Source: Tateyamaria sp. syn59
Lineage (GTDB): Bacteria > Pseudomonadota > Alphaproteobacteria > Rhodobacterales > Rhodobacteraceae
Assembly (NCBI RefSeq): GCF_007995245.1
Contig: NZ_VCBA01000001.1
Span: forward strand, 573,730-637,729
Direction of reading: 5' to 3'
Length of the DNA stretch: 64,000 bases
Shown: positions 1 to 64,000 of the stretch, piece by piece
Position numbering within the stretch: position 1 is the first letter of the stretch
Layout: the number at the start of each line of letters is the position of its first letter
Translations under genes and position numbers: made by a program
Notes under the pieces: generated by a model
What the model was told of the DNA's origin: nothing
The model's input: the letters and a program-made list of their open reading frames with translations, nothing else
The model's database searches: none

Positions 1-387
1 GAGGCGGTGCTGGAGGTGCATACCGACATCGTGACACCCAAGGTCACCGCCCTTCAAGCGTCGCCGGTGGCTGCATTGCATGTCTGGCTGCCCAAGTCGA
101 ACCTGCAAATCCGGCTGACAACGACGGTCGCGATCCTGAGGGGCAGCGCGGTGGAGGAGGCATGGTCCAAGGTACCGCCCGCCTCACGCGTATCATATGG
201 AACGGTGCCTGATCCCGGCATGCCCATCGACGACGTCTATGATTACGAAAAGCCACCCGATCAGACGCGGTTCGCTGTTCTGCGCTGCACGGTCGATCAC
301 ATTGACCTCGTGCATCTTGGCAAACGGCATCGTCGCGCGGCCTATGTGCGCAGTGACGGGTGGGCAGGGACCTGGCTGGCGCCCTAG
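1..387 (+). CDS. Pyridoxamine 5'-phosphate oxidase-like FMN-binding protein (5' truncated)
   Basis: The reading frame is open from base 1, so the true start lies upstream of the window; only about 128 C-terminal residues are seen. The sequence resembles the C-terminal half of small split-barrel flavoproteins of the pyridoxamine 5'-phosphate oxidase superfamily. Typical segments are the HTDIVTPKVTAL stretch, a VALHVW-like strand (here AALHVWLPK), RFAVLR, and an end with HLGKRHRRA followed by W-x-G-T-W-L-A-P. Members bind FMN or related cofactors; the substrate of this one cannot be told, and it need not make pyridoxal phosphate. The stop codon overlaps the end of the convergent secreted-protein gene by 4 bases. 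The family call is fairly secure, the function is not. Confidence 0.75.
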   Translation, partial: EAVLEVHTDIVTPKVTALQASPVAALHVWLPKSNLQIRLTTTVAILRGSAVEEAWSKVPPASRVSYGTVPDPGMPIDDVYDYEKPPDQTRFAVLRCTVDHIDLVHLGKRHRRAAYVRSDGWAGTWLAP

Positions 388-767
388 CTGCCCAAGAGCA
401 ACGTGCGACAGGTCGCGATATGCCGCTGGGCGACCTTCTGCGCGGATCGGGCACGGGCAGGCGTTGTGCCGAAGGTGGCCTGCTGCAACAAGGCGGCGTG
501 CGCCAGTTTCACGTCAATCCTGTGACTGAGGATGCTGCGCCCGTCGTTCGGGGCCATCGTGGCGGAGGTCAGCATGACAAAAGAAGACCTGTCGGCCGCG
601 ATATCCGATGCGCCGGGGTCGTTCATCAACCACGCATGTTCCATTTCAGCAGAGAAGCGGCCCGCGCATTCGGCAAACGTGTAGGCAAGGTCGTCATGCG
701 CCGGTGCTGCGCCTGACATGCCGCATATGACTGCTCCGGCGGCTATCATTGTTTTTAATCCGCTCAT
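384..767 (-). CDS. Small secreted protein of unknown function
   Basis: This 127-residue protein starts with a short basic end and a hydrophobic stretch (about residues 4-23, with an A-P-A-H-like cleavage region), so it is probably exported to the periplasm. The mature part holds two cysteines, C34 near the start of the mature domain and one at CRTLLLGS near the end, which could form a disulfide. I recognise no family. It lies convergent to the flavoprotein gene and divergent from icd, with about 294 bases between its start and that of icd. No good Shine-Dalgarno sequence precedes the ATG; the stretch upstream is A-rich. It could be a lineage-specific envelope protein. Confidence 0.6.
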   Translation of the reverse strand: MSGLKTMIAAGAVICGMSGAAPAHDDLAYTFAECAGRFSAEMEHAWLMNDPGASDIAADRSSFVMLTSATMAPNDGRSILSHRIDVKLAHAALLQQATFGTTPARARSAQKVAQRHIATCRTLLLGS

Positions 768-1061
768 TTTTTAAGCATTGCGGCTGAAATCAAGTACGTC
801 AACTGTGCGGTATAAAAACTTTGAGGGATTTCAACCGCTCCGCGAGCTTTGTGCATCTCGTCTCGTGTCGGTGGTATGTTGAAAGCACACACCGCAGAGC
901 AACGACATTTCATGCGCGCCCAAAACGCAGATCGGATACAATTGTCGCGCCTGCATGACTGGCATTGAGCCTGTGCGCATGACCCGTTATCTGCACGGTA
1001 TACTATGGTGTGCAGAAAGCGCACCGGACGCCCGAACCCGAAACAAGCGAAAGATCGCCCC
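768..1061. other. Divergent intergenic region before icd
   Basis: About 294 bases separate the starts of the secreted-protein gene (minus) and icd (plus). The stretch should hold both promoters. I see no hairpin, repeat or recognisable operator in it. A reading frame for icd extends upstream to 1005 but adds 19 basic residues unlike the family amino terminus. Confidence 0.4.
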
Positions 1062-3287
<2,226 letters not shown>

Positions 3288-3357
3288 TCTGACCCGGTGT
3301 CAGTATTCGGGATGTGAATGCTGCATCTGCGAAACAACTGAAATTGAGACAAAACAC

Positions 3358-3400
3358 CGGCCCATCTTTCGGTTTTCGAAAGGTGGGCCGATTTGTTTTT
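3358..3400 (+). terminator. Rho-independent terminator after icd
   Basis: A 14-bp stem (3358-3371 with 3377-3390, one G-T pair) with a short loop is followed by ATTTGTTTTT. It lies 71 bases after the icd stop codon and before hpsN, so it separates the two transcripts. Confidence 0.85.
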
Positions 3401-3490
3401 GAAACTCGCAAATGGCGTCCGGGATGATCTTGCGTCGCCCCGCACCCTCGCCCTAGCGTGCGCGCAATCAGACATCGTTCAGGGCACGGC

Positions 3491-4798
3491 ATGGCACGCG
3501 AATACCTAAAGAAAGCAACATTGACCGCGACCTCCGGCGCGTCGGACGTCCACGATATCGTCACCGGCATTCTGAGCGACATCGAGGCGCGCGGGGATGA
3601 GGCGGCGCTGGAATACGCGGCCAAATTCGACAAATACGAGGGCAACATCCTGTTGACCCCGGAAGAGATCGAAGCGGCCTGTGCCCTTGTCCCCGACAAG
3701 CTGAAGGCCGACATCCAATTCGCCCACGACAACGTGCGCCGCTTTGCTGAAACGCAAAAGGCCACGGTCGCCGATGTCGAACTTGAGATCGTGCCGGGCC
3801 TGATTGCGGGCCAAAAGGCGATCCCGGTGGACGCGGCGGGCTGCTATGCGCCCGGCGGGCGCTACAGCCACGTGGCCAGCGCCATCATGACTGTCACCAC
3901 GGCCAAAGTCGCAGGCTGCAAGCATATCACCGCATGTTCGCCGCCGCGCCCCGGTGTGGGCATTGCCCCTGCCATCGTCTACGCCGCGCATATCTGCGGT
4001 GCGGACAAGATCATGGCGATGGGCGGCGTGCAGGGTGTGGCCGCGATGACCTTTGGACTGTTCGGCCTGCCCAAGGCGAACATCCTTGTCGGTCCCGGCA
4101 ACCAGTTTGTGGCAGAAGCCAAACGCATCCTCTTTGGCCGCGTCGGTATCGACATGATCGCGGGCCCAACCGACAGCCTGATCCTGGCTGACGGGCAGGC
4201 GGATGCGCATATCGTGGCCACCGACCTGGTCAGCCAGGCCGAACATGGCTACAACTCGCCCGTTTGGCTGGTCACCGACAGCCGGGATCTGGCCGAGACG
4301 GTGATGGAGATGGTGCCCAAACTGATCGAGGATTTGCCGGACGTGAACCGCGAAAACGCCACTGCGGCGTGGCGTGATTATGCGGAGGTGATCTTGTGCG
4401 CCGACCGCGAAGAGATGGCGGCCTGTTCCGATGATTATGCTCCCGAACACCTCACGGTGCAGGCGGAGGATCTGGATTGGTGGCTGGCTCGGCTTACCTG
4501 CTACGGCTCGCTGTTTCTGGGTGAAGAAACGACGGTGTCGTACGGCGACAAAGCCTCGGGCACCAACCACGTTCTGCCAACGTCGGGTGCAGCGAACTAC
4601 ACCGGTGGCCTGTCTGTCCATAAGTACATGAAGATCGTCACCTGGCAGCGCGCAACGCGCGAAGGGTCGAAACCTGTGGCCGAGGCGACCGCGCGCATCT
4701 CGCGTCTCGAAGGGATGGAGGGCCACGCCCGCTCTGCGGATGTGCGGCTGGCCAAGTACTTTCCGGGTGAGAACTTCGACCTCAGCGCCAATGAGTGA
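3491..4798 (+). CDS. hpsN: Sulfopropanediol 3-dehydrogenase, HpsN (histidinol dehydrogenase family)
   Basis: This 435-residue protein belongs to the histidinol dehydrogenase fold. HpsN oxidises (R)-2,3-dihydroxypropane-1-sulfonate to (R)-sulfolactate with NAD+. Family motifs seen are GPGNQFVAEAKR (201-212), the catalytic pair E251-H252 in SQAEHGYNSP, APEHL (317-321), GTNHVLPT (357-364) and H377 in VHKYM. Two things favour HpsN over HisD: the EHG-YNSP context where HisD usually has EHD followed by a different segment, and the neighbours, which are a sulfopyruvate decarboxylase pair and no his genes. The ATG at 3491 gives the usual MAREYLKKA start. It heads a probable operon with the next three genes. 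Automatic annotation often miscalls such proteins as HisD. Confidence 0.85.
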   Translation: MAREYLKKATLTATSGASDVHDIVTGILSDIEARGDEAALEYAAKFDKYEGNILLTPEEIEAACALVPDKLKADIQFAHDNVRRFAETQKATVADVELEIVPGLIAGQKAIPVDAAGCYAPGGRYSHVASAIMTVTTAKVAGCKHITACSPPRPGVGIAPAIVYAAHICGADKIMAMGGVQGVAAMTFGLFGLPKANILVGPGNQFVAEAKRILFGRVGIDMIAGPTDSLILADGQADAHIVATDLVSQAEHGYNSPVWLVTDSRDLAETVMEMVPKLIEDLPDVNRENATAAWRDYAEVILCADREEMAACSDDYAPEHLTVQAEDLDWWLARLTCYGSLFLGEETTVSYGDKASGTNHVLPTSGAANYTGGLSVHKYMKIVTWQRATREGSKPVAEATARISRLEGMEGHARSADVRLAKYFPGENFDLSANE

Positions 4799-4852
4799 TG
4801 CCGTTCCCCACGGTTCCTGTGACTGCTACGATGCAGCCGGGGAGGCTGTGAG

Positions 4853-5827
4853 ATGAAGGCATTGGTCTATGAAGGCGTTGAGACGCTGCGGTTTCGCGAT
4901 GTCGCGGATGCAGTACCTGACGCAGGCCAAGAGTTGGTGCGCATTGCATCGTCGGGCATCTGCGGGTCCGATATGCACGCCTATCTGGGCCATGACGACC
5001 GCCGCCCGGCGCCATTGATCCTGGGCCATGAAGCGGCGGGCACAATTGTTGGCGGACCGCGCGACGGTGAGCGGGTGACCATCAATCCCCTCGTTGGGTG
5101 CGGTGTCTGCCGCTATTGCCGTTCGGGGCGCGAAAACCTGTGTCCCGAGCGCAAGATCATCTCGATGCCGCCGCGAGAAGGCGCCTTTGCCGAACTCGTC
5201 GTCATGCGGCCCAGCAATCTCGTGACAGTGCCCGATCACGTTCCCTTTGACAAAGCGGCTCTGGCAGAGCCTCTGGCTGTCAGCTGGCACTCCATACGAT
5301 TGGGTTTGGCAGCGCTCGATCCCGGTGCGACGCGCTCGGCGCTCGTGCTCGGTGGAGGTGCAATAGGAGTGGCGGCGGCACTCGCGCTCAGAGCACAGGG
5401 TTTGGGGGATGTCACCATTGCCGAACCCAACGAAACACGACGCCAGTTCGTTGAAAATCAGTGCCTTATTCCATCTGTCCCCGCGGGGACAGGCGAATAC
5501 GGCATGGTCGTCGACGCCGTCGGTTACGCCGCCACGCGCGAGATTGCGTCGTCACTGACCGAGCCCGGCGGCGTCATCGTCCACATCGGTCTGGGCGAAG
5601 ATCTTGGCGGCCTCGATATCCGCCGCATGACCTTGCAAGAGATCACGTTCATAGGCACCTACACCTACACACCTCAAGACTTCCGCGACACCTGCGCCGC
5701 CATTTTCGATGGTCGTCTTGGCCCGCTCGACTGGACCGAACAGCGCGGCCTGTCCGATGGCGCCGCCGCCTTTGCCGATTTGCGCGCAGGCCGTGTCGCT
5801 GCCCCGAAAATTATTCTGCACCCCTGA
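4853..5827 (+). CDS. Zinc-dependent alcohol dehydrogenase, probably acting on dihydroxypropanesulfonate (HpsO/HpsP role)
   Basis: A 324-residue medium-chain dehydrogenase. The catalytic-zinc ligands C37 and H59-E60, the four structural-zinc cysteines C83, C86, C89 and C97, and the Rossmann motif GGGAIG (167-172) are all present. E191 at the end of the second strand suggests NAD+ rather than NADP+. Its place between hpsN and comDE suggests a DHPS or sulfolactate dehydrogenase step, such as interconversion of DHPS enantiomers through the 2-oxo compound; that substrate is inferred from context only. It is somewhat shorter than most threonine-dehydrogenase-like enzymes. Between strands of the cofactor domain (about residue 208) it carries a perfect 18-bp palindrome that also occurs elsewhere in the window. 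Confidence 0.8.
   Translation: MKALVYEGVETLRFRDVADAVPDAGQELVRIASSGICGSDMHAYLGHDDRRPAPLILGHEAAGTIVGGPRDGERVTINPLVGCGVCRYCRSGRENLCPERKIISMPPREGAFAELVVMRPSNLVTVPDHVPFDKAALAEPLAVSWHSIRLGLAALDPGATRSALVLGGGAIGVAAALALRAQGLGDVTIAEPNETRRQFVENQCLIPSVPAGTGEYGMVVDAVGYAATREIASSLTEPGGVIVHIGLGEDLGGLDIRRMTLQEITFIGTYTYTPQDFRDTCAAIFDGRLGPLDWTEQRGLSDGAAAFADLRAGRVAAPKIILHP
5475..5492. repeat. Perfect 18-bp palindrome, copy 1 (inside the zinc dehydrogenase gene)
   Basis: CTGTCCCCGCGGGGACAG is its own reverse complement. It is in frame and encodes V-P-A-G-T. The same 18 bp stand at 22789-22806 and the 16-bp core at 62663-62678. Confidence 0.8.
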
Positions 5828-5846
5828 TGCCGGAGATTGCAAACAG

Positions 5847-6353
5847 ATGGACATAGACAAGAAGATCACTGACGACCTGGTGGCGAATGACATTTCATTC
5901 GTAACCACCGTGCCGTGCAAGCAGCTTGCGGGGGTGATTGAGGAAATCGACAACCGCGACGACATTTTCCATATCCCGTCGAACAAGGAAGACGAGGGCA
6001 TGGGCCTTTGCGCCGGCGCATGGATGGGCGGCAAACGGCCCGCCATCATCATGCAGAACACGGCCATAGGCGTGACGATCAACACGCTGGCGACGCTGAT
6101 CCAATACTACCGGATGCCGCTGCCTATGCTCATTTCGTATCGCGGCGAACTGCGTGAACCCGTCGCCTGCCAGGTCGAGATGGCGATCCACACCAAGGCG
6201 CTGCTCGCGCAGATGAACATCCCGACCTACCACTTCCACCAACAGAAGGATGTGGAAGAGCTGGATATGATTCTGAAATACACCTTCATGTGCAACAAAC
6301 CCGTGGCGATCCTGACCGACGCCAACTTCTGGGGAGGCTATGGCGACCAATGA
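5847..6353 (+). CDS. comD: Sulfopyruvate decarboxylase, alpha subunit
   Basis: This 168-residue protein is the amino-terminal (pyrimidine-binding) half of a thiamine-diphosphate decarboxylase. With ComE it turns 3-sulfopyruvate into sulfoacetaldehyde and CO2. Visible family features are FVTTVPCKQLAGVIEEI near the start, the acidic SNKEDEGMGLCAGAWMGG stretch (45-62), which should supply the glutamate contacting the aminopyrimidine ring, and the QNTAIGVTINTL and ISYRGELREP segments. The ATG at 5847 was chosen because the longer frame runs into the preceding gene. The stop codon overlaps the comE start (ATGA), as expected for subunits made in equal amounts. Homologues in archaea act in coenzyme M synthesis; in this setting the role is sulfonate breakdown. 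Confidence 0.88.
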   Translation: MDIDKKITDDLVANDISFVTTVPCKQLAGVIEEIDNRDDIFHIPSNKEDEGMGLCAGAWMGGKRPAIIMQNTAIGVTINTLATLIQYYRMPLPMLISYRGELREPVACQVEMAIHTKALLAQMNIPTYHFHQQKDVEELDMILKYTFMCNKPVAILTDANFWGGYGDQ

Positions 6354-6904
6354 TCCGTTCTGAAATCCTCAAAGAGATTGCGCCCATTCTTCGTGACCAG
6401 CTGGTGGTCTGCAACATCGGCATACCCAGCCAGGAGCTGCATGCCATCGACGATCAACCCACGAATTTCTACATGCTGGGCACCATGGGCCTAGCCTCCT
6501 CGATCGGGCTGGGCCTGGCGCTGGCGCAGGACAAGACTGTCATCTCGATAGATGGCGACGGGTCGGTCCTGACAAACCTTTGCACTCTACCGACCATCGC
6601 CAACAACGTGGCGGACAACTTCATCCTGATGATCATCGACAACGGCTCCTATGGCTCGACCGGCGATCAACCGACATATACCGGTAAGAAAACGTCCCTT
6701 GCGGGCATGGCGCGGGCCGCTGGTTGTGACAATGTTGTCGAGGTGATGGACGTGGATACCGGGCCTGCCTTGGAAAAAGCCATCGCCGAGCGAAAGATGA
6801 CGGTGATGGTTGTAAAGTGCGACAGCGGCAACGCCAAGATGCCGGTGATTACGATGGATCCGGTCGTCATCAAGGATCGGTTTATGAAAGCCGTCAGCGC
6901 CTGA
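6350..6904 (+). CDS. comE: Sulfopyruvate decarboxylase, beta subunit
   Basis: This 184-residue protein is the thiamine-diphosphate-binding half of the enzyme. It contains the cofactor motif beginning GDGSVLTNL (69-77) and closing about 26 residues later at DNGSYGSTGDQP, and the MLGTMGLASSIGLGLA segment common to this domain in thiamine enzymes. It overlaps comD by four bases. The product sulfoacetaldehyde would normally be cleaved by Xsc to acetyl phosphate and sulfite; no xsc, sulfite exporter or DHPS transporter gene lies in this window, so the rest of the pathway must be elsewhere. The operon appears to end here, with a hairpin just downstream. Confidence 0.88.
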   Translation: MIRSEILKEIAPILRDQLVVCNIGIPSQELHAIDDQPTNFYMLGTMGLASSIGLGLALAQDKTVISIDGDGSVLTNLCTLPTIANNVADNFILMIIDNGSYGSTGDQPTYTGKKTSLAGMARAAGCDNVVEVMDVDTGPALEKAIAERKMTVMVVKCDSGNAKMPVITMDPVVIKDRFMKAVSA

Positions 6905-6914
6905 CAGACGTCAT

Positions 6915-6942
6915 GCGGTGCCCGTCTGATTTTGGGCACCGC
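6915..6942 (+). terminator. Hairpin after comE (possible terminator)
   Basis: A perfect 9-bp GC-rich stem (6915-6923 with 6934-6942) begins 10 bases after the comE stop. There is no run of T after it, so it may be a weak terminator or a 3'-end stabiliser. Confidence 0.5.
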
Positions 6943-7000
6943 CATTAACACGGCGTTCATGCGCGGATCTTAAGCTGTCAGCCAATGTTTTGGCACACTG

Positions 7001-8110
7001 GTGGACAGATCACTTTGCGCGTTGCGGTCTCCCAAGAAACAATACACCGGTACGCGGCAGCCTTGGCATAGCGCGGTGGGTATACACGTCTCCTCAACCG
7101 TCGAACGCAAACCACACCGGGTTGTTGTGATCGACGATTCAAAGGTCATGCGGCGGTGGTTGGGCAGCATGATTTCCGGCGATCCGCGCCTTGAGCTTGC
7201 GGGCACCGCCGCATCGGCGGAAGAGGCGCGGCAGGTGATCAAGTCAACCAACCCCGATGTCCTGACACTCGATGTCGAAATGCCGGGGATGGACGGCATT
7301 GAATTTCTGTCGCACCTCATGCGTCTGCGTCCAATGCCGGTTGTGATGTTGAGCAGCCAGATGCGTCACAACACGGAACACGCACGGCGCGCGCGTGCGT
7401 TGGGCGCGGCCGTCTGCCTTGCAAAACCGTCCATTCCCACGCCCGAAGCGCTGGCAAGACTGTGCGACAAGATCGTCGCAGCGGCACGGCAGGATGCGGA
7501 TGCCGATCACGCCAGTTGTGCAACATCGGATAAGGTCATTCTGATCGGGGCATCGACGGGTGGCGTCACGGCTCTCGAGAGCATCCTGCCACTGTTTCCT
7601 GCCAACGGACCGCCCATCGTCATTGCACAGCATATGCCGCATGCGTTTCTTGGTCGGTTCATTGAGCGGCTCGACCGGAACCTGGATCAGAGTGTGGATT
7701 TCGCTGCGGATGGGGAACGCTTGACCGACGGTCAGGTTCGGCTGGCTGCGGCGCGGGACACACAAACAGTTCTGACCTGGCACAGCGATGGCTGGCATGT
7801 TCAAGCCATACGGCGCGGGCGCAGTGACGTGTTTTGTCCATCTGTGGACGTTCTTTTTGGCTCGGCTGCACCGTGGGGCGCGCAGGTCGGCGCCATCATC
7901 CTGACCGGGCTGGGCAATGATGGGGCAAAAGGGATGCTGATGCTGCGCCGCAACGGCGCGAAGACCTTGGGCCAATCGGAGCGTACATGCGCCGTCTATG
8001 GCATGCCCGCAGCAGCACTTGCACTCGACGCCACAGAGGAAGAGCGTGATTTGATGGAATTGCCTTCCAGGATGGCGGACCTGCTGCTGCTCGGAGACAC
8101 CGTCACGTGA
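7001..8110 (+). CDS. cheB: Chemotaxis protein-glutamate methylesterase/glutaminase CheB
   Basis: CheB removes methyl groups from chemoreceptors and is activated by phosphorylation from CheA. From the 7001 GTG the product has 369 residues: a receiver domain (about 38-160) with acidic VVVIDDSK and the phosphorylated aspartate D91 in LTLDVEMPGMDG, then the methylesterase domain (about 178-365) with the catalytic serine S185 in IGASTGG, H211 in IAQHMPH, and the TGLGNDGAKGM segment. The amino terminus is uncertain; a GTG at 7076 would remove about 25 residues that the family does not need. It overlaps cheD. Unlike many che operons, cheB-cheD here are on the strand opposite the rest of the locus and converge on it. 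Confidence 0.92.
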   Translation: MDRSLCALRSPKKQYTGTRQPWHSAVGIHVSSTVERKPHRVVVIDDSKVMRRWLGSMISGDPRLELAGTAASAEEARQVIKSTNPDVLTLDVEMPGMDGIEFLSHLMRLRPMPVVMLSSQMRHNTEHARRARALGAAVCLAKPSIPTPEALARLCDKIVAAARQDADADHASCATSDKVILIGASTGGVTALESILPLFPANGPPIVIAQHMPHAFLGRFIERLDRNLDQSVDFAADGERLTDGQVRLAAARDTQTVLTWHSDGWHVQAIRRGRSDVFCPSVDVLFGSAAPWGAQVGAIILTGLGNDGAKGMLMLRRNGAKTLGQSERTCAVYGMPAAALALDATEEERDLMELPSRMADLLLLGDTVT

Positions 8111-8619
8111 CGCAACAGCACATCCATATCACGCAAGGCGAGCATGCAACGGGCACTGATCCAGATCTGGTGATCTCAACCTTGCTGGGGTCATGCGTGG
8201 CCTGCTGTCTCTGGGATGCTGATGCCGGTGTCGGGGGTATGAATCACATGCTTCTTGCGCACGCGCCGGGCCGCAGTACGCATCACACATTGTCTGGCAT
8301 TAATGCGATGGAATTGCTGATCAATGACCTGGTCAAACTTGGCGCTGCGCGGCGCAACTTGTGTGCCAAGGCGTTTGGTGGCGCGCGCATGATCTCGGGC
8401 CTGTCGGATATCGGAGCGCAAAATGCGCAATTCACACTGCAGTATCTTGAACAGGAGGGGATTCCGGTTGTGACCCATTCGCTTGGCGGACAAATGGCGC
8501 GCAACATTCGGTTTTGGCCAAACACCGGACGCGTCATGCAAAAGTTCACGAATGCCGCTGCGGGCGATCCGGATCTAACGGTTCCGATTTCAACGGGGAA
8601 CGGGCTGGAACTCTTCTGA
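8107..8619 (+). CDS. cheD: Chemoreceptor glutamine deamidase CheD
   Basis: CheD deamidates receptor glutamines and takes part in adaptation. This 170-residue protein shows the active-site cysteine in LGSCVACCLWD (about C30), the histidine in GGMNHMLLAH, and the AKAFGGARM segment near the catalytic threonine position of the family. Translation starts at a GTG that overlaps the end of cheB (GTGA), implying coupling. The carboxy terminus is GNGLELF; the small protein encoded convergently just downstream also ends in ELF. The end of the gene faces that minus-strand gene with only 21 bases between the stops. Confidence 0.93.
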   Translation: MTQQHIHITQGEHATGTDPDLVISTLLGSCVACCLWDADAGVGGMNHMLLAHAPGRSTHHTLSGINAMELLINDLVKLGAARRNLCAKAFGGARMISGLSDIGAQNAQFTLQYLEQEGIPVVTHSLGGQMARNIRFWPNTGRVMQKFTNAAAGDPDLTVPISTGNGLELF

Positions 8620-8622
8620 CAT

Positions 8623-8641
8623 GTCGCGGAGGGACCGCGAC
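8623..8641. terminator. Short hairpin between convergent che transcripts
   Basis: A perfect 7-bp stem (8623-8629 with 8635-8641) with a 5-base loop lies exactly between the cheD stop and the stop of the convergent gene. No clear T-run follows on either strand. Confidence 0.4.
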
Positions 8642-8988
8642 TAGAAAAGCTCGATCGACCCTGCCACCGGGCTGACAGTGGCGCAACTGTCAGATGACAG
8701 GATCGCCCGCGACTCGGCAAGTTTCAATTGTGCATCCTGATGGCGTTCGCCATCGGACACTTCCGCCAGGATCGCTGAGATAATCGACAGGTCGTGCAGT
8801 GACTGACCAATATGGTCCAGTTTTTGCAGCTTCTGTATGTGCGCCTCGGGCAATGCATTGCCATGAAGCGTAGTTAATTCTGACACCAAATGCGTAACGG
8901 TAGATAGATCATCGGTTAACTTCGCCAACACGCCGGACATGCGCGCCATAGCGCGTTTAGCCGCTGCGTCTGGTCCGTTTGAGGTCAC
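8641..8988 (-). CDS. Small che-operon protein with a DxxxQ motif (CheZ/CheT-like candidate)
   Basis: This 115-residue protein is not of a family I can name with certainty. It is largely helical in pattern up to about residue 95, with a long helix around 12-40 and another at 50-78, then a flexible tail. The second helix carries D58-H-I-G-Q62, which matches the DxxxQ signature of CheZ phosphatases (Asp143 and Gln147 in E. coli CheZ) including the Gly before Gln. The gene ends the minus-strand che operon and overlaps the upstream cheY by 4 bases (ATGA), so production with CheY is expected. A signal-terminating phosphatase for CheY is the leading guess. The last residues are SIELF, like the ELF end of CheD. 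Confidence 0.6.
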   Translation of the reverse strand: MTSNGPDAAAKRAMARMSGVLAKLTDDLSTVTHLVSELTTLHGNALPEAHIQKLQKLDHIGQSLHDLSIISAILAEVSDGERHQDAQLKLAESRAILSSDSCATVSPVAGSIELF

Positions 8989-9371
8989 AGCGGGCCAACC
9001 ACGGATTCAATGCACTGACGAAGCTGTGGCGCGTCAAATGGTTTCTTGAGATAGTTGTTCATCCCCAACTTGCGCCCGTGATCAATGATCTGGTGTTCGG
9101 TACGACCCGTGATCAGGATAAATCCGACGCCCTTGGTTCTGGCGCCACTGCGCAGGGTGTGCAGCAGTTTGAGGCCATCCATGTTCGGCATGTTGTAGTC
9201 GGATATGACAAGATGCGCGGGCGTCTTGCTGAGCACGTTGACCGCGTTCACACCGTCCGCTGCGATAAAGATGTGGCGGATACCCAATGCCTCGAGCCCT
9301 TGAACCAGGAGCCCGCGACTCGTCGACATATCATCAACGACCATAATGCGTATTTGGTCTCGCAACGCCAT
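8985..9371 (-). CDS. cheY: Single-domain response regulator, CheY type
   Basis: A 128-residue receiver domain with no output domain. The acidic pair sits in VVDDMSTSRG (13-14), the phosphorylated aspartate is D58 in ISDYNMPNMDG, the switch threonine is T88 and the conserved lysine is in LKKPF (109-110). It should receive phosphate from CheA and either bind the flagellar motor or act as a phosphate sink. It lies between cheR and the DxxxQ gene and overlaps the latter. A second CheY is encoded upstream of cheA; which one drives the motor cannot be told from sequence alone. Confidence 0.9.
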   Translation of the reverse strand: MALRDQIRIMVVDDMSTSRGLLVQGLEALGIRHIFIAADGVNAVNVLSKTPAHLVISDYNMPNMDGLKLLHTLRSGARTKGVGFILITGRTEHQIIDHGRKLGMNNYLKKPFDAPQLRQCIESVVGPL

Positions 9372-9380
9372 GTGCGTCTC

Positions 9381-10244
9381 CTATCTGGAATTGAAATGAG
9401 AAGGTGCCGTTTTGGTATATGCGGTTGGTCCACATGACCGAAATCCATGTGCGCCCGGCTCTGCAATACGCTCGGAATGCCCAAGAAAGAGCAGCCCGCC
9501 CGGACGTATACGAGTGCTGAACCGCGGCCAGAGCCTTTCTTGCGTGGGCTGATCAAAGTAAATGACCACGTTCCTGCAAAAGATCGCATCAAATGGAAAC
9601 TGCATCGGCCAGTCGTCAAACAGGTTCAACTCTCGGAACGACACAACTGTCTTCAATCTCTCCGACATGACGCGGTCGCCGCCGTCATCCGGATGCGCCA
9701 TTGTAAAACCGTGCAAATGCGATTTCGGTACGCCTTTCAGCTGTGCAGGCGCATATTTTCCCTGCTGCGCAAATGCGATGACGTTCGGGTCGATATCTGT
9801 TGCCAGGATCCGAAAGTCAGCGTCTGCGAGCGATGGCTCAAGCGACAGCAGATGCATGGCGACCGAATAGGGTTCTTGACCGTTCGAACAGCCCGCTGAC
9901 CAAATCCTGATCCGCTGCCCTGTTCTGATGCGCTCACGGAACGTTGGCAAAAGCGCGTCGCAAAGCATATCGAAATGCTGTGCTTCGCGAAAGAACTGCG
10001 ACACATTTGTCGTCAGGGCCGAGATCATGTAGCGGCGTTCGTCTATACCTTGCGTCGATGTCACGTGATCCGCGTAGATTGAAAAGGTATCAATGCTCAG
10101 CGCGCGCAGCCGATGCCGCAGCCGCGATTGCACCATCAACTTCTTTTCGCGCACAAGCCTGATGCCGCTTTCGCTATAGGCGAGCGCCGCGATCCGATCG
10201 AATTGCTGATCGTTCATGTGAGCTTGGCCGGACGGGTGGCGCAT
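9381..10244 (-). CDS. cheR: Chemotaxis protein methyltransferase CheR
   Basis: CheR methylates receptor glutamates using S-adenosylmethionine. The 287-residue product has the helical amino domain with IRLVREKKLMVQSRLRHRLR, the SAM-binding segment IWSAGCSNGQEPYSVAM (about 115-131), the ATDIDPNVIAFAQQGKY segment, and IFCRNVVIYFDQPTQ, all typical. The start ATG at 10244 shares one base with the cheW stop (TGATG); MNDQQFDR nine residues later is an alternative start. The beta subdomain that in some CheR proteins binds a receptor carboxy-terminal pentapeptide lies near residues 165-200. Confidence 0.93.
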   Translation of the reverse strand: MRHPSGQAHMNDQQFDRIAALAYSESGIRLVREKKLMVQSRLRHRLRALSIDTFSIYADHVTSTQGIDERRYMISALTTNVSQFFREAQHFDMLCDALLPTFRERIRTGQRIRIWSAGCSNGQEPYSVAMHLLSLEPSLADADFRILATDIDPNVIAFAQQGKYAPAQLKGVPKSHLHGFTMAHPDDGGDRVMSERLKTVVSFRELNLFDDWPMQFPFDAIFCRNVVIYFDQPTQERLWPRFSTRIRPGGLLFLGHSERIAEPGAHGFRSCGPTAYTKTAPSHFNSR

Positions 10245-10702
10245 CAGGCGGCGTCGCTTTCTGCCTTGGTCACGACAAGGGCCAAATCCAAGACGCGGAT
10301 CATCCGATCGTCGATCAGGGTCAGCGACTTGATCACGCTCAAACCATCGCGCACGCCGGTATCGGGCGGGTTTTGCATGTCGCCGGCTTCGAGCGACACG
10401 ATATCAGACACGGCATCGACAAGAAGCCCCGTCATTTGTCCCTCATGTTTGACGACGATAATGACGTTGCGATTGTTTTGGCCGCATTTTGGAAGGCCCA
10501 AACGCTCCGCCAGATCAATCACGGGCAAGACAGTGCCCCTCAGATTGATCACGCCGCGCATGAAGCTGGGCGCCAATGGCATCGGTGTTGCTTTTGTCCA
10601 GCCGCGGATTTCACGAACGCTCATGATATCAAGCGAGTATTCCTGATCACCCAGTTTGAACGTCAGCAATTCTATGGGCTGTGCAACGTTTTCGTCACTC
10701 AT
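10244..10702 (-). CDS. cheW: Chemotaxis coupling protein CheW
   Basis: CheW bridges receptors and CheA. The 152-residue protein consists of one CheW domain: FKLGDQEYSLDIMSVREIRGW near the start, MRGVINLRGTVLPVIDLAERLGL in the middle, and VDAVSDIVSL followed by the fold's last strands. It overlaps cheA by four bases (ATGA) and abuts cheR, so the three are translated in tandem. No receptor gene is in the window, so the partner chemoreceptors are encoded elsewhere. Confidence 0.94.
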   Translation of the reverse strand: MSDENVAQPIELLTFKLGDQEYSLDIMSVREIRGWTKATPMPLAPSFMRGVINLRGTVLPVIDLAERLGLPKCGQNNRNVIIVVKHEGQMTGLLVDAVSDIVSLEAGDMQNPPDTGVRDGLSVIKSLTLIDDRMIRVLDLALVVTKAESDAA

Positions 10703-12792
10703 GCGCGCGCCTCCAGTTTTTGTTGCGTGGCCGTGATGGCCCCGGCTGTATTCGCGTGGACAACGATGTCGGCCGGATCCAGAATGAGGGCGATCTGGCC
10801 ATCGCCCAGAATGGTCGCCGCGGCGATGCCGGGTGCGCGGTAGAAACTGTCATCAAGCCCTTTGATCACGACCTGGCGCTGATCGTGGATTTCATCCACC
10901 ATGAGCGCAACGTTGACCTCATCCTCGAGCGTCAGCAGCAGCGCGATGCGATCCACGTAACTGTCGCCCGGTCCGCGATACCCAAGAAGGGCACCAAGAT
11001 CCAAAAGCGGTAGAAAGGCGCCGCGGCTTCGCACCACAGACCGGCCGGGGCTGAGCATTTCCACGTTGGCATCGGTGAGAGTGAGCGTTTCGGACACTGC
11101 GCTCAGGGGCAGCACCAAGGTTTCGCCTGCGACATCCACAACCATCCCATCGAGCACGGCCAGCGTGAGCGGAAGGGAGATACTGAACAGAGTGCCATGA
11201 CCCGGTTCCGAACTGATCGTAATGCGGCCCCCAAGAGCATGGATCGCGGTGCGCACCACATCCATGCCGACGCCGCGGCCAGACAAGTCAGACACGCTGG
11301 ACGAGGTCGAGAAGCCCGGCATAAACAGAAGGTTGTCGATCTCTGCCTCTGTCAAATGGGCGTCGGCAGGGATCAGTCCTTTGTCACGCGCGATTTGCAG
11401 CACGCGCGGACGGTCGATGCCGCTGCCATCATCCGAAACGTCGATCACAACCCGACCCGAACGATGAGATGCGCTGAGCCGCACAGAACCTTGCCGGGGC
11501 TTTCCGATGGCCAATCTGTCTTCGGGCCGCTCAATTCCGTGATCCACCGCGTTGCGGATCATGTGTGTCAGCGGGTCGGCGAGCCTTTCGATGACGGTTT
11601 TATCAACCTCTGTCGTGTCTCCGTCCGTGATCAGACGCACATCCTTCGATACGGATGCGGAGGTTTCGCGAACGATTCGCGACATCCGTTGGAAGAGCGA
11701 TTTCACCGGTTGCGCCCGGATCATCATTACACTGTCCTGTATGTCACGGGTGAGGCGCTGAAACTCTTCCAGCCCGTTCATGGCGTCGGAATGCGGTGAC
11801 AGGCCAGCAGACTGCATGCTTTGCGACAGCATGGCCTGGTTGATCACAAGCTCGCCTACGAGGTTCACCAGCCGTTCAACGCGCTCGATATCGACGCGCA
11901 CGACCGTCTTTTTAGCGGTGTCGCGGGGTGGGGCGGATGCGGCCGGTTCGGGCAGCGGCGCCAAAACCGCACCTGCACTCGTAGGCTCAGCCGCCGTGCC
12001 CGTGTCAGTCGGATCGGATGTGGGTGCGCCCGCGCCGACGGGCAAGATCTGCAATTCGCACAACCCCTCGACAAACTCGAAGATGGACGCAATTTCCGCC
12101 TCGTCTACAACGGTGCGGATCGAAATGGACCAACTGAGATAGACCGCCTCTGCCGCCAGCTGATCCAGGGTTGGAATGCGGCTGGTGTCGCATTTGACAT
12201 CCAGTTCGCCCAAGTCGGCCAATGCAGCAAGGATGTGCGGAACGTCGTTGCCGGTTTCAAAAAGTTCCGGTTCCGGTATGAAGACGATCTGGAAGTGATT
12301 GAGCGCAGCGTCGTACTCCGTTTCAGGATCGTCCTCAAAATCAAGAGAGAGTGGGACAGGCGCGAAGTCGACGTCTGCCGGTTCCTCGCTTGGTCTTGAA
12401 CCTGCTGCTTGAGCGTCCAACTCGGACAAAAGCGCAGCGCTTGACTCAACCGGGAATTCCGCGTCTTCGCGGGCCGCGCGCACAATGTCTGCCAAGTGGT
12501 CTGCGGCCCGAAAGAACAGGTTCAAAAGGTTTGTCGTGACCGCCAAACGTGCATCACGAACCGCATCCAGCACGGTTTCATAACGGTGCGAAAAGCGCAC
12601 CATATGGTCCAGGCCAAACGCCCCGGCGCCGCCCTTGATCGAGTGGACGGCGCGAAACACCACGTGGATGGTTTCGCTGTCTCCAGTCTCGGTCTCCAAC
12701 GCGTGGAGACCATCGTGCAGGGCTTCGAGCAGTTCCTCGCATTCCACGAAAAACGAAGCGCGAATTTCCGCCATTGGGTCCGGGGCCGTCAT
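10699..12792 (-). CDS. cheA: Chemotaxis sensor histidine kinase CheA
   Basis: A 697-residue class II histidine kinase. Domains in order: HPt (about 1-110) with the phosphorylated H50 in RAVHSIKGGAGAFG; a linker with a probable regulator-binding domain (about 165-255); a proline/alanine-rich linker; the dimerisation helices beginning VVRVDIERVERLVNLVGELV; the ATPase domain with IRNAVDHGIE, DDGSGID and GRGVGMDVV; and a C-terminal CheW-like domain. It takes receptor signals through CheW and phosphorylates CheY, CheB and probably the second CheY. It is preceded by cheY with 8 bases between the genes. Confidence 0.96.
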   Translation of the reverse strand: MTAPDPMAEIRASFFVECEELLEALHDGLHALETETGDSETIHVVFRAVHSIKGGAGAFGLDHMVRFSHRYETVLDAVRDARLAVTTNLLNLFFRAADHLADIVRAAREDAEFPVESSAALLSELDAQAAGSRPSEEPADVDFAPVPLSLDFEDDPETEYDAALNHFQIVFIPEPELFETGNDVPHILAALADLGELDVKCDTSRIPTLDQLAAEAVYLSWSISIRTVVDEAEIASIFEFVEGLCELQILPVGAGAPTSDPTDTGTAAEPTSAGAVLAPLPEPAASAPPRDTAKKTVVRVDIERVERLVNLVGELVINQAMLSQSMQSAGLSPHSDAMNGLEEFQRLTRDIQDSVMMIRAQPVKSLFQRMSRIVRETSASVSKDVRLITDGDTTEVDKTVIERLADPLTHMIRNAVDHGIERPEDRLAIGKPRQGSVRLSASHRSGRVVIDVSDDGSGIDRPRVLQIARDKGLIPADAHLTEAEIDNLLFMPGFSTSSSVSDLSGRGVGMDVVRTAIHALGGRITISSEPGHGTLFSISLPLTLAVLDGMVVDVAGETLVLPLSAVSETLTLTDANVEMLSPGRSVVRSRGAFLPLLDLGALLGYRGPGDSYVDRIALLLTLEDEVNVALMVDEIHDQRQVVIKGLDDSFYRAPGIAAATILGDGQIALILDPADIVVHANTAGAITATQQKLEARA

Positions 12793-12800
12793 GTGCGCTG

Positions 12801-13166
12801 CTACCCGGCGACCATCTGCAACGCTTTGACGAGTTTGCTTGGATCAAACGGCTTTACGATCCAGCCCGTGGCACCAGCAGAGCGGGCGCGCATCTTCATT
12901 TCGGGGGCTGCTTCGGTTGTCAGAACGAGGATGGGCGTCGTCTTGTGACTGCCGTTGTCGCGCACCGCGTCGATAAAACCAAACCCGTCCATCCGCGGCA
13001 TGTTGATATCTGTGATGATCACATCCGGATTTATGCCGGCCAGCACCTCGGTGCCGTGCACACCATCGTCGGCAGTGTGTACGGTGAACCCGACGGGCTC
13101 GAGCGCCAAACGTATCATGTCCCGCATCGTGCGGCTGTCATCTACGGCGAGAATTTCAAGGCTCAT
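12801..13166 (-). CDS. cheY: Chemotaxis response regulator CheY
   Basis: A 121-residue receiver domain: AVDDSRTMRDMIRLAL near the start, phosphorylated aspartate D53 in ITDINMPRMDGF, T83 or T84 as switch residue, and K105 in VKPFDPSKL. It is the classic CheY arrangement directly upstream of cheA and overlaps the STAS gene by 4 bases (ATGA). Sequence is closer to motor-binding CheY proteins than the second receiver of this locus, but this is a judgement by eye. Confidence 0.92.
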   Translation of the reverse strand: MSLEILAVDDSRTMRDMIRLALEPVGFTVHTADDGVHGTEVLAGINPDVIITDINMPRMDGFGFIDAVRDNGSHKTTPILVLTTEAAPEMKMRARSAGATGWIVKPFDPSKLVKALQMVAG

Positions 13167-13462
13167 ATCGCCTCCTGCGGTGCCATCAGTGCCGTCAGGG
13201 CCATCAGCGTCAATTGCTGCTGCGCGCGCGGTTGCAGATTGGTGATCGACAACGCCGTGCCATTGACCTCGGTTGTGCGATGCGCGCTGAGCAAGACTTG
13301 GGCGCCCAAGGCGCCGATATGGATCGTTTCGGTGGCATCCAGGCGGATGTCAGCGGTCTGATCGCAATCCAACAGCTTTGCCAACAGCGTGGGGGCAGCC
13401 ACGGCATCCAGCCGGGGCGGCAGTGGGATCACATCATTCATGATGTTTGCGGAAAGCTGCAC
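13163..13462 (-). CDS. STAS-domain protein heading the che operon
   Basis: A 99-residue protein with the pattern of an anti-sigma-factor-antagonist (STAS) domain: LPPRLDAVAAPTLLAKLL, IRLDATETIHIGALGAQVLLSA and ITNLQPRAQQQL. The typical phosphorylated serine of SpoIIAA-like proteins (DSSGLG) is replaced by I-H-I-G-A-L-G, so the serine switch is lost. An alternative start at 13441 (MNDVIPLPPRL) would fit the fold better. It is the first gene of the minus-strand che operon and is translationally coupled to cheY. Its function in chemotaxis is not established from sequence; a structural or scaffold role is possible. Confidence 0.75.
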   Translation of the reverse strand: MQLSANIMNDVIPLPPRLDAVAAPTLLAKLLDCDQTADIRLDATETIHIGALGAQVLLSAHRTTEVNGTALSITNLQPRAQQQLTLMALTALMAPQEAI

Positions 13463-13635
13463 GGCATTGACGGCTCATCTTGTCCCTCCGGATTGCGACT
13501 ATGCTGCTTCGTGTAGCGGACGCTCCGTTAAGACCGGGTTACCGAAAGTGTGCCGCAATACGGCCTGGGCCCAAACGAAAACCGCCCAGGCGAAAACCCA
13601 GGCGGACGATGAACTCAATGATACCTCTAGCTTGA

Positions 13636-14715
13636 TCAGCCGCGACGACGTCGACCACCGCGTCCGCCGCGCCCGCGGCTTTCCTCGCCTGCCTTGGCAG
13701 GGGCGCGATTGAACTTGATCCACTCGCCGCCGCCTTCGTCATTATCGGTCAAGAAGTTCGCCGCGCGGATCGCCTCCATCTCCTTACCTGGGAGGGGCTT
13801 TGTGGACCCCATACCGAACATCTGCACAAAGGCTTCGTCATCCATCCCATCCGGCAGGACAATGCCTGCCGCCTCGACCTCGGCGCGCTTTTCCGCGATT
13901 TTCTTTGGTCCAACCGGCAGGGCGACCGGGTTCATGATGGCCGATGTCATCCCGGCACCCATTGCCATGGGGAGAAAAGCGTTGTTGATACCGTGACGGT
14001 TGGGAAGTCCGAAGGATATGTTTGACGCACCACAGGTCGTGTTGACGCCCAATTCTTCGCGCAAACGCCGGACAAGCGTGAAGACCTGCAATCCGGCGGT
14101 GCCCATCGCACCGATGGGCATGACCAGCGGATCGACGACAATGTCGTGCGCTGGAATGCCGAAGTCAGCGGCGCGTTCCACGATTTTCTTGGCAACGGCG
14201 AACCGGACGTCGGGGTCTTCGGAAATCCCGGTGTCATCGTTTGAAATCGCCACGACGGGCACGTTGTACTTTTTGACCAAGGGCAGAACCAGCTCAAGCC
14301 GCTCTTCTTCTCCGGTGACAGAGTTCAAAAGCGGGCGGCCTTCGGCGGCGGCCAAGCCGTTTTCCAACGCGCCAGGCACTGAACTGTCGATACAGAGCGG
14401 GCAATCCGTGACCGCTTGCACCGTCTCGACAAGCTGTTTCATCAATTCAGGCTCGACAAAGTTGTTGTCGGCATAACGCGGGTCTTCGGCCATCTTGTTC
14501 GAGAAAACGGCGCCCGAATTGACATCCAGTACGGTCGCACCCGCCGCAACCTGCGCGACGGCATCTGCTTGCACGCGGCTGAAATCGCCACGCTCCAACT
14601 CTTCGTTCAGGATCTTGCGGCCCGTGGGATTGATCCGCTCACCGATCACGCAGAAGGGTTGGTCAAAACCAATCAGGGCTGTCTTGGTTTTGGATTCGAT
14701 GACGGTGCGGGTCAT
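13636..14715 (-). CDS. Pterin-binding methyltetrahydrofolate:corrinoid methyltransferase (likely part of a split methionine synthase)
   Basis: A 359-residue protein with the pterin-binding TIM barrel found in MetH and in folate:corrinoid methyltransferases. Family stretches are CVIGERINPTGRK (22-34), ATVLDVNSGA, PLCIDSSVPGALE, LLNSVTGEEE, VVAISNDDTGIS, DIVVDPLVMPIGA and TTCGASNISFGLPNR. It lacks homocysteine and cobalamin domains, so it must hand the methyl group to a separate corrinoid protein. Roseobacter-group bacteria are known to use methionine synthases split into several proteins, and this fits the folate-binding piece; methyl flow from other donors is the alternative. The last 16 residues form an unusual Arg-Gly-rich tail ending GGRGGRRRRG. 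It is downstream of metF on the same strand. Confidence 0.82.
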   Translation of the reverse strand: MTRTVIESKTKTALIGFDQPFCVIGERINPTGRKILNEELERGDFSRVQADAVAQVAAGATVLDVNSGAVFSNKMAEDPRYADNNFVEPELMKQLVETVQAVTDCPLCIDSSVPGALENGLAAAEGRPLLNSVTGEEERLELVLPLVKKYNVPVVAISNDDTGISEDPDVRFAVAKKIVERAADFGIPAHDIVVDPLVMPIGAMGTAGLQVFTLVRRLREELGVNTTCGASNISFGLPNRHGINNAFLPMAMGAGMTSAIMNPVALPVGPKKIAEKRAEVEAAGIVLPDGMDDEAFVQMFGMGSTKPLPGKEMEAIRAANFLTDNDEGGGEWIKFNRAPAKAGEESRGRGGRGGRRRRG

Positions 14716-14815
14716 GGGCGCTGCCTTTTTGCATTTGGTTGGCGAAGTGTTGATCCGAGGCCCGCAGCGTTGCGCAGGTCAAAACGACGTCTCGCGGATT
14801 GAATAAGACACCTAC

Positions 14816-14836
14816 CGCGCAGAAACGATCTGCGCG
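14816..14836 (-). other. Hairpin between metF and the pterin-binding gene
   Basis: A perfect 8-bp stem (14816-14823 with 14829-14836) with a 5-base loop lies in the 165-base gap between the two genes. Read on the minus strand it is followed by a moderately T-rich stretch. It could be an attenuator or an RNA-processing site. Nothing else is visible in the gap. Confidence 0.35.
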
Positions 14837-14880
14837 AGAGGGGCGGGGTTGAAACCTTTTCAGGACTGTTATGAAGCAGA

Positions 14881-15810
14881 TTAGCCAGCCGCGGCAGGCA
14901 TAGCAGATGCGCCACCGTTTTCGATGGCCCAGTTTGCGTTCGTCTTGATGCCACCGAGGGGAAAGAAGTGGACCTGCGCGATGTTGAACTCCGGGTTGGC
15001 CGCCTTGTGCGCGGCAAGCTCTGAGACAACGTCCGTCGGCTCGAATGGGAGCAGCAGCTTGGTCACATCTCTGGCCCGGCGCTGGAGCACGCGCAGGGAG
15101 GGGCCAACGCCGCAGGCTATCGCAAACTTGATCATCGTCTGCAGCTTCGCCGGTCCGGCAATCCCAATATGGATCGGCAGGTCGATCCCTGCGGCCTTCA
15201 AGTTGTCGGCCCATTTGATAATCGGGCCTGCCTCGAATGCGAACTGCGTGGCGATGGCCATGTCAGCATCGGTGCGTTCAGAAAATTTCTGTTTCCAACC
15301 AAGTGCCTCATCGACGTTCTTCATGCTGCCATCGGCGTCGATGTCCTTGTTCCCCTCGGGGTGACCTGCCACGTGCAAACGTTTGAAACCTGCTCGATCA
15401 AAGGCGCCGCTTTCCATCAACTGCATCGAACTGTGGAAGTCGCCATGCGGTTGGTCCACGCCGCCCGCCAACAAAAGTGCTTGATCGACACCGGCCTCGC
15501 CCTGATACCGGGCGATCCAGTCTTCGAGCGTTGCCTGATCCTTAATGATGCGGGCCGGAAAGTGCGGCATGACGGCAAAGCCTTCTCCAGCGAGACGCCG
15601 AGCGGTGGCCACCATGTCCCCGATGGGCGTGCCTTCGATATGCGCGATGTAAACGCGGGTGTTGGCGGGCAGGATCGCGCGGAAATCATCCACCTTCTGC
15701 GCCGTACGCGGCATCACTTCGATGGAGTATCCCTGCAGGAACGCCTCGACCTCGGGGGAGAGCGCACCAGCCACAGGGCCGTCGTCGCGTTTGAAGTTCA
15801 GCAATGCCAT
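14881..15810 (-). CDS. metF: Methylenetetrahydrofolate reductase
   Basis: A 309-residue flavoprotein of the MetF family. It reduces 5,10-methylenetetrahydrofolate to 5-methyltetrahydrofolate for methionine synthesis, or runs in the oxidative direction when methyl groups are being burnt. Supporting segments are SIEVMPRTAQKVDD, VYIAHIEGTPIGDMVATARRL, LLLAGGVDQPHGDF, HVAGHPEGNKDID, IATQFAFEAGPIIKW and PIHIGIAGPAKLQTM. The ATG at 15810, preceded by AGGTG, starts at MALLNFKRDDG; a longer frame adds 18 residues rich in Pro and Arg. It lies between the PF13769 gene and the pterin-binding methyltransferase, which should use its product. Confidence 0.88.
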   Translation of the reverse strand: MALLNFKRDDGPVAGALSPEVEAFLQGYSIEVMPRTAQKVDDFRAILPANTRVYIAHIEGTPIGDMVATARRLAGEGFAVMPHFPARIIKDQATLEDWIARYQGEAGVDQALLLAGGVDQPHGDFHSSMQLMESGAFDRAGFKRLHVAGHPEGNKDIDADGSMKNVDEALGWKQKFSERTDADMAIATQFAFEAGPIIKWADNLKAAGIDLPIHIGIAGPAKLQTMIKFAIACGVGPSLRVLQRRARDVTKLLLPFEPTDVVSELAAHKAANPEFNIAQVHFFPLGGIKTNANWAIENGGASAMPAAAG

Positions 15811-15841
15811 GGCGGCACCTCCCAATTGCCGGGGCCTGGGG

Positions 15842-16138
15842 TCAGGCCCATCCGTCGTTGTCAATCAATGCCTTGATGCGGGCCTGATCATATTCCTGTT
15901 CCAGCCGTGTGGCCTCTGCCTCGGCCACTTCGGCGGCGTCACCCTCTACGGGGTAGGGGGCTGCCTTGCGCCATTCGGCCAGATAGGCGTCTGCATCCTT
16001 GGCGTTGACCTTCATGGCCGCGCGGTCGATGGCCTGCTCGAACCGTTCCTCAAGCTGGCGTTTGGCGCCGCGTCGTCCCTTGCCGACAATCACCTGCGCG
16101 GGGATGTCCCGCCAGTAAACGATGGTGACGTCAGGCAT
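15842..16138 (-). CDS. PF13769 ('virulence factor') family small protein
   Basis: A 98-residue protein starting MPDVTIVYWRDIPAQVIVGKGRRGAK is typical of the PF13769 family, whose database name 'virulence factor' has no bearing here. The start at 16138 is fixed by GGAGG seven bases upstream; longer frames have no ribosome-binding site. It heads the minus-strand one-carbon operon, directly before metF. The repeated neighbourhood with folate and corrinoid methyltransfer genes suggests a helper in methyl transfer, for instance for enzyme assembly or reactivation. That is inference; the biochemical role is unknown to me. Confidence 0.72.
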   Translation of the reverse strand: MPDVTIVYWRDIPAQVIVGKGRRGAKRQLEERFEQAIDRAAMKVNAKDADAYLAEWRKAAPYPVEGDAAEVAEAEATRLEQEYDQARIKALIDNDGWA

Positions 16139-16284
16139 GTGATTCCTCCGTGCGTGTTGATCCTGCATACGCGACGACATAAGCGCACAGCGGCCCGTTT
16201 TCGACAAAGAAACGTGCACTTGCGACGCGGACATGGCCCGGAAATGCAACAGGCCGACCGTTTCTGGTAAGTGCGTGTTTCGAC

Positions 16285-16998
16285 ATGAAACCTTTAGTCT
16301 ATGGTGCAGATACTCAAAAGAAGATCGAGCAGGCAAACATGGTTATTCGGGTCGATGCCCTTCGCCTCGCGTATATGGCGGTTCCAAAATGCGCGAGCTC
16401 GACGGTAAAGCGCGCGCTGGCGGAATTGGATCCGGATGTGGATACGGAGAACCTGATCGCTCCGTCCGATCACAGCAGCTCCAGATGGCATAAAGTGTAT
16501 CCCACAAGTCGGTTCCGCCCGCATCGCTGGGAAACTGTGCCTGACGAGTGGTTCGGGTTCACTGTCGTCCGCGACCCGCTAGATCGACTGTTGGCCTGCT
16601 ATACGAACAGGGTTGTGGAGCGACGGGAACTGCACAACAGTCCAAAGCTGCGGGACGGGATCATCGATCTTCCCAAGGATCCTGACGCAGACTTCTTTTT
16701 TCAGAACCTGCAGGCCTATCGCGAAGCCTCCTCCGTCGTGAAACACCATTCGATGCACATCTGGCTCTTTACCGGTCCGAAACTGGAAAAGTTCAAGCGC
16801 GTCTACACGGTCGAAGCGCTTAGTAAATTACAGGACGATTTAGCGGATTGGATCCAGACGCCGGTTCATTTTCACCGCGAAAACACCAGCAGTGTGCCAC
16901 TGACAGCCGATGACTTGTCGGGTGACACGCATGAGGCGCTCAGCGACTGGTTGCAGCAAGAATATGACTTTCTGTCGGACTTCTACGCACGGCCTTAA
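16285..16998 (+). CDS. Sulfotransferase family 2-type protein
   Basis: A 237-residue protein with the two PAPS-binding motifs of carbohydrate-type sulfotransferases: the 5'-phosphosulfate loop in YMAVPKCASSTVKRAL (about 30-45) and the 3'-phosphate motif in FTVVRDPLDRLLACYTNRV (about 92-110). It probably transfers sulfate from PAPS to a surface polysaccharide or lipid, but the acceptor is unknown. There is no signal peptide, consistent with a cytoplasmic enzyme. A start at 16339 (MVIRVDA) is possible. It is divergent from the one-carbon operon and has no glycan genes beside it. Confidence 0.75.
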   Translation: MKPLVYGADTQKKIEQANMVIRVDALRLAYMAVPKCASSTVKRALAELDPDVDTENLIAPSDHSSSRWHKVYPTSRFRPHRWETVPDEWFGFTVVRDPLDRLLACYTNRVVERRELHNSPKLRDGIIDLPKDPDADFFFQNLQAYREASSVVKHHSMHIWLFTGPKLEKFKRVYTVEALSKLQDDLADWIQTPVHFHRENTSSVPLTADDLSGDTHEALSDWLQQEYDFLSDFYARP

Positions 16999-17088
16999 TC
17001 GGGCGGGCCAACATGGCTGCCAACCCTCTTGCGTGAATGCGTCACAGGACATATCGTCAACCTAACCCGTTATGAAAGGCGCAGAATT

Positions 17089-18213
17089 ATGGCGCCACAG
17101 CGTCCCCGAGGTGCGGGCGCGACAAAGACCAAAGGCTCCCGGACCGGGGCCAAGCCCGTGCCGCGTGCCCCAGGATCGCCCGAGCTTTATGCCGCGCTTG
17201 ATCTGGGTACGAACAGTTGTCGCATGTTGATCGCCGAGCCGCGAGGCGCGGGTTTTCATGTTGTCGACAGTTTCTCGAAATCTGTGCAGCTTGGGCTGGG
17301 GTTGGAGAAGTCCGGTAAACTGTCGCGCGGGTCCATGACGCGCACCGTGCAGGCGATGCGTATCTGTCAGCAAAAATTGAAGCGCCACAAGGTCAAGCGC
17401 ATGCGTCTTGTCGCGACAGAGGCCTGCCGCAGGGCAGTGAACGCCCTTGAATTCGTGCAACGTGTGCATCGTGAGACGGGTCTGCGCCTCGACATTATCG
17501 AACCCGAGGAAGAGGCGCGGCTTGCCGTGATCTCTTGCGCGCCGCTGGTCAGCCCCAAGACAGAAAACCTGCTCGTGGTGGACATTGGTGGCGGCTCGAC
17601 CGAATTGGTGTGGATTGATTTGTCGGCCGTGGCCCGGCCGGATCGTCCGCAAGCCATCATGCGCCTGCACTCAGGCTTCAAGCAGGCCGCGTCCGACATA
17701 CCTGAGGCGCGTGTGGTCGACTGGATCAGCGTGCCACTGGGCGTTGCCACCTTGCGCGAGCAATTCAATGACGTAGAGGACGATTCCGCCCGTTTTGCCC
17801 TGATGAGCTGGTTTTTCGAAGAAAACCTGGCCGACTTTTCGCCGTACCATGCCACGGAACCGACAGAGCGGTTCCAGATCATCGGCACCTCCGGCACGGT
17901 CACGACAGTCGCGGCCTCCCACTTGGGGTTGAAACGCTATGACCGGACCAAGGTGGACGGCCTGCGCATGACATCGGACCAGATCGACACCGTTATCCGG
18001 TCCTATCTTGCGATGGGGCCGGGGGGGCGGCGGGCCGATCCACGAATCGGATCCGACCGGCACGCCCTGATCATGTCGGGTGCGGCGATCTTGCAGGCGC
18101 TCATGCGCTGCTGGCCGACCAACCGCCTGTCAGTCGCCGACCGCGGCCTGCGCGAAGGGTTGCTTTATGCGCAGATGAGTGCGGACGGTGTGTTGGATGA
18201 TCAGATGGCCTGA
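17089..18213 (+). CDS. ppx: Exopolyphosphatase / guanosine pentaphosphate phosphatase family protein
   Basis: A 374-residue member of the Ppx/GppA family (ASKHA fold). Motifs are LDLGTNSCRMLIAEP near residue 40, VVDIGGGSTELVW (phosphate-2 loop), and IGTSGTVTTVAA (adenosine-like loop). It hydrolyses inorganic polyphosphate or pppGpp; the C-terminal HD domain of long Ppx proteins is missing, which is usual in this group. The ATG at 17089 gives a basic, Gly/Lys-rich amino tail of about 30 residues before the fold. It is followed by rlmE on the same strand, a pair often seen in alphaproteobacteria. Confidence 0.85.
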   Translation: MAPQRPRGAGATKTKGSRTGAKPVPRAPGSPELYAALDLGTNSCRMLIAEPRGAGFHVVDSFSKSVQLGLGLEKSGKLSRGSMTRTVQAMRICQQKLKRHKVKRMRLVATEACRRAVNALEFVQRVHRETGLRLDIIEPEEEARLAVISCAPLVSPKTENLLVVDIGGGSTELVWIDLSAVARPDRPQAIMRLHSGFKQAASDIPEARVVDWISVPLGVATLREQFNDVEDDSARFALMSWFFEENLADFSPYHATEPTERFQIIGTSGTVTTVAASHLGLKRYDRTKVDGLRMTSDQIDTVIRSYLAMGPGGRRADPRIGSDRHALIMSGAAILQALMRCWPTNRLSVADRGLREGLLYAQMSADGVLDDQMA

Positions 18214-18334
18214 TGCGCGCCCTTCACTTTCCGGGTCGTCGCATCGTGAAACGGTATAAATGGTGCTAAACTGACGGTCCCTTGAAGCGACCCACAGTGC
18301 AATGTATCGCGCAGGCAACAAGACAGGTGACAGC

Positions 18335-19060
18335 GTGGCCAAGACCCCGACAGGCAAGAACACATCCGGACGCGGGCAGCGCGACCTCAAGGTCAAGGTC
18401 AAGACCGCGCGCGGGCGCAAGCTGTCGTCCACGCGCTGGCTGCAACGGCAGTTGAACGATCCTTACGTCAAACGCGCGCAAGCCGAGGGGTATCGCGGAC
18501 GCGCGGCGTTCAAGATCCTTGAACTCGATGACAAGTACCGCTTCCTCGTGCCCGGCGCGCGCGTTGTCGACTTGGGCGCGGCACCGGGTGGGTGGTGCCA
18601 AGTTGCCGTGAAACGGGTGAACGCTTTGGGCGAAAAGTCGGGCAAGGCAGTGGGCACGATCCTGGGTATCGACCTCCAGGAGATGGAGCCGATTGCAGGC
18701 TGCGACCTGCACCAGCTGGATTTCATGGCGGATGACGCGGACCTGCAGGTCAAGGAATGGTTGGGTGGCAAAGCCGACGTCGTCATGTCCGACATGGCTG
18801 CGGCGTCCTCGGGCCACAAGCAGACAGACCATCTGCGCATCATCGCACTATGCGAGGCCGCGGCGTACTTTGCCTTTGACGTGCTTGATGAAGGCGGCAC
18901 ATTCGTCGCCAAAGTTCTGGCGGGTGGGGCAGAGGGCAGCTTGCAACAGTTGCTCAAAAAGCGCTTCGCCAAAGTGGCAAACGTCAAGCCGCCCGCTTCA
19001 CGCGCCGACAGCTCGGAAAAGTTTGTCGTTGCGACAGGTTTTCGTGGCGCTGCCGATTGA
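18335..19060 (+). CDS. rlmE: 23S rRNA 2'-O-ribose methyltransferase RlmE (FtsJ)
   Basis: RlmE methylates the 2'-hydroxyl of U2552 (E. coli numbering) in the ribosomal A-loop, a late step in large-subunit maturation. The product has the SAM motif [16 protein letters not shown] and the catalytic K-D-K-E set: Lys in GRAAFKI, Asp in [13 protein letters not shown], Lys in [10 protein letters not shown] and Glu in SSEKFVVA. I place the start at the GTG at 18335 (241 residues); an ATG at 18302 would add 11 residues. A basic amino-terminal extension of about 40 residues precedes the fold. Confidence 0.92.
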
Positions 19061-19360
19061 AGCGTTGGGCTTTGAGATGGTGAAAAGCCGATGCCTGCTC
19101 ATGACCCTACAGCACAGCTTTATGCAAGTGGCTCAGCGCCGGAGTGACGCCAAAGCTGCAGCTTGCAACCTTGCCCACGCGTCGCGATCTGCTCGATCGG
19201 GCTGATAAGCGGCGACCTTTGCGAGACGTTGTTGCCGCATCAACTCAAAGAGCCGCATGTGCGCTGTCGTGGGCGAATAAACCAGTTTCATGCGAGAACG
19301 ATGCACCCGCATTTCGGCCCAATGATGAAGCCGACATGGCAAAGACGTGGCGCAGTGCGA
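19061..19360. other. Gene-poor gap after rlmE
   Basis: About 300 bases lie between the rlmE stop and the end of the regulator gene. The only frame with a protein-like pattern is on the minus strand, 19133-19291 or to 19342 (52 or 69 residues, basic, ending RADRDAWARLQAAALASLRR). It has no Shine-Dalgarno sequence and I recognise no family, so it may be a small gene or chance. No terminator or repeat is visible. Confidence 0.3.
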
Positions 19361-20377
19361 TCAGATAGACAGACGGGCTGCGTGCGTTCCACGTTCGCGA
19401 TACGGGGTCGTGTCGTAATGCGCCCGGTAGCATTTCGAGAAATGCGAGGGCGAAGCAAAGCCGCAGGCCAAGGCGACGTTGATGACGCTCATATCCGTCT
19501 GCATCAGCAGGTTGCGCGCCTTCTGCAGGCGCAATTCCATGTAGTACCGCTTGGGGCTGCGGTTTAGGTAACGGCGGAACAGGCGTTCGAGCTGCCGTGT
19601 CGACATGCCGACGTCCTTGGCCAGGATCGACGGACTGATCGGCTCTTCGATGTTTTGCTCCATGATCTGGATCACCTGGCTGAGCTTTGGATGCCGGACG
19701 CCAATACGCGTGGGCACGGACAGGCGCTGCGTGTCCTGATCGGTGCGGATCGACGAATAGATCAACTGATCGGCGACCGCGTTTGCCAATTCTTCCCCGT
19801 GATCATCGGCAATCAATTTCAGCATCAGGTCAATGGACGAGGTCCCGCCCGCCGTCGTCAATCGTTTTTCATCGACCACGAACACGGATTTCGTCAGCTC
19901 AACTTCTTGGAATTCCTCGGAAAAGCTATCCTGGTTTTCCCAATGGATCGTCGCCTTCTTTCCGTCCAGCAATCCTGCCTTGGCCAGTGAATACGCCGCC
20001 GTACATAGGCCAGCCATCGGAACGCCCTTGCGCGCCTCACGCCGCAACCACCCTAGCAGACGCTTCGTCGTCGCTGCTTGCACGTCGATGCCACCGCATA
20101 CCATGACGACATCGTCACGCGTCAACTCATCCAGATCCCCATCCAGCTTGAACCCGGTTCCGGCCGAGCAATAAGCCACGTCGCCGCCGTCCCCGATGAT
20201 CCTCCAGGCATAGAGTTCTCGGTCCGCCATGCGGTTTGCAATCCGCAGGCTTTCAATCGCGGCCGAAAAGCACAGCATCGTAAAATTGTCGAGAAGGACA
20301 AACACGTAACGCTTGGTTTTGTCGACCTCTTGGCGGGTCTGATTTGCCTGGCGAGAAAGCGACATCGCGGCGCGCAT
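19361..20377 (-). CDS. GlxA-type transcriptional regulator (DJ-1/PfpI domain plus AraC helix-turn-helix)
   Basis: The protein has an amino-terminal DJ-1/PfpI-like sensor domain (about 20-200, [19 protein letters not shown] to [13 protein letters not shown], with a cysteine at the nucleophile-elbow position in [12 protein letters not shown]) and a C-terminal AraC DNA-binding domain (about 235-335, with [25 protein letters not shown] and a second helix-turn-helix around [21 protein letters not shown]). Relatives control catabolism of betaines, carnitine, choline or arginine. Starts at 20377 or 20365 are both reasonable. It is divergent from the DAHP synthase gene, with about 165 bases between the starts; nothing shows that it controls that gene. 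Confidence 0.85.
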
Positions 20378-20542
20378 CCTGTTGTCGTTGCCGGGTGTGA
20401 GCTGCCCGGGTGTTTTGTCAGCCTGATCACGGGCCAAACGCCACGTCAAGGGGCTGCAATTGTGATATGGTGTCCGCCAGATACCTTTTGTATAGAGGCC
20501 TACGGTCACGTGACCGCTAACAGCTTATTGCGGAGAGAGAAG

Positions 20543-21916
20543 ATGAGCGATTGGACGAAATCTGACTGGCGCGCCAAGCCCCGGATCCAGATGCCCGATT
20601 ACACCGACACTGCGGCACTGAACGCGGTTGAGGCGCAGCTTTCCAAGTATCCTCCGCTGGTTTTTGCAGGCGAGGCGCGGCGGCTAAAGGCTCATCTCGC
20701 CGATGCTTCCCGCGGTGACGCGTTCCTGCTGCAGGGCGGTGACTGCGCCGAGGCCTTTGATCAGTTCAGCGCCGACGGGATCCGCGACACGTTCAAGGTC
20801 ATGCTGCAGATGGCGATGGTGCTGACTTACGGCGCCAAGGTTCCGGTGATCAAGCTGGGCCGCATGGCCGGTCAATTCGCCAAGCCACGCTCGGCCCCGA
20901 CCGAGGTGGTGGATGGTGTGGAATTGCCCAGCTACCGCGGCGATATCATCAACGAGCTGGCCTTCACGCCCGAAGCCCGTATTCCCGACCCCAAGAAGAT
21001 GCTGCAAGCCTATACCCAGGCGGCCGCCACGCTGAACCTGCTGCGCGCGTTCTCGACCGGTGGTTTTGCCGACATGAACATGGTTCATTCCTGGACGCTT
21101 GGTTTTGCCGACGGGCAGGGCGCTGAGAAGTACCGCGAGATCGCGACGCGCATCCAGGACACTATCGACTTCATGGCCGCCGCGGGCATTGATGCGGACA
21201 CGACGCACGAGTTTTCGTCCGTTGAATTCTACACCAGCCATGAATCCCTGCTGTTGGAGTACGAAGAGGCACTGACGCGCATCGACAGCACAACCGGGAA
21301 ATGGCTCGCGGGCTCCGGCCACATGATCTGGATCGGCGATCGCACACGGCAGCCGGACGGCGCGCATGTGGAGTTCGCCCGCGGTGTACAAAATCCCATC
21401 GGTCTGAAATGCGGCCCCACCACAACCGCAGAAGATCTGAAGATCCTGATGTCCAAGCTGAACCCCGAAAACGAGGCGGGCCGGCTGACGCTGATCGCCC
21501 GCTTCGGAGCCGGTTCAGTGGGCGAGCATCTGCCGCGCCTGATCAAGACCGTTCAGGAAGAAGGCGCGAATGTCGTCTGGGTCTGTGACGCGATGCATGG
21601 CAACACCATCAAATCGTCGACCGGCTACAAGACGCGCCCCTTTGACAGTGTCCTGCGGGAAGTGCGCGAATTCTTTGGCGTTCACGCAGCCGAAGGCACG
21701 GTGCCAGGTGGTGTGCATTTCGAGATGACCGGCCAGGACGTCACGGAATGCACCGGCGGCGTCCGCGCGGTCACCGAAGAAGACCTGAGCGACCGCTATC
21801 ACACAGCTTGTGATCCGCGGCTAAACGCGTCGCAATCACTGGAACTGGCGTTCCTTGTCGCAGAAGAACTGTCTCAGTTGCGCGCAACGTTGTCCAAAAC
21901 GCGGGCAGCAAGCTGA
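20543..21916 (+). CDS. 3-deoxy-7-phosphoheptulonate synthase, class II
   Basis: A 457-residue class II (plant/AroH-like) DAHP synthase, the first enzyme of the shikimate pathway, joining phosphoenolpyruvate and erythrose 4-phosphate. Family segments include [106 protein letters not shown], and [12 protein letters not shown]. The ATG at 20543 follows GGAGAGAGAAG; the frame extends upstream but only over unlike sequence. It is monocistronic, bounded by a terminator. Confidence 0.96.
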
Positions 21917-21920
21917 CATT

Positions 21921-21950
21921 AAAAAAGCGCCGGGTGTTTCCGCCCGGCGC
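21921..21950. terminator. Bidirectional terminator between DAHP synthase and PAS genes
   Basis: A perfect 8-bp stem GCGCCGGG (21927-21934) with 21943-21950 lies between convergent genes. On the minus strand it is followed by TTTTTT, making a strong terminator for the PAS gene. It may also serve the plus-strand gene. Confidence 0.82.
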
Positions 21951-21975
21951 CTGCCATATCTTGCTAATCACGCGC

Positions 21976-22677
21976 CTAGCGGTCGTTAGGCTTGACCAAA
22001 CGCAGATACGGTACGTCTGATCGCGGCGTTGTTGTCTCGAAACTCTTCTGGCTTTCTGCAAACCCATCGATCCGCGCGCGTTGCGCTTCGGGTTGCGGCG
22101 TCGGTTTGACCGGCGCAGGCACTGTCGAAGGGGCGGAGACAGGTCTGATGCGCGCGCCAACCACGTTAAAGCGTCGCGGGGTGTGACCGATGTCGCCATG
22201 CGCAACAAAGCAGCCCAGGATGCGGCTGACATCACCCAAGTCGCTTTTCAAAGGCAACAGCAACAACCGCGCATCCATCTGCGGTTTTGCAATTGTCGTC
22301 TCTGCGCTCATGCGCAGTTCACATACGGCAGGGCGCTGGCAGACATCTTCAATCGCGTCCGAAATCTGGCGGCGGCAGGGCGGCGTGATCAGGGATGTCA
22401 GCGGCATTCCGCGCACTTCCATGCCCATCAAATCGCCAAGGTGACTGCCTGCGATGCGAATGCGGGCCATGCCCGGCGCGATCCGTTCAAGGACGAACGT
22501 ATATTCCAGCGCAGACTCGATCCCGCGCGGGTCAATCTCCGAGCGTTTGGGCATCAGCCGCGCACCGCGCAGGCCTTCCCAATACGCCTCGACCTGCGAA
22601 ATCGCGGAAAAACCAATCTCTGCACGAAACTCTGTCATAGCCAACACATTGTGCGGGTTCCGGTCGGATTTGTCCAT
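21976..22677 (-). CDS. PAS-domain protein of the PF07310 (PAS_5) type
   Basis: A 233-residue soluble protein. The amino half (about 20-165) fits the alphaproteobacterial PAS_5 family: VEAYWEGLRGARLMPKRSEIDPRGIESAL followed by LERIAPGMARIRIAGSHLGDLMGMEVRGMPLT. The C-terminal part (about 175-233) is Pro-rich and probably disordered, closing with VPYLRLVKPNDR. There is no output domain. Such proteins are thought to sense small ligands or interact with partners; the role is unknown. It is convergent with DAHP synthase and divergent from yicC. Confidence 0.72.
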   Translation of the reverse strand: MDKSDRNPHNVLAMTEFRAEIGFSAISQVEAYWEGLRGARLMPKRSEIDPRGIESALEYTFVLERIAPGMARIRIAGSHLGDLMGMEVRGMPLTSLITPPCRRQISDAIEDVCQRPAVCELRMSAETTIAKPQMDARLLLLPLKSDLGDVSRILGCFVAHGDIGHTPRRFNVVGARIRPVSAPSTVPAPVKPTPQPEAQRARIDGFAESQKSFETTTPRSDVPYLRLVKPNDR

Positions 22678-22788
22678 CTGTTCATACTTTCACTGACTCG
22701 TTGCACCGTTGTGTGGCGCTGTTGGTGCAAAACATATCAAATTTGACCGGTTCCGCTCGCTTAAAGCTAACAAATGGTTAATCCTGCC

Positions 22789-22806
22789 CTGTCCCCGCGG
22801 GGACAG
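22789..22806. repeat. Perfect 18-bp palindrome, copy 2 (intergenic)
   Basis: CTGTCCCCGCGGGGACAG, identical to the copy inside the zinc dehydrogenase gene, lies 47 bases upstream of the yicC start, where it could affect the start of that operon. Confidence 0.8.
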
Positions 22807-22852
22807 ACCTCGCGGCTTGCTCCGCCCCCGACTTCCCCCTAAACGCTTGGGC

Positions 22853-23767
22853 ATGACGAAAAAACGCCAAGACGCCGCGTTGCGGTCCATGACCGGGTTT
22901 GCCGCTCTGACCGGTGCGTCCCCGCCGTTTCGCTGGACGTGGGACATCCGCAGTGTAAACGGCAAGGGGCTTGACCTGCGCTTGCGGGTGCCGGACTGGA
23001 TCGACGGGTTGGAAACAGCCCTGCGCCCTCTGGTCGCCGGGCACGCCAAGCGCGGCAATGTCACTCTGTCACTGCGCATCACGCGCGACGATGCCGCTGT
23101 TGGCCTGTCGCTGAATGTCGATACGATGCGGGCCGTTGTCCAAAACCTTCTTTCGATTGAAGCTGAGGCGATGGAACAGGGCCTATCCTTGGCGCCTTCG
23201 CGGGCGACTGACATTGCCGTCATGCGCGGTGTCATGGATACTGGGGCGACCCAGGACGACCCTGCACCTTTGCGCGCGGCCCTCGTTGCAGATGTGCCCG
23301 CGCTGCTGGAAGCCTTCGACGACATGCGCACGCGCGAAGGTACAGCACTTCAAGAGGTCCTGATTGGCCAACTCACGGCCATCGAGACATTGACCGAACA
23401 AGCCGCAGATCTGGCCGAAGCACGCAAAGATGATGTCGCCGCCACCCTGAAACGCAATCTCGCGCGTGTTTTGGACAACACGGACGGCGCGGACGCGGAC
23501 CGGGTCGCACAGGAGCTTGCTCTACTGGCGGTCAAGGCGGACGTCACCGAGGAGATCGACCGGCTTCACACCCACGTGCAAGCGGCGCGCGCACTGCTCG
23601 ATGGTGGCGGGCCCGTCGGGCGCAAGCTGGATTTTCTGATGCAGGAGTTCAACCGCGAGGCCAATACCCTGTGTTCCAAGGCGCAAAACGCGGACCTGAC
23701 CTCGGTCGGGCTGGAGATGAAAGCGCTGATCGACCAGATGCGCGAGCAAGTCCAGAATGTGGAATAA
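22853..23767 (+). CDS. yicC: YicC family endoribonuclease-like protein
   Basis: A 304-residue YicC protein. Members have an amino-terminal YicC domain (here from SMTGFAALTG at about residue 12) and a C-terminal DUF1732 domain with a signature close to KLDFLMQEFNREANTLCSKAQN. E. coli YicC acts in RNA cleavage and small-RNA decay. The ATG at 22853 gives a 12-residue lead before the conserved SMTGF start. It is the first gene of a five-gene run (yicC, gmk, carbonic anhydrase, isomerase, PLP lyase) with tight spacing, three bases before gmk. Confidence 0.9.
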   Translation: MTKKRQDAALRSMTGFAALTGASPPFRWTWDIRSVNGKGLDLRLRVPDWIDGLETALRPLVAGHAKRGNVTLSLRITRDDAAVGLSLNVDTMRAVVQNLLSIEAEAMEQGLSLAPSRATDIAVMRGVMDTGATQDDPAPLRAALVADVPALLEAFDDMRTREGTALQEVLIGQLTAIETLTEQAADLAEARKDDVAATLKRNLARVLDNTDGADADRVAQELALLAVKADVTEEIDRLHTHVQAARALLDGGGPVGRKLDFLMQEFNREANTLCSKAQNADLTSVGLEMKALIDQMREQVQNVE

Positions 23768-23770
23768 AAG

Positions 23771-24421
23771 ATGACGCACGTCCCGACCCGCCGCGGTCTT
23801 CTGATCATCCTCAGTTCGCCCTCGGGCGCAGGCAAAAGCACGCTGGCGCGACGCCTGCGTGACTGGGACCCCGGCCTTGGCTTTTCGGTCTCCTGCACCA
23901 CCCGCAAGCCGCGCCCCGGCGAGGTGGACGGCGAGCACTACCATTTTGTGTCCGAGGCGGCGTTCAAGGGGGACGTGGCGCAAGGAGAGATGCTGGAACA
24001 CGCGCATGTCTTTGGCAATTTCTACGGCTCTCCCAAAGGTCCGGTCGAAGACGCGATCAACAAAGGGCGCGATGTGCTGTTCGACATTGATTGGCAGGGC
24101 GCACAGCAGATCACGAACTCGGCGCTGGGGCAGCACACCTTGTCGATCTTTATCCTGCCTCCGTCCATCGCGGAATTGCGCCGCCGTCTTGAAACCCGCG
24201 CTCAGGACGATGAGGCGACCATTGTGCGTCGGATGCAGAAAAGCTGGGACGAGATCAGCCATTGGGGCGGCTACGACTATGTTCTGGTCAACGACGATCT
24301 GGATGCGACCGAAGCGCAATTGAAGACCATCATTTCGGCAACCCGACTGCGCCGCTTGCAACAACCGCAGCTCACCGACCACGTGCGCGCGCTGCAATCC
24401 GAATTCGAGGAACTGACATGA
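23771..24421 (+). CDS. gmk: Guanylate kinase
   Basis: A 216-residue GMP kinase (GMP + ATP to GDP + ADP). The P-loop is [15 protein letters not shown] (about 15-29). GMP-binding residues are in [20 protein letters not shown], and the helical lid and [12 protein letters not shown]-like segment (here [12 protein letters not shown]) are present. It follows yicC by three bases, a common pairing, and overlaps the carbonic anhydrase gene by four (ATGA). Confidence 0.97.
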
Positions 24422-24945
24422 CCCTCTATGCCTTGAGCGACAGCCGCCCGCAGATCGCTGATGACACCTGGGTGGCGCCGGATGCCAACCTGATCGGCAA
24501 GGTCATTTTGGAAGAAGGCGCCAGCGTCTGGTTCGGCTGCACCATCCGCGCCGACCACGAAGACATCCGCATCGGCGCAGGCACGAACGTGCAGGAAAAC
24601 TGCGTCATGCATATCGACGCGGGTTTCCCCCTGACCATCGGGCCAGGCTGCACCATCGGGCACAAGGTCATGCTGCACGGCTGCACGATTGGCGAAAACA
24701 GCCTGATCGGGATGGGTGCTACGGTTTTGAACGGTGCAAAGATCGGCAAGAACTGCTTGATCGGGGCAGGGGCCTTGATCACCGAAAACAAAGAGATCCC
24801 CGACGGATCGCTTGTCATGGGCGTGCCGGGCAAAGTGGTGCGCAGCTTGGATGAACAGGCCATTCAGGGTTTGCGCGCCTCTGCGCTTCACTATCAAGAG
24901 AACATGCGCAGGTTCCGCGACACGATGGTTGAGGTGCCGGGCTGA
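24418..24945 (+). CDS. Gamma-carbonic anhydrase family protein
   Basis: A 175-residue left-handed parallel beta-helix protein with hexapeptide repeats. Candidate zinc ligands are the histidines in NCVMHIDAG and in [10 protein letters not shown], at the spacing used by gamma-carbonic anhydrases and YrdA/PaaY proteins. Whether it hydrates CO2 is uncertain because many close relatives show no activity. The start overlaps the gmk stop and the end overlaps the next gene by one base, so it is translated as part of the operon. Confidence 0.85.
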
Positions 24946-25268
24946 TGCCGCATTGCGAACTCAGCTACTCCAGTGATCTGGACATCAATGCCTATGCAAT
25001 TCTGCAAGAGGTCGAAGCCTGCATTCTGCGCCATGATGGCGATGCGGGCGAAACCAAGGGCCGGGCCTACCCTGCGCCAGACTTCCTGCATACGCATCTC
25101 AAGGCCACCGTCGCCTTGCTGGCCAAACCGCACCGCGGCGCCGCGTTCACGGCCGCTCTGCAAAAAGATCTCGTTGATGTGATCTCGGCACACCTGCCGC
25201 GTCCCTGCTGGCTAAGCGTTGACATCACTTTCAGTTCCCAGACCTACTACACGGAATTTCTGGAATGA
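24945..25268 (+). CDS. 5-carboxymethyl-2-hydroxymuconate isomerase family protein
   Basis: A 107-residue tautomerase-like protein starting Met-Pro, with Pro2 becoming the catalytic amino-terminal proline after methionine removal. Segments PHCELSYSSDLD and the end of the protein fit the CHMI family (PF02962). The enzyme acts in homoprotocatechuate breakdown, but no other genes of that route are nearby, so the true substrate may differ. It is coupled to the genes on both sides (one-base and four-base overlaps). Confidence 0.78.
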   Translation: MPHCELSYSSDLDINAYAILQEVEACILRHDGDAGETKGRAYPAPDFLHTHLKATVALLAKPHRGAAFTAALQKDLVDVISAHLPRPCWLSVDITFSSQTYYTEFLE

Positions 25269-26452
25269 CAGCAAACACCAAGGGGTCGCTGATGCGGCCC
25301 ACACCCTTGCCCGAAAGCGCATCGCGCCCGGTGGTCACCCCGCTCAGCCCATCGGTGGTCTATGCCTCGGACACGCCAGACATGCTCGATGCGCAGTACG
25401 ACGGCGACCTGCAGGGCTACACCTACAGCCGTGAGGCGCACCCGAACGCCGATGTGGTGGCGCAGGCCATTGATCGGATGGAAGGCGCGCCGCATCTGGG
25501 TGTGCTGACGTCCTCTGGTATGGGGGCGGTATCTGCCGTCTTGCTTGGACTGCTTAAGGCTGGTGATCACGTGATTGGCGGCAACCAGCTGTACGGCCGC
25601 AGCCTGCGCATGATGGCTGAGGATTTGCCGCGCCTTGGCATTGAAACCTCCATGGTCGACCCGGGCGACGTGGAGGCCGTCCGCGCAGCAATGCGTCCTG
25701 AAACGAAGATGATCCTCGTCGAAGTTGTGTCGAACCCGACCCTGCGCGTGGCGGATGTGCTGGGCCTGTCGGCACTTGCGAAAGAGGCGGGCGTGCTGTT
25801 TGTCATCGACAATACGTTCACGACGCCCCGCGCCTTCAAGGCGTTTGATCACGGGGCCGACATCTTGATCCACTCGCTCACCAAGCTGCTGTCGGGGCAT
25901 TCTGACGTGATGCTGGGCTATGTCGCGGCGCGCGATCAGGCCATCAACGACCGGCTGCGGGTTTTCACTGTAACGGCTGGGATGACGCCAAGCCCGTTCG
26001 ATTGCTGGCTGGCGGAACGCGGTCTGCTCAGCTTTGATCTGCGTTATGACCGGGCGCAGGCGACGGCCGCAGTGCTGGCAGAACATCTTGCCAGCCTGAC
26101 CGGGGTCAAACGCGTGATCTATCCCGCGCGGCGCGACCATCCCGACCACGCCCGCGCCGAAGCGCTGCTCAAGGGGCAGTATTGCAATATGGTCAGCTTC
26201 GAAATCGACGGCGGACGTGCGGCCGCCAATGCGTTTGCGCGCGGCGCCGAAGGTCTGAATTTCGCGCCTACGCTGGGCGACGTTGGCACGACGATCTCTC
26301 ACCCGGCGTCGTCGTCGCACCGGGCGCTGACGGCAGAGAAACGCGCGGAACTTGGCATGTCCGAGGGGTTCTTCCGCATTTCCGTCGGTCTGGAGGATCC
26401 GGATGCGCTGTGCGAGGTCTTTAGCCGCGCGGTTGAGGCGGCTGTCGGCTGA
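25265..26452 (+). CDS. PLP-dependent Cys/Met metabolism enzyme (cystathionine beta-lyase / gamma-synthase type)
   Basis: A 395-residue fold-type I enzyme. The PLP lysine is in ILIHSLTKLLSGHSDVMLG, the cofactor-stacking region in LTSSGMGAVSAVLLGLLKAGDHVI with YGRS, and the cofactor aspartate in FVIDNTFTTP. The C-terminal domain has PTLGDVGTTISHPASSSH and SEGFFRISVGLED. It should cleave or form cystathionine or a related thioether, but family members also act as methionine gamma-lyases; sequence alone does not decide. It ends the yicC-gmk operon and is 11 bases upstream of phoR. Confidence 0.85.
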   Translation: MTANTKGSLMRPTPLPESASRPVVTPLSPSVVYASDTPDMLDAQYDGDLQGYTYSREAHPNADVVAQAIDRMEGAPHLGVLTSSGMGAVSAVLLGLLKAGDHVIGGNQLYGRSLRMMAEDLPRLGIETSMVDPGDVEAVRAAMRPETKMILVEVVSNPTLRVADVLGLSALAKEAGVLFVIDNTFTTPRAFKAFDHGADILIHSLTKLLSGHSDVMLGYVAARDQAINDRLRVFTVTAGMTPSPFDCWLAERGLLSFDLRYDRAQATAAVLAEHLASLTGVKRVIYPARRDHPDHARAEALLKGQYCNMVSFEIDGGRAAANAFARGAEGLNFAPTLGDVGTTISHPASSSHRALTAEKRAELGMSEGFFRISVGLEDPDALCEVFSRAVEAAVG

Positions 26453-26463
26453 AGGGGCAGGCC

Positions 26464-27519
26464 ATGGGCAATGACGTATTGGATGCGCTGCTGGCCGCCT
26501 TTCCGCTGCCTACACTGGCCATTGACGGCTCCGAACGGATCATCGCGGCCAATGCCGAAGCACTGACGCTGATCGGGCAACAGGCGCTGGGGCGCAATTA
26601 CGTGACGATGCTGCGCCAGCCCGCGCTTCTGGACGCGGTCGAGGCGACCTTGCTGGACGGCCAGCCGCGCGGCACCAGCTATCTGGGCAACGATGGGGCG
26701 CAGGACACCACGTTCCGCGTGAGCATCCGCGCTGTCACGGGCGTCGGGCGAGGCGGGGCAGGGGCCGCCGTGCTGGTGTTCGAGGACATCACCCATGTGG
26801 AACAGGCCAGCCAGATGCGCCGCGACTTCGTCGCAAATGTCAGTCACGAATTGCGCACCCCCCTGACGGCGTTGATGGGGTTCATCGAAACCTTGCGTGG
26901 CCCGGCCCGTGACGACGCGGCAGCCGCAGAGCGGTTTCTGAACATCATGCAAGACGAGGCGGAACGCATGAACAGGCTTGTCGGCGATCTGATGTCGCTC
27001 AACCGGGTGGAAGGGGACGAGCGTGTGCGCCCGACCGAGGCTGTGGTCCTGAATGACATTCTCGATTCCACCCTGCGCACGCTGCGGTCCCTCGCCGAAG
27101 AGGCGGGCGTGACCTTCGAACGGGAATTCAACGGCGATCCCGTCTACGTCATGGCGGATGCGGATCAGTTGAAGCAGGTGTTCACCAACCTGATCGAGAA
27201 CGCGATCAAATACGGCGGCACAGGGCAGCGGGTGACGGTTCGTATGACCAGCAGCGCGCGAGAGCCCGCACTGCGCGCGCCAGGAGTTCGGGTGCAAATC
27301 GTGGATTACGGTCCCGGCATCGACCCGGTCCACCTGCCGCGCATCACCGAACGGTTTTATCGCGCCGATGATCATCGCAGCCGCGCGCTCGGGGGCACCG
27401 GGCTTGGCCTCGCCATCGTGAAGCACATCATCAACCGACACCGCGGGCGTCTGCGGGTCGAAAGCACATTGGGTGACGGTGCGACATTCACGGTGATCCT
27501 GCCGGTGCAGACCGTTTAG
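26464..27519 (+). CDS. phoR: Phosphate regulon sensor histidine kinase PhoR (no visible membrane segment)
   Basis: A 351-residue histidine kinase. It has a PAS domain (about 10-115), the dimerisation helix with phosphorylated H128 in FVANVSHELRTPLTALMGF, and an ATPase domain with N box NLIENAIKYGG, G1 VDYGPGID and G2 GGTGLGLAIVKH. It would phosphorylate PhoB when phosphate is scarce, under control of the Pst transporter and PhoU. No transmembrane helix precedes the PAS domain, unlike E. coli PhoR, so it is probably cytosolic or held at the membrane by partners. It stands just upstream of pstS. Confidence 0.9.
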   Translation: MGNDVLDALLAAFPLPTLAIDGSERIIAANAEALTLIGQQALGRNYVTMLRQPALLDAVEATLLDGQPRGTSYLGNDGAQDTTFRVSIRAVTGVGRGGAGAAVLVFEDITHVEQASQMRRDFVANVSHELRTPLTALMGFIETLRGPARDDAAAAERFLNIMQDEAERMNRLVGDLMSLNRVEGDERVRPTEAVVLNDILDSTLRTLRSLAEEAGVTFEREFNGDPVYVMADADQLKQVFTNLIENAIKYGGTGQRVTVRMTSSAREPALRAPGVRVQIVDYGPGIDPVHLPRITERFYRADDHRSRALGGTGLGLAIVKHIINRHRGRLRVESTLGDGATFTVILPVQTV

Positions 27520-27872
27520 GGCGACGAATTGCGGTCACTCCAGCATCGCGTCCGAAGGTATTCCCGTTTGAAGGGTGGTCTCGATCTTTGGCAGCGACAC
27601 CGATTCTTTACAAACCGTCTGGTTTTACGGATTGGTGCGGTTCGGCACTTCAAAGTTGTCGAGTTGTTGAGATCCGGGGATCTTTGAAAATTTGGCACAA
27701 GAACAATGCGTTGCATGCGTCTTTCCCAAAACCGCACGCGACCATAGTCAAAGATGTCTATTGTCATACAGCTGTTACAAAACTGACACAAAAGCTGCGC
27801 CTATGTCGCCTAAACGGGCGCTCGAGATCCTCATGGGGGGGATCACCAAAAATGCACAAACAGGAGACATTC
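27520..27872 (+). promoter_or_regulatory. Promoter region of the pst operon
   Basis: This 353-base stretch between phoR and pstS holds no convincing gene; longer frames through it have no ribosome-binding site. Its downstream half is AT-rich and contains the Pho box (27761-27789). A T-A-T-G-T-C hexamer at 27802-27807, about 12 bases after the box, is a possible -10 element. Confidence 0.7.
27761..27789 (+). promoter_or_regulatory. Pho box: three PhoB half-sites at 11-bp spacing
   Basis: TTGTCAT (27761-27767), CTGTTAC (27772-27778) and CTGACAC (27783-27789) are repeats of the PhoB heptamer (consensus CTGTCAT/C), each start 11 bases from the last, with A-rich 4-base spacers. The site lies about 85 bases upstream of the pstS ATG. 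It predicts activation of pstSCAB-phoU-phoB by phosphorylated PhoB in phosphate starvation. Confidence 0.88.
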
Positions 27873-28913
27873 ATGTCCTTTGTGAAACTCACCACATCGG
27901 CATTGGCCCTTTCGGCCATGGCTGCAACCGCCGCTGTGGCGCGTGACCAGGTTCAGATTGCCGGGTCGTCCACCGTTCTGCCTTACGCTTCGATCGTGGC
28001 AGAGCTTTTCGGCGATAACACCGACTTCCCGACACCGGTTGTAGAATCGGGTGGCTCCTCGGCTGGTCTCAAGCGCTTCTGCCAGGGCGTCGGCACCGAG
28101 CACACAGACATCGCAAACGCATCGCGCGCCATCCGCGACAAGGAAATCCAAGCCTGCGCCGAAGCTGGTGTGACCGACATCATCGAAGTGCGCATCGGCT
28201 ATGACGGCATCGTCTTTGCAAGCCAGATCGACGGCCCTGCCTACACGGCCTTCACACCTTCCGACATCTTCAACGCGCTTGCCCCGCAGGTGATGGTTGA
28301 CGGCGAACTGGTCGACAACCCGCACACGCAGTGGTCCGACTTCAACGCCGACCTGCCTGCCGACGACATCCTGGCCTTCATCCCCGGCACCAAACACGGC
28401 ACACGTGAAGTGTTCGAGGAAAAGGTGATCGCGGCTGGCTGTGAAGCCACGGGCGCGATGGAAGCGATGATCGCGGGCGGCATGTCCGAAGATGACGCCG
28501 AAGATGCGTGCCTGAGCGTGCGCACGGACGGCCGTTCGGTGGACATCGACGGTGACTACACCGAAACACTGGCCTCCATTGACGCCAACGCCAACGCCAT
28601 CGGCGTGTTCGGTCTGGCATTCTACGAAAACAACACCGACAAGCTGAAAGTGGCAACGATGTCCGGCGTCCAGCCGACCACAGAAACCATCGCAGCCGGT
28701 GAATACCCTGTGTCGCGTCCGCTCTACTTCTACATCAAGAAAGCCCACATCGGCGTGATCCCCGGCCTCAAAGAGTTTGCTGAGTTCTTCGTCTCCGACG
28801 CCGTTGCTGGCCCATCCGGTCCGCTGGCCGCCTATGGCCTCGTGTCCGACCCCGAGCTGGCTGCAACTCAAGCAATGATCGCTGACGAGCAAACAATGGG
28901 CGGCGGTTCCTGA
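27873..28913 (+). CDS. pstS: Phosphate ABC transporter, periplasmic phosphate-binding protein PstS
   Basis: A 346-residue binding protein with a signal peptide (about 1-23, ending A-V-A). The phosphate site is visible in IAGSSTVLPYA, the SGGSSAGLKRF stretch, and PGTKHGTREVFEE. The start is fixed by CAGGAGA seven bases upstream and by the signal peptide; the frame open from 27588 is not used. It is the first gene after the Pho box. It delivers phosphate to PstCA. Two cysteine pairs may form disulfides in the periplasm. Two hairpins after the gene suggest that more PstS than PstCAB is made. Confidence 0.95.
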   Translation: MSFVKLTTSALALSAMAATAAVARDQVQIAGSSTVLPYASIVAELFGDNTDFPTPVVESGGSSAGLKRFCQGVGTEHTDIANASRAIRDKEIQACAEAGVTDIIEVRIGYDGIVFASQIDGPAYTAFTPSDIFNALAPQVMVDGELVDNPHTQWSDFNADLPADDILAFIPGTKHGTREVFEEKVIAAGCEATGAMEAMIAGGMSEDDAEDACLSVRTDGRSVDIDGDYTETLASIDANANAIGVFGLAFYENNTDKLKVATMSGVQPTTETIAAGEYPVSRPLYFYIKKAHIGVIPGLKEFAEFFVSDAVAGPSGPLAAYGLVSDPELAATQAMIADEQTMGGGS

Positions 28914-28949
28914 TCTGACCACGGATCCATACCGTGCCACGATAAACGA

Positions 28950-29007
28950 CCGGGCGGCGCCGCTGCCGCCCGGTTTCTGCTTTCAAGGCCGTCGCAAAAG
29001 CGGCCTT
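28950..29007 (+). terminator. Two hairpins between pstS and pstC (partial terminator)
   Basis: A perfect 9-bp stem (28950-28958 with 28965-28973) is followed by TTTCTGCTTTC. A second 7-bp stem (28985-28991 with 29001-29007) follows at once, ending 17 bases before the pstC start. Such an arrangement usually lowers downstream transcription and protects the pstS mRNA. Confidence 0.7.
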
Positions 29008-29024
29008 AGCACTTTGGGGGAAAT

Positions 29025-30497
29025 ATGCCTGTTTTCTGGCTCATCCTGATCGTATTGGCGATCTCGGCCGTTGGGTTTGTCGTGGGTCGGCGTCGCGCGC
29101 TGGCCAGCGCGGATGGTGACAGTCGCAACCTGCATTCATTGCCGATCTATTACGGCTCAAACGCATTCATGAAATCAGTCGTTCCGGCGTTGGGCCTCAT
29201 GTTTGTGTGGCTGTTGGTGCAACCGCTGTTCATTGATAACCGCATTTCCCAGATGATCCCTGAAGCTGAGGTGCGAGAGGGCTCGAACATCGGTTTGGTG
29301 ATGTCGGAAGTCCGCCGCACCGCGGACGGCCTGGAAAACGCGGTCAACCTGAGTCTGATTGACGACGAAACCGCCAAAAACGCGCGCATCGAGCTTACCG
29401 ACATCACGCAACGCTTGCGCGATGCAGGACAGGTGGTGACGAACCAGATCACGCAACCCGTTCTGCGGGCCGCTCAAGCGTACCGCGCAATGAGCCAGGC
29501 CTCGAACCTACTGATGACCATCGCGGTGCTGATTGTTGCTGCCCTTGGCGCGGCGTGGGGCATGATGGAGGGCCAAAAAGCGTTTCGTGCGCGAAACACC
29601 GTGGAACAGGGCGTTATGGCCCTTCTGATCGCGGCGGCATCTGTGGCCATCCTGACAACGATCGGTATCGTCCTGTCGCTGATCTTCAACACTATTGAGT
29701 TTTTCAGCCTGTATCCGGCGTCAGAGTTCTTTTTCCTCCTCGAATGGGCGCCCAGCTTCTCCGGTCGCGGCGGTGCATCCAGCCTGGGGATCATCCCGCT
29801 TTTGTGGGGCACGCTGTATATCTCTTTTGTCGCCTTGCTGGTTGCGGTGCCGATTGGGTTGTTCGCCGCGATTTACCTGTCGGAATACGCTGGACCAAAG
29901 ATGCGCAGCATCGCCAAACCTCTGCTTGAGGTTCTGGCCGGTATTCCTACCATCGTCTACGGCCTGTTCGCCCTGCTGACCATTGGTCCGATCCTTTTGT
30001 CGGTGTTCGGCGACGATGGGCTGGGTTGGATGCAGGGCCAGCGCGCCGTGCTGACGGCGGGTCTCGCCATGGGCATCATGCTAATTCCCTTTGTCAGCTC
30101 ACTGTCCGACGACATCATCAACGCGGTGCCACAGGCAATGCGCGATGGCTCTTACGGTCTGGGCGCGACGAAGTCAGAGACGATAAAGCAGGTTGTTCTG
30201 CCCGCTGCCCTTCCTGGCATTGTGGGCGCGATCCTGCTGGCCGCGAGCCGCGCCATCGGTGAGACGATGATCGTGGTGCTGGGGGCAGGGGCGGCAGCCC
30301 GGCTGAGCCTCAACCCGTTCGAGGCGATGACGACCGTAACGGCCAAGATCGTGTCGCAGCTGACCGGTGACAGCGACTTTGCCTCGCCCGAGGCTCTGGT
30401 CGCCTTTGCCCTCGGTATGACGCTCTTCATCATCACGCTCGGGCTGAATGTCTTTGCCCTCTACATCGTGCGCAAATATCGGGAGCAATACGAGTAA
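29025..30497 (+). CDS. pstC: Phosphate ABC transporter permease PstC
   Basis: A 490-residue inner-membrane protein, longer than E. coli PstC (319) because of an amino-terminal extension. There are membrane segments at about 4-22 and 58-75, an intervening soluble part with heptad-like character (about 80-150), more segments from about 160, and the transport core in the C-terminal half with the EAA-type loop around PQAMRDGSYGLGATKSETIKQVVLPAALPGI. It forms the channel with PstA. The long type is common in marine proteobacteria. Confidence 0.93.
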   Translation: MPVFWLILIVLAISAVGFVVGRRRALASADGDSRNLHSLPIYYGSNAFMKSVVPALGLMFVWLLVQPLFIDNRISQMIPEAEVREGSNIGLVMSEVRRTADGLENAVNLSLIDDETAKNARIELTDITQRLRDAGQVVTNQITQPVLRAAQAYRAMSQASNLLMTIAVLIVAALGAAWGMMEGQKAFRARNTVEQGVMALLIAAASVAILTTIGIVLSLIFNTIEFFSLYPASEFFFLLEWAPSFSGRGGASSLGIIPLLWGTLYISFVALLVAVPIGLFAAIYLSEYAGPKMRSIAKPLLEVLAGIPTIVYGLFALLTIGPILLSVFGDDGLGWMQGQRAVLTAGLAMGIMLIPFVSSLSDDIINAVPQAMRDGSYGLGATKSETIKQVVLPAALPGIVGAILLAASRAIGETMIVVLGAGAAARLSLNPFEAMTTVTAKIVSQLTGDSDFASPEALVAFALGMTLFIITLGLNVFALYIVRKYREQYE

Positions 30498-31825
30498 TGA
30501 CCGACGCAGCCATGACCCCCGAAAGCGCGCGACCCACAAAGTCGCTGACCCACGAGGACGCGCGCACCAAGAAACGCAACGCGTCCGAGCGCCGGTTTCG
30601 CGCCTACGGCATCGCAGCAATCTGCACCGGCCTGTTCTTTCTGCTGGCGCTGCTGGCCGCCATCCTGAGCGCAGGTTTGCCCGCGTTCCGTCAGGCTGTG
30701 GTCGAAGTGCCCTTTACCATGACGCAGGAGCAATTCGACGAAGCCGAAGAAGCGATGCTGAAGACGGCCATTTACACCGATTACTTCATCACATCGCTGT
30801 CGGACACGATGCAGGCCGAGGGCGTGCAGATCGAATTTGACGAAGATGCGGTGGACCGCCTGCTGGGCAAGGTGGGTGGTGACCTGCGCGCCTACTACCG
30901 TGAAAATCAGGACCAGATCGGCGAACAGATCGGCTTTGAGCTGGCGGCATCATCTCGCGTCGACCGGTACCTTAAAGGAACCTTTACGCGCGACGACCTG
31001 CAAAGCGGCAACCGCTTCTTCATGCCGGAAGACTTCGATCTGATCGACGCCATGCAAGAGGCGGGATTGATCAAGCAAGTGTTCAACTGGAACTTCATCA
31101 CGGGCGTGGATACCGGCGTGGACAACCCCGGCGGCGCAGGGATCGGGGCGTCGGTTCTGGGGTCATTCTTCATGATGCTGGTGGTTCTTGCGCTCAGTCT
31201 GCCCATTGGTGTTGCGGCCTCGATCTATCTTGAGGAGTTTGCGCCCAAGAACCGGTTCACCGACTTCATTGAGGTGAACATTGCAAACCTCGCCGCCGTG
31301 CCATCCATCGTCTTCGGTATCCTGGGCCTTGCCGTGTTCATCCAATTTGCACATCTGCCGCAATCGGCGCCTTTGGTGGGTGGCCTGGTGCTGACGCTGA
31401 TGACGTTGCCGACGATCATCATTTCGACCCGAGCATCGCTCAAGGCTGTGCCGCCGTCGATCCGGGATGCGGCGCTTGGGGTAGGGGCCTCGAAGATGCA
31501 ATCGGTGTTCCACCACGTGCTGCCACTGGCTGCGCCCGGCATCCTGACGGGCACGATCATCGGTCTGGCGCAGGCTTTGGGTGAAACAGCACCGCTTTTG
31601 CTGATCGGCATGGTGGGCTTTGTGGCACGTTACCCCGACACCTTTGTCGAAGGGTTCCTTGAACCGAACTCGGCCGTGCCGGCACAGATCTACAACTGGG
31701 CTGCCCGCTCGGATGCGGTCTTTACCGAGAAAGCCTGGGGCGGCATCATCGTGCTGCTCTTGTTCCTGATCACAATGAACACGATCGCCGTTATCCTGCG
31801 GCGCCGGTTCGAACGCCGCTGGTAG
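30497..31825 (+). CDS. pstA: Phosphate ABC transporter permease PstA
   Basis: A 442-residue permease with the amino-terminal DUF3333 extension (about 30-200: one membrane helix followed by a large soluble domain, probably periplasmic) and a transport core from about 215. The cytoplasmic coupling loop is in [32 protein letters not shown]. The start codon shares a base with the pstC stop (TAATG). It pairs with PstC and sits on the PstB ATPase. Confidence 0.93.
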
Positions 31826-31836
31826 GGGGCAAGCAC

Positions 31837-32634
31837 ATGAACGACATGAGAATTGTGGAGAGAGACGTGGACCAAAACGACGTCAAGATCGCGGCCAAGG
31901 GCGTGCAGGTCTATTACGGAGATACACATGCCATCAAGGACGTGGATGTCGATATTGAGGACAAGACCGTTACGGCGTTCATCGGTCCGTCTGGCTGCGG
32001 CAAGTCCACTTTCCTGCGCTGCATCAATAGGATGAACGACACAATTGATGTATGTCGCGTGATGGGTGACATTCATATTGATGGCGAAGACATCTACGAC
32101 AGCAAGGTTGACCCTGTGCAACTGCGGGCCAAGGTCGGGATGGTGTTTCAGAAACCAAACCCGTTCCCGAAGTCGATCTATGACAATGTTGCCTACGGCC
32201 CGCGCATCCACGGCCTTGCGAAGAACAAAGCGGAACTGGATGATTTGGTTGAGAAATCCTTGCGCCGTGGCGCAATTTGGGATGAGGTCAAAGACCGGCT
32301 TGATGCGCCTGGCACCGGCTTGTCGGGTGGGCAACAACAGCGTTTGTGCATCGCACGCGCCGTTGCCACGGAACCCGAAGTTCTGCTGATGGATGAGCCA
32401 TGCTCGGCGCTGGACCCCATCGCGACCGCCCAGGTCGAGGAACTCATCGACGAATTACGTCAAAGCTATTCGGTCGTCATCGTGACGCACTCGATGCAAC
32501 AGGCCGCACGGGTCAGCCAGAAGACCGCGTTCTTCCACCTCGGCAACCTTGTTGAATACGGCGAGACAGGCCAAATCTTTACCAATCCCGTCGATCCGCG
32601 CACCGAAAGCTACATCACTGGCCGCATCGGCTAA
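31837..32634 (+). CDS. pstB: Phosphate ABC transporter ATPase PstB
   Basis: A 265-residue ABC ATPase. Walker A is GPSGCGKST, the Q-loop is in [27 protein letters not shown], the signature is LSGGQQQR, Walker B is [13 protein letters not shown], and the switch histidine is in VTHSM. The QKPNPFP stretch is diagnostic for PstB. A start at [12 protein letters not shown]-like residues further in is not available, so [10 protein letters not shown] is accepted as a short lead. Confidence 0.96.
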
Positions 32635-32645
32635 GGAGCATGACC

Positions 32646-33347
32646 ATGCAAGACCAACACATCGCCTCGGCCTTTGACCGGGACCTAGAAGCGATCCAGG
32701 CCCAAATCATGAAAATGGGCGGGCTTGTCGAGAACGCCATCCTTGAGGCTGCCATCAGCCTTGAAACCCGCGACGAAGAGCGCGCAGAACGTGTGCGCAA
32801 GGGCGACAAGGCCATCGACAATCTTGAGGAGCTGATCAACGAAGAAGCTGCGCGTGTCATCGCGCTGCGTGCGCCCACGGCAATTGACTTGAGGCTGGTG
32901 CTGTCCGTCATCAAGGTGAGCGCCAACCTGGAACGCATTGGAGATTATGCAAAAAACATGGGCAAGCGCACCAGCGTCTTGTCGCAAATGGCGCCCGTGA
33001 ACGACAGTGCTGCCGCCTTGCGCCGCATGGCGAAAGAGGTTGAACGGATGCTCAAAGACGCGCTTGATGCCTATGTGGCGCGCGATGCCGAACTGGCGCA
33101 GGACGTGATCGACCGCGATACCGAGGTCGACCAGATGTACAACGCGCTGTTCCGGGAATTCCTGACCTTCATGATGGAAGACCCGCGCAACATCACGGCC
33201 TGCATGCACCTGCATTTCATTGCAAAAAATATCGAGCGGATGGGTGACCACGTCACATCCATTGCCGAGCAGGTCGTCTACCTGGTGACGGGCGCAATAC
33301 CCGATGAAAACCGCCAAAAGGCGGACAAGACATCGCTTCAGGCATAG
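32646..33347 (+). CDS. phoU: Phosphate transport regulator PhoU
   Basis: A 233-residue all-helical protein made of two three-helix repeats (about 10-115 and 116-220), each with an acidic metal-binding patch: E/D residues around LERIGDYAKNMGKR in the first and IERMGDHVTSIAEQ in the second. PhoU links the Pst transporter to PhoR and keeps the kinase off in high phosphate. The AAGGAG at 32633-32638 is seven bases before ATG 32646 but only one base before ATG 32640, so the second ATG is the likelier start. Confidence 0.94.
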   Translation: MQDQHIASAFDRDLEAIQAQIMKMGGLVENAILEAAISLETRDEERAERVRKGDKAIDNLEELINEEAARVIALRAPTAIDLRLVLSVIKVSANLERIGDYAKNMGKRTSVLSQMAPVNDSAAALRRMAKEVERMLKDALDAYVARDAELAQDVIDRDTEVDQMYNALFREFLTFMMEDPRNITACMHLHFIAKNIERMGDHVTSIAEQVVYLVTGAIPDENRQKADKTSLQA

Positions 33348-33359
33348 GAGAAAGCCCCA

Positions 33360-34049
33360 ATGTCCGTCGATCAACCCCGTGTTCTGGTTGTCGAAGATGA
33401 ACTCGCGCAACGCGAAGTTCTTGCCTATAATCTGGAGGCTGAAGGCTTTGCCGTGAGCCGCGCACAGAACGGCGACGAAGCCTTGCTGCTTGTCGACGAG
33501 GATATGCCGGACATCATCGTGCTGGACTGGATGATGCCGAACCTCAGCGGCATCGAAGTGTGCCGCAGGCTCAAGATCCGGCCAGAGACGCGCAGCATTC
33601 CCGTCATCATGTTGTCGGCCCGGTCAGAGGAGGTCGACAAGGTCCGCGGGCTCGAAACCGGCGCCGACGACTATGTGGTCAAACCGTATTCCGTGATCGA
33701 ACTGATGGCGCGCGTGCGCAGCCAGTTGCGCCGTGTGCGGCCAGCCACTGTCGGCCAGCGTCTGGAATTTGACGACATTATTCTGGATGCCGAAAGCCAT
33801 AAGGTTACGCGCGGCGAAGACGAGTTGAAACTGGGGCCAACCGAGTTTCGCTTGCTGAGCACATTTATGGAAAAACCCGGTCGCGTCTGGAGCCGTGAGC
33901 AATTGTTGGACCGTGTATGGGGCCGCGACATCTATGTCGATACGCGGACTGTCGATGTTCATATCGGTCGGTTGCGCAAGGCGTTGACGTATTTCGGAGG
34001 AAGCGATCCGGTCCGCACAGTGCGGGGTGCTGGGTATGCACTTGGGTGA
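33360..34049 (+). CDS. phoB: Phosphate regulon response regulator PhoB
   Basis: A 229-residue OmpR/PhoB-type regulator. The receiver domain (1-120) has E12-D13, the phosphorylated D56 in IVLDWMMPNLSG and K108 in VVKPYS. The winged-helix domain (about 130-228) has the recognition helix region RTVDVHIGRLRKAL and RTVRGAGYAL at the end. It should bind the Pho box before pstS, making the operon self-activating. It closes the pho cluster. Confidence 0.95.
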   Translation: MSVDQPRVLVVEDELAQREVLAYNLEAEGFAVSRAQNGDEALLLVDEDMPDIIVLDWMMPNLSGIEVCRRLKIRPETRSIPVIMLSARSEEVDKVRGLETGADDYVVKPYSVIELMARVRSQLRRVRPATVGQRLEFDDIILDAESHKVTRGEDELKLGPTEFRLLSTFMEKPGRVWSREQLLDRVWGRDIYVDTRTVDVHIGRLRKALTYFGGSDPVRTVRGAGYALG

Positions 34050-34274
34050 GCTGAGCCGTGTAAGCATCGGATTTTACTGACTCCGGTCACTCCCTAAATT
34101 TACATAATGTGGATTATAGGCCTTACGGATCAACCGATGAAATGAGCCAGTCACCGCGTCAGCGCTCGTGACGTTCGGTCAGAGCGCATCCCTCCCTTGG
34201 CAGCCTTGCGCACCGAGCCTAGGCTACTCCCGCGTGCATGTTCTTTTCCGGCATGTCAGCAATTGGGAGAAGCA

Positions 34275-35039
34275 ATGGACATCAAGAACAAGGCCGTGGT
34301 CGTGACAGGCGCCGCTGCCGGCATCGGTCGTGCGTTGTGCGAGGCATTTGCGGCCCAGGGTGCTGCCACGGTGGTTTGTGCCGACATCGACATCACTGGT
34401 GCAAAGGAAACAGCGCTTGCGATCAACGGCTTGGCCAGAGAGGTTGATGTCTCCAAGGAAACAGAGATCGCCAGCCTCATTGAAGATATTGAGGCCTCGG
34501 TTGGCTCGATTGACATCTTCTGCTCGAACGCGGGCGTTCTTGTCGAAGGCGGCGCTGATGCGCCTGATGCTGCATGGCAGCGCCTTTGGGAAATCAATGT
34601 CATGGCGCATGTCTGGGCCGCTCGTCATGTTGTGCCGCGAATGATCAAACGTGGCGGCGGCTATCTGCTAAACACCGCATCTGCGGCCGGATTGCTGAAC
34701 CAGATCGGATCGGCGCCCTACGGGGTCACGAAACACGCGGCCGTCGGGTTGGCGGAGTGGCTGGCCATCACCCATGGCGACGCGGGTATAAAGGTATCTG
34801 TCCTGTGCCCGCAGGCCGTGCGCACCGCCATGACTGAAGGCCACGAAGATCACGTTGCCGCAATTGACGGTATGCTGGAGCCTGAGGATGCAGCGCAAGC
34901 CTGCATGGACGCCATTCGCGACGAAACATTTCTGGTCCTGCCGCACGCCAATGTTCTCAAATATATGCAACTGAAAACGGCCGATTACGACCGTTGGATC
35001 GCAGGGATGCAGAAGCTGAACCGCGCCTATTCCGGCTGA
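34275..35039 (+). CDS. Short-chain dehydrogenase/reductase
   Basis: A 254-residue SDR enzyme. The cofactor motif is VTGAAAGIGRAL (about 10-21) and the second-strand aspartate in CADIDITGAK suggests NAD(H). The catalytic Ser, Tyr and Lys are in NTASAAGLLNQIGSAPYGVTKHAAVGLAEWL. Substrate unknown. The ATG at 34275 follows GGGAGAAGC. The 3' end overlaps the convergent tesB gene by 13 bases. The 225 bases between phoB and this gene show no clear feature. Confidence 0.8.
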   Translation: MDIKNKAVVVTGAAAGIGRALCEAFAAQGAATVVCADIDITGAKETALAINGLAREVDVSKETEIASLIEDIEASVGSIDIFCSNAGVLVEGGADAPDAAWQRLWEINVMAHVWAARHVVPRMIKRGGGYLLNTASAAGLLNQIGSAPYGVTKHAAVGLAEWLAITHGDAGIKVSVLCPQAVRTAMTEGHEDHVAAIDGMLEPEDAAQACMDAIRDETFLVLPHANVLKYMQLKTADYDRWIAGMQKLNRAYSG

Positions 35040-35905
35040 GCCTTCGGAGTGATCGGGCGGATCAACCCCTCTTGCGCAACGGAAGCGACAAGCGTGCCGT
35101 CCTTGGCGTAGATCATCCCGCGGTTAAATCCCCTGCCCTTGCCCGACCACGGACTGTCCATCGTGTAGAGGTGCCAATCACAAAACGACGCGGGTGCATG
35201 AAACCACATCGCGTGGTCGAGGCTCGCCGCCATGACGCGGCCTGTGAACCAAGTCTGGCCATGTGGGCGCAATGCCGTGCCCAACAGGTTCAGGTCCGAC
35301 GCGTAAGCCAGCAAACAGTGCTGCAATTGCGGGCTGATGCCGCGTGCCGCCGCCATGCGGAACCACAGATGGCTGCGGTCGTCCATCGGCTCTGGCGTGA
35401 AGAAATCGCGCGGGGCAACTTCGCGGATGTCGATCGGACGCGGGCGCAGAAACTCCTCATGAAACTTTTGCGGAATGCGGTCAACGACCGTTTCACGGAG
35501 CGCCTTGCGGTCGGGTAGGTGCGCGGGACCCTCGACCTCGGGCATCGGGTGCTGGTGTGACCACCCGTCCTCGTCCGCGTGAAATGAGGCGGACATGTTC
35601 AGGATCTGGCGACCGTGCTGGATGGCGACGACCCGCCGGGTGGTAAAGCTTCCGCCATCGCGGGCGCGATCCACCTGGTAGATCACCGGGATCGACGGGT
35701 CGCCGGGCCGGATGAAATAGGCGTGCAGCGAATGGCATAACCGGTCCTCAACCGTACGATAGGCGGCGGCAAGCGCCTGGCCAATCACCTGACCGCCGAA
35801 AATGCGCGTGGGTGTCTCGCCGCCCTGCCCCGTGCCGCGAAACAGATCGACCTCAAGCCGTTCTACGGCCAGAAGGTCCAGCAAAGTCTGGTGTGCATCC
35901 GTCAT
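35027..35905 (-). CDS. tesB: Acyl-CoA thioesterase II
   Basis: A 292-residue double-hotdog thioesterase of the TesB family that hydrolyses medium to long acyl-CoA. Segments GQGGETPTRIFGGQVIGQALAAAYRTV, HSLHAYFIRPGDPSIPVIYQVDRARDGGSFTTRRVVAIQ, and the second-domain LNLLGTALRPHG, AASLDHAMWFHAP and WHLYTMDSPWSGKGRGFNRGMIY are diagnostic, including the catalytic Asp of SLDHAMWFH. It lies 13 bases downstream of the serine hydrolase gene and is probably cotranscribed with it. Confidence 0.93.
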   Translation of the reverse strand: MTDAHQTLLDLLAVERLEVDLFRGTGQGGETPTRIFGGQVIGQALAAAYRTVEDRLCHSLHAYFIRPGDPSIPVIYQVDRARDGGSFTTRRVVAIQHGRQILNMSASFHADEDGWSHQHPMPEVEGPAHLPDRKALRETVVDRIPQKFHEEFLRPRPIDIREVAPRDFFTPEPMDDRSHLWFRMAAARGISPQLQHCLLAYASDLNLLGTALRPHGQTWFTGRVMAASLDHAMWFHAPASFCDWHLYTMDSPWSGKGRGFNRGMIYAKDGTLVASVAQEGLIRPITPKAQPE

Positions 35906-35918
35906 GGTCGCCGTCCTG

Positions 35919-37127
35919 TCACATCAGCGCGCCATGCACCAGCGCCTTGAGTTCGGCGCGGGCGGGATAGCTGGAGGATGGGCTGAGCTGTGTAAACAGC
36001 ACCGTGCTGATGTCGTGCGCGCGGTCGACCCAGAAAAACGTGGACGCCATGCCACCCCAACTGAAGTCTCCAATCGAAGACGGCACGCGACTGCGCGCCG
36101 GATCAATGACGACCGCACCGCCGATGCCAAAGCCCATGCCTTCCATAGGTTGTTCGGCAAAACTTGCTGGGCCCAGGCTCGCAATATCGCCGGGCAGATG
36201 GTTCGACATCATGAAGTCTGCGGTCGAGGGCGAAATCAGCCCCTGCCCGCGCAACCGCAAGCACTCAGTAAATGTCATGTAGTCGTCGATGCTACCGACA
36301 AGCCCACCACCGCCGCTGAAACACGTGGTACGGCGAAAGGGCGAGCCCTCCGCATCATCGAAAAGGCGCAGCGCGTTGCCACCCTTGGCTTGCGCATTCA
36401 GGTCCATCGCGTTGCCCGCCAGCGGTGTGTAGAGGCTGGCAAAGCGGTCGAGCGCGCCATCGGGCACGGCAAACCCGGTATCGACCATGCCCAACGGTCC
36501 AAGAACGCGTGTGCGAAACACCTGATCCAACGTCTCGCCCGTCACAACCTCGATGACGCGTCCGATAACGTCGATCCCGACCGAGTACTCCCACCGCGCA
36601 CCGGGCGCAAAAGCCAGCGGCAAGGTTGCAAGCTGCGCACATTGTTCAGCCAGCGTGCCGGCTGTCGGTTTGAAGAGCAGATCGAGGTCTTGCATTGCCT
36701 TGGGCAGGACACCGGGATTGAACGGGTAGCTGAAACCGGACCGGTGCGTCAGTACCTGATGCAGTGTCGGTGACGGACTTGGGTCTGTGTCCGAGATATC
36801 CTTGGCGTTTGGTCGCAACGCGTGCATCTCTGCGAAGTCTGGCAAGAAAGTTGAAAGGGGCGCATCAAGGTGCAGACGCCCCTCCTCCACCAGCATCATC
36901 AGGATGAGCGAGGTGATCGGCTTGGTCATCGAATAGATGCGCGCAAGCGTGTCACGCTCAAAAGGCGCGGCACTGTCGAGGTCGCGCACACCCGACTGGG
37001 CAAACAAGACCTCCTTGCCATGCTGATGGATCAGCACCGACAGTCCTGCAAATTTCTTCGCCCTCACGTACGCCTCTGCCCAGGTCTGGATGCGGGACAG
37101 TCGGGCGGGATCGAGGGTCAGGGACAT
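35919..37127 (-). CDS. Beta-lactamase-family serine hydrolase
   Basis: A 402-residue class C beta-lactamase/esterase-like protein. The S-x-x-K catalytic motif is SMTKP (about 89-93), the tyrosine motif is in RWEYSVGIDV, and the GGGLVGSIDDYMTF segment follows. There is no signal peptide, so this is a cytosolic esterase or amidase rather than a resistance enzyme. The ATG at 37127 was chosen because the longer frame reads into non-homologous sequence. It is divergent from the GST gene with 77 bases between the starts. Confidence 0.85.
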   Translation of the reverse strand: MSLTLDPARLSRIQTWAEAYVRAKKFAGLSVLIHQHGKEVLFAQSGVRDLDSAAPFERDTLARIYSMTKPITSLILMMLVEEGRLHLDAPLSTFLPDFAEMHALRPNAKDISDTDPSPSPTLHQVLTHRSGFSYPFNPGVLPKAMQDLDLLFKPTAGTLAEQCAQLATLPLAFAPGARWEYSVGIDVIGRVIEVVTGETLDQVFRTRVLGPLGMVDTGFAVPDGALDRFASLYTPLAGNAMDLNAQAKGGNALRLFDDAEGSPFRRTTCFSGGGGLVGSIDDYMTFTECLRLRGQGLISPSTADFMMSNHLPGDIASLGPASFAEQPMEGMGFGIGGAVVIDPARSRVPSSIGDFSWGGMASTFFWVDRAHDISTVLFTQLSPSSSYPARAELKALVHGALM

Positions 37128-37204
37128 GTGGTCACGATACGGTGCTGTGCGGTGTTGCCAAGGCAAAACGACCGGGCATAGCGTCGGCGCGAGGGGAGAT
37201 CGCG

Positions 37205-37816
37205 ATGCTGACACTTCATTTTGCGCCACGCAGTCGCGCGGTTCGTGTGACCTGGTTGCTCGAAGAAATGGGGTTGGAATACGACCTCGTGTCTTACGAT
37301 CTGGGCGATCCGGTCATGCGCAGCGCTGCGTTTCGATCACAGGTGCATCCGATGGGGCGTGTGCCTGTGCTCGTTGACGGGGACGTGCAGATCATGGAAA
37401 GCGGCGCGATTCTCGAATACCTGCTGACGCGCCACGGCGATGGCCGCTTACGGCCTGCCCCTGACAACGCGGACTATCCCACGTATCTGCAATGGCTTCA
37501 CTACGCCGAGGGCATGATCATGCCGCAGGTCAACAGCTACATGGTCGAGACATTCTTTCTGCCGCCCGAGCGTCGATCAGAGGTGCATGCCAAACGCGCC
37601 ATGAAGCTGATGGGGCAGATGTTGGTCCCGGTAGATGCGGCGCTGGAGGGTCGGGACTTCCTTGCGGGCGCGTTTTCAGCGGCGGACATCATGACGGGAT
37701 CGGCGGCAATATCGGCCAAAAGCATCGGGGGCGATATGTCGGCCCTGCCCCATCTGTCTGCCTATACGGACCGGCTGTTGGCCCGTCCGGCCTACCAGAA
37801 AGCCGCGGCGCTTTGA
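37205..37816 (+). CDS. Glutathione S-transferase family protein
   Basis: A 204-residue GST. The thioredoxin-like domain (1-78) shows APRSRAVRVTWLLEEMGLEY, with Ser/Arg at the glutathione-activating position, then the cis-proline in GRVPVLVDGD and ESGAILEYL. The helical domain has FSAADIMTGSAA, with the conserved aspartate of the N-capping box. It may detoxify electrophiles; the substrate is unknown. The ATG at 37205 gives MLTLHFAP, a typical start. Confidence 0.88.
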   Translation: MLTLHFAPRSRAVRVTWLLEEMGLEYDLVSYDLGDPVMRSAAFRSQVHPMGRVPVLVDGDVQIMESGAILEYLLTRHGDGRLRPAPDNADYPTYLQWLHYAEGMIMPQVNSYMVETFFLPPERRSEVHAKRAMKLMGQMLVPVDAALEGRDFLAGAFSAADIMTGSAAISAKSIGGDMSALPHLSAYTDRLLARPAYQKAAAL

Positions 37817-37818
37817 TG

Positions 37819-37907
37819 CAAAGGACGCCTGGCGGCGACGCGATTCATTTTTGGGAATGAGGGGCGTCACCCCTCAAACGCCCCACCGTATTCGAAAAGA
37901 GAAGAAG
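37819..37907. repeat. REP-like hairpin element, copy 1
   Basis: This 89-base element fills the gap between the convergent GST and livF genes. It holds a GAGGGG/CCCCTC hairpin (about 37858-37874) and ends with a purine-rich tail CGAAAAGAGAAGAAG. It is about 89 percent identical (9 changes and one indel by hand count) to 41627-41716 in the same orientation. It may also end transcription of both genes. Confidence 0.8.
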
Positions 37908-37908
37908 A

Positions 37909-38610
37909 TCAGACTTCCAGCCATTCCTTGCGCACGTCGTCGCGCGCCTTGAGTTCAGCGGGCGTGCCTTCGAACACGACCTGCCCGTGCCCCATGACGT
38001 AGACGCGGTGCGCGATGTCGAGAGCGATGGACAGTTTCTGCTCGACCAGAAGTGTTGCAATCCCGCGTTTCGCGATCTCTTGCAGCAATTGGGCTACCCG
38101 CTGGACCATCTGCGGTGACAGCCCCTCGGTCGGTTCGTCAATCATCACGAGGTCCGGGTCGCCCATGAGGGTGCGGCACATGGTCAGCATCTGCTGTTCG
38201 CCCCCCGACAGCACCGACGCCTCCACATCGGCGCGGCGGGCGAGGTTTTCGAACATGTCGAACATGTCCTGCATCGACCAGCGCCCTTCCCCGTCCTTTT
38301 GCCCCGGCTTGAGGCCGAGGATCAGGTTTTGCCGCGTGGTAAGTCCAGGAAAGATGTCGCGGTTTTCGGGCACGTATCCGATGCCTAGATTGGCCACCTC
38401 ATAGGCTTTCTTGCCCGCGATCTCCTGCCCCCTAAACTTGACGGATCCATGCGGGGCCACCTCGCCCATCACGGCCTTGCAGGTGGTCGAGCGGCCCACG
38501 CCATTGCGGCCCAGAAGGGCCACGATCTCGCCTTCGGCAATCTGGATATTCACACCCTGAAGGATGTGGGATTTGCCGTAGTACGCATGCAGGTCAGTGA
38601 CATCCAGCAT
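37909..38610 (-). CDS. livF: Branched-chain amino-acid-type ABC transporter ATPase LivF
   Basis: A 233-residue ABC ATPase. Walker A is GRNGVGRST, an unusual variant with Arg where the invariant P-loop Lys should be (GRNGVGRSTTCK instead of GKST). The Q-loop is around YVPENRDIFPGLTTRQNL, the signature is LSGGEQQM, and Walker B is LVMIDEPTEGLSP. In LivFG dimers one degenerate site could be tolerated, but loss of this lysine usually impairs ATP hydrolysis. It abuts livG (one-base overlap) and ends the liv operon. Confidence 0.9.
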   Translation of the reverse strand: MLDVTDLHAYYGKSHILQGVNIQIAEGEIVALLGRNGVGRSTTCKAVMGEVAPHGSVKFRGQEIAGKKAYEVANLGIGYVPENRDIFPGLTTRQNLILGLKPGQKDGEGRWSMQDMFDMFENLARRADVEASVLSGGEQQMLTMCRTLMGDPDLVMIDEPTEGLSPQMVQRVAQLLQEIAKRGIATLLVEQKLSIALDIAHRVYVMGHGQVVFEGTPAELKARDDVRKEWLEV

Positions 38611-39365
38611 CAGTGCGCCTCCAATGCTTCGCCAAGGTAGGCTTCCTGCACCTTGGGGTTCGCGCGCACGGCCTCTGGCGTGCCGGTGGCGATGATCTCA
38701 CCGTAAACCAGCACGCTGATCTGGTCGGCGAGGCCAAATACGACGCCCATGTCATGTTCGACCATCACCAGCGTCTTACCCTCCGTCACCGTACGGATCA
38801 GCTCGACAATGTAGTCGGTTTCGGAATGGCTCATCCCAGCCGTGGGTTCATCCAGCATGATAACATCCGCGCCACCAGCAATGGTGATCCCGATCTCAAG
38901 CGCGCGCTGCTCGGCATAGCTGAGGACACCCGCAGGCAGATCACGACGGGCGGTCAGGTTGATCTGGTCGAGGATTTCATCGGTGCCTTCGGTCAAGGCA
39001 CGCGAGCGGCCCACCATGGACCAGAAGTTATAGCGGTATCCCATCGACCACAGCAGCGAACAGCGCACGTTTTCGAACACTGTCATCTTTGGGAAGATAT
39101 TGGTGATCTGGAAGCTGCGCGACAGCCCCATGCGGTTGATCTCGAACGGCGCTTTGCCGGCGAGGTCCTCCCCATGCAGCCGAATGTGCCCTTCGCTCTG
39201 CGGAAAGCGACCGGTGATCAGGTTGAACAGGGTCGATTTACCCGCCCCGTTTGGACCGATGATAGCGTGGCGCTCGCCTTTACCGATGCTTAGATCGACT
39301 CCGCGAATGATCTCGGTCTTGCCAAAGGACTTCTTGAGCCCATCCAACTGCAGCGCGGCCGTCAT
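38610..39365 (-). CDS. livG: Branched-chain amino-acid-type ABC transporter ATPase LivG
   Basis: A 251-residue ABC ATPase with Walker A GPNGAGKST (intact lysine), the Q-loop around LSRSFQITNIFPKMTVFENVR, a modified signature LSYAEQRALEI as usual for LivG, Walker B DVIMLDEPTAGMS, and the switch histidine in VEHDMGVVFGLAD. The start overlaps the livM stop (ATGA). A longer frame to 39749 is only the overlap with livM. It partners LivF on the cytoplasmic face. Confidence 0.93.
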   Translation of the reverse strand: MTAALQLDGLKKSFGKTEIIRGVDLSIGKGERHAIIGPNGAGKSTLFNLITGRFPQSEGHIRLHGEDLAGKAPFEINRMGLSRSFQITNIFPKMTVFENVRCSLLWSMGYRYNFWSMVGRSRALTEGTDEILDQINLTARRDLPAGVLSYAEQRALEIGITIAGGADVIMLDEPTAGMSHSETDYIVELIRTVTEGKTLVMVEHDMGVVFGLADQISVLVYGEIIATGTPEAVRANPKVQEAYLGEALEAH

Positions 39366-40660
39366 CGCATGGCTCCGTCGGGTGTATTGGCCTGCCCCCA
39401 GGCCTCTGCCAGGGCTGGCGCGGTACGGCGCGCGATGCCAAAGCCGATCAAGGTAACGGCAATGGCGATAATCCATGGCACGACCGAATGGGTGTCGAAT
39501 GTGGTCCAGTAGATCGTCATCTCGTGATCGCCTGCGCTGGCGTGGCGCGCGTGAAACGTCATCTCGATCAGCGCCGCGGCACCCAGACATCCCACCGCAC
39601 CCGACCCGAGCGTCTTGAGATATGGCATGCCCAGAAGGCCAAGTTTGCCCAAACGCATGGCAGGCACATGCATCATGATCAGCCCCGCCAGACCGCCGGG
39701 AAAGAACATGACCGTTACTACAAAAACGATGCCCAGGTAGAAGCCCCACAGCTCGGTTTGCAGGCTCAGCACGGTCTGCACCAGCGTAAACACGATGGCC
39801 CCGAGTATAGGTCCGAAGAAGAAGCCTACTCCGCCCAGGAAGGTGGCCAGCAGGATCAGCCCGGATTGGGTGGTGTTCAGGTTCTCTTCGGTCAGGATTT
39901 CATAGTTGATGGCAAAGAGTGCGCCCGCGACACCCGCGAAAAAGCCCGAGGCGACGAAGGAGAAGAAGCGCACCCAGCGGGCAGAGTACCCCAGAAACTC
40001 GGCCCGTTCGGGGTTGTCACGCACGGCATTGGCCATCCGCCCCAGCGGGGTGCGCGAATAGAGGTACATGAGGGCCGCTGAAATCAGCAGCCACGCGGCG
40101 ATCAGGTAATAGACCTCGATCTGCTGCAGGAATTCGACCCCAAAGAACGGCATGCCGTAGGTACGGTCACCCGATATGCCTTCCTCTCCACCGAAGAAGG
40201 CGACGATGATGACCGAGCAGGCGGCAATCAACTCACCCACGCCAAGCGAGATCATGGCAAAGACTGTGCCTGCCTTGCGGGTGGAAAACGAGCCGACAAT
40301 GGTCGCCAGCCCCATGCCCATCAAGCCGCCAAAAACAGGCAGCAGTGGTAGCGGGATCTGGGCAAAGAAGTCGTCCATGTTCATGATGTGAACACAGGCA
40401 AAGCCGCCGACGCCGGCGTAAACGGCATGGCCGAAGCTCAGCATCCCGCCTTGCCCCAGCAGCATGTTATAGGCCAAAGCGAAGATGATGGTGATCGCCA
40501 TCTGGTTCATGATCGTGATCGCGGAATTGGCCGTGAAGATGAACGGCAGGACCATCAGCAGCGCCGCGGCCAGCACCCAGGGGATCAATGGGACCGTCAA
40601 CGATCCCGCGCGCATCCGTTGCGCGGGCTTGGTCGGGTCGGTGGTCAGCTGATCTGTCAT
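39362..40660 (-). CDS. livM: Branched-chain amino-acid-type ABC transporter permease LivM (with C-terminal extension)
   Basis: A 432-residue membrane protein. The core (about 25-340) is a LivM permease, with NMLLGQGGMLSFGHAVYAGVGGF and the coupling loop RTPLGRMANAVRDNPERAEFLGYSARWVRFFSFVASGFFAGVAGAL. It is about 100 residues longer than the usual LivM; the extra end has further hydrophobic segments (about 350-370 and 392-410) of unknown purpose. It overlaps livH and livG by four bases each. Confidence 0.92.
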   Translation of the reverse strand: MTDQLTTDPTKPAQRMRAGSLTVPLIPWVLAAALLMVLPFIFTANSAITIMNQMAITIIFALAYNMLLGQGGMLSFGHAVYAGVGGFACVHIMNMDDFFAQIPLPLLPVFGGLMGMGLATIVGSFSTRKAGTVFAMISLGVGELIAACSVIIVAFFGGEEGISGDRTYGMPFFGVEFLQQIEVYYLIAAWLLISAALMYLYSRTPLGRMANAVRDNPERAEFLGYSARWVRFFSFVASGFFAGVAGALFAINYEILTEENLNTTQSGLILLATFLGGVGFFFGPILGAIVFTLVQTVLSLQTELWGFYLGIVFVVTVMFFPGGLAGLIMMHVPAMRLGKLGLLGMPYLKTLGSGAVGCLGAAALIEMTFHARHASAGDHEMTIYWTTFDTHSVVPWIIAIAVTLIGFGIARRTAPALAEAWGQANTPDGAMR

Positions 40661-41613
40661 GCGTCACGCTTTCCGAACAGGCCATACGGGCGGAAGATCA
40701 GGATCAGCACCATCAGGATGTAAGGCAGGATGTCTGCAATCTGCGGGCTGGTGATCGACCACAGGTCACGCCAGGCGCTGTCCCAGATCGGTTCGGGCTT
40801 GGTAAAGCCGAGCCAGGTGAGCAGATCCTCCATCCGCAGGTTGTACGCTTTGGAGAACGTTGTGATCCATCCGATGAGCAAAGAAGCCACCAGCGCGCCC
40901 CACAGGCTGCCTAAGCCTCCGATGACAATGGTTACGAAGACGATGGAGCCGAGGACAAAGGCCATGCCGGGGAATGTGCCCAAGACCGGGCCTGCAATGA
41001 CACCTGCAACACCCGCAAGCGCGGTGCCCACGCCAAACACGCCCATGAAGATAAGCGGCACGTTGTGGCCCAAAGCTTCAACCGTTTTGGGATATGTCAG
41101 GGCCGCCTGGATGATCATGCCCACCCGTGTGCGCGTCAGCACGTACAAGAGCCCGATGAAAATCGCGATCGAGATGAAAATCATGAAGATTTTGTAGGCC
41201 GGGATCGAATTGCCCGCGATGGAGAAGGCGGTGAATTGCAGGACCTCCGGCGTGGCATAGGGCATCTGGTTCTTGCCCCAGATGAACTGCACCAACTCCT
41301 CGATCAGCAGTGCAAGGCCGAAGGTAAAGATCAGCTCCGGCACGTGCCCGTATTGGTGCACCCGCCTGAGCCCATAACGCTCCACCCCTGCCCCAAGGAC
41401 GCCAACCACCAGCGGCGCAATCAAGAGGCCCATCCAGAAGCCGAGATACAGGCTGATCTGGAAGGCGAAATATGCGCCCAGCATGTAAAAGCTCGCATGG
41501 GCGAAGTTGAGCACGCCCATCATGGAAAAAATCAGCGTCAGACCCGCTGACAGCATGAACAGGAGGAGGCCCGTGACGAGCCCGTCGATGAGATTGACGA
41601 GGATGAGGTCCAT
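40657..41613 (-). CDS. livH: Branched-chain amino-acid-type ABC transporter permease LivH
   Basis: A 318-residue permease with about eight membrane segments. Diagnostic stretches are LSAGLTLIFSMMGVLNFAHASFYMLGAYFAF near the start and TRVGMIIQAALTYPKTVEALGHNVPLIFMGVFGVGTALAGVAGVIAGP, the coupling region. The ATG at 41613 (MDLILVNLIDG) is preferred over a GTG or ATG 22 residues upstream. It follows livK after a terminator and a repeat element. Confidence 0.92.
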   Translation of the reverse strand: MDLILVNLIDGLVTGLLLFMLSAGLTLIFSMMGVLNFAHASFYMLGAYFAFQISLYLGFWMGLLIAPLVVGVLGAGVERYGLRRVHQYGHVPELIFTFGLALLIEELVQFIWGKNQMPYATPEVLQFTAFSIAGNSIPAYKIFMIFISIAIFIGLLYVLTRTRVGMIIQAALTYPKTVEALGHNVPLIFMGVFGVGTALAGVAGVIAGPVLGTFPGMAFVLGSIVFVTIVIGGLGSLWGALVASLLIGWITTFSKAYNLRMEDLLTWLGFTKPEPIWDSAWRDLWSITSPQIADILPYILMVLILIFRPYGLFGKRDA

Positions 41614-41626
41614 ATCAGCCGTAATC

Positions 41627-41716
41627 CAAAGGACGCCTTGCGGCGACGTGATCCATGTTTCGGGAATGAGGGGTTTCACCCCTCAAACTCCCCACCGTAT
41701 TTGGAAAGAGAAGAAG
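41627..41716. repeat. REP-like hairpin element, copy 2
   Basis: A 90-base near-copy of 37819-37907 in the same orientation, between livK and livH. The GAGGGG/CCCCTC stem is kept while its loop differs (TTTCA against CGTCA). The tail reads TATTTGGAAAGAGAAGAAG. Confidence 0.8.
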
Positions 41717-41739
41717 CAAAAGGGGCGCGGGACCGCCCC
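41710..41739 (-). terminator. Terminator after livK
   Basis: On the minus strand a GGGGCG/CGCCCC stem (41734-41739 with 41722-41727) is followed by CTTTTGCTTCTT. It lies just after the livK stop and before livH, so it should let more binding protein than permease be made. Confidence 0.75.
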
Positions 41740-41752
41740 CCGTGCCTATCTT

Positions 41753-42994
41753 TTACGGGCGCCGCATCTTGCAGGTCGTGGGGCTGTCGGCGGCGGCCAT
41801 CTCGACCGTCTTGACCACCTTCACGCCGAAGCCGGAATTGTCATGGTCGTGCACCACGTCACTGGTGTGCTCCATAATGTGCACGTTCTGGATCAGCTGG
41901 TGATCGCTTTCGCGCATCATCAGGTTGCCGCCCCATAGGCTTTCATGCTCCATCCCGGCAAGCGCATAGGCCACCGGCACCACGTCATCTGCCGTGCCCG
42001 CCTCGTTGATCGCCTTGGCCAGCATCTCGATGACGTTTGTGATGCGCGCCTGGCTCATGTTCCCGTCCGGATACTTCGCCTTGAACGCCTGAATGTACTC
42101 CGAGGCGCGGTCATTGGGTGGCGGGTTCAATTGCCCTTCCGCGACGAGGCGCAAGCTGCCGACGCCCGCGTCGCCAAAAGCTGCGGTGATCCCGTCAGCG
42201 GCGGCGTAGTAGGTATAAATCGGCCCGGTAAAGCCGTTTTCAAGCACGGACTTGCCCAACCCCACCATATCGGCGCCCCAGTTGCCGGTGATGACTGCAT
42301 CGGCCCCCGACGCCACGATCTTGCGGCTGTAAGGCGTGAAATCCTTGACCTTGCCGATGGGGTGCAATTCGTTGCCGACGATCTCGATCTGGGGGGCCTT
42401 TTCGCCCAGATACTTCACCGCCGCCGAAGCGACCGCTTTGCCAAAGCTGTAGTCCTGGCCGATGATATAGACCTTTTCGATCTCGTCATTGCTGACGATG
42501 CTGTCCGTCAGTGCGTCCATCTTGATGTCTGCATTCGCGTCAAAGCGGAAGTGCCAGAAGTTGCACTTGTCGTTGGTCAGCGCGGGATCCACCGCCGAGT
42601 AGTTCAAAAACAAAACGCGGTCGTCCGGATTGCGGCGGTTGTGCTTGTTGATGGCTTCGGTCAACGCGTTTGCAACGCCGGACGAGTTGCCCTGCGCGAT
42701 GTACCTGATGCCCTGGTCGATCGCGACCTGCAGCTGGATCAGCGACTCCTTTGGGCTGATCTTGTTGTCGAACGCGACAATCTCGAACATGTCGCCGTCC
42801 AGCACGCCGCCCTTCTTGTTCACAAGCTCTTCAGCCGCGAATTGATACTGGTGCAGACCATTGGTTCCGGTCCCGGCAAAGGGTCCGCTCAGCGGGTCAA
42901 TGAATGCAATTTTGATGCTGTCGGCGCCAGCGGCAAAGGCGCTGACGGCAAGAGTCAGGGCTGTCGTTAGCCCAAGCATGGTCTTGGTGCGCAT
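41753..42994 (-). CDS. livK: ABC transporter substrate-binding protein, LivK type
   Basis: A 413-residue periplasmic binding protein with a signal peptide (about 1-24, ending A-A-G-A). The mature part starts SIKIAFIDPLSGPFAGTGTNGLHQYQFAAEELV, typical of type I periplasmic binding proteins for branched-chain amino acids, amides or similar ligands. The real ligand is not clear. It is the first gene of the liv operon, separated from livH by a terminator and a repeat. A 180-base AT-richer gap before it should hold the promoter. Confidence 0.9.
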   Translation of the reverse strand: MRTKTMLGLTTALTLAVSAFAAGADSIKIAFIDPLSGPFAGTGTNGLHQYQFAAEELVNKKGGVLDGDMFEIVAFDNKISPKESLIQLQVAIDQGIRYIAQGNSSGVANALTEAINKHNRRNPDDRVLFLNYSAVDPALTNDKCNFWHFRFDANADIKMDALTDSIVSNDEIEKVYIIGQDYSFGKAVASAAVKYLGEKAPQIEIVGNELHPIGKVKDFTPYSRKIVASGADAVITGNWGADMVGLGKSVLENGFTGPIYTYYAAADGITAAFGDAGVGSLRLVAEGQLNPPPNDRASEYIQAFKAKYPDGNMSQARITNVIEMLAKAINEAGTADDVVPVAYALAGMEHESLWGGNLMMRESDHQLIQNVHIMEHTSDVVHDHDNSGFGVKVVKTVEMAAADSPTTCKMRRP

Positions 42995-43176
42995 GATGTT
43001 CCTCCCTAGAACGCGGTCCGCCAGGCAGCCTCTATCGGGCCAGTTTGCGAAGCGGGATAGGTCCAGCGTTGCACAGGTACAGTAGAAGTCAAGCGTCTAG
43101 GTTGAATCCGTCTTCAAGCTCCGACGTAGTCGCATTACATTCATGTATCGCATTAATTTCAATATGTAGAGTATTG

Positions 43177-44205
43177 CTATTTATCAACTTCTAACGCTTT
43201 TAAGCCGTTCTCGGCGAAGACCGGAACAAAGGCACCCAGTTGCATGGCACGTTTTGGGTTGGATGCATTCCCGTCCAGAGCCCTCTTGAGCACGCCTTGG
43301 ATGATTGCCCCCATGCGGAAAAAGCAAAACGCGACGAAGAAACCAAAGCGGTCCACCTTGTCCAATCCGCGTCTTTGGCAATATTCCGCCACAAACGCGG
43401 CATCCGTTGGCAAGCCAAGTGCCGCACGATCAACACCCATCAGGCCCCGTCCTTCCGGTCCGGCCGGAAGTTGCCACTGCATGATGACGGATGCGAGATC
43501 GGCATAAGGGTGGCCAATCGTGCTGAGCTCCCAGTCAAGCACCGCAAGGCAGCGTGTGCCGGTCTCCTCGAAGATCATGTTGTCGATCCGGAAGTCACCA
43601 TGCACCAGCGTACGTTGGCCATCATCGTCCGGCATATCAGCCTCCAACCGCGCGATCAGTCTGTTCATGGCCGGAATATCCTGCGTTTCCGACGCGCGGT
43701 ATTGCTTCGTCCACCGTCCGATCTGGCGTTCTAGGTAATGGCCGGGTGGGCCGTAGTCGCTTAGCCCCACCGCGTCGATATCCACGTCATGCAGGGCCGC
43801 CAGCACACGGTTCATATCGGCTATCAGAGCGGTTCGATCTTGGTTCGACAGCCCCTCCATCGTCGGTTCGTTGAAATTCCGGCCCCGCACGTGATCCATC
43901 ACGTAAAAATCAGACCCGATGACCGATGGATCTTCACACAGCACATGCATCTTCGCGACCGGTACCTCCGATCCGGCGAGGGCCTTTTGCACGCGAAACT
44001 CGCGGTCCACGGCATGGGCGGATTTCAGCAGCTGACCCGGCGGCTTGCGGCGCAACACGTAGTGTCCCGCGCCAGTTTTCAGCAGGAAGGTCGGATTGGA
44101 CTGGCCGCCGGTGAACTTCGTGGCAGAGATCGGCCCGTCAAATCCGGGCAGCCTGCCCCGCAAGTACAGTGCGACGGCGTCGGTATCGAGCGTTTGTGTA
44201 TCCAT
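43177..44205 (-). CDS. Phosphotransferase family protein (ACAD10/aminoglycoside kinase-like)
   Basis: A 342-residue kinase-like protein. It has FTGGQSNPTFLLKTGAGHYVLRRKPPG at the amino end (nucleotide-binding loop and lysine), the catalytic Brenner motif LVHGDFRIDNMIF, and the metal-binding LDWELSTIGHPYADLA. Relatives are fused to or sit beside acyl-CoA dehydrogenases and phosphorylate hydroxyacyl-CoA or similar compounds in fatty-acid breakdown. That fits the thiolase and dehydrogenases nearby. Resistance to aminoglycosides is unlikely. It is 2 bases from the next upstream gene. Confidence 0.82.
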   Translation of the reverse strand: MDTQTLDTDAVALYLRGRLPGFDGPISATKFTGGQSNPTFLLKTGAGHYVLRRKPPGQLLKSAHAVDREFRVQKALAGSEVPVAKMHVLCEDPSVIGSDFYVMDHVRGRNFNEPTMEGLSNQDRTALIADMNRVLAALHDVDIDAVGLSDYGPPGHYLERQIGRWTKQYRASETQDIPAMNRLIARLEADMPDDDGQRTLVHGDFRIDNMIFEETGTRCLAVLDWELSTIGHPYADLASVIMQWQLPAGPEGRGLMGVDRAALGLPTDAAFVAEYCQRRGLDKVDRFGFFVAFCFFRMGAIIQGVLKRALDGNASNPKRAMQLGAFVPVFAENGLKALEVDK

Positions 44206-44207
44206 GT

Positions 44208-45212
44208 TTACCCTTGGAAGTCCTGCGCCAGTCTTGCGCCCGCGGCCGCGTATTCCTCTGCGATGCGTTCCACGATTGCCCCTGCTGGCTCAACGGATTT
44301 GACAGCGCCGATGCCCTGCCCTGATCCCCAGATGGTTTTCCACGCTTTCGGTTTGGATGACCCGAAGGAGAAATTCATCGAAGATGCGTTCGCCACCGGA
44401 AGATTGTCCGGATCCATGCCCGCCGCCTCGACCGATCCGCGCAGGTAGTTGCCCCAGACCCCAGTAAAAAGCGAGGAATAGACGATGTCTTCGGCGCCGC
44501 TGTCCACAATCATATCCTTGTACCCTTGCACGGCGTTCGCCTCGTCAGTCGCAATGAAGGGCGAGCCGACATAGCCGAAATCGGCCCCCATCGCGCGGGC
44601 AGCCAGCAACGCTTCGCCCGTTGCGATGGCACCGGACAGGGCAAGCGGGCCATCGAACCATTCGCGGATTTCCCTGATCAGGGCAAAGGGCGATTGTTGT
44701 CCTGCATGTCCCCCGGCACCTGCCGCCACCGCCACCAGACCGTCGGCACCCTTTTCGATGGCCTTGCGCGCAAAGGTGTTGTTGATGATGTCGTGCAAAA
44801 CGACACCGCCGCAGGAATGGGCGGCCTCATTCACCTCGACGCGCGCGCCCAGCGACGTGATCCAGATCGGCACCTTATGGCGCGCGCAAATCTCAAGGTC
44901 CCGGTCCAGCCGCACATTCGACCGGTGCACGATCTGGTTTACGGCAAAGGGTGCTGCGGGTTGGTCGGGGTTGGCCTGGTTGTGCCGATCCAGCTCCTCG
45001 GAGATCCGCGTCAGCCAGGCCTCCAGCAATGGCGGATCACCGTCAGCCTCCCGTGCGTTCAAAGCCGGAAATGATCCAACGATGCCTGCCTTGCACTGGG
45101 CGATGACCAACTCCGGTACCGAAATGATGAACAGGGGTGCCGCGATCATCGGAATGCGCAACCCCTGCAAGGCCGATGGTAAACGGGTCTCCGCCATTAC
45201 ATCTCGGGCCAC
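44208..45212 (-). CDS. Nitronate monooxygenase / 2-nitropropane dioxygenase family flavoprotein
   Basis: A TIM-barrel FMN protein of about 330 residues. Family marks are LRIPMIAAPLFIISVPELVIAQCKAGIVGSFPALNAR at the start, VAVAAGAGGHAGQQSPFALIREI with the glycine-rich phosphate loop, and LSGAIATGEALLAARAMGADFGYVGSPFIAT. The function may be oxidation of nitronates, or an enoyl reductase-like or other role, since the family is broad. The start may be GTG 45212 or ATG 45197. It is coupled to the phosphotransferase gene. Confidence 0.83.
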   Translation of the reverse strand: MARDVMAETRLPSALQGLRIPMIAAPLFIISVPELVIAQCKAGIVGSFPALNAREADGDPPLLEAWLTRISEELDRHNQANPDQPAAPFAVNQIVHRSNVRLDRDLEICARHKVPIWITSLGARVEVNEAAHSCGGVVLHDIINNTFARKAIEKGADGLVAVAAGAGGHAGQQSPFALIREIREWFDGPLALSGAIATGEALLAARAMGADFGYVGSPFIATDEANAVQGYKDMIVDSGAEDIVYSSLFTGVWGNYLRGSVEAAGMDPDNLPVANASSMNFSFGSSKPKAWKTIWGSGQGIGAVKSVEPAGAIVERIAEEYAAAGARLAQDFQG

Positions 45213-45279
45213 GGGTCCATCCTTCCCTGTTTCAAAAAATCCCCGCCGGAGGCTCCCGCACTCTCAATCCACGCCATGG

Positions 45280-46476
45280 TCAGAGCACCTCGAACAGACC
45301 AGCCGCGCCCATGCCGCCGCCTACGCACATGGTGCAGACGACATGCTTGACCCCTCGCCGCTTGCCCTCGATCAGTGCATGACCAACCATGCGCGCGCCA
45401 GACATGCCGTAAGGGTGACCGATCGAAATAGCCCCGCCATTCACGTTCAACAGCTCGTCCGGAATGCCCAGCGTATCGCGGCAATAGAGCACCTGAACCG
45501 CAAAGGCCTCGTTCAATTCCCAAAGCCCAATATCGTCCATGCCCAGCCCATGCGCCTCAAGCAGCTTGGGCACAGCAAAGACGGGTCCAATCCCCATCTC
45601 ATCCGGCTCGCACCCAGCGGCCATGACGCCGATACACCGGCCCAAGGGTGAAAGCCCCTTCTTCTCGGCGAGCGACGCTTCCATCACGACAGCGGCAGAC
45701 GCGCCATCGGACAACTGCGAGGCATTGCCCGCAGTGATGTACTCACCCTGCTCCACATGGATGCCGTTGGCAAAGACGGGCTTCAGACCCGCGATGTTCT
45801 CATACGTTGTGCCGGGGCGGTTGCCCTCGTCCTTGTCCAGAGTGACCTCATGTTCCGAGATCGCCTTGGTTTCCTTGTCCTGAAACTTCATTACGGTGGT
45901 AAGCGGTACGATCTCATCATCGAACTTACCCGCCTCCTGCGCCGCTGCTGTCCGTGCCTGCGACTGAACGGCATATCTGTCTTGCGCTTCGCGGCTCACG
46001 CCATAGCGCGCGGCGACCGTCTCTGCCGTTTCCAGCATGGTCATGTAGATCTCGGGCTTGTTCGCCTTCAGCCACGGATCGGCATGGGTCCGCATCTCCT
46101 GCGTTTGCACCATGGACACCGACTCGACCCCGCCGCCGACGACCACATCCATCCCGTCATGCACCACCTGTTTCGAGGCCGTTGCAATTGCCATCATGCC
46201 AGAGGCGCATTGCCTGTCCACGCTCATGCCCGCAACGGTCACAGGCAGGCCCGCGCGGATTGCGGCTTGTCGCGCCACATTGCCCGCCTGGTGACCTTGC
46301 TGGAGCGCCGCGCCCATGATCAAATCCTGCACTTCGCCGCCTTCCAGCCCCGCCCGCGCGGCAGCATGTTCAATCGCATGGGCTGCAAGCGTTTGCGGTG
46401 GTGTGGCGTTGAATGCGCCACGGTACGCCTTGCCGATGGGCGTGCGGGCGGTAGAGACGATAACAGCGTCGCGCAT
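45280..46476 (-). CDS. Acetyl-CoA C-acyltransferase (thiolase)
   Basis: A 398-residue thiolase. The acylated cysteine is C90 in [16 protein letters not shown], with [27 protein letters not shown] and the second cysteine in [18 protein letters not shown] all intact. It cleaves 3-oxoacyl-CoA (or condenses acetyl-CoA). The neighbouring dehydrogenase, hydratase and phosphotransferase genes suggest a catabolic acyl-CoA route. A REP-like element separates it from the upstream SDR gene. Confidence 0.93.
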
Positions 46477-46507
46477 GATCAGATGTCCTTTTGGTTTGTG
46501 GCGGTTG

Positions 46508-46554
46508 GACCGGGGCGCTGCCCCGGGCCCCGGAGTTTATTTGGCAAGATGAAG
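46508..46554. repeat. REP-like hairpin element, copy 3
   Basis: A GC-rich hairpin GGGGC-GCT-GCCCC (about 46512-46524) and a CCCCGG stretch are followed by AGTTTATTTGGCAAGATGAAG. Architecture and tail match the elements at 37819 and 41627. It lies between the thiolase and SDR genes. Confidence 0.65.
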
Positions 46555-46566
46555 CGGATTGGACGC

Positions 46567-47451
46567 TTACCAGTCAAGGTCCACCCCCTTCGCTTTCGCC
46601 GCCCGCAGCGCGTATTTGCGGGTCTGGGCAAATGCATTTTCAAGCGGTTCGGCACCCGTCGGGTCGGTTATCTTCGACCATGCAGCCGCCACGGCTTCCG
46701 GTGTGACATCACCGTCGATCAGCGCGCCTTGGGTTTCGGTGATCTGCGTTACGGCAAAGGTGCCGCCGCCCGCCGACAAGATCGTGCGGCTCGGCGCGTC
46801 CTTGCTCACCAGATACAGAACGCCGGGTGTGATTGTTTCCGGCTGCAAGAGGGCAAGGGCTGCGTCCGGCAGCAACCCTTCGGTCATTGCCGTAGCGGCA
46901 GTCGGGGCCAGCGTATTCACGCGGATATCGTCACGTGCACCCTCCAAATGAAGCGTATTCATCAACCCGACCATCGCGGCCTTGGCCGCTGCATAGTTCG
47001 ACTGGCCGAAATTGCCGTAGAGCCCGGATCCGGATGACGTCAGAACGATCCGGCCGTACCCCTGCGCCCGCATAATCGGCCAGACCGCATGGCAGCACAG
47101 CGCCGTGCCCATCAGGTGCACGTCAATGACTTTGGCGAAATCGACCATGTCCATCTTGGCAAAGGTCTTGTCCCGCAGGATACCCGCGTTGTTGACCAGA
47201 ATGTCGATCCGACCCCAGCGCTCCATAACCTGCGCAGCCATATCTGCGACGGCTTTTGCATCGGAGATGTCTGCTGCGAGGGAAAACGCGTCGCCGCCTG
47301 CCGCCTTGATCTCGGACACGACATCATCCGCGACATGCATATCGTTGATCACGACCTTCGCACCGCGTGCGGCCAATCCGAGAGCATGTGACCGCCCCAA
47401 CCCGGCTCCTGCGCCAGTGACGATGGCCACCTGGTCGTCGAAGCGGATCAT
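46567..47451 (-). CDS. SDR-family oxidoreductase (hydroxyacyl-CoA dehydrogenase-like)
   Basis: A 294-residue SDR resembling the dehydrogenase part of peroxisomal multifunctional enzyme: DDQVAIVTGAGAGLGRSHALGLAARGAKVVINDM (cofactor motif, with Asp for NAD+), LVNNAGILRDKTF, and catalytic Ser-Tyr-Lys in LTSSGSGLYGNFGQSNYAAAKAAMVGL. A 3-hydroxyacyl-CoA substrate is likely. The start is set by overlap with the stop of the next gene (ATGA); a longer frame adds non-homologous residues. Confidence 0.87.
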   Translation of the reverse strand: MIRFDDQVAIVTGAGAGLGRSHALGLAARGAKVVINDMHVADDVVSEIKAAGGDAFSLAADISDAKAVADMAAQVMERWGRIDILVNNAGILRDKTFAKMDMVDFAKVIDVHLMGTALCCHAVWPIMRAQGYGRIVLTSSGSGLYGNFGQSNYAAAKAAMVGLMNTLHLEGARDDIRVNTLAPTAATAMTEGLLPDAALALLQPETITPGVLYLVSKDAPSRTILSAGGGTFAVTQITETQGALIDGDVTPEAVAAAWSKITDPTGAEPLENAFAQTRKYALRAAKAKGVDLDW

Positions 47452-48272
47452 CCGCCCAGGGCCGCGCGGAACAGGTTCGGCCCGGTCATCACCTGAACTC
47501 CGCCTGACACCGGCAAGACTGCGCCAGTCAGATAAGCGCCGCCGCGCCCGCACAGGAATTGCATACAACCCGCGATATCCTCGTCCCGGCCCACACGGCC
47601 CAGTGGCACATCGGCACCGACTTTCTCGCGCATCCCTTCATCTGCGGTTGCAAAAGCTGTCATCTTCGACACAAACGGCCCCGGCGCCAGCGCATTCACC
47701 GTGACATGATGCGGCGCCAGTTCCTTGGCCATGATCTTGGTCATATGCAGAACGGCCGCTTTGGATGCTGCATAGGAATAAGCTCCATCCCCCATCGGCA
47801 CCTCGCCCATCACAGAACCGACATTGACGACGCGGGCCGGGTCATCCGCCGTGCCGGTCTTGATCAGGACCGGCAACAGCGATTGCGTCAGATGGAACAT
47901 GGCAGCGACGTTCACGTTCATCACCTTGTCCCAGGCCGCATGCGGAAACTGGCCCATGGGTGCGCCCCAGGTCACGCCCGAGTTGTTCATCAGGATATGC
48001 AGCGCGTCTGTCCGGCCCATCACCTCGGCCACCAAGGCGTCGATTCCCTCTTCGCTCCCGACGTCACCGGCGAAACCTTCGACCGAGCCGGGCGCGTCCA
48101 TCGCATTCAACTCAACCGCCACCGCTTCGCAGGCATCGCCCTTGCGGCTCGCGATCAGCACGCGCGCACCGGCCATCATAAGGCCGGTGGCGGCCATCCG
48201 CCCGATACCGGTCGCACCACCGGTCACAAGGGCCACCTTGCCCTCCAATGAAAACAGGGTCTTGGGGTCCAT
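47448..48272 (-). CDS. SDR-family oxidoreductase
   Basis: A 274-residue SDR: VALVTGGATGIGRMAATGLMMAGARVLIASRKGDAC (cofactor motif, with Arg-Lys at the second-strand end, favouring NADP+), LHILMNNSGVTW, and the active site in VNVGSVMGEVPMGDGAYSYAASKAAVLHMTK. The C-terminus has the usual GRGGAYLTGAVLPVSGG. The substrate is unknown. It is first in the minus-strand SDR-SDR-thiolase-flavoprotein-kinase series and divergent from a quinone-oxidoreductase-like gene. Confidence 0.85.
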   Translation of the reverse strand: MDPKTLFSLEGKVALVTGGATGIGRMAATGLMMAGARVLIASRKGDACEAVAVELNAMDAPGSVEGFAGDVGSEEGIDALVAEVMGRTDALHILMNNSGVTWGAPMGQFPHAAWDKVMNVNVAAMFHLTQSLLPVLIKTGTADDPARVVNVGSVMGEVPMGDGAYSYAASKAAVLHMTKIMAKELAPHHVTVNALAPGPFVSKMTAFATADEGMREKVGADVPLGRVGRDEDIAGCMQFLCGRGGAYLTGAVLPVSGGVQVMTGPNLFRAALGG

Positions 48273-48410
48273 CGCTTTTCCTCCCTTGCGCGGGCTACCG
48301 CTACGTCGCCCGGGCTTGCCGCTTTACAGCAGCATCTCCTCAACTGCAGGATGTGGCAAAGGCAGGCACATTGCACCCCTGCCGTTACGTCATGGGTGGG
48401 AGGACCCGAT

Positions 48411-49406
48411 ATGCACGCCATGCTCAGCACCGCCCCCGGCGGGCCAGAAACCCTGGAATGGACCAAAGGACAGACGCCTGAGCCAAAAAAGGGCGAGGTG
48501 CGAATCGCGGTCAAGGCAGCTGGCGTGAACTTCCCCGACACGCTGATCATCCGCGATCTCTATCAGGTCAAACCGCCGCGCCCCTTTGCGCCGGGCGGTG
48601 AGGTCGCGGGTGTTGTGGAGGCCGTCGGCGACAGTGTCACAACCCTTGCTATTGGTGACCGCGTGCTGGCGATGACCGGCTTTGGCGGTTTCACCACGCA
48701 TCTGTGCGCGCAGGCGACGGCATGTGTGAAGATCCCTAATGACATGCCATTCGAGGATGCCGCCTGCTTCATTTTCACGTACGGAACGTCGCATCACGCG
48801 TTGAAAAACCGTGCAGAACTGAAATCAGGTGAGACGCTCCTGATCCTCGGTGCCGCCGGTGGTGTCGGTGCCGCAGCCATCGAATTGGGTAAAGCGGCAG
48901 GCGCACGGGTCGTCGCCGCGGTCAGTTCGCAGGACAAGGCGGATTTCTGCCAAGACCTCGGCGCTGATGACACGATCATCTACCCGCGCGAGATGGATCG
49001 CGATGCGCAAAAAGCACTGTCAGCCGAGATCAAGAAGGTCGTTGGACCCGATGGCATCCACGTCGCCTATGACGCGGTGGGCGGCGACTATGCCGAACCG
49101 GTGATCCGGTCCATGGCCTGGGGCGGGCGGTTTCTGGTGGTCGGGTTCCCAGCGGGCATCCCGTCGATCCCGCTGAACCTGACATTGCTCAAATCCTGTC
49201 AGATCGTCGGCGTGTTCTGGGGCGCTTCCATCTACCGTGATCCGGCGGGGCACATGCAGAACATTTCAGAACTCTTTGACATGTATGCCAAAGGACAGGT
49301 CAAACCGCGCATCTCGGCACGCTTTCCAATGCAGGACGCGGCCAAGGCGCTAACCCTGATCGCTGACCGCAAGGTGCTGGGCAAGGTGGTGCTAACAAAC
49401 GCCTAA
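48411..49406 (+). CDS. NADPH:quinone oxidoreductase-type medium-chain reductase
   Basis: A 331-residue zinc-free MDR protein. VNFPDTLIIRDLYQVKPPRPFAPGGEVAGVVEAVG and LLILGAAGGVGAAAIELGKAAGARVVAAVSSQDKADF (Rossmann motif GAAGGVG) are typical of quinone reductase-like enzymes. It may reduce enoyl-CoA, quinones or aldehydes. The ATG at 48411 follows GGGAGGACC. The 3' end overlaps the convergent phosphatase gene by four bases. Confidence 0.86.
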   Translation: MHAMLSTAPGGPETLEWTKGQTPEPKKGEVRIAVKAAGVNFPDTLIIRDLYQVKPPRPFAPGGEVAGVVEAVGDSVTTLAIGDRVLAMTGFGGFTTHLCAQATACVKIPNDMPFEDAACFIFTYGTSHHALKNRAELKSGETLLILGAAGGVGAAAIELGKAAGARVVAAVSSQDKADFCQDLGADDTIIYPREMDRDAQKALSAEIKKVVGPDGIHVAYDAVGGDYAEPVIRSMAWGGRFLVVGFPAGIPSIPLNLTLLKSCQIVGVFWGASIYRDPAGHMQNISELFDMYAKGQVKPRISARFPMQDAAKALTLIADRKVLGKVVLTNA

Positions 49407-50065
49407 AGGTGGTGCAGATGCTGCGTGTCGTTAAAGCCCCGGACAATCATCCTGTCCTTGTGGATCACAAGACGGCTGATCGAGCCATTGGCAGCACCAT
49501 GAAATGCAAACGGCTGCGCACCGCTGGCAATGGCCAAGGCGGCGCCAATCACACCACCATGAACGACGACGGCAACCCGCTCGTCCGCATGCGTTTCAGC
49601 GATGCTGAACAATCCTCTGCGCACGCGCGTAAAAAACGCATCGCGCGTCTCGGCGCCCGGGATGACGCCCCAGTCCTGCATTTCAACAACGCGCCGATAG
49701 ATCGGATCCCCCTCCGCAGCCTTGATGCGGTACAGACCACCATCCCAGTCGCCCAGGCTCACCTCGTGCAAGTCGGGGTTTTCAATCGGCGTCATGCCCA
49801 GCTGCGCGGCCAGCGGTGCAGCCGTCTGGTGCGTGCGGATCAACTTTGTCACGTAAAGCGCTGCAAAGGTTTCATTTTTCAACCGCTCCGCCACGGCAAT
49901 CGCCTGCCGCTCGCCTTGCGGGTGCAGGGGCGGATCACCATGCCCGTCCTTCATCGGAAAGGACACGCCGGGGCGCGCAGGCGCGCTTTCACCATGTCGG
50001 ATCAGATACAGGTCTGCCGCCCCCGCAGGCGGCGCATAAACAGGCTGGCGGTACTCTTGCGTCAT
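49403..50065 (-). CDS. Histidine phosphatase superfamily protein (RHG type)
   Basis: A 220-residue phosphatase. The phosphohistidine motif is LYLIRHGESAPA (RHG intact), the second histidine is in VVVVHGGVIGAAL, and the acid/base residue is in LHEVSLGDWDGG. The substrate is unknown; such proteins range from phosphoglycerate mutase-like to broad phosphatases. It is convergent with one MDR gene and divergent from the next (29 bases between starts). Confidence 0.87.
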   Translation of the reverse strand: MTQEYRQPVYAPPAGAADLYLIRHGESAPARPGVSFPMKDGHGDPPLHPQGERQAIAVAERLKNETFAALYVTKLIRTHQTAAPLAAQLGMTPIENPDLHEVSLGDWDGGLYRIKAAEGDPIYRRVVEMQDWGVIPGAETRDAFFTRVRRGLFSIAETHADERVAVVVHGGVIGAALAIASGAQPFAFHGAANGSISRLVIHKDRMIVRGFNDTQHLHHL

Positions 50066-50094
50066 GCCCCATCACTTACACGAGGAGCCACCAG

Positions 50095-51096
50095 ATGACC
50101 AATCGGCAGATCGTCGTCGCGAGCCTGCCCCTAGGCACTCTTGGTCCCGAGCATTTCGAGATGCAGGAGGCGCCCATGCCGGCGCCGCAGGACGGAGAAG
50201 TGCTGCTGCGCACCATCCTGATGAGCATCGACGCCGCGAACCGCTCATGGATGCAGGGCGCCACCTATCGCGACGCGGTCAACGCAGGCGACCCCATGCC
50301 CACCTACGCCATCTGCGAAGTGATGGAGAGCGCATCGCCCCGCCTCAGACCCGGTGACATCGTCGCCGCCGAAAGTGTCTGGGCTGATTATGTGACCCGG
50401 CCCGCCCACAAGCTCCAGAAGCTGCCCAAGGTCGAACCGCTGAGCCACTTGCTCAGCGTCTACGGCATTGCTGGCAAAACAGCCTTTCACGGGCTCATGC
50501 AGATCGGCCAGCCGCTTGCAGGCGAGACCATTGTGGTCAGTGCGGCGGCCGGTTCCGTTGGCGGCTATGTGGGTCAGATCGGCAAGGCGCTCGGCTGCAG
50601 GGTCGTGGGCATCGCAGGTGGGCCGGAAAAGTGCGCGTTTGTAACCCAAGAACTCGGCTTTGACGCCTGCGTCGATTATCGCGCAGGCGGCGTCTTCAAA
50701 GCGCTGCGCGCCGCCTGCCCCGATGGGATTGACGTCTATTTCGACAATGTCGGTGGCGAGATCCTCGAAACCACGCTGGGCCTGATGAATGAACGTGGGC
50801 GAGTCGTGTGCTGCGGTGCCATCAGCCAATACGACACGACCAACCCGACGGGGCCACGCAACCTACCCGGCGTCGTTGTTGTCAAACGCCTGCGTATGGA
50901 AGGGTTCATCGTCATGGACTTCGCCCGCGACGACGCAAAGGCAACCCGCGCCCTGCAAGCCTGGGTGGCCCAAGGCAAGATCAAGGTGACCGAAGACATC
51001 GTGGACGGCCTCGAAAACGCGCCGCACGCGCTGATCGGGCTGCTGAACGGCGACAACACCGGAAAGCGCATGGTTCGCGTGGGCGCCGATCCATGA
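50095..51096 (+). CDS. NADP-dependent oxidoreductase of the MDR/PTGR family
   Basis: A 333-residue zinc-free reductase: DAANRSWMQGATYRDAV, YGIAGKTAFHGLMQIGQPLAGETIVVSAAAGSVGGYVGQIGKALGCRVVGIAGGPEKC with the AAAGSVGG cofactor motif, and DVYFDNVGGEILETTL. This matches the prostaglandin reductase/CurA type, which reduces alpha,beta-unsaturated carbonyls with NADPH. The ATG at 50095 follows CGAGGAGCC. It is translationally coupled to the MaoC gene (ATGA). Confidence 0.9.
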   Translation: MTNRQIVVASLPLGTLGPEHFEMQEAPMPAPQDGEVLLRTILMSIDAANRSWMQGATYRDAVNAGDPMPTYAICEVMESASPRLRPGDIVAAESVWADYVTRPAHKLQKLPKVEPLSHLLSVYGIAGKTAFHGLMQIGQPLAGETIVVSAAAGSVGGYVGQIGKALGCRVVGIAGGPEKCAFVTQELGFDACVDYRAGGVFKALRAACPDGIDVYFDNVGGEILETTLGLMNERGRVVCCGAISQYDTTNPTGPRNLPGVVVVKRLRMEGFIVMDFARDDAKATRALQAWVAQGKIKVTEDIVDGLENAPHALIGLLNGDNTGKRMVRVGADP

Positions 51097-51584
51097 GCAT
51101 CGAAGCGGCCCTCAAAGGACTGCAAGCGCAGATCGGCACCGAGGTCGGTGTGTCGAACTGGATCGTCATAGATCAACCGATGATCGACCGGTTCGCAGAC
51201 GTGACGCAGGACGACCAGTGGATACATACTGACCCTGCCCGCGCCGCGGAGACCAGCCTGGGCGGCACGATCGCGCACGGTTTTCTGACACTCAGCCTGG
51301 CGTCGCGATTCGCCTATGACTGTTTTCCGCTGCTGCCGGGGCAAAGCGTGGGCATCAATTACGGCTTCAACCGGCTGCGTTTCCTGACACCTGTTCGACC
51401 CGGGCAACGGTTGCGGGGACGCTTCACCCTACGGGACGTCACCCAGCGCTCCAGATCCGAGCTTCTGCGCGCATTCACTCTCACCATCGAAAGTGATGCG
51501 GGCGAAACCCCTGCCATTGTTGCAGAATGGCTCGCGCTGGCCGTGTTTGCGCAATCGCCACAAGGTACCTCTGGACAGACCTAG
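51093..51584 (+). CDS. MaoC-family dehydratase ((R)-specific enoyl-CoA hydratase-like)
   Basis: A 163-residue single hotdog protein. The catalytic pair is in VTQDDQWIHTDPARA (Asp about 40 and His about 45), followed by LGGTIAHGFLTLSLAS, the hydratase-2 signature. It probably hydrates a trans-2-enoyl-CoA. Coupling with an enoyl-reductase-like gene fits. A start overlapping the preceding stop gives the right amino terminus. Confidence 0.9.
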   Translation: MSIEAALKGLQAQIGTEVGVSNWIVIDQPMIDRFADVTQDDQWIHTDPARAAETSLGGTIAHGFLTLSLASRFAYDCFPLLPGQSVGINYGFNRLRFLTPVRPGQRLRGRFTLRDVTQRSRSELLRAFTLTIESDAGETPAIVAEWLALAVFAQSPQGTSGQT

Positions 51585-51625
51585 TCCAAACTCGCTAACA
51601 CCTTGGGAACATCAAGGTATTTTCG

Positions 51626-52069
51626 ATGACTTCTGCTCTGGTTCTCAATGGGCCCAACCTGAATCTCCTGGGTACACGGCAACCCGAAATCTACGGCGCG
51701 ACCACCTTGCCGGAGGTGGAACAGATGTGCCGAGACCACGCCGCGGCGGGCGGTTACGACGTCACCTGCGCCCAATCCAACCACGAAGGCGCGCTTGTGG
51801 ATGCGATCCATGCGGCCAAGGGCGTGCATGACGGTATCGTCCTGAACGCGGGCGCCTACACGCACACATCCATCGCGCTGCATGACGCCATCCTCAGCAC
51901 CGAGTTGCCGGTTGTCGAACTGCACCTCAGCAACATCCATGCACGCGAAGCCTTTCGCCATCGCAGCTACATTGCGCCTGTGGCAATCGGAATGATTTGC
52001 GGCTTTGGCGTTGCTGGGTATACTTTGGCTTTGGACGCATTGATCGGGCATCTTGGGGGACGCACGTGA
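51626..52069 (+). CDS. aroQ: 3-dehydroquinate dehydratase, type II
   Basis: A 147-residue shikimate-pathway enzyme that dehydrates 3-dehydroquinate. The amino terminus LVLNGPNLNLLGTRQPEIYG includes the catalytic tyrosine and flexible arginine loop. LNAGAYTHTSIALHDAI and VVELHLSNIHAREAFRHRSY supply the catalytic His and substrate contacts. The stop overlaps the GTG start of the luxR gene, so the regulator is translated from the same mRNA, an odd pairing. Confidence 0.96.
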   Translation: MTSALVLNGPNLNLLGTRQPEIYGATTLPEVEQMCRDHAAAGGYDVTCAQSNHEGALVDAIHAAKGVHDGIVLNAGAYTHTSIALHDAILSTELPVVELHLSNIHAREAFRHRSYIAPVAIGMICGFGVAGYTLALDALIGHLGGRT

Positions 52070-52815
52070 AAAGCTATCTGCACAGAATGTCGAACTGTCA
52101 GACCATCGAAGAGCTGTGGGAAGCCCACACGCGCAAGATGGAAGGCTACGGGTTTGACCGGCTGATCTATGGCTTTACCCGCTACCGCTCCGGCACGTCG
52201 CTTGGCGATCCCGAAGACTTCATCATCCTCACCAATCACGCCAAGGAATACACCGACGTCTTTCTGGGCGAACAGCACTACGCGCACGCGCCCATGGTCA
52301 ACTGGGCCCTCAACAACGAGGGTGCCTGCAGCTGGGGCATCCTCAGCCAGATGCAATCTACCAAGACGCTCACGCCCTCCGAACAGCGTGTGCTGGAGTT
52401 CAACTATTCCAAGGGCGTGACAGCCGGTTACACGATCAGCTTCAAATCCGTGTCGGCACGGTCCAAGGGCGCCATCGCCCTGACCGCACGCGAAGGGATG
52501 AGCCAGGACGACATCGACGCCGTCTGGGCCGAGCACGGCCGCGACATCCACCTGATGAACAACGTGGCCCACCTGAAAATCCTGACCCTGCCCTACAGCG
52601 CGCCAAACCGGTCCCTGACCAAACGGCAACGCGAGGCGTTGGAATGGGTCGGGGACGGCAAGACCATGCAAGATATTGCAGTCCTCATGGGCCTTACATC
52701 GGCAACGGTCGAGAAGCACTTGCGTCTTGCACGCGAGGCACTGGCAGTGGAAACAACGGCACAGGCCGTTCTTAAGGCGGCCTTCGCCAACCAGATGTTT
52801 ATCCTCGAGGCCTAA
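52066..52815 (+). CDS. LuxR-family regulator with altered autoinducer-binding domain (solo)
   Basis: A 249-residue protein with an autoinducer-binding domain (about 10-165) and a LuxR helix-turn-helix (about 183-240, LTKRQREALEWVGDGKTMQDIAVLMGLTSATVEKHL). Aligned to TraR at exact spacing, Trp57 is Y62, Tyr61 is F66, Asp70 is A75, Pro71 is P76 and Trp85 is W90. Loss of the aspartate, which bonds the amide of acyl-homoserine lactones, suggests another ligand or none. No luxI is in the window. It starts at a GTG overlapping the aroQ stop and is followed 3 bases later by a histidine phosphatase gene. Confidence 0.9.
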   Translation: MKSYLHRMSNCQTIEELWEAHTRKMEGYGFDRLIYGFTRYRSGTSLGDPEDFIILTNHAKEYTDVFLGEQHYAHAPMVNWALNNEGACSWGILSQMQSTKTLTPSEQRVLEFNYSKGVTAGYTISFKSVSARSKGAIALTAREGMSQDDIDAVWAEHGRDIHLMNNVAHLKILTLPYSAPNRSLTKRQREALEWVGDGKTMQDIAVLMGLTSATVEKHLRLAREALAVETTAQAVLKAAFANQMFILEA

Positions 52816-52818
52816 CCC

Positions 52819-53418
52819 ATGACAAAATCCGTTCTGCGGTATCTGAGCCACCCCCAGGTTCAGATCAATCCCGATGTGGAAATCACCGAATGGTCCCTGA
52901 ACGACGTCGGTCGTGCGCGCATCGACGCACTGGCCGCTGTTGCGCAAGACCGTCTTGACGGCACCGTCGCGGTCTTTTCCAGCCCCGAACGCAAAGCCTG
53001 TGACGCGGCAGAGCCGATTGCCGCCGCGCTCGACCTGAGTGTCCAGATTGCGCCGGACAGCTACGAGAATGATCGCAGCTCAACCGGCTATTTGCCCTCT
53101 GCGGAGTTCGAGAAAACCGCCGACATCTTCTTTGGCAAGCCCGAGGAATCTGTCCGTGGCTGGGAACGCGCCGTTGACGCGCAAACAAGGATTCTCCGCA
53201 GTGTTAAAGGGGTTTTGCGGGACGCACCCGCCGGAGATGTGTTGATTGTCGGACACGGTGCGGTCGGAACGCTGCTTTTTTGTGCGATCAAAGGATATCC
53301 CATCACACGGACCTATGATCAGGGCCCGGGAGGTGGCGGAAATCTTCTCATGTTTGACCGTGAAACACTTGAAATCAATAGTGAATGGCAGAGTTTGGAA
53401 AGCCACTTTTTGCTTTAG
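52819..53418 (+). CDS. Histidine phosphatase-like protein with SHP in place of RHG
   Basis: A 199-residue protein of the histidine phosphatase superfamily. The usual R-H-G motif is S10-H11-P12 in RYLSHPQVQINPD, so the phosphate-binding arginine is missing, while the nucleophile-type histidine stays. The second catalytic histidine is in LIVGHGAVGTLLF and SSPERKACDAAEPIA holds the family's arginine. Activity may be altered rather than lost. It follows the LuxR gene by 3 bases and should be cotranscribed with aroQ and luxR. Confidence 0.8.
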   Translation: MTKSVLRYLSHPQVQINPDVEITEWSLNDVGRARIDALAAVAQDRLDGTVAVFSSPERKACDAAEPIAAALDLSVQIAPDSYENDRSSTGYLPSAEFEKTADIFFGKPEESVRGWERAVDAQTRILRSVKGVLRDAPAGDVLIVGHGAVGTLLFCAIKGYPITRTYDQGPGGGGNLLMFDRETLEINSEWQSLESHFLL

Positions 53419-53744
53419 AAATTAAGAGGTTCGGCTCCGGGTCCGTATAGCCCGCAGTCCCCTATATGAAACAATAATACCGGTAACCTTGCGTCATTCG
53501 TAATTTTTGACCGTTAGGTAAGGAATCCCCCACTTTGCTAATCCCCGGTAAATTTGGCATTGTATGCGTGTTCCGTGAGTGGTGGCTTTAGCCAGGGAAC
53601 AGCGGGGCGGACCCTTCGCCATTTCGAAGGCTCTTCGCGTCGACCGGTCTAACCGGAGCCGGTTCACCTGTGTATTGATCCGCAGGTGGGCCGGATTTGT
53701 TGCGTCCACGAGTCTCATCCCCGTGGCCAAGGACGCAGACAAAA
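53419..53744. other. Hairpin-rich intergenic stretch (candidate structured RNA)
   Basis: No protein gene is convincing here. Stems seen by eye: 53583-53586/53591-53594, 53613-53618/53625-53630, 53651-53655/53660-53664, 53665-53670/53683-53688 and 53701-53707/53731-53737 with an inner stem, then the terminator. Together these could be one structured RNA of about 200 bases. A 74-residue basic frame on the minus strand (53494-53718) and a 74-residue frame on plus cross it; neither has a good ribosome-binding site or a family I know. The strand of any RNA is not decided. Confidence 0.4.
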
Positions 53745-53792
53745 GGGCGGGATTGCGACCCCAAACGCGATCCCGCCCACCCTTCCTTTTTC
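53745..53792. terminator. Strong bidirectional terminator
   Basis: A 13-bp stem (53745-53757 with 53766-53778, one G-T pair) and an 8-base loop lie next to the stop of the peptidase gene. Plus side: CCTTCCTTTTTCT; minus side: TTTTG. Confidence 0.82.
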
Positions 53793-54707
53793 TCAGGCTA
53801 TGATTGCATCCGTCGCCGTCCGGATGGTGGTAGACATATCTGCATCCAGCGCCGAATGCGCCGTCCCGCCCAGTATCTGCAACCGGGACGCGGGCCAGTC
53901 TTGTGCTAACGCCCATGCGGTTCGCAACGGACACGACGGATCGAACCGGCTGTGGATCATGGTGCACGGAATATGGGCCATGGCCGCGACATTCCTGCGC
54001 AGCGCGTCTTCGCCTAACCAAGCCTGATGCGCAAAATAATGCGCCACGATCCGCGCAAACCCCAGGCGAAAGCCCGGCTCGGCATAGCGCGACGCGGGAT
54101 CCCGAATATCTCCCCCAAAGATCGCCGTTTCCCACTGGCACCACGCGTCCGCCGCCGCCTGTGCCCGGCCCGGATCCCGCAACCGCTTCGCGTAGGCCGC
54201 TATGCGCCGGGGCGTCGCCGCCGCCTCATCTGAGACCTCAGGTACATGCCCGCAAAACGCCGCATAGGCTTCGGGAAACATTGCGCCCACGTCGCCGTAC
54301 AGCCACTGCAGATCGCGTGCCGCCGTCGTGGCCACGCCCGCCAGTACCATCGCGCGCACGCGGTTAGGATGCGCTTGAGCATATGCCATCGCCAGCGTCG
54401 TCCCCCACGACCCGCCAAACAGCACCCACGCCTCAACACCCAGATGCGCGCGCAACGCTTCGATATCCGCAATCAGATGGGCCGTCGTATTCGCATCCAA
54501 CGCGGCCAGCGTTTCGGACGCCAGCGGCCGCGACCGGCCACAGCCCCGCTGGTCCAGCAAGGTCACCCGGTAGCAGCCGAGGTCAAACAGATCATAATGC
54601 CCCGGCCTGCACCCTGACCCCGGACCGCCATGCAGCACCAGCGCATCCACGCCCTGCCCCACCTGCTCAAACCACAGGCGGTGTCCATCGCCCACATCCA
54701 GAAACAT
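53793..54707 (-). CDS. pip: Proline iminopeptidase-type alpha/beta hydrolase
   Basis: A 304-residue serine peptidase (S33 family) that releases amino-terminal proline. LVLHGGPGSG is the oxyanion region, the family block LLDQRGCGRSRP follows, the nucleophile elbow is FGGSWGTTLAMAYA, and the C-terminal acid and histidine are in HSRFDPSCP and GGTAHSALD. The ATG at 54707 follows GGAGGGC. Codon usage and GC are like the neighbours. Confidence 0.9.
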   Translation of the reverse strand: MFLDVGDGHRLWFEQVGQGVDALVLHGGPGSGCRPGHYDLFDLGCYRVTLLDQRGCGRSRPLASETLAALDANTTAHLIADIEALRAHLGVEAWVLFGGSWGTTLAMAYAQAHPNRVRAMVLAGVATTAARDLQWLYGDVGAMFPEAYAAFCGHVPEVSDEAAATPRRIAAYAKRLRDPGRAQAAADAWCQWETAIFGGDIRDPASRYAEPGFRLGFARIVAHYFAHQAWLGEDALRRNVAAMAHIPCTMIHSRFDPSCPLRTAWALAQDWPASRLQILGGTAHSALDADMSTTIRTATDAIIA

Positions 54708-54724
54708 CGCAGCCCTCCAAAGCA

Positions 54725-54754
54725 AAACGGCGCGCCCTCATGGACGCGCCGTTT
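54725..54754 (-). terminator. Terminator after tsf
   Basis: A perfect 10-bp stem (54725-54734 with 54745-54754) and a 10-base loop; on the minus strand it is followed by TGCTTTGG. It lies 22 bases after the tsf stop and ends the rpsB-tsf operon; the peptidase gene starts just beyond. Confidence 0.75.
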
Positions 54755-54776
54755 CGAACTCAATGCAAGGAGAAGC

Positions 54777-55652
54777 TTAACCTTGAGCGGCCTTGGCCAC
54801 CTCGGCTGCAAAATCTTCCTTTTCGACCTCGATGCCTTCACCCACTTCCAGACGGGCAAAGCCAGTGATGGTGGCACCAGCCTCGGTGGCTGCGGCTTCG
54901 ACCGTCATGTCAGGATTCACCACGAAGGACTGGTTCAGCAGCGTCGCCTCGGCCACGAACTTCTTCATGCGGCCCACAATCATCTTCTCGATGACCTGCT
55001 CTGGCTTGCCGCTCTCGCGGGCGATGTCCATCTGGACCTGCTTTTCCTTCTCGACCACGGCGGGGTCCATGTCGGCCTCGGACAGGGCAGCTGGGTTCAC
55101 AGCGGCGATGTGCATCGCAACCTGCTTGCCAAACGCCTCGTCACCACCATCCATGGCCACCAGAACGCCGATCTTGCCCATACCGGCCGTCGCGGCGTTG
55201 TGGACATAAGACACAACCGTGCCGCCCGAGATTTTCGCCATGCGACGCACGGACATGTTCTCACCAATGGTCGCGATCTTGTCGGTCACGACGTCGGCCA
55301 CGGTCTTGCCACCCATGTCGGCAGCGACCAGCGCGTCCACATCATCAACGCCCAGAGCGGCGGTTGCGATGCCCGATACCATTTCCTGGAACTCGGCGTT
55401 CTTGCCGACAAAGTCGGTTTCCGAGTTCACCTCGACGGCCACGCCCGTACCACCGTCCACGACGACAGCCACCAGACCTTCGGCAGCCGTGCGGCCCGAC
55501 TTTTTGGCGGCCTTCGCCAAACCCTTGGTGCGCAGCCAGTCCACGGCGGCTTCCATGTCGCCATCGGTTTCTGTAAGCGCTTTTTTCGCGTCCATCATGC
55601 CTGCGCCGGTGCTGTCGCGCAGTTCTTTCACCAATGCTGCTGTGATTGCCAT
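54777..55652 (-). CDS. tsf: Translation elongation factor Ts
   Basis: A 291-residue guanine-nucleotide exchange factor for EF-Tu. The amino-terminal UBA-like domain has [39 protein letters not shown]; the core has [13 protein letters not shown] (the TDF motif that contacts EF-Tu). The ATG at 55652 follows GAGGAGAGC. It is second in the rpsB-tsf operon, as in most bacteria. Confidence 0.97.
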
Positions 55653-55681
55653 CTCTCGGCTCTCCTCAAGTAGGTGTGTGC

Positions 55682-55705
55682 TGCGGCAGGGATTAGCCTG
55701 CCGCA
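55682..55705 (-). other. Hairpin between rpsB and tsf
   Basis: A perfect 9-bp stem (55682-55690 with 55697-55705) with a 6-base loop lies 20 bases after the rpsB stop. No T-run follows on the minus strand, so it is more likely a processing or attenuation element than a full terminator. Confidence 0.55.
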
Positions 55706-55725
55706 TATGTCAGTTCCGTGACGCT

Positions 55726-56526
55726 TCAGCTCTCGGCAGGTGCTTCTGCTGCGGCTTCCTCGGCAGGCGCCTCTTCGGCGACAGCTTCTTCGACCGGGGC
55801 CTCTTCCATCGCACCCAGGTCAACGCCAGCGGCACCCAGTTGGGCACTCATGCCGTCCAACGCTGCGCGCGAAGCCAGATCGCAATAAAGCGCGATGGCA
55901 CGGGCCGCGTCGTCGTTGCCGGGGATGATGTAGTCCACACCATCGGGCGAGCAATTGGTGTCCACGACAGCGACAACCGGGATGCCAAGCTTGTTGGCTT
56001 CGGCCACGGCCAGCGCTTCTTTCTTGACGTCGATGACGAACAGCAGGTCGGGACGGCCGCCCATCTCACGGATACCGCCAAGCGAAGCCTGCAGCTTGCC
56101 CTGGTCACGCTCCATGCCCAGACGCTCTTTCTTCGTCAGACCTTCAAAGCCCGTCTCGGCTTGCTCGTCGATGGACTTCAGACGGTTGATCGACTGCGAC
56201 ACGGTCTGCCAGTTGGTCAGCGTGCCACCCAGCCAGCGGTGGTTCATGTAGTATTGCGCGCATTTCTCAGCAGCTTCCGCCACGGGGCCGGACGCTTGAC
56301 GTTTCGTGCCCACAAACAGGACGCGGCCGCCCTTGGCGACGGTGTCGCGGATCGCCTGTAGCGCCTGATCCAGCATCGGAACGGTCTGTGTTAGGTCCAT
56401 GATGTGGATACCATTGCGAGAGCCGTAGATGAACGGCGACATGCGCGGATTCCAACGCTGTGTCTGGTGACCAAAGTGAACGCCAGCTTCCAGCAGCTGG
56501 CGCATGGTGAACTCGGGAAGAGCCAT
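55726..56526 (-). CDS. rpsB: 30S ribosomal protein S2
   Basis: A 266-residue S2 protein. [68 protein letters not shown] and [25 protein letters not shown] are universal S2 blocks. The last 30 residues are Ala/Glu-rich ([17 protein letters not shown]-like) and probably disordered, a common alphaproteobacterial tail. It is the first gene of the rpsB-tsf operon; the promoter lies in the 420-base gap upstream. Confidence 0.97.
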
Positions 56527-56703
56527 GTGCTTTATCCTTTTTCCGGTTTTCGCCTTGCCCAGGGTATCAACGCGGATGCGTCAACCGGTGGACATCTGGG
56601 GATGTCTCCCCCATCTGCCCGCCCCGAACTGCGGATTGATGCGCGCGCCTTACGGCAGCCGCCCCCGATTGACAAGTCCCAAATGCCCCACCGGCCGCAA
56701 TAC

Positions 56704-56765
56704 CATTTCTTCTGGCCGCAAATACTTCGGGAAATCCGCAGGACGGGGCAGAGCCCTGGAAAAAT
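56704..56765 (-). repeat. REP-like hairpin element, copy 4 (inverted)
   Basis: Read on the minus strand it shows GGGCTCTGCCCC, then a GC-rich stretch, then AGTATTTGCGGCCAGAAGAA, the same order of parts and tail as the other copies. It lies upstream of rpsB. The hairpin is less perfect than in the others. Confidence 0.55.
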
Positions 56766-56839
56766 ATCGTCGCGCGCCAGCGCGGCCTTTGGATCGGCCA
56801 ACTCTATATCTTGTGGGTAAGGTCCATCAGACACATAGT

Positions 56840-56903
56840 CCGGTGCACAACCGGTGCACAACCGGTGCACGGGATGTGCACAAGGGGCGCACGCATGGTG
56901 CAC
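56840..56903. repeat. Six GTGCAC-type sites at exact 11-bp period
   Basis: GTGCAC starts at 56843, 56854, 56865, 56876 and 56898, and the variant GCGCAC at 56887; all six are 11 bases apart. The first three units are near-perfect copies of CCGGTGCACAA. The hexamer is a palindrome, and an 11-base step is close to one DNA helical turn, so all sites face the same side. It lies about 315-380 bases upstream of the rpsB start. Confidence 0.8.
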
Positions 56904-56946
56904 ACTGTGCAGCGCGCGCCGACATGCCGCGCGATGCAACAGATGG

Positions 56947-57804
56947 TTAAATTTCTGAATTGCTGTTAACCCGCCCTTCATCCGCAGCAAGGCTATGACT
57001 GCCGCGTACAACCACCTCTGCCGCAGCCGCCAGCGCCTTGCGATCCGCCACGTCCGAGACCGCAATCGCCGGGTGATAGATAACCTCGACATGACCATGC
57101 CGCGGCAAGGCAAGCGTCGCCAGCAGATGCGTGCCAAACTCCATTTCCCCCCACCAGCCATAGGTCCGCGGGTCGCGCCCCTTGGGGGCATGATAAACCA
57201 CAGTAACCGGCTGGACCGACATGCGCGGGCGCAGAGCATCCGCAAAAAAGGAGGCAAAGAGCGTCGTCTTGAACGGCAGCACGCGCAGCCCGTCGGTGCT
57301 GGTTCCTTCAGGAAAAAACAGCAGGCGCTGACCGGCCAGAAGCCGTTCTTCGAACAGCGCGGTCTGAACCTTGGCTGCTCGTCGATCCCGTGCAATGAAC
57401 AAGGTGCCTGTGGCGCGCGCCAGCGCGCCGATCCCGGGCCAGCCCGCCACCTCCGACTTCGACACGAAATAGATCCTGTCCGCCGCGTTCAGCGCAAAAA
57501 TATCCAGCCATGACGAATGGTTAGCCACAATAGCACCCTGCCCCGTCATCGGTTTGCCCGTCCTGCGATAGGCCAGCCCAAGCCAACGCAGCGACGTACG
57601 GCAAACGATCTGCGTGATCCACGGTGTCCACGGGCGGCGGAGCCCGAACAGGGGGCCTTCGATCAGTCGCAGCGGCAGCAACAGGGCAAGACCGGTCAGA
57701 ATGATCAGGATGATCCCAAGGCCGCGCCAGACGATGCGCAGCGTGGCACGCAACCCACGCGCCACATGCTCGGGCGGCGGCGCACCATCCCATGTCATGC
57801 TCAT
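56947..57804 (-). CDS. olsA: Lyso-ornithine lipid O-acyltransferase (PlsC family)
   Basis: A 285-residue membrane acyltransferase of the PlsC type. A hydrophobic segment (about 28-48) precedes the acyltransferase domain with the catalytic H-x4-D in ANHSSWLDIFAL and the glycerol/acceptor motif FPEGTSTDG. OlsA adds the second acyl chain to lyso-ornithine lipid to give the phosphorus-free ornithine lipid. The assignment rests on its pairing with olsB; the start overlaps the olsB stop (ATGA). Ornithine lipids can replace phospholipids when phosphate is scarce, but no Pho box is seen here. Confidence 0.85.
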   Translation of the reverse strand: MSMTWDGAPPPEHVARGLRATLRIVWRGLGIILIILTGLALLLPLRLIEGPLFGLRRPWTPWITQIVCRTSLRWLGLAYRRTGKPMTGQGAIVANHSSWLDIFALNAADRIYFVSKSEVAGWPGIGALARATGTLFIARDRRAAKVQTALFEERLLAGQRLLFFPEGTSTDGLRVLPFKTTLFASFFADALRPRMSVQPVTVVYHAPKGRDPRTYGWWGEMEFGTHLLATLALPRHGHVEVIYHPAIAVSDVADRKALAAAAEVVVRGSHSLAADEGRVNSNSEI

Positions 57805-58562
57805 GATTGTGCACCATAAATACGCTTTTGCCGTTCGGACATGGCGGCCGTGTCCATGACCAGGCAAACGTCGGTTGTGTTGAACCCATGATCCACATAT
57901 GCGCCTTCGCCAACCATGCCGCCGAGCCGCAGATAGGCCTTGATCAACGCAGGCACTTCGACCATCGCAGCGCGCCGGTCGATCTCGTTTTCGGGCAGCA
58001 GATCCATCGACACGGCATGGGGCGCGCGGGCCTGCACCCGCAGCTCTTGCGGCGCCAGATGGCGGTGGTGCAGCAGCGACAGGGGCTGCGCGAGGCGCTG
58101 CACATCCGTGCCGTGGAAGGACGCCACGCCGAACATGATGTCGATCCGGTGCTCCGCCACATATGCCGCGAGGCCGTTCCACAGATGATACATCGCTGGC
58201 CCGCCCCGATAGGCTGGATGCACGCAAGACCGGCCCAATTCCAGCAGGCGCCGTCCCGTGGCGCGCAAGGGTGTCAGATCATACTCATCCTCGGAATAGA
58301 ACTGGCCCGCCGCCTCAGCCTGCGTGGCGCGCAGCATCCTGTAGACGGCCACCACCTGCCCTGCGGCATCGTCGTGCAGGATCAGGTGGTCAAAGAACGG
58401 GTCAAACCGGTCCCGCTCCAGCCCCGCTGCGTGATCAACCAGAGGCCCACCCCCGCCCAATTCGCGCACGAACACATCATATCGCAACCGCTGCGCGGCT
58501 TGCAGTTCGGCAGCAGTGTCCACAAGCGAGACGCGGAATTCAGGCACGTGGGTCAGGGTCAT
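57801..58562 (-). CDS. olsB: L-ornithine N(alpha)-acyltransferase
   Basis: A 254-residue GNAT-fold acyltransferase (PF13444). Conserved blocks are AAQRLRYDVFVRELGGGG, RFDPFFDHLILHD, VVAVYRML, RLLELGRSCVHPAYRGGPAMYHLW and IDIMFGVASFHGTD. OlsB joins a 3-hydroxyacyl chain from acyl carrier protein to ornithine, giving lyso-ornithine lipid. The ATG at 58562 starts MTLTHVPEFRV. A close relative, GlsB, makes glutamine lipid; that is the main alternative. It heads the two-gene ols operon. Confidence 0.88.
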   Translation of the reverse strand: MTLTHVPEFRVSLVDTAAELQAAQRLRYDVFVRELGGGGPLVDHAAGLERDRFDPFFDHLILHDDAAGQVVAVYRMLRATQAEAAGQFYSEDEYDLTPLRATGRRLLELGRSCVHPAYRGGPAMYHLWNGLAAYVAEHRIDIMFGVASFHGTDVQRLAQPLSLLHHRHLAPQELRVQARAPHAVSMDLLPENEIDRRAAMVEVPALIKAYLRLGGMVGEGAYVDHGFNTTDVCLVMDTAAMSERQKRIYGAQS

Positions 58563-58657
58563 CGCGGGCGGTGTAGCGGGATCATTTGAATTTTGGTAGC
58601 CGCTGGGATGCAGATGCGACCACAGGTTGCAACGCGTTAACAATTCGGAAAGGATGT

Positions 58658-58840
58658 TCAGGCATCAAACACTGGGATCAACGCAACCCGCGTCCCGTCG
58701 ATCACCACCTTGCCCTCATTGGGAAAATTCACGGTGACCTTGGCGGCGACGTTGCTTTGAACCTGTCCGATCCCCCAGTCCTCATACTGGGGATGACGCA
58801 CCAACATACCGGGGGCCAGAATGGCGTTTAGATCTTCCAT
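58658..58840 (-). CDS. DUF3553 small protein
   Basis: A 60-residue protein fitting the DUF3553 family: LAPGMLVRHPQYEDWGIGQVQSNVAAKVTVNFPNEGKVVI looks like an SH3-like barrel similar to the small domain of CarD- or UvrD-type proteins. The role is not known. It starts 38 bases from the divergent chpT gene, so both promoters share this short gap. Confidence 0.8.
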   Translation of the reverse strand: MEDLNAILAPGMLVRHPQYEDWGIGQVQSNVAAKVTVNFPNEGKVVIDGTRVALIPVFDA

Positions 58841-58878
58841 GATGTGGCCTTACCAAATTCTTAACTGGGGGGCCGCTG

Positions 58879-59472
58879 ATGGGCCAAAGTAACATCAACC
58901 TTGCGGCATTGATTGGCAGCAGGATCTGCCATGACCTCATATCGCCGATCGGAGCGATCAACAATGGGCTCGAACTGTTGGGTATGTCCGATGCGCGTGA
59001 GGGGCCGGAACTTGATCTGATCTCGGAAAGCGTCGGAAACGCCAGCGCGCGCATCCGTTTCTTCCGCATCGCCTATGGTGCCGCCAGCGATCAGTCCCTT
59101 GGCCGGGCCGAGGTGGTGTCGATCCTTGCCGACAGCATGCGCGGCGAGCGACTGAAAGTGGTCTATGGCCCGCTGGATCCGCAGCCCCGATGGGGGGTGC
59201 GTATGGCGTTCCTTGCGGTGCAGTGCCTCGAAACCAGCCTGCCCTATGGCGGTCGGATCGAGATTGCCTGTTCCAACGGGGTATGGGACATCACTGGCCA
59301 TTCGCCCAAACAGAGCGTGGATGCGGGCCTTTGGGGCCTGCTGAAGGGGCAGGACGTCGATGAACTCGCGCCCGCCCATGTTCAATTTGCCCTGCTGCAC
59401 GAAGTGGCGCAGGACGCAGGCCGCAGTTTGGAGACGGAAGTGACGCCCGAAAAGCTGTCGATCCGGTTCTGA
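58879..59472 (+). CDS. chpT: Histidine phosphotransferase ChpT
   Basis: A 197-residue ChpT. The dimerisation helix carries the phosphorylated H18 in SRICHDLISPIGAINNGLELL, followed by a degenerate ATPase-like domain without nucleotide-binding motifs. ChpT passes phosphate from CckA to CtrA and CpdR. In the Rhodobacteraceae this pathway controls motility, gene-transfer agents and envelope genes rather than being strictly needed for the cell cycle. It is convergent with proA, with 3 bases between the stops. Confidence 0.9.
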   Translation: MGQSNINLAALIGSRICHDLISPIGAINNGLELLGMSDAREGPELDLISESVGNASARIRFFRIAYGAASDQSLGRAEVVSILADSMRGERLKVVYGPLDPQPRWGVRMAFLAVQCLETSLPYGGRIEIACSNGVWDITGHSPKQSVDAGLWGLLKGQDVDELAPAHVQFALLHEVAQDAGRSLETEVTPEKLSIRF

Positions 59473-59475
59473 TGA

Positions 59476-60741
59476 TCAGGACCTGACAGTCCCGTCACCA
59501 CGCACCAGATACTTGAAGCTGGTCAGTTGCGCCGCCCCGACCGGACCGCGAGCGTGCATCTTGCCCGTCGCAATCCCGATTTCGGCGCCCATCCCAAACT
59601 CGCCGCCATCGGCAAACTGGGTGGAGGCGTTGTGCATCAGGATGGCGCTGTCCAATTGTTCAAAGAACTGAGCAACGGCCCCTTCATCTTCGGTCAGGAT
59701 ACAATCCGTGTGGTTCGACCCGTAGGTGCGAATGTGCGCGATGGCGGCGTCAATATCCGGAACGATCCTAGCCGCGATGTCCATGTCGAGGTATTCCTTG
59801 CCCCAATCGGCCTCAGATGCGGCCAACACGCCGTCAATGGTCTGTAAACCGATATCGGCATGCACGCGCACTCCGGCATCCATCAAAGCCCGCACCACAC
59901 CTTGTCCGATGGTGTTTGCAATATCAGCGTGGATCAGCAGGCATTCGGCGGCGCCACAGATGCCGGTGCGGCGCGTCTTGGCGTTCAGAACGACCTTCAG
60001 CACCTTTTCGGGGTCCGCCGCCTTGTCGACATAGATGTGTACGATCCCTTCCAGGTGGGCGAACACGGGCACGCGTGCCTCGCGCTGCACCAGACCCACC
60101 AGCCCCTTGCCGCCGCGCGGTACGATCACGTCGATGGTGTCGGTCATTGTCAGCATCTCGCTGACCGCCGCGCGATCACGGGTGGGAACCCTCTGGATCG
60201 CGTCTTCGGGCAGGTTCGCATCGCGCAAGCCGGCTTGTAACGCGGCATGAATAGCAGCAGAGGAGTGAAAACTCTCGCTCCCGCCGCGCAGGATCACGGC
60301 GTTGCCCGCCTTGAGACACAGCGCACCGGCGTCGGCCGTCACGTTGGGACGGCTTTCATAAATGACACCGACGACGCCCAGCGGCGTGCGGACGCGCTGA
60401 ATGCTCAGACCTGTCGGCTGCGTCCACTCGGCCATCACCTCGCCCACCGGATCGGTCTGTTCCGCAACGGCGCGCAACCCGTCCACGATGCCCCGAATGC
60501 GGTCTTCGTCCAGCCGCAGCCGGTCCATCATGGCATCTGTCAGGCCCTTTTCACGCCCGAACGCCATATCCTTTTCGTTGGCGACCAGGATCGCATCGCG
60601 ACTGTTCCAGACATGATCCGCGGCTGCAATCAACGCAGCATGCTTGCGTTCCGCGCTTGCGAAAGCGAGCGTCGCGGCAGCGGCCCTGGCACGCGCGCCA
60701 ATATCGGCCATGAGCGTGGGGATGTCAGCGAAGTCTTTCAT
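59476..60741 (-). CDS. proA: Gamma-glutamyl phosphate reductase
   Basis: A 421-residue aldehyde-dehydrogenase-fold enzyme that reduces gamma-glutamyl phosphate to glutamate semialdehyde with NADPH in proline synthesis. Blocks [63 protein letters not shown], and the catalytic cysteine in [13 protein letters not shown] are intact. It lies 74 bases downstream of proB on the same strand. Confidence 0.97.
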
Positions 60742-60815
60742 GTGTGAGGTCCTTTGCAGGCGATGCGCCAGAAAGTTTCGTGCCTCTGGCGGTCGTATTT
60801 ATAGTCAGATGAAGA

Positions 60816-62953
<2,138 letters not shown>

Positions 62954-62995
62954 TTAGTCCAGTTTTGAACGGATTGGAACGGGGATTGGGCGCGG

Positions 62996-63044
62996 AACCG
63001 GGGGCCAGCCCCCGGACCCCCGCGATATTTTTCGCAAGAGGAAG
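62996..63044. repeat. REP-like hairpin element, copy 5
   Basis: A CCGGGGGC-CA-GCCCCCGG hairpin (62998-63015) and ACCCCCGCG are followed by ATATTTTTCGCAAGAGGAAG. It lies between the obg start and the stop of the GNAT gene, so it may also stabilise or end the upstream minus-strand message. Confidence 0.65.
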
Positions 63045-63057
63045 GATATACGACGAC

Positions 63058-63600
63058 TTAGAGTTTGCGACTGTAGGTCCAGGTTGGCACCGTCGCATCG
63101 CGTGCCACCGAAAAACTTTCGGCGTCGCCCAGATATTCGAACCCGCAATGGGTCAGCACGCGGGCCGAAGCGGGATTGTCCTGAAACACGCTTGCAAACA
63201 TCGTGGCGTGTGCCATCGGGTTTGCTTCAACCAGCGCCTGCACGGCGTCAGAGGCGAGGCCTGTGTTCCAGAATGGCGGTGCGACCCAATAGCCGACTTC
63301 CGACTGGTTGCGGTCCATCCGTGTCAGGGAAATGAGGCCCATGACCTCGGCCCCGCCGGATTTGTGACCGTCCATGGCCCAGACATCTTCGTCGCGTTCA
63401 CCGGCCATCGCCCGCGTAACGAAAGCTTCGGTCGACCCTGGAGGAACAGGGTGCGGGATGGATGCTGTCATATACGCGACGCGCTTGTCGCTCGTGTACA
63501 TCTCGATCAGACCCATGTCGGATTTGCGCAAAGGCCGCAGCACAAAGCGCTCGGTCTCGATCACATCCTGGGTCACGATAGTCTCCATCTCCATTGTCAT
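63058..63600 (-). CDS. GNAT-family N-acetyltransferase (RimJ/RimL-like)
   Basis: A 180-residue acetyltransferase. TERFVLRPLRKSDMGLI is the usual RimJ/RimL-type start. VMGLISLTRMDRNQSEVGYWVAPPFWNTGLASDAVQAL includes the acetyl-CoA phosphate-binding region, and VFQDNPASARVLTHCGFEYLG is the conserved end. The substrate is unknown (protein amino terminus or small amine). MTMEMETIV offers several close ATG starts. It overlaps the LysE gene by four bases. This gene beside obg is common in the family Rhodobacteraceae. Confidence 0.85.
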   Translation of the reverse strand: MTMEMETIVTQDVIETERFVLRPLRKSDMGLIEMYTSDKRVAYMTASIPHPVPPGSTEAFVTRAMAGERDEDVWAMDGHKSGGAEVMGLISLTRMDRNQSEVGYWVAPPFWNTGLASDAVQALVEANPMAHATMFASVFQDNPASARVLTHCGFEYLGDAESFSVARDATVPTWTYSRKL

Positions 63601-64000
63601 GTTCCTCCTCCGAACAAAACAAACAGGACCGATGCGACGGTCAGCGCCGCAAGGCTGTACATCAGATAAGGTTCCGCCGGCGTCCCTGCGAGGGTGCGCG
63701 CAATGCGATCACCCGCAAGTGTCCAAAGCGGGTGCAAAACCAGCTGTGTGGCCAGCAGTATCCCGCCAATGGTTGCCGTGGCGTATACGGCGTCCGTGCC
63801 AGGGGCGACAAAGCCCGTGAAGCCCGCGATGATCATCGCCCATGCCTTGGGGTTCAACGGGTGCACGATCAGCCCGGCAAGAAAGCCCGGCGCTTTCGGT
63901 GCATGATTGGAGGGTCCGAGCCGCAGTTGCGACACTTTCCACGCCAGCCAGATGATATAGGCGGCAGAGACCCATTTAAGGGTTTCGAACACCCACGGCG
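63597..64000 (-). CDS. LysE-family amino-acid exporter (5' truncated by the window edge)
   Basis: About 134 C-terminal residues of a LysE/RhtB-type membrane exporter. The segment LKWVSAAYIIWLAWKV followed by a loop and FLAGLIVHPLNPKAWAMIIAGFTGFVAPG (the conserved N-P-K-A motif) is diagnostic, and two more membrane segments follow (about ATIGGILLATQLVLHPLW and the last YSLAALTVASVLFVLFGG). The frame stays open past 64000, so the start lies beyond the window; a GTG at 63992 is internal. Substrate unknown. Confidence 0.85.
   Translation of the reverse strand, partial: PWVFETLKWVSAAYIIWLAWKVSQLRLGPSNHAPKAPGFLAGLIVHPLNPKAWAMIIAGFTGFVAPGTDAVYATATIGGILLATQLVLHPLWTLAGDRIARTLAGTPAEPYLMYSLAALTVASVLFVLFGGGT

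Follow-up and report, generated by a model that had tools for sequence, protein, structure and literature searches.

CheZ carries a DxxxQ motif, with a glycine before the glutamine in Escherichia coli, forms a helical hairpin and ends in a flexible C-terminal tail. Its glutamine positions the attacking water and its aspartate contacts the active site of CheY, and the C-terminal peptide tethers CheY. Bacillus has a feedback formed by CheC, CheD and CheY~P. CheT joined this set of proteins only recently, and work on its role continues. According to the available part of PMC12654446, the Sinorhizobium meliloti protein has a DxxxQ motif and a CheZ-like AlphaFold model, dephosphorylates one of two CheYs and forms a complex with CheR, and CheT of Agrobacterium fabrum is atu0522. 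Where rhizobia lack CheZ, signal termination is assisted by CheS and by a CheY that acts as a phosphate sink, as stated in the available part of PMC8429497.

Here we analysed a stretch of 64,000 nucleotides from Tateyamaria sp. syn59 (the window), in which a che operon contains a gene for a 115-residue protein that is, by profile comparison, its cheT product in a highly diverged form. We put at roughly 0.7 the probability of our overall reading, namely that this is a diverged cheT, that it encodes a candidate CheY~P phosphatase and that its C-terminal tail is a docking tag shared with CheD.

Gene content and layout of the locus

The reverse-strand genes run, 5′ to 3′, from a STAS-domain gene at the place of cheS through cheY1, cheA, cheW, cheR and cheY2 to the cheT-like gene, towards which cheB and cheD run on the forward strand (Table 1). 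With the full rhizobial che gene order as reference, this set (S-Y1-A-W-R-Y2-T, with B-D convergent) is the same as that of the rhizobial operon, and the expected companions of a cheT, that is cheS, cheY1, cheA, cheW, cheR, cheB, cheY2 and cheD, are all present. A preliminary description of this DNA had reported a small 115-residue protein with the motif D58-H-I-G-Q62 that is cotranslated with a CheY. The open reading frame was confirmed, and its GTG start overlaps cheY2 by 4 bp (GTGA), as the cheY2 stop codon TGA lies at 8987-8985. An overlap of 4 bases or 1 base was found in all 16 same-genus loci with both genes in the stretch, a count that leaves out L009, from whose stretch CheY2 is absent.

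Table 1 Coordinates of the cheT-like gene, its neighbours and the coding segments discussed in the text
Feature	Position in window	Strand	Evidence
cheT-like gene, 115 aa, GTG start at 8988	8641..8988	(-)	ORF; orthologues; profile match to rhizobial CheT
D58-H-I-G-Q62 codons (DxxxQ motif, residues 58-62)	8803..8817	(-)	Translation; D and Q columns invariant
C-terminal tail codons G110-S-I-E-L-F115	8644..8661	(-)	G110 and F115 invariant in 17/17; low-pLDDT end of model
cheY2 (receiver domain), overlaps cheT start	8985..9371	(-)	Pfam Response_reg 9.5e-22; number 2 by position
cheR methyltransferase	9381..10244	(-)	Pfam CheR 1e-59
cheW	10244..10702	(-)	Pfam CheW 4.7e-38
cheA	10699..12792	(-)	Pfam Hpt, H-kinase_dim, HATPase_c, CheW
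cheY1 (receiver domain)	12801..13166	(-)	Pfam Response_reg 2.4e-27; number 1 by position
STAS-domain gene at rhizobial cheS place	13163..13462	(-)	Pfam STAS_2 1.5e-7; cheS assignment by position
cheB, start codon uncertain	7001..8110	(+)	Pfam CheB_methylest 8.2e-44
cheD, convergent with cheT, 21 bp between stops	8107..8619	(+)	Pfam CheD 6.2e-24
CheD C-terminal tail codons N-G-L-E-L-F	8599..8616	(+)	Translation; [LVI]E[LI]F end in 17/17 genus loci

The cheT-like gene is present in a single copy in its own genome. Its product matched no Pfam family above the cut-off and no NCBIfam family, and gave no hit to the CheC profile (PF04509); the best Pfam hit, DUF948 (E 0.09, below the cut-off), was rejected as reflecting helix composition, and so were the keratins and designed coiled coils that a sequence search of the PDB returned. 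Searches of the genome itself returned no CheZ and no CheC (PF04509) match, so that the cheT product may be its dedicated CheY~P phosphatase. That most alphaproteobacteria lack CheZ, as had been asserted, is correct for 180 of 289 sampled genomes, but 109 of the 289 have a CheZ match.

Conservation of the D/Q pair

Pairwise searches with the window protein found matches confined to the genus, a search of plasmids with it found no match, and a genus profile found 17 of 289 genomes of the class at E≤0.1, mostly weakly. Orthologues were detected in 17 of 20 same-genus genomes, its own included, and D58 and Q62 are invariant in 17 of 17; loss of this pair among orthologues, which the preliminary description had named as grounds for abandoning its proposal, did not occur. 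Residues invariant across the genus include Q55, D58, Q62, D66, L67, L90, G110 and F115, and evolution outside the motif is fast, with 24-58% identity to the window protein. The glycine before the glutamine in DHIGQ, earlier presented as a feature shared with CheZ, is not conserved among the orthologues. In an alignment of 40 family members, for most of which the motif was part of the selection filter, D58 and Q62 are invariant in 40 of 40 rows, and Q55, D58 and Q62 are the sole invariant columns. The 115-residue protein has the DxxxQ catalytic pair of CheZ as conserved D58 and Q62.

To avoid choosing loci by their motif, we used cheY2 as an anchor. This gene was detected at E≤1e-20 in 100 of 248 family genomes, and the loci of all 99 other than the window's own were examined. 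In 97 of the 99, an open reading frame starts close to where cheY2 stops. QxxDxxxQ is encoded by 91 of those frames, so that 91 of the 99 additional genomes of the family with that cheY2 have a CheT-type gene on its 3′ side; the commonest form of the motif in the family is LQx[LIF]DxxxQ. CheY2 was present in 16 of the 17 genus loci, each with a 3′ frame and the motif (16/16). The anchored total is therefore 107 of 113 loci with a 3′ frame, against 2.4% expected after shuffling, with six further family stretches that have no CheY2 left out of the count. One locus among the 107 (and the 91), L236, has a divergent CheY2 and an odd frame and is probably a chance match. At the anchored loci without QxxDxxxQ, the next gene is cheB (L237 and L300) or cheD (L274), or odd, spurious-looking frames lie beside divergent CheYs (L235, L250 and L263). 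At another place in their stretches, L237 and L274 encode QxxDxxxQ proteins with a similar tail (GDVRLF and GDVDLF, respectively).

Relation to CheT, CheZ and MCP/CheZ-like hybrids

We compared profiles using hhalign, with 42 rows for the window protein's CheT-like family (labelled Rhodobacteraceae-type), 75 for rhizobial CheT, 14 for the C-terminal module of the hybrids described below and seven for alphaproteobacterial CheZ (from PF04344 hits). The family label follows the window CheA, for which Leisingera, Ruegeria, Tritonibacter and Parasedimentitalea supplied the best matches among named plasmids. The rhizobial sample came from named genomes searched with an S. meliloti CheD as a lead, from which the best 80 loci were taken (Ensifer, Sinorhizobium, Rhizobium, Shinella, Agrobacterium and kin, or 'Rhizobiales bacterium'). 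At all 80, cheD is followed in the same orientation by a CheT-like gene at a distance of 11-383 nt, and 79 of these genes encode DxxxQ in forms like LQGIDLAVQ; at L132 the open frame spans the C-terminal part of CheT alone. Two rhizobial CheT proteins that we scanned had no Pfam family.

The Rhodobacteraceae-type set matched rhizobial CheT with a probability of 96.45 (95.20 with the tail residues cut), compared to 0.07 to 1.03 for a reversed and three column-shuffled controls, which identifies the 115-residue protein as CheT by homology. Its placement by profile comparison within the CheT family replaces the earlier suggestion of a possibly distinct family and makes it a new, diverged member, for which the evidence of a conserved D/Q pair is strong. 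Both the window protein and rhizobial CheT are small helical DxxxQ proteins whose che operons also contain cheS, cheD and a pair of cheY genes, and both carry an acidic, Phe-terminated tail. They differ in identity (13% in the profile alignment), in the tail itself (GSIELF in the window, GDF[DE]xF in rhizobia) and in position, with the window gene following cheY2 and facing cheD, whereas rhizobial cheT follows cheD.

With the seven CheZ sequences, by contrast, the probability was 0.28 (the reversed control gave 1.82), and the CheZ profile (PF04344) gave no Pfam hit, so no CheZ assignment is made. The window protein resembles CheZ in its DxxxQ, in the glycine before the glutamine of this one member, in its predicted helical hairpin and in its flexible C-terminal tail, but has about half the length, and its tail is not of the CheZ Q-D-[DE]-[IV]-D type. 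What stands of the CheZ/CheT-type phosphatase first proposed is therefore a CheT-type candidate, on the basis of the conserved D/Q pair, the gene content, the CheT profile match and the predicted hairpin; membership of CheZ, for which the profile comparison gave 0.3% and no match, is not supported.

A link to larger proteins emerged from alphaproteobacterial cheD regions, which contain MCP/CheZ-like hybrids of 347-535 aa with an MCP signalling hairpin, then a CheZ-like QFQDxxxQ and a Phi-[ED]-L-F tail (L078, L079, L081, L084, L085, L087, L088, L091, L093, L098, L099, L100, L101, L103, L104 and L105). Two that were scanned had an MCPsignal hit and no CheZ hit in Pfam. Hybrids such as those of L084 and L104 share with the window protein the QFQDxxxQ module, an LxEVRxRF-like helix and the tail, and differ in the signalling hairpin ahead of the module, the window CheT having just 115 aa. 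The Rhodobacteraceae-type set matched the hybrid C-terminal module at 95.21 (83.76 without the tail), rhizobial CheT did not (2.5), and the match of the hybrids to CheZ ranged from 45 for the C-terminal part to 90 for the whole. CheT is thereby tied to the C-terminal module of the large hybrids, and this pattern of matches suggests a CheZ-like module as its origin and the Rhodobacteraceae-type form as the bridge.

The AlphaFold2 model of the window protein (40 rows; mean pLDDT 83.4, pTM 0.70) has four helices, at residues 6-42, 48-75, 82-87 and 91-97, in agreement with the earlier characterization of the protein as helical. The first two form a hairpin and D58 and Q62 lie on the second, where Q55, D58, Q62 and D66, judged from their spacing, occupy one face. 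For residues 101-115, which make up the final two blocks, mean pLDDT is 56 and 52. Foldseek found no match in the PDB with E≤0.001; weaker matches, 50 of 143 listed, were mostly generic helical hairpins and bundles, with no CheZ among those listed.

A C-terminal tail shared with CheD

Every CheT orthologue in the genus ends G-x-[VIL]-[ED]-[LI]-F. At 17 of 17 genus loci, the C-terminus of the convergent CheD reads [LVI]-E-[LI]-F. Across the loci compared, a Phi-[ED]-[LF]-F C-terminal tail is common to the sequences of CheT, CheD and the MCP/CheZ-like hybrids of other alphaproteobacteria. This sharing, absent from the preliminary description, is a more novel finding than the membership of CheT; among the open papers listed by our searches, no title or abstract opening describes it, although it may be in print elsewhere.

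We counted tails in 46 Rhodobacteraceae-type loci (one per genome), in the rhizobial loci and in 27 regions of 25 other alphaproteobacterial genomes, with labels taken from best phmmer matches, which are imperfect. Under a strict tail rule, 126 of 136 CheD proteins qualified (26/29 Rhodobacteraceae-type, 80/80 rhizobial and 20/27 from other alphaproteobacteria), as did 26 of 41 Rhodobacteraceae-type CheT and 45 of 81 in the other CheT count, with 34 more rhizobial CheT ending GDFEAF, outside the rule. Frames labelled as hybrids, a label that also takes in ordinary MCPs, qualified in 18 of 42 cases in other alphaproteobacteria and never in the remaining groups (0/5 and 0/79). None of 805 frames labelled CheA, CheB, CheR, CheW, CheY1, CheY2 or CheS did so, and the background was 2 of 3529 frames of ≥150 aa. 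Rhizobial CheT ends G[DE][FLM][DE]xF and rhizobial CheD ends IEFF, each in 80 of 80. Outside the alphaproteobacteria (28 CheD loci, L200-L229), 14 CheD proteins end G-x-[VI]-[ED]-L-F, one has the sequence internally and 13 are without it, 11 of these 13 being frames of 157-165 aa.

The tail is not indispensable, as 24 of the 91 CheT-like frames of the family set are without it by rule (67 end Phi-x-Phi-[FL]) and so are CheT-like proteins of three other lineages (L080, L090 and L095, with LQVFDLIVQ, LQDFDLMSQ and LQGIDLVAQ), which have no Phi-[ED]-L-F end. Several of the 24 have related ends (IEWY, DLWL or DIWM). A DNA search of the window's own genome for G-x-[VIL]-[ED]-L-F-stop found the cheT-like gene only, missing CheD, whose tail lacks a Gly at the corresponding position. 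We rejected the possibility that the shared tail is an inverted-repeat by-product of convergent gene ends because it also occurs where cheD and cheT are in tandem, as in rhizobia, and on hybrids.

Possible roles of the protein and its tail

In our preferred reading, two molecules of the diverged CheT would pair their hairpins into a CheZ-like four-helix bundle, in which Q62 would place the attacking water and D58 would contact the CheY active site as in CheZ, and one of the two CheY proteins would lose its phosphate faster. We newly propose that the flexible tail (G-S-I-E-L-F) and the CheD tail would be docking tags of one kind, such that phosphatase and deamidase would be recruited to, or compete for, one partner. 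Signal termination and adaptation would then be physically linked. Against this reading we count that the window cheT is cotranslated with cheY2, whereas the rhizobial enzyme reportedly acts on CheY1. A broader generalization, which we hold tentatively and at slightly under even odds, is that (G/D)-x-Phi-[ED]-[LF]-F serves proteobacterial chemotaxis as a docking code, present on CheD and, in alphaproteobacteria, on DxxxQ phosphatases (CheT and hybrids), that brings both to the same partner in place of a CheC-CheD pair. Through the shared tail, both the encounter of CheT with CheR and the control of CheD where no CheC is found could be tested concretely and cheaply.

The putative partner, for which CheY or an array protein are other candidates, is most likely the adaptation enzymes CheR/CheB, as the rhizobial tail GDF[DE]xF fits the rule for receptor pentapeptides and rhizobial CheT reportedly complexes CheR (available part of PMC12654446). 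That rule, as given in the available part of PMC7390727, asks that positions 2 and 5 among the final five residues be aromatic; 77 of 80 rhizobial CheT tails conform, whereas the window's SIELF has Ile at position 2 and so is not a receptor pentapeptide in the strict sense. It resembles one in being C-terminal and acidic with Phe last, but its carriers are a soluble DxxxQ protein and CheD, and the CheD tails of other alphaproteobacteria, unlike receptor pentapeptides, often extend at least one residue beyond the Phe. The two proteins of the window's genome that match the whole MCP signalling domain end GWEEF and IIHAAE, the former being of the CheR/CheB-binding kind by the rule in the available part of PMC7390727. 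Many receptors in other clusters end Wx[ED]F and several do not, and the receptor-like genes in the 80 rhizobial loci include no WxxF end. Five MCP-like proteins ending IELF were rejected as proof of a receptor pentapeptide, three of them (L081, L100 and L105) being QFQDxxxQ hybrids and two (L082 and L103) being left without that motif.

Alternatively, the tail could tether CheY, as the CheZ C-terminal peptide does, and on CheD it would let CheY~P hold that protein in an alphaproteobacterial counterpart of the Bacillus feedback. We consider this unlikely, though the strongest of the alternatives. The anatomy is the same as that of CheZ (DxxxQ bundle, linker and C-terminal hydrophobic peptide), and a tailed QxxDxxxQ protein lies near cheD in 18 of the 27 regions of other alphaproteobacteria, 16 of these being hybrids. 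CheY remains a rival partner because the hybrid tails (DDDIELF) recall the Q-D-[DE]-[IV]-D-[DS]-I-L ends of 5 of 7 alphaproteobacterial CheZ, but the rhizobial tails (GDFDFF and GDFEAF) are less CheZ-like, and why CheD should bind CheY in proteobacteria is not apparent to us. Also against a tether, the tail ends two MCP-like proteins without QxxDxxxQ (L082:3804-5115, DIELF; L103:16114-17869, DVDLF), in the position that Wx[ED]F often occupies in receptors.

It is more doubtful still that the phosphatase role has been lost and that the protein is a scaffold or adaptation factor binding CheR/CheB through its tail, with D and Q kept only for binding CheY~P. The reported CheR complex of rhizobial CheT (available part of PMC12654446) and the fast divergence outside the motif would both suit such a factor, but having Q55, D58 and Q62 as the only invariant columns of the family alignment is the pattern expected of catalytic residues. 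Finally, a DxxxQ in one protein is no evidence in itself, as 31% of shuffles of this 115-residue sequence contain one, but the idea of a chance motif in an unrelated small helical protein can be dismissed given the D/Q invariance over the genus, the anchored loci and the CheT profile homology.

Other DxxxQ genes

Matches of about 40 residues at 43% on two viral contigs (L018 and L019) were rejected, as the frames look unrelated. At L086:8314-8899 (-), a gene for a DxxxQ protein (LQSADRLTQ) that ends EEDVTFF lies antisense between cheY2 and cheD, a possible CheT in yet another gene order. At L092:6639-7281 (-), around 1.3 kb from cheD, a 183-aa DxxxQ protein ends SDVELF and is possibly a third form of tailed phosphatase.
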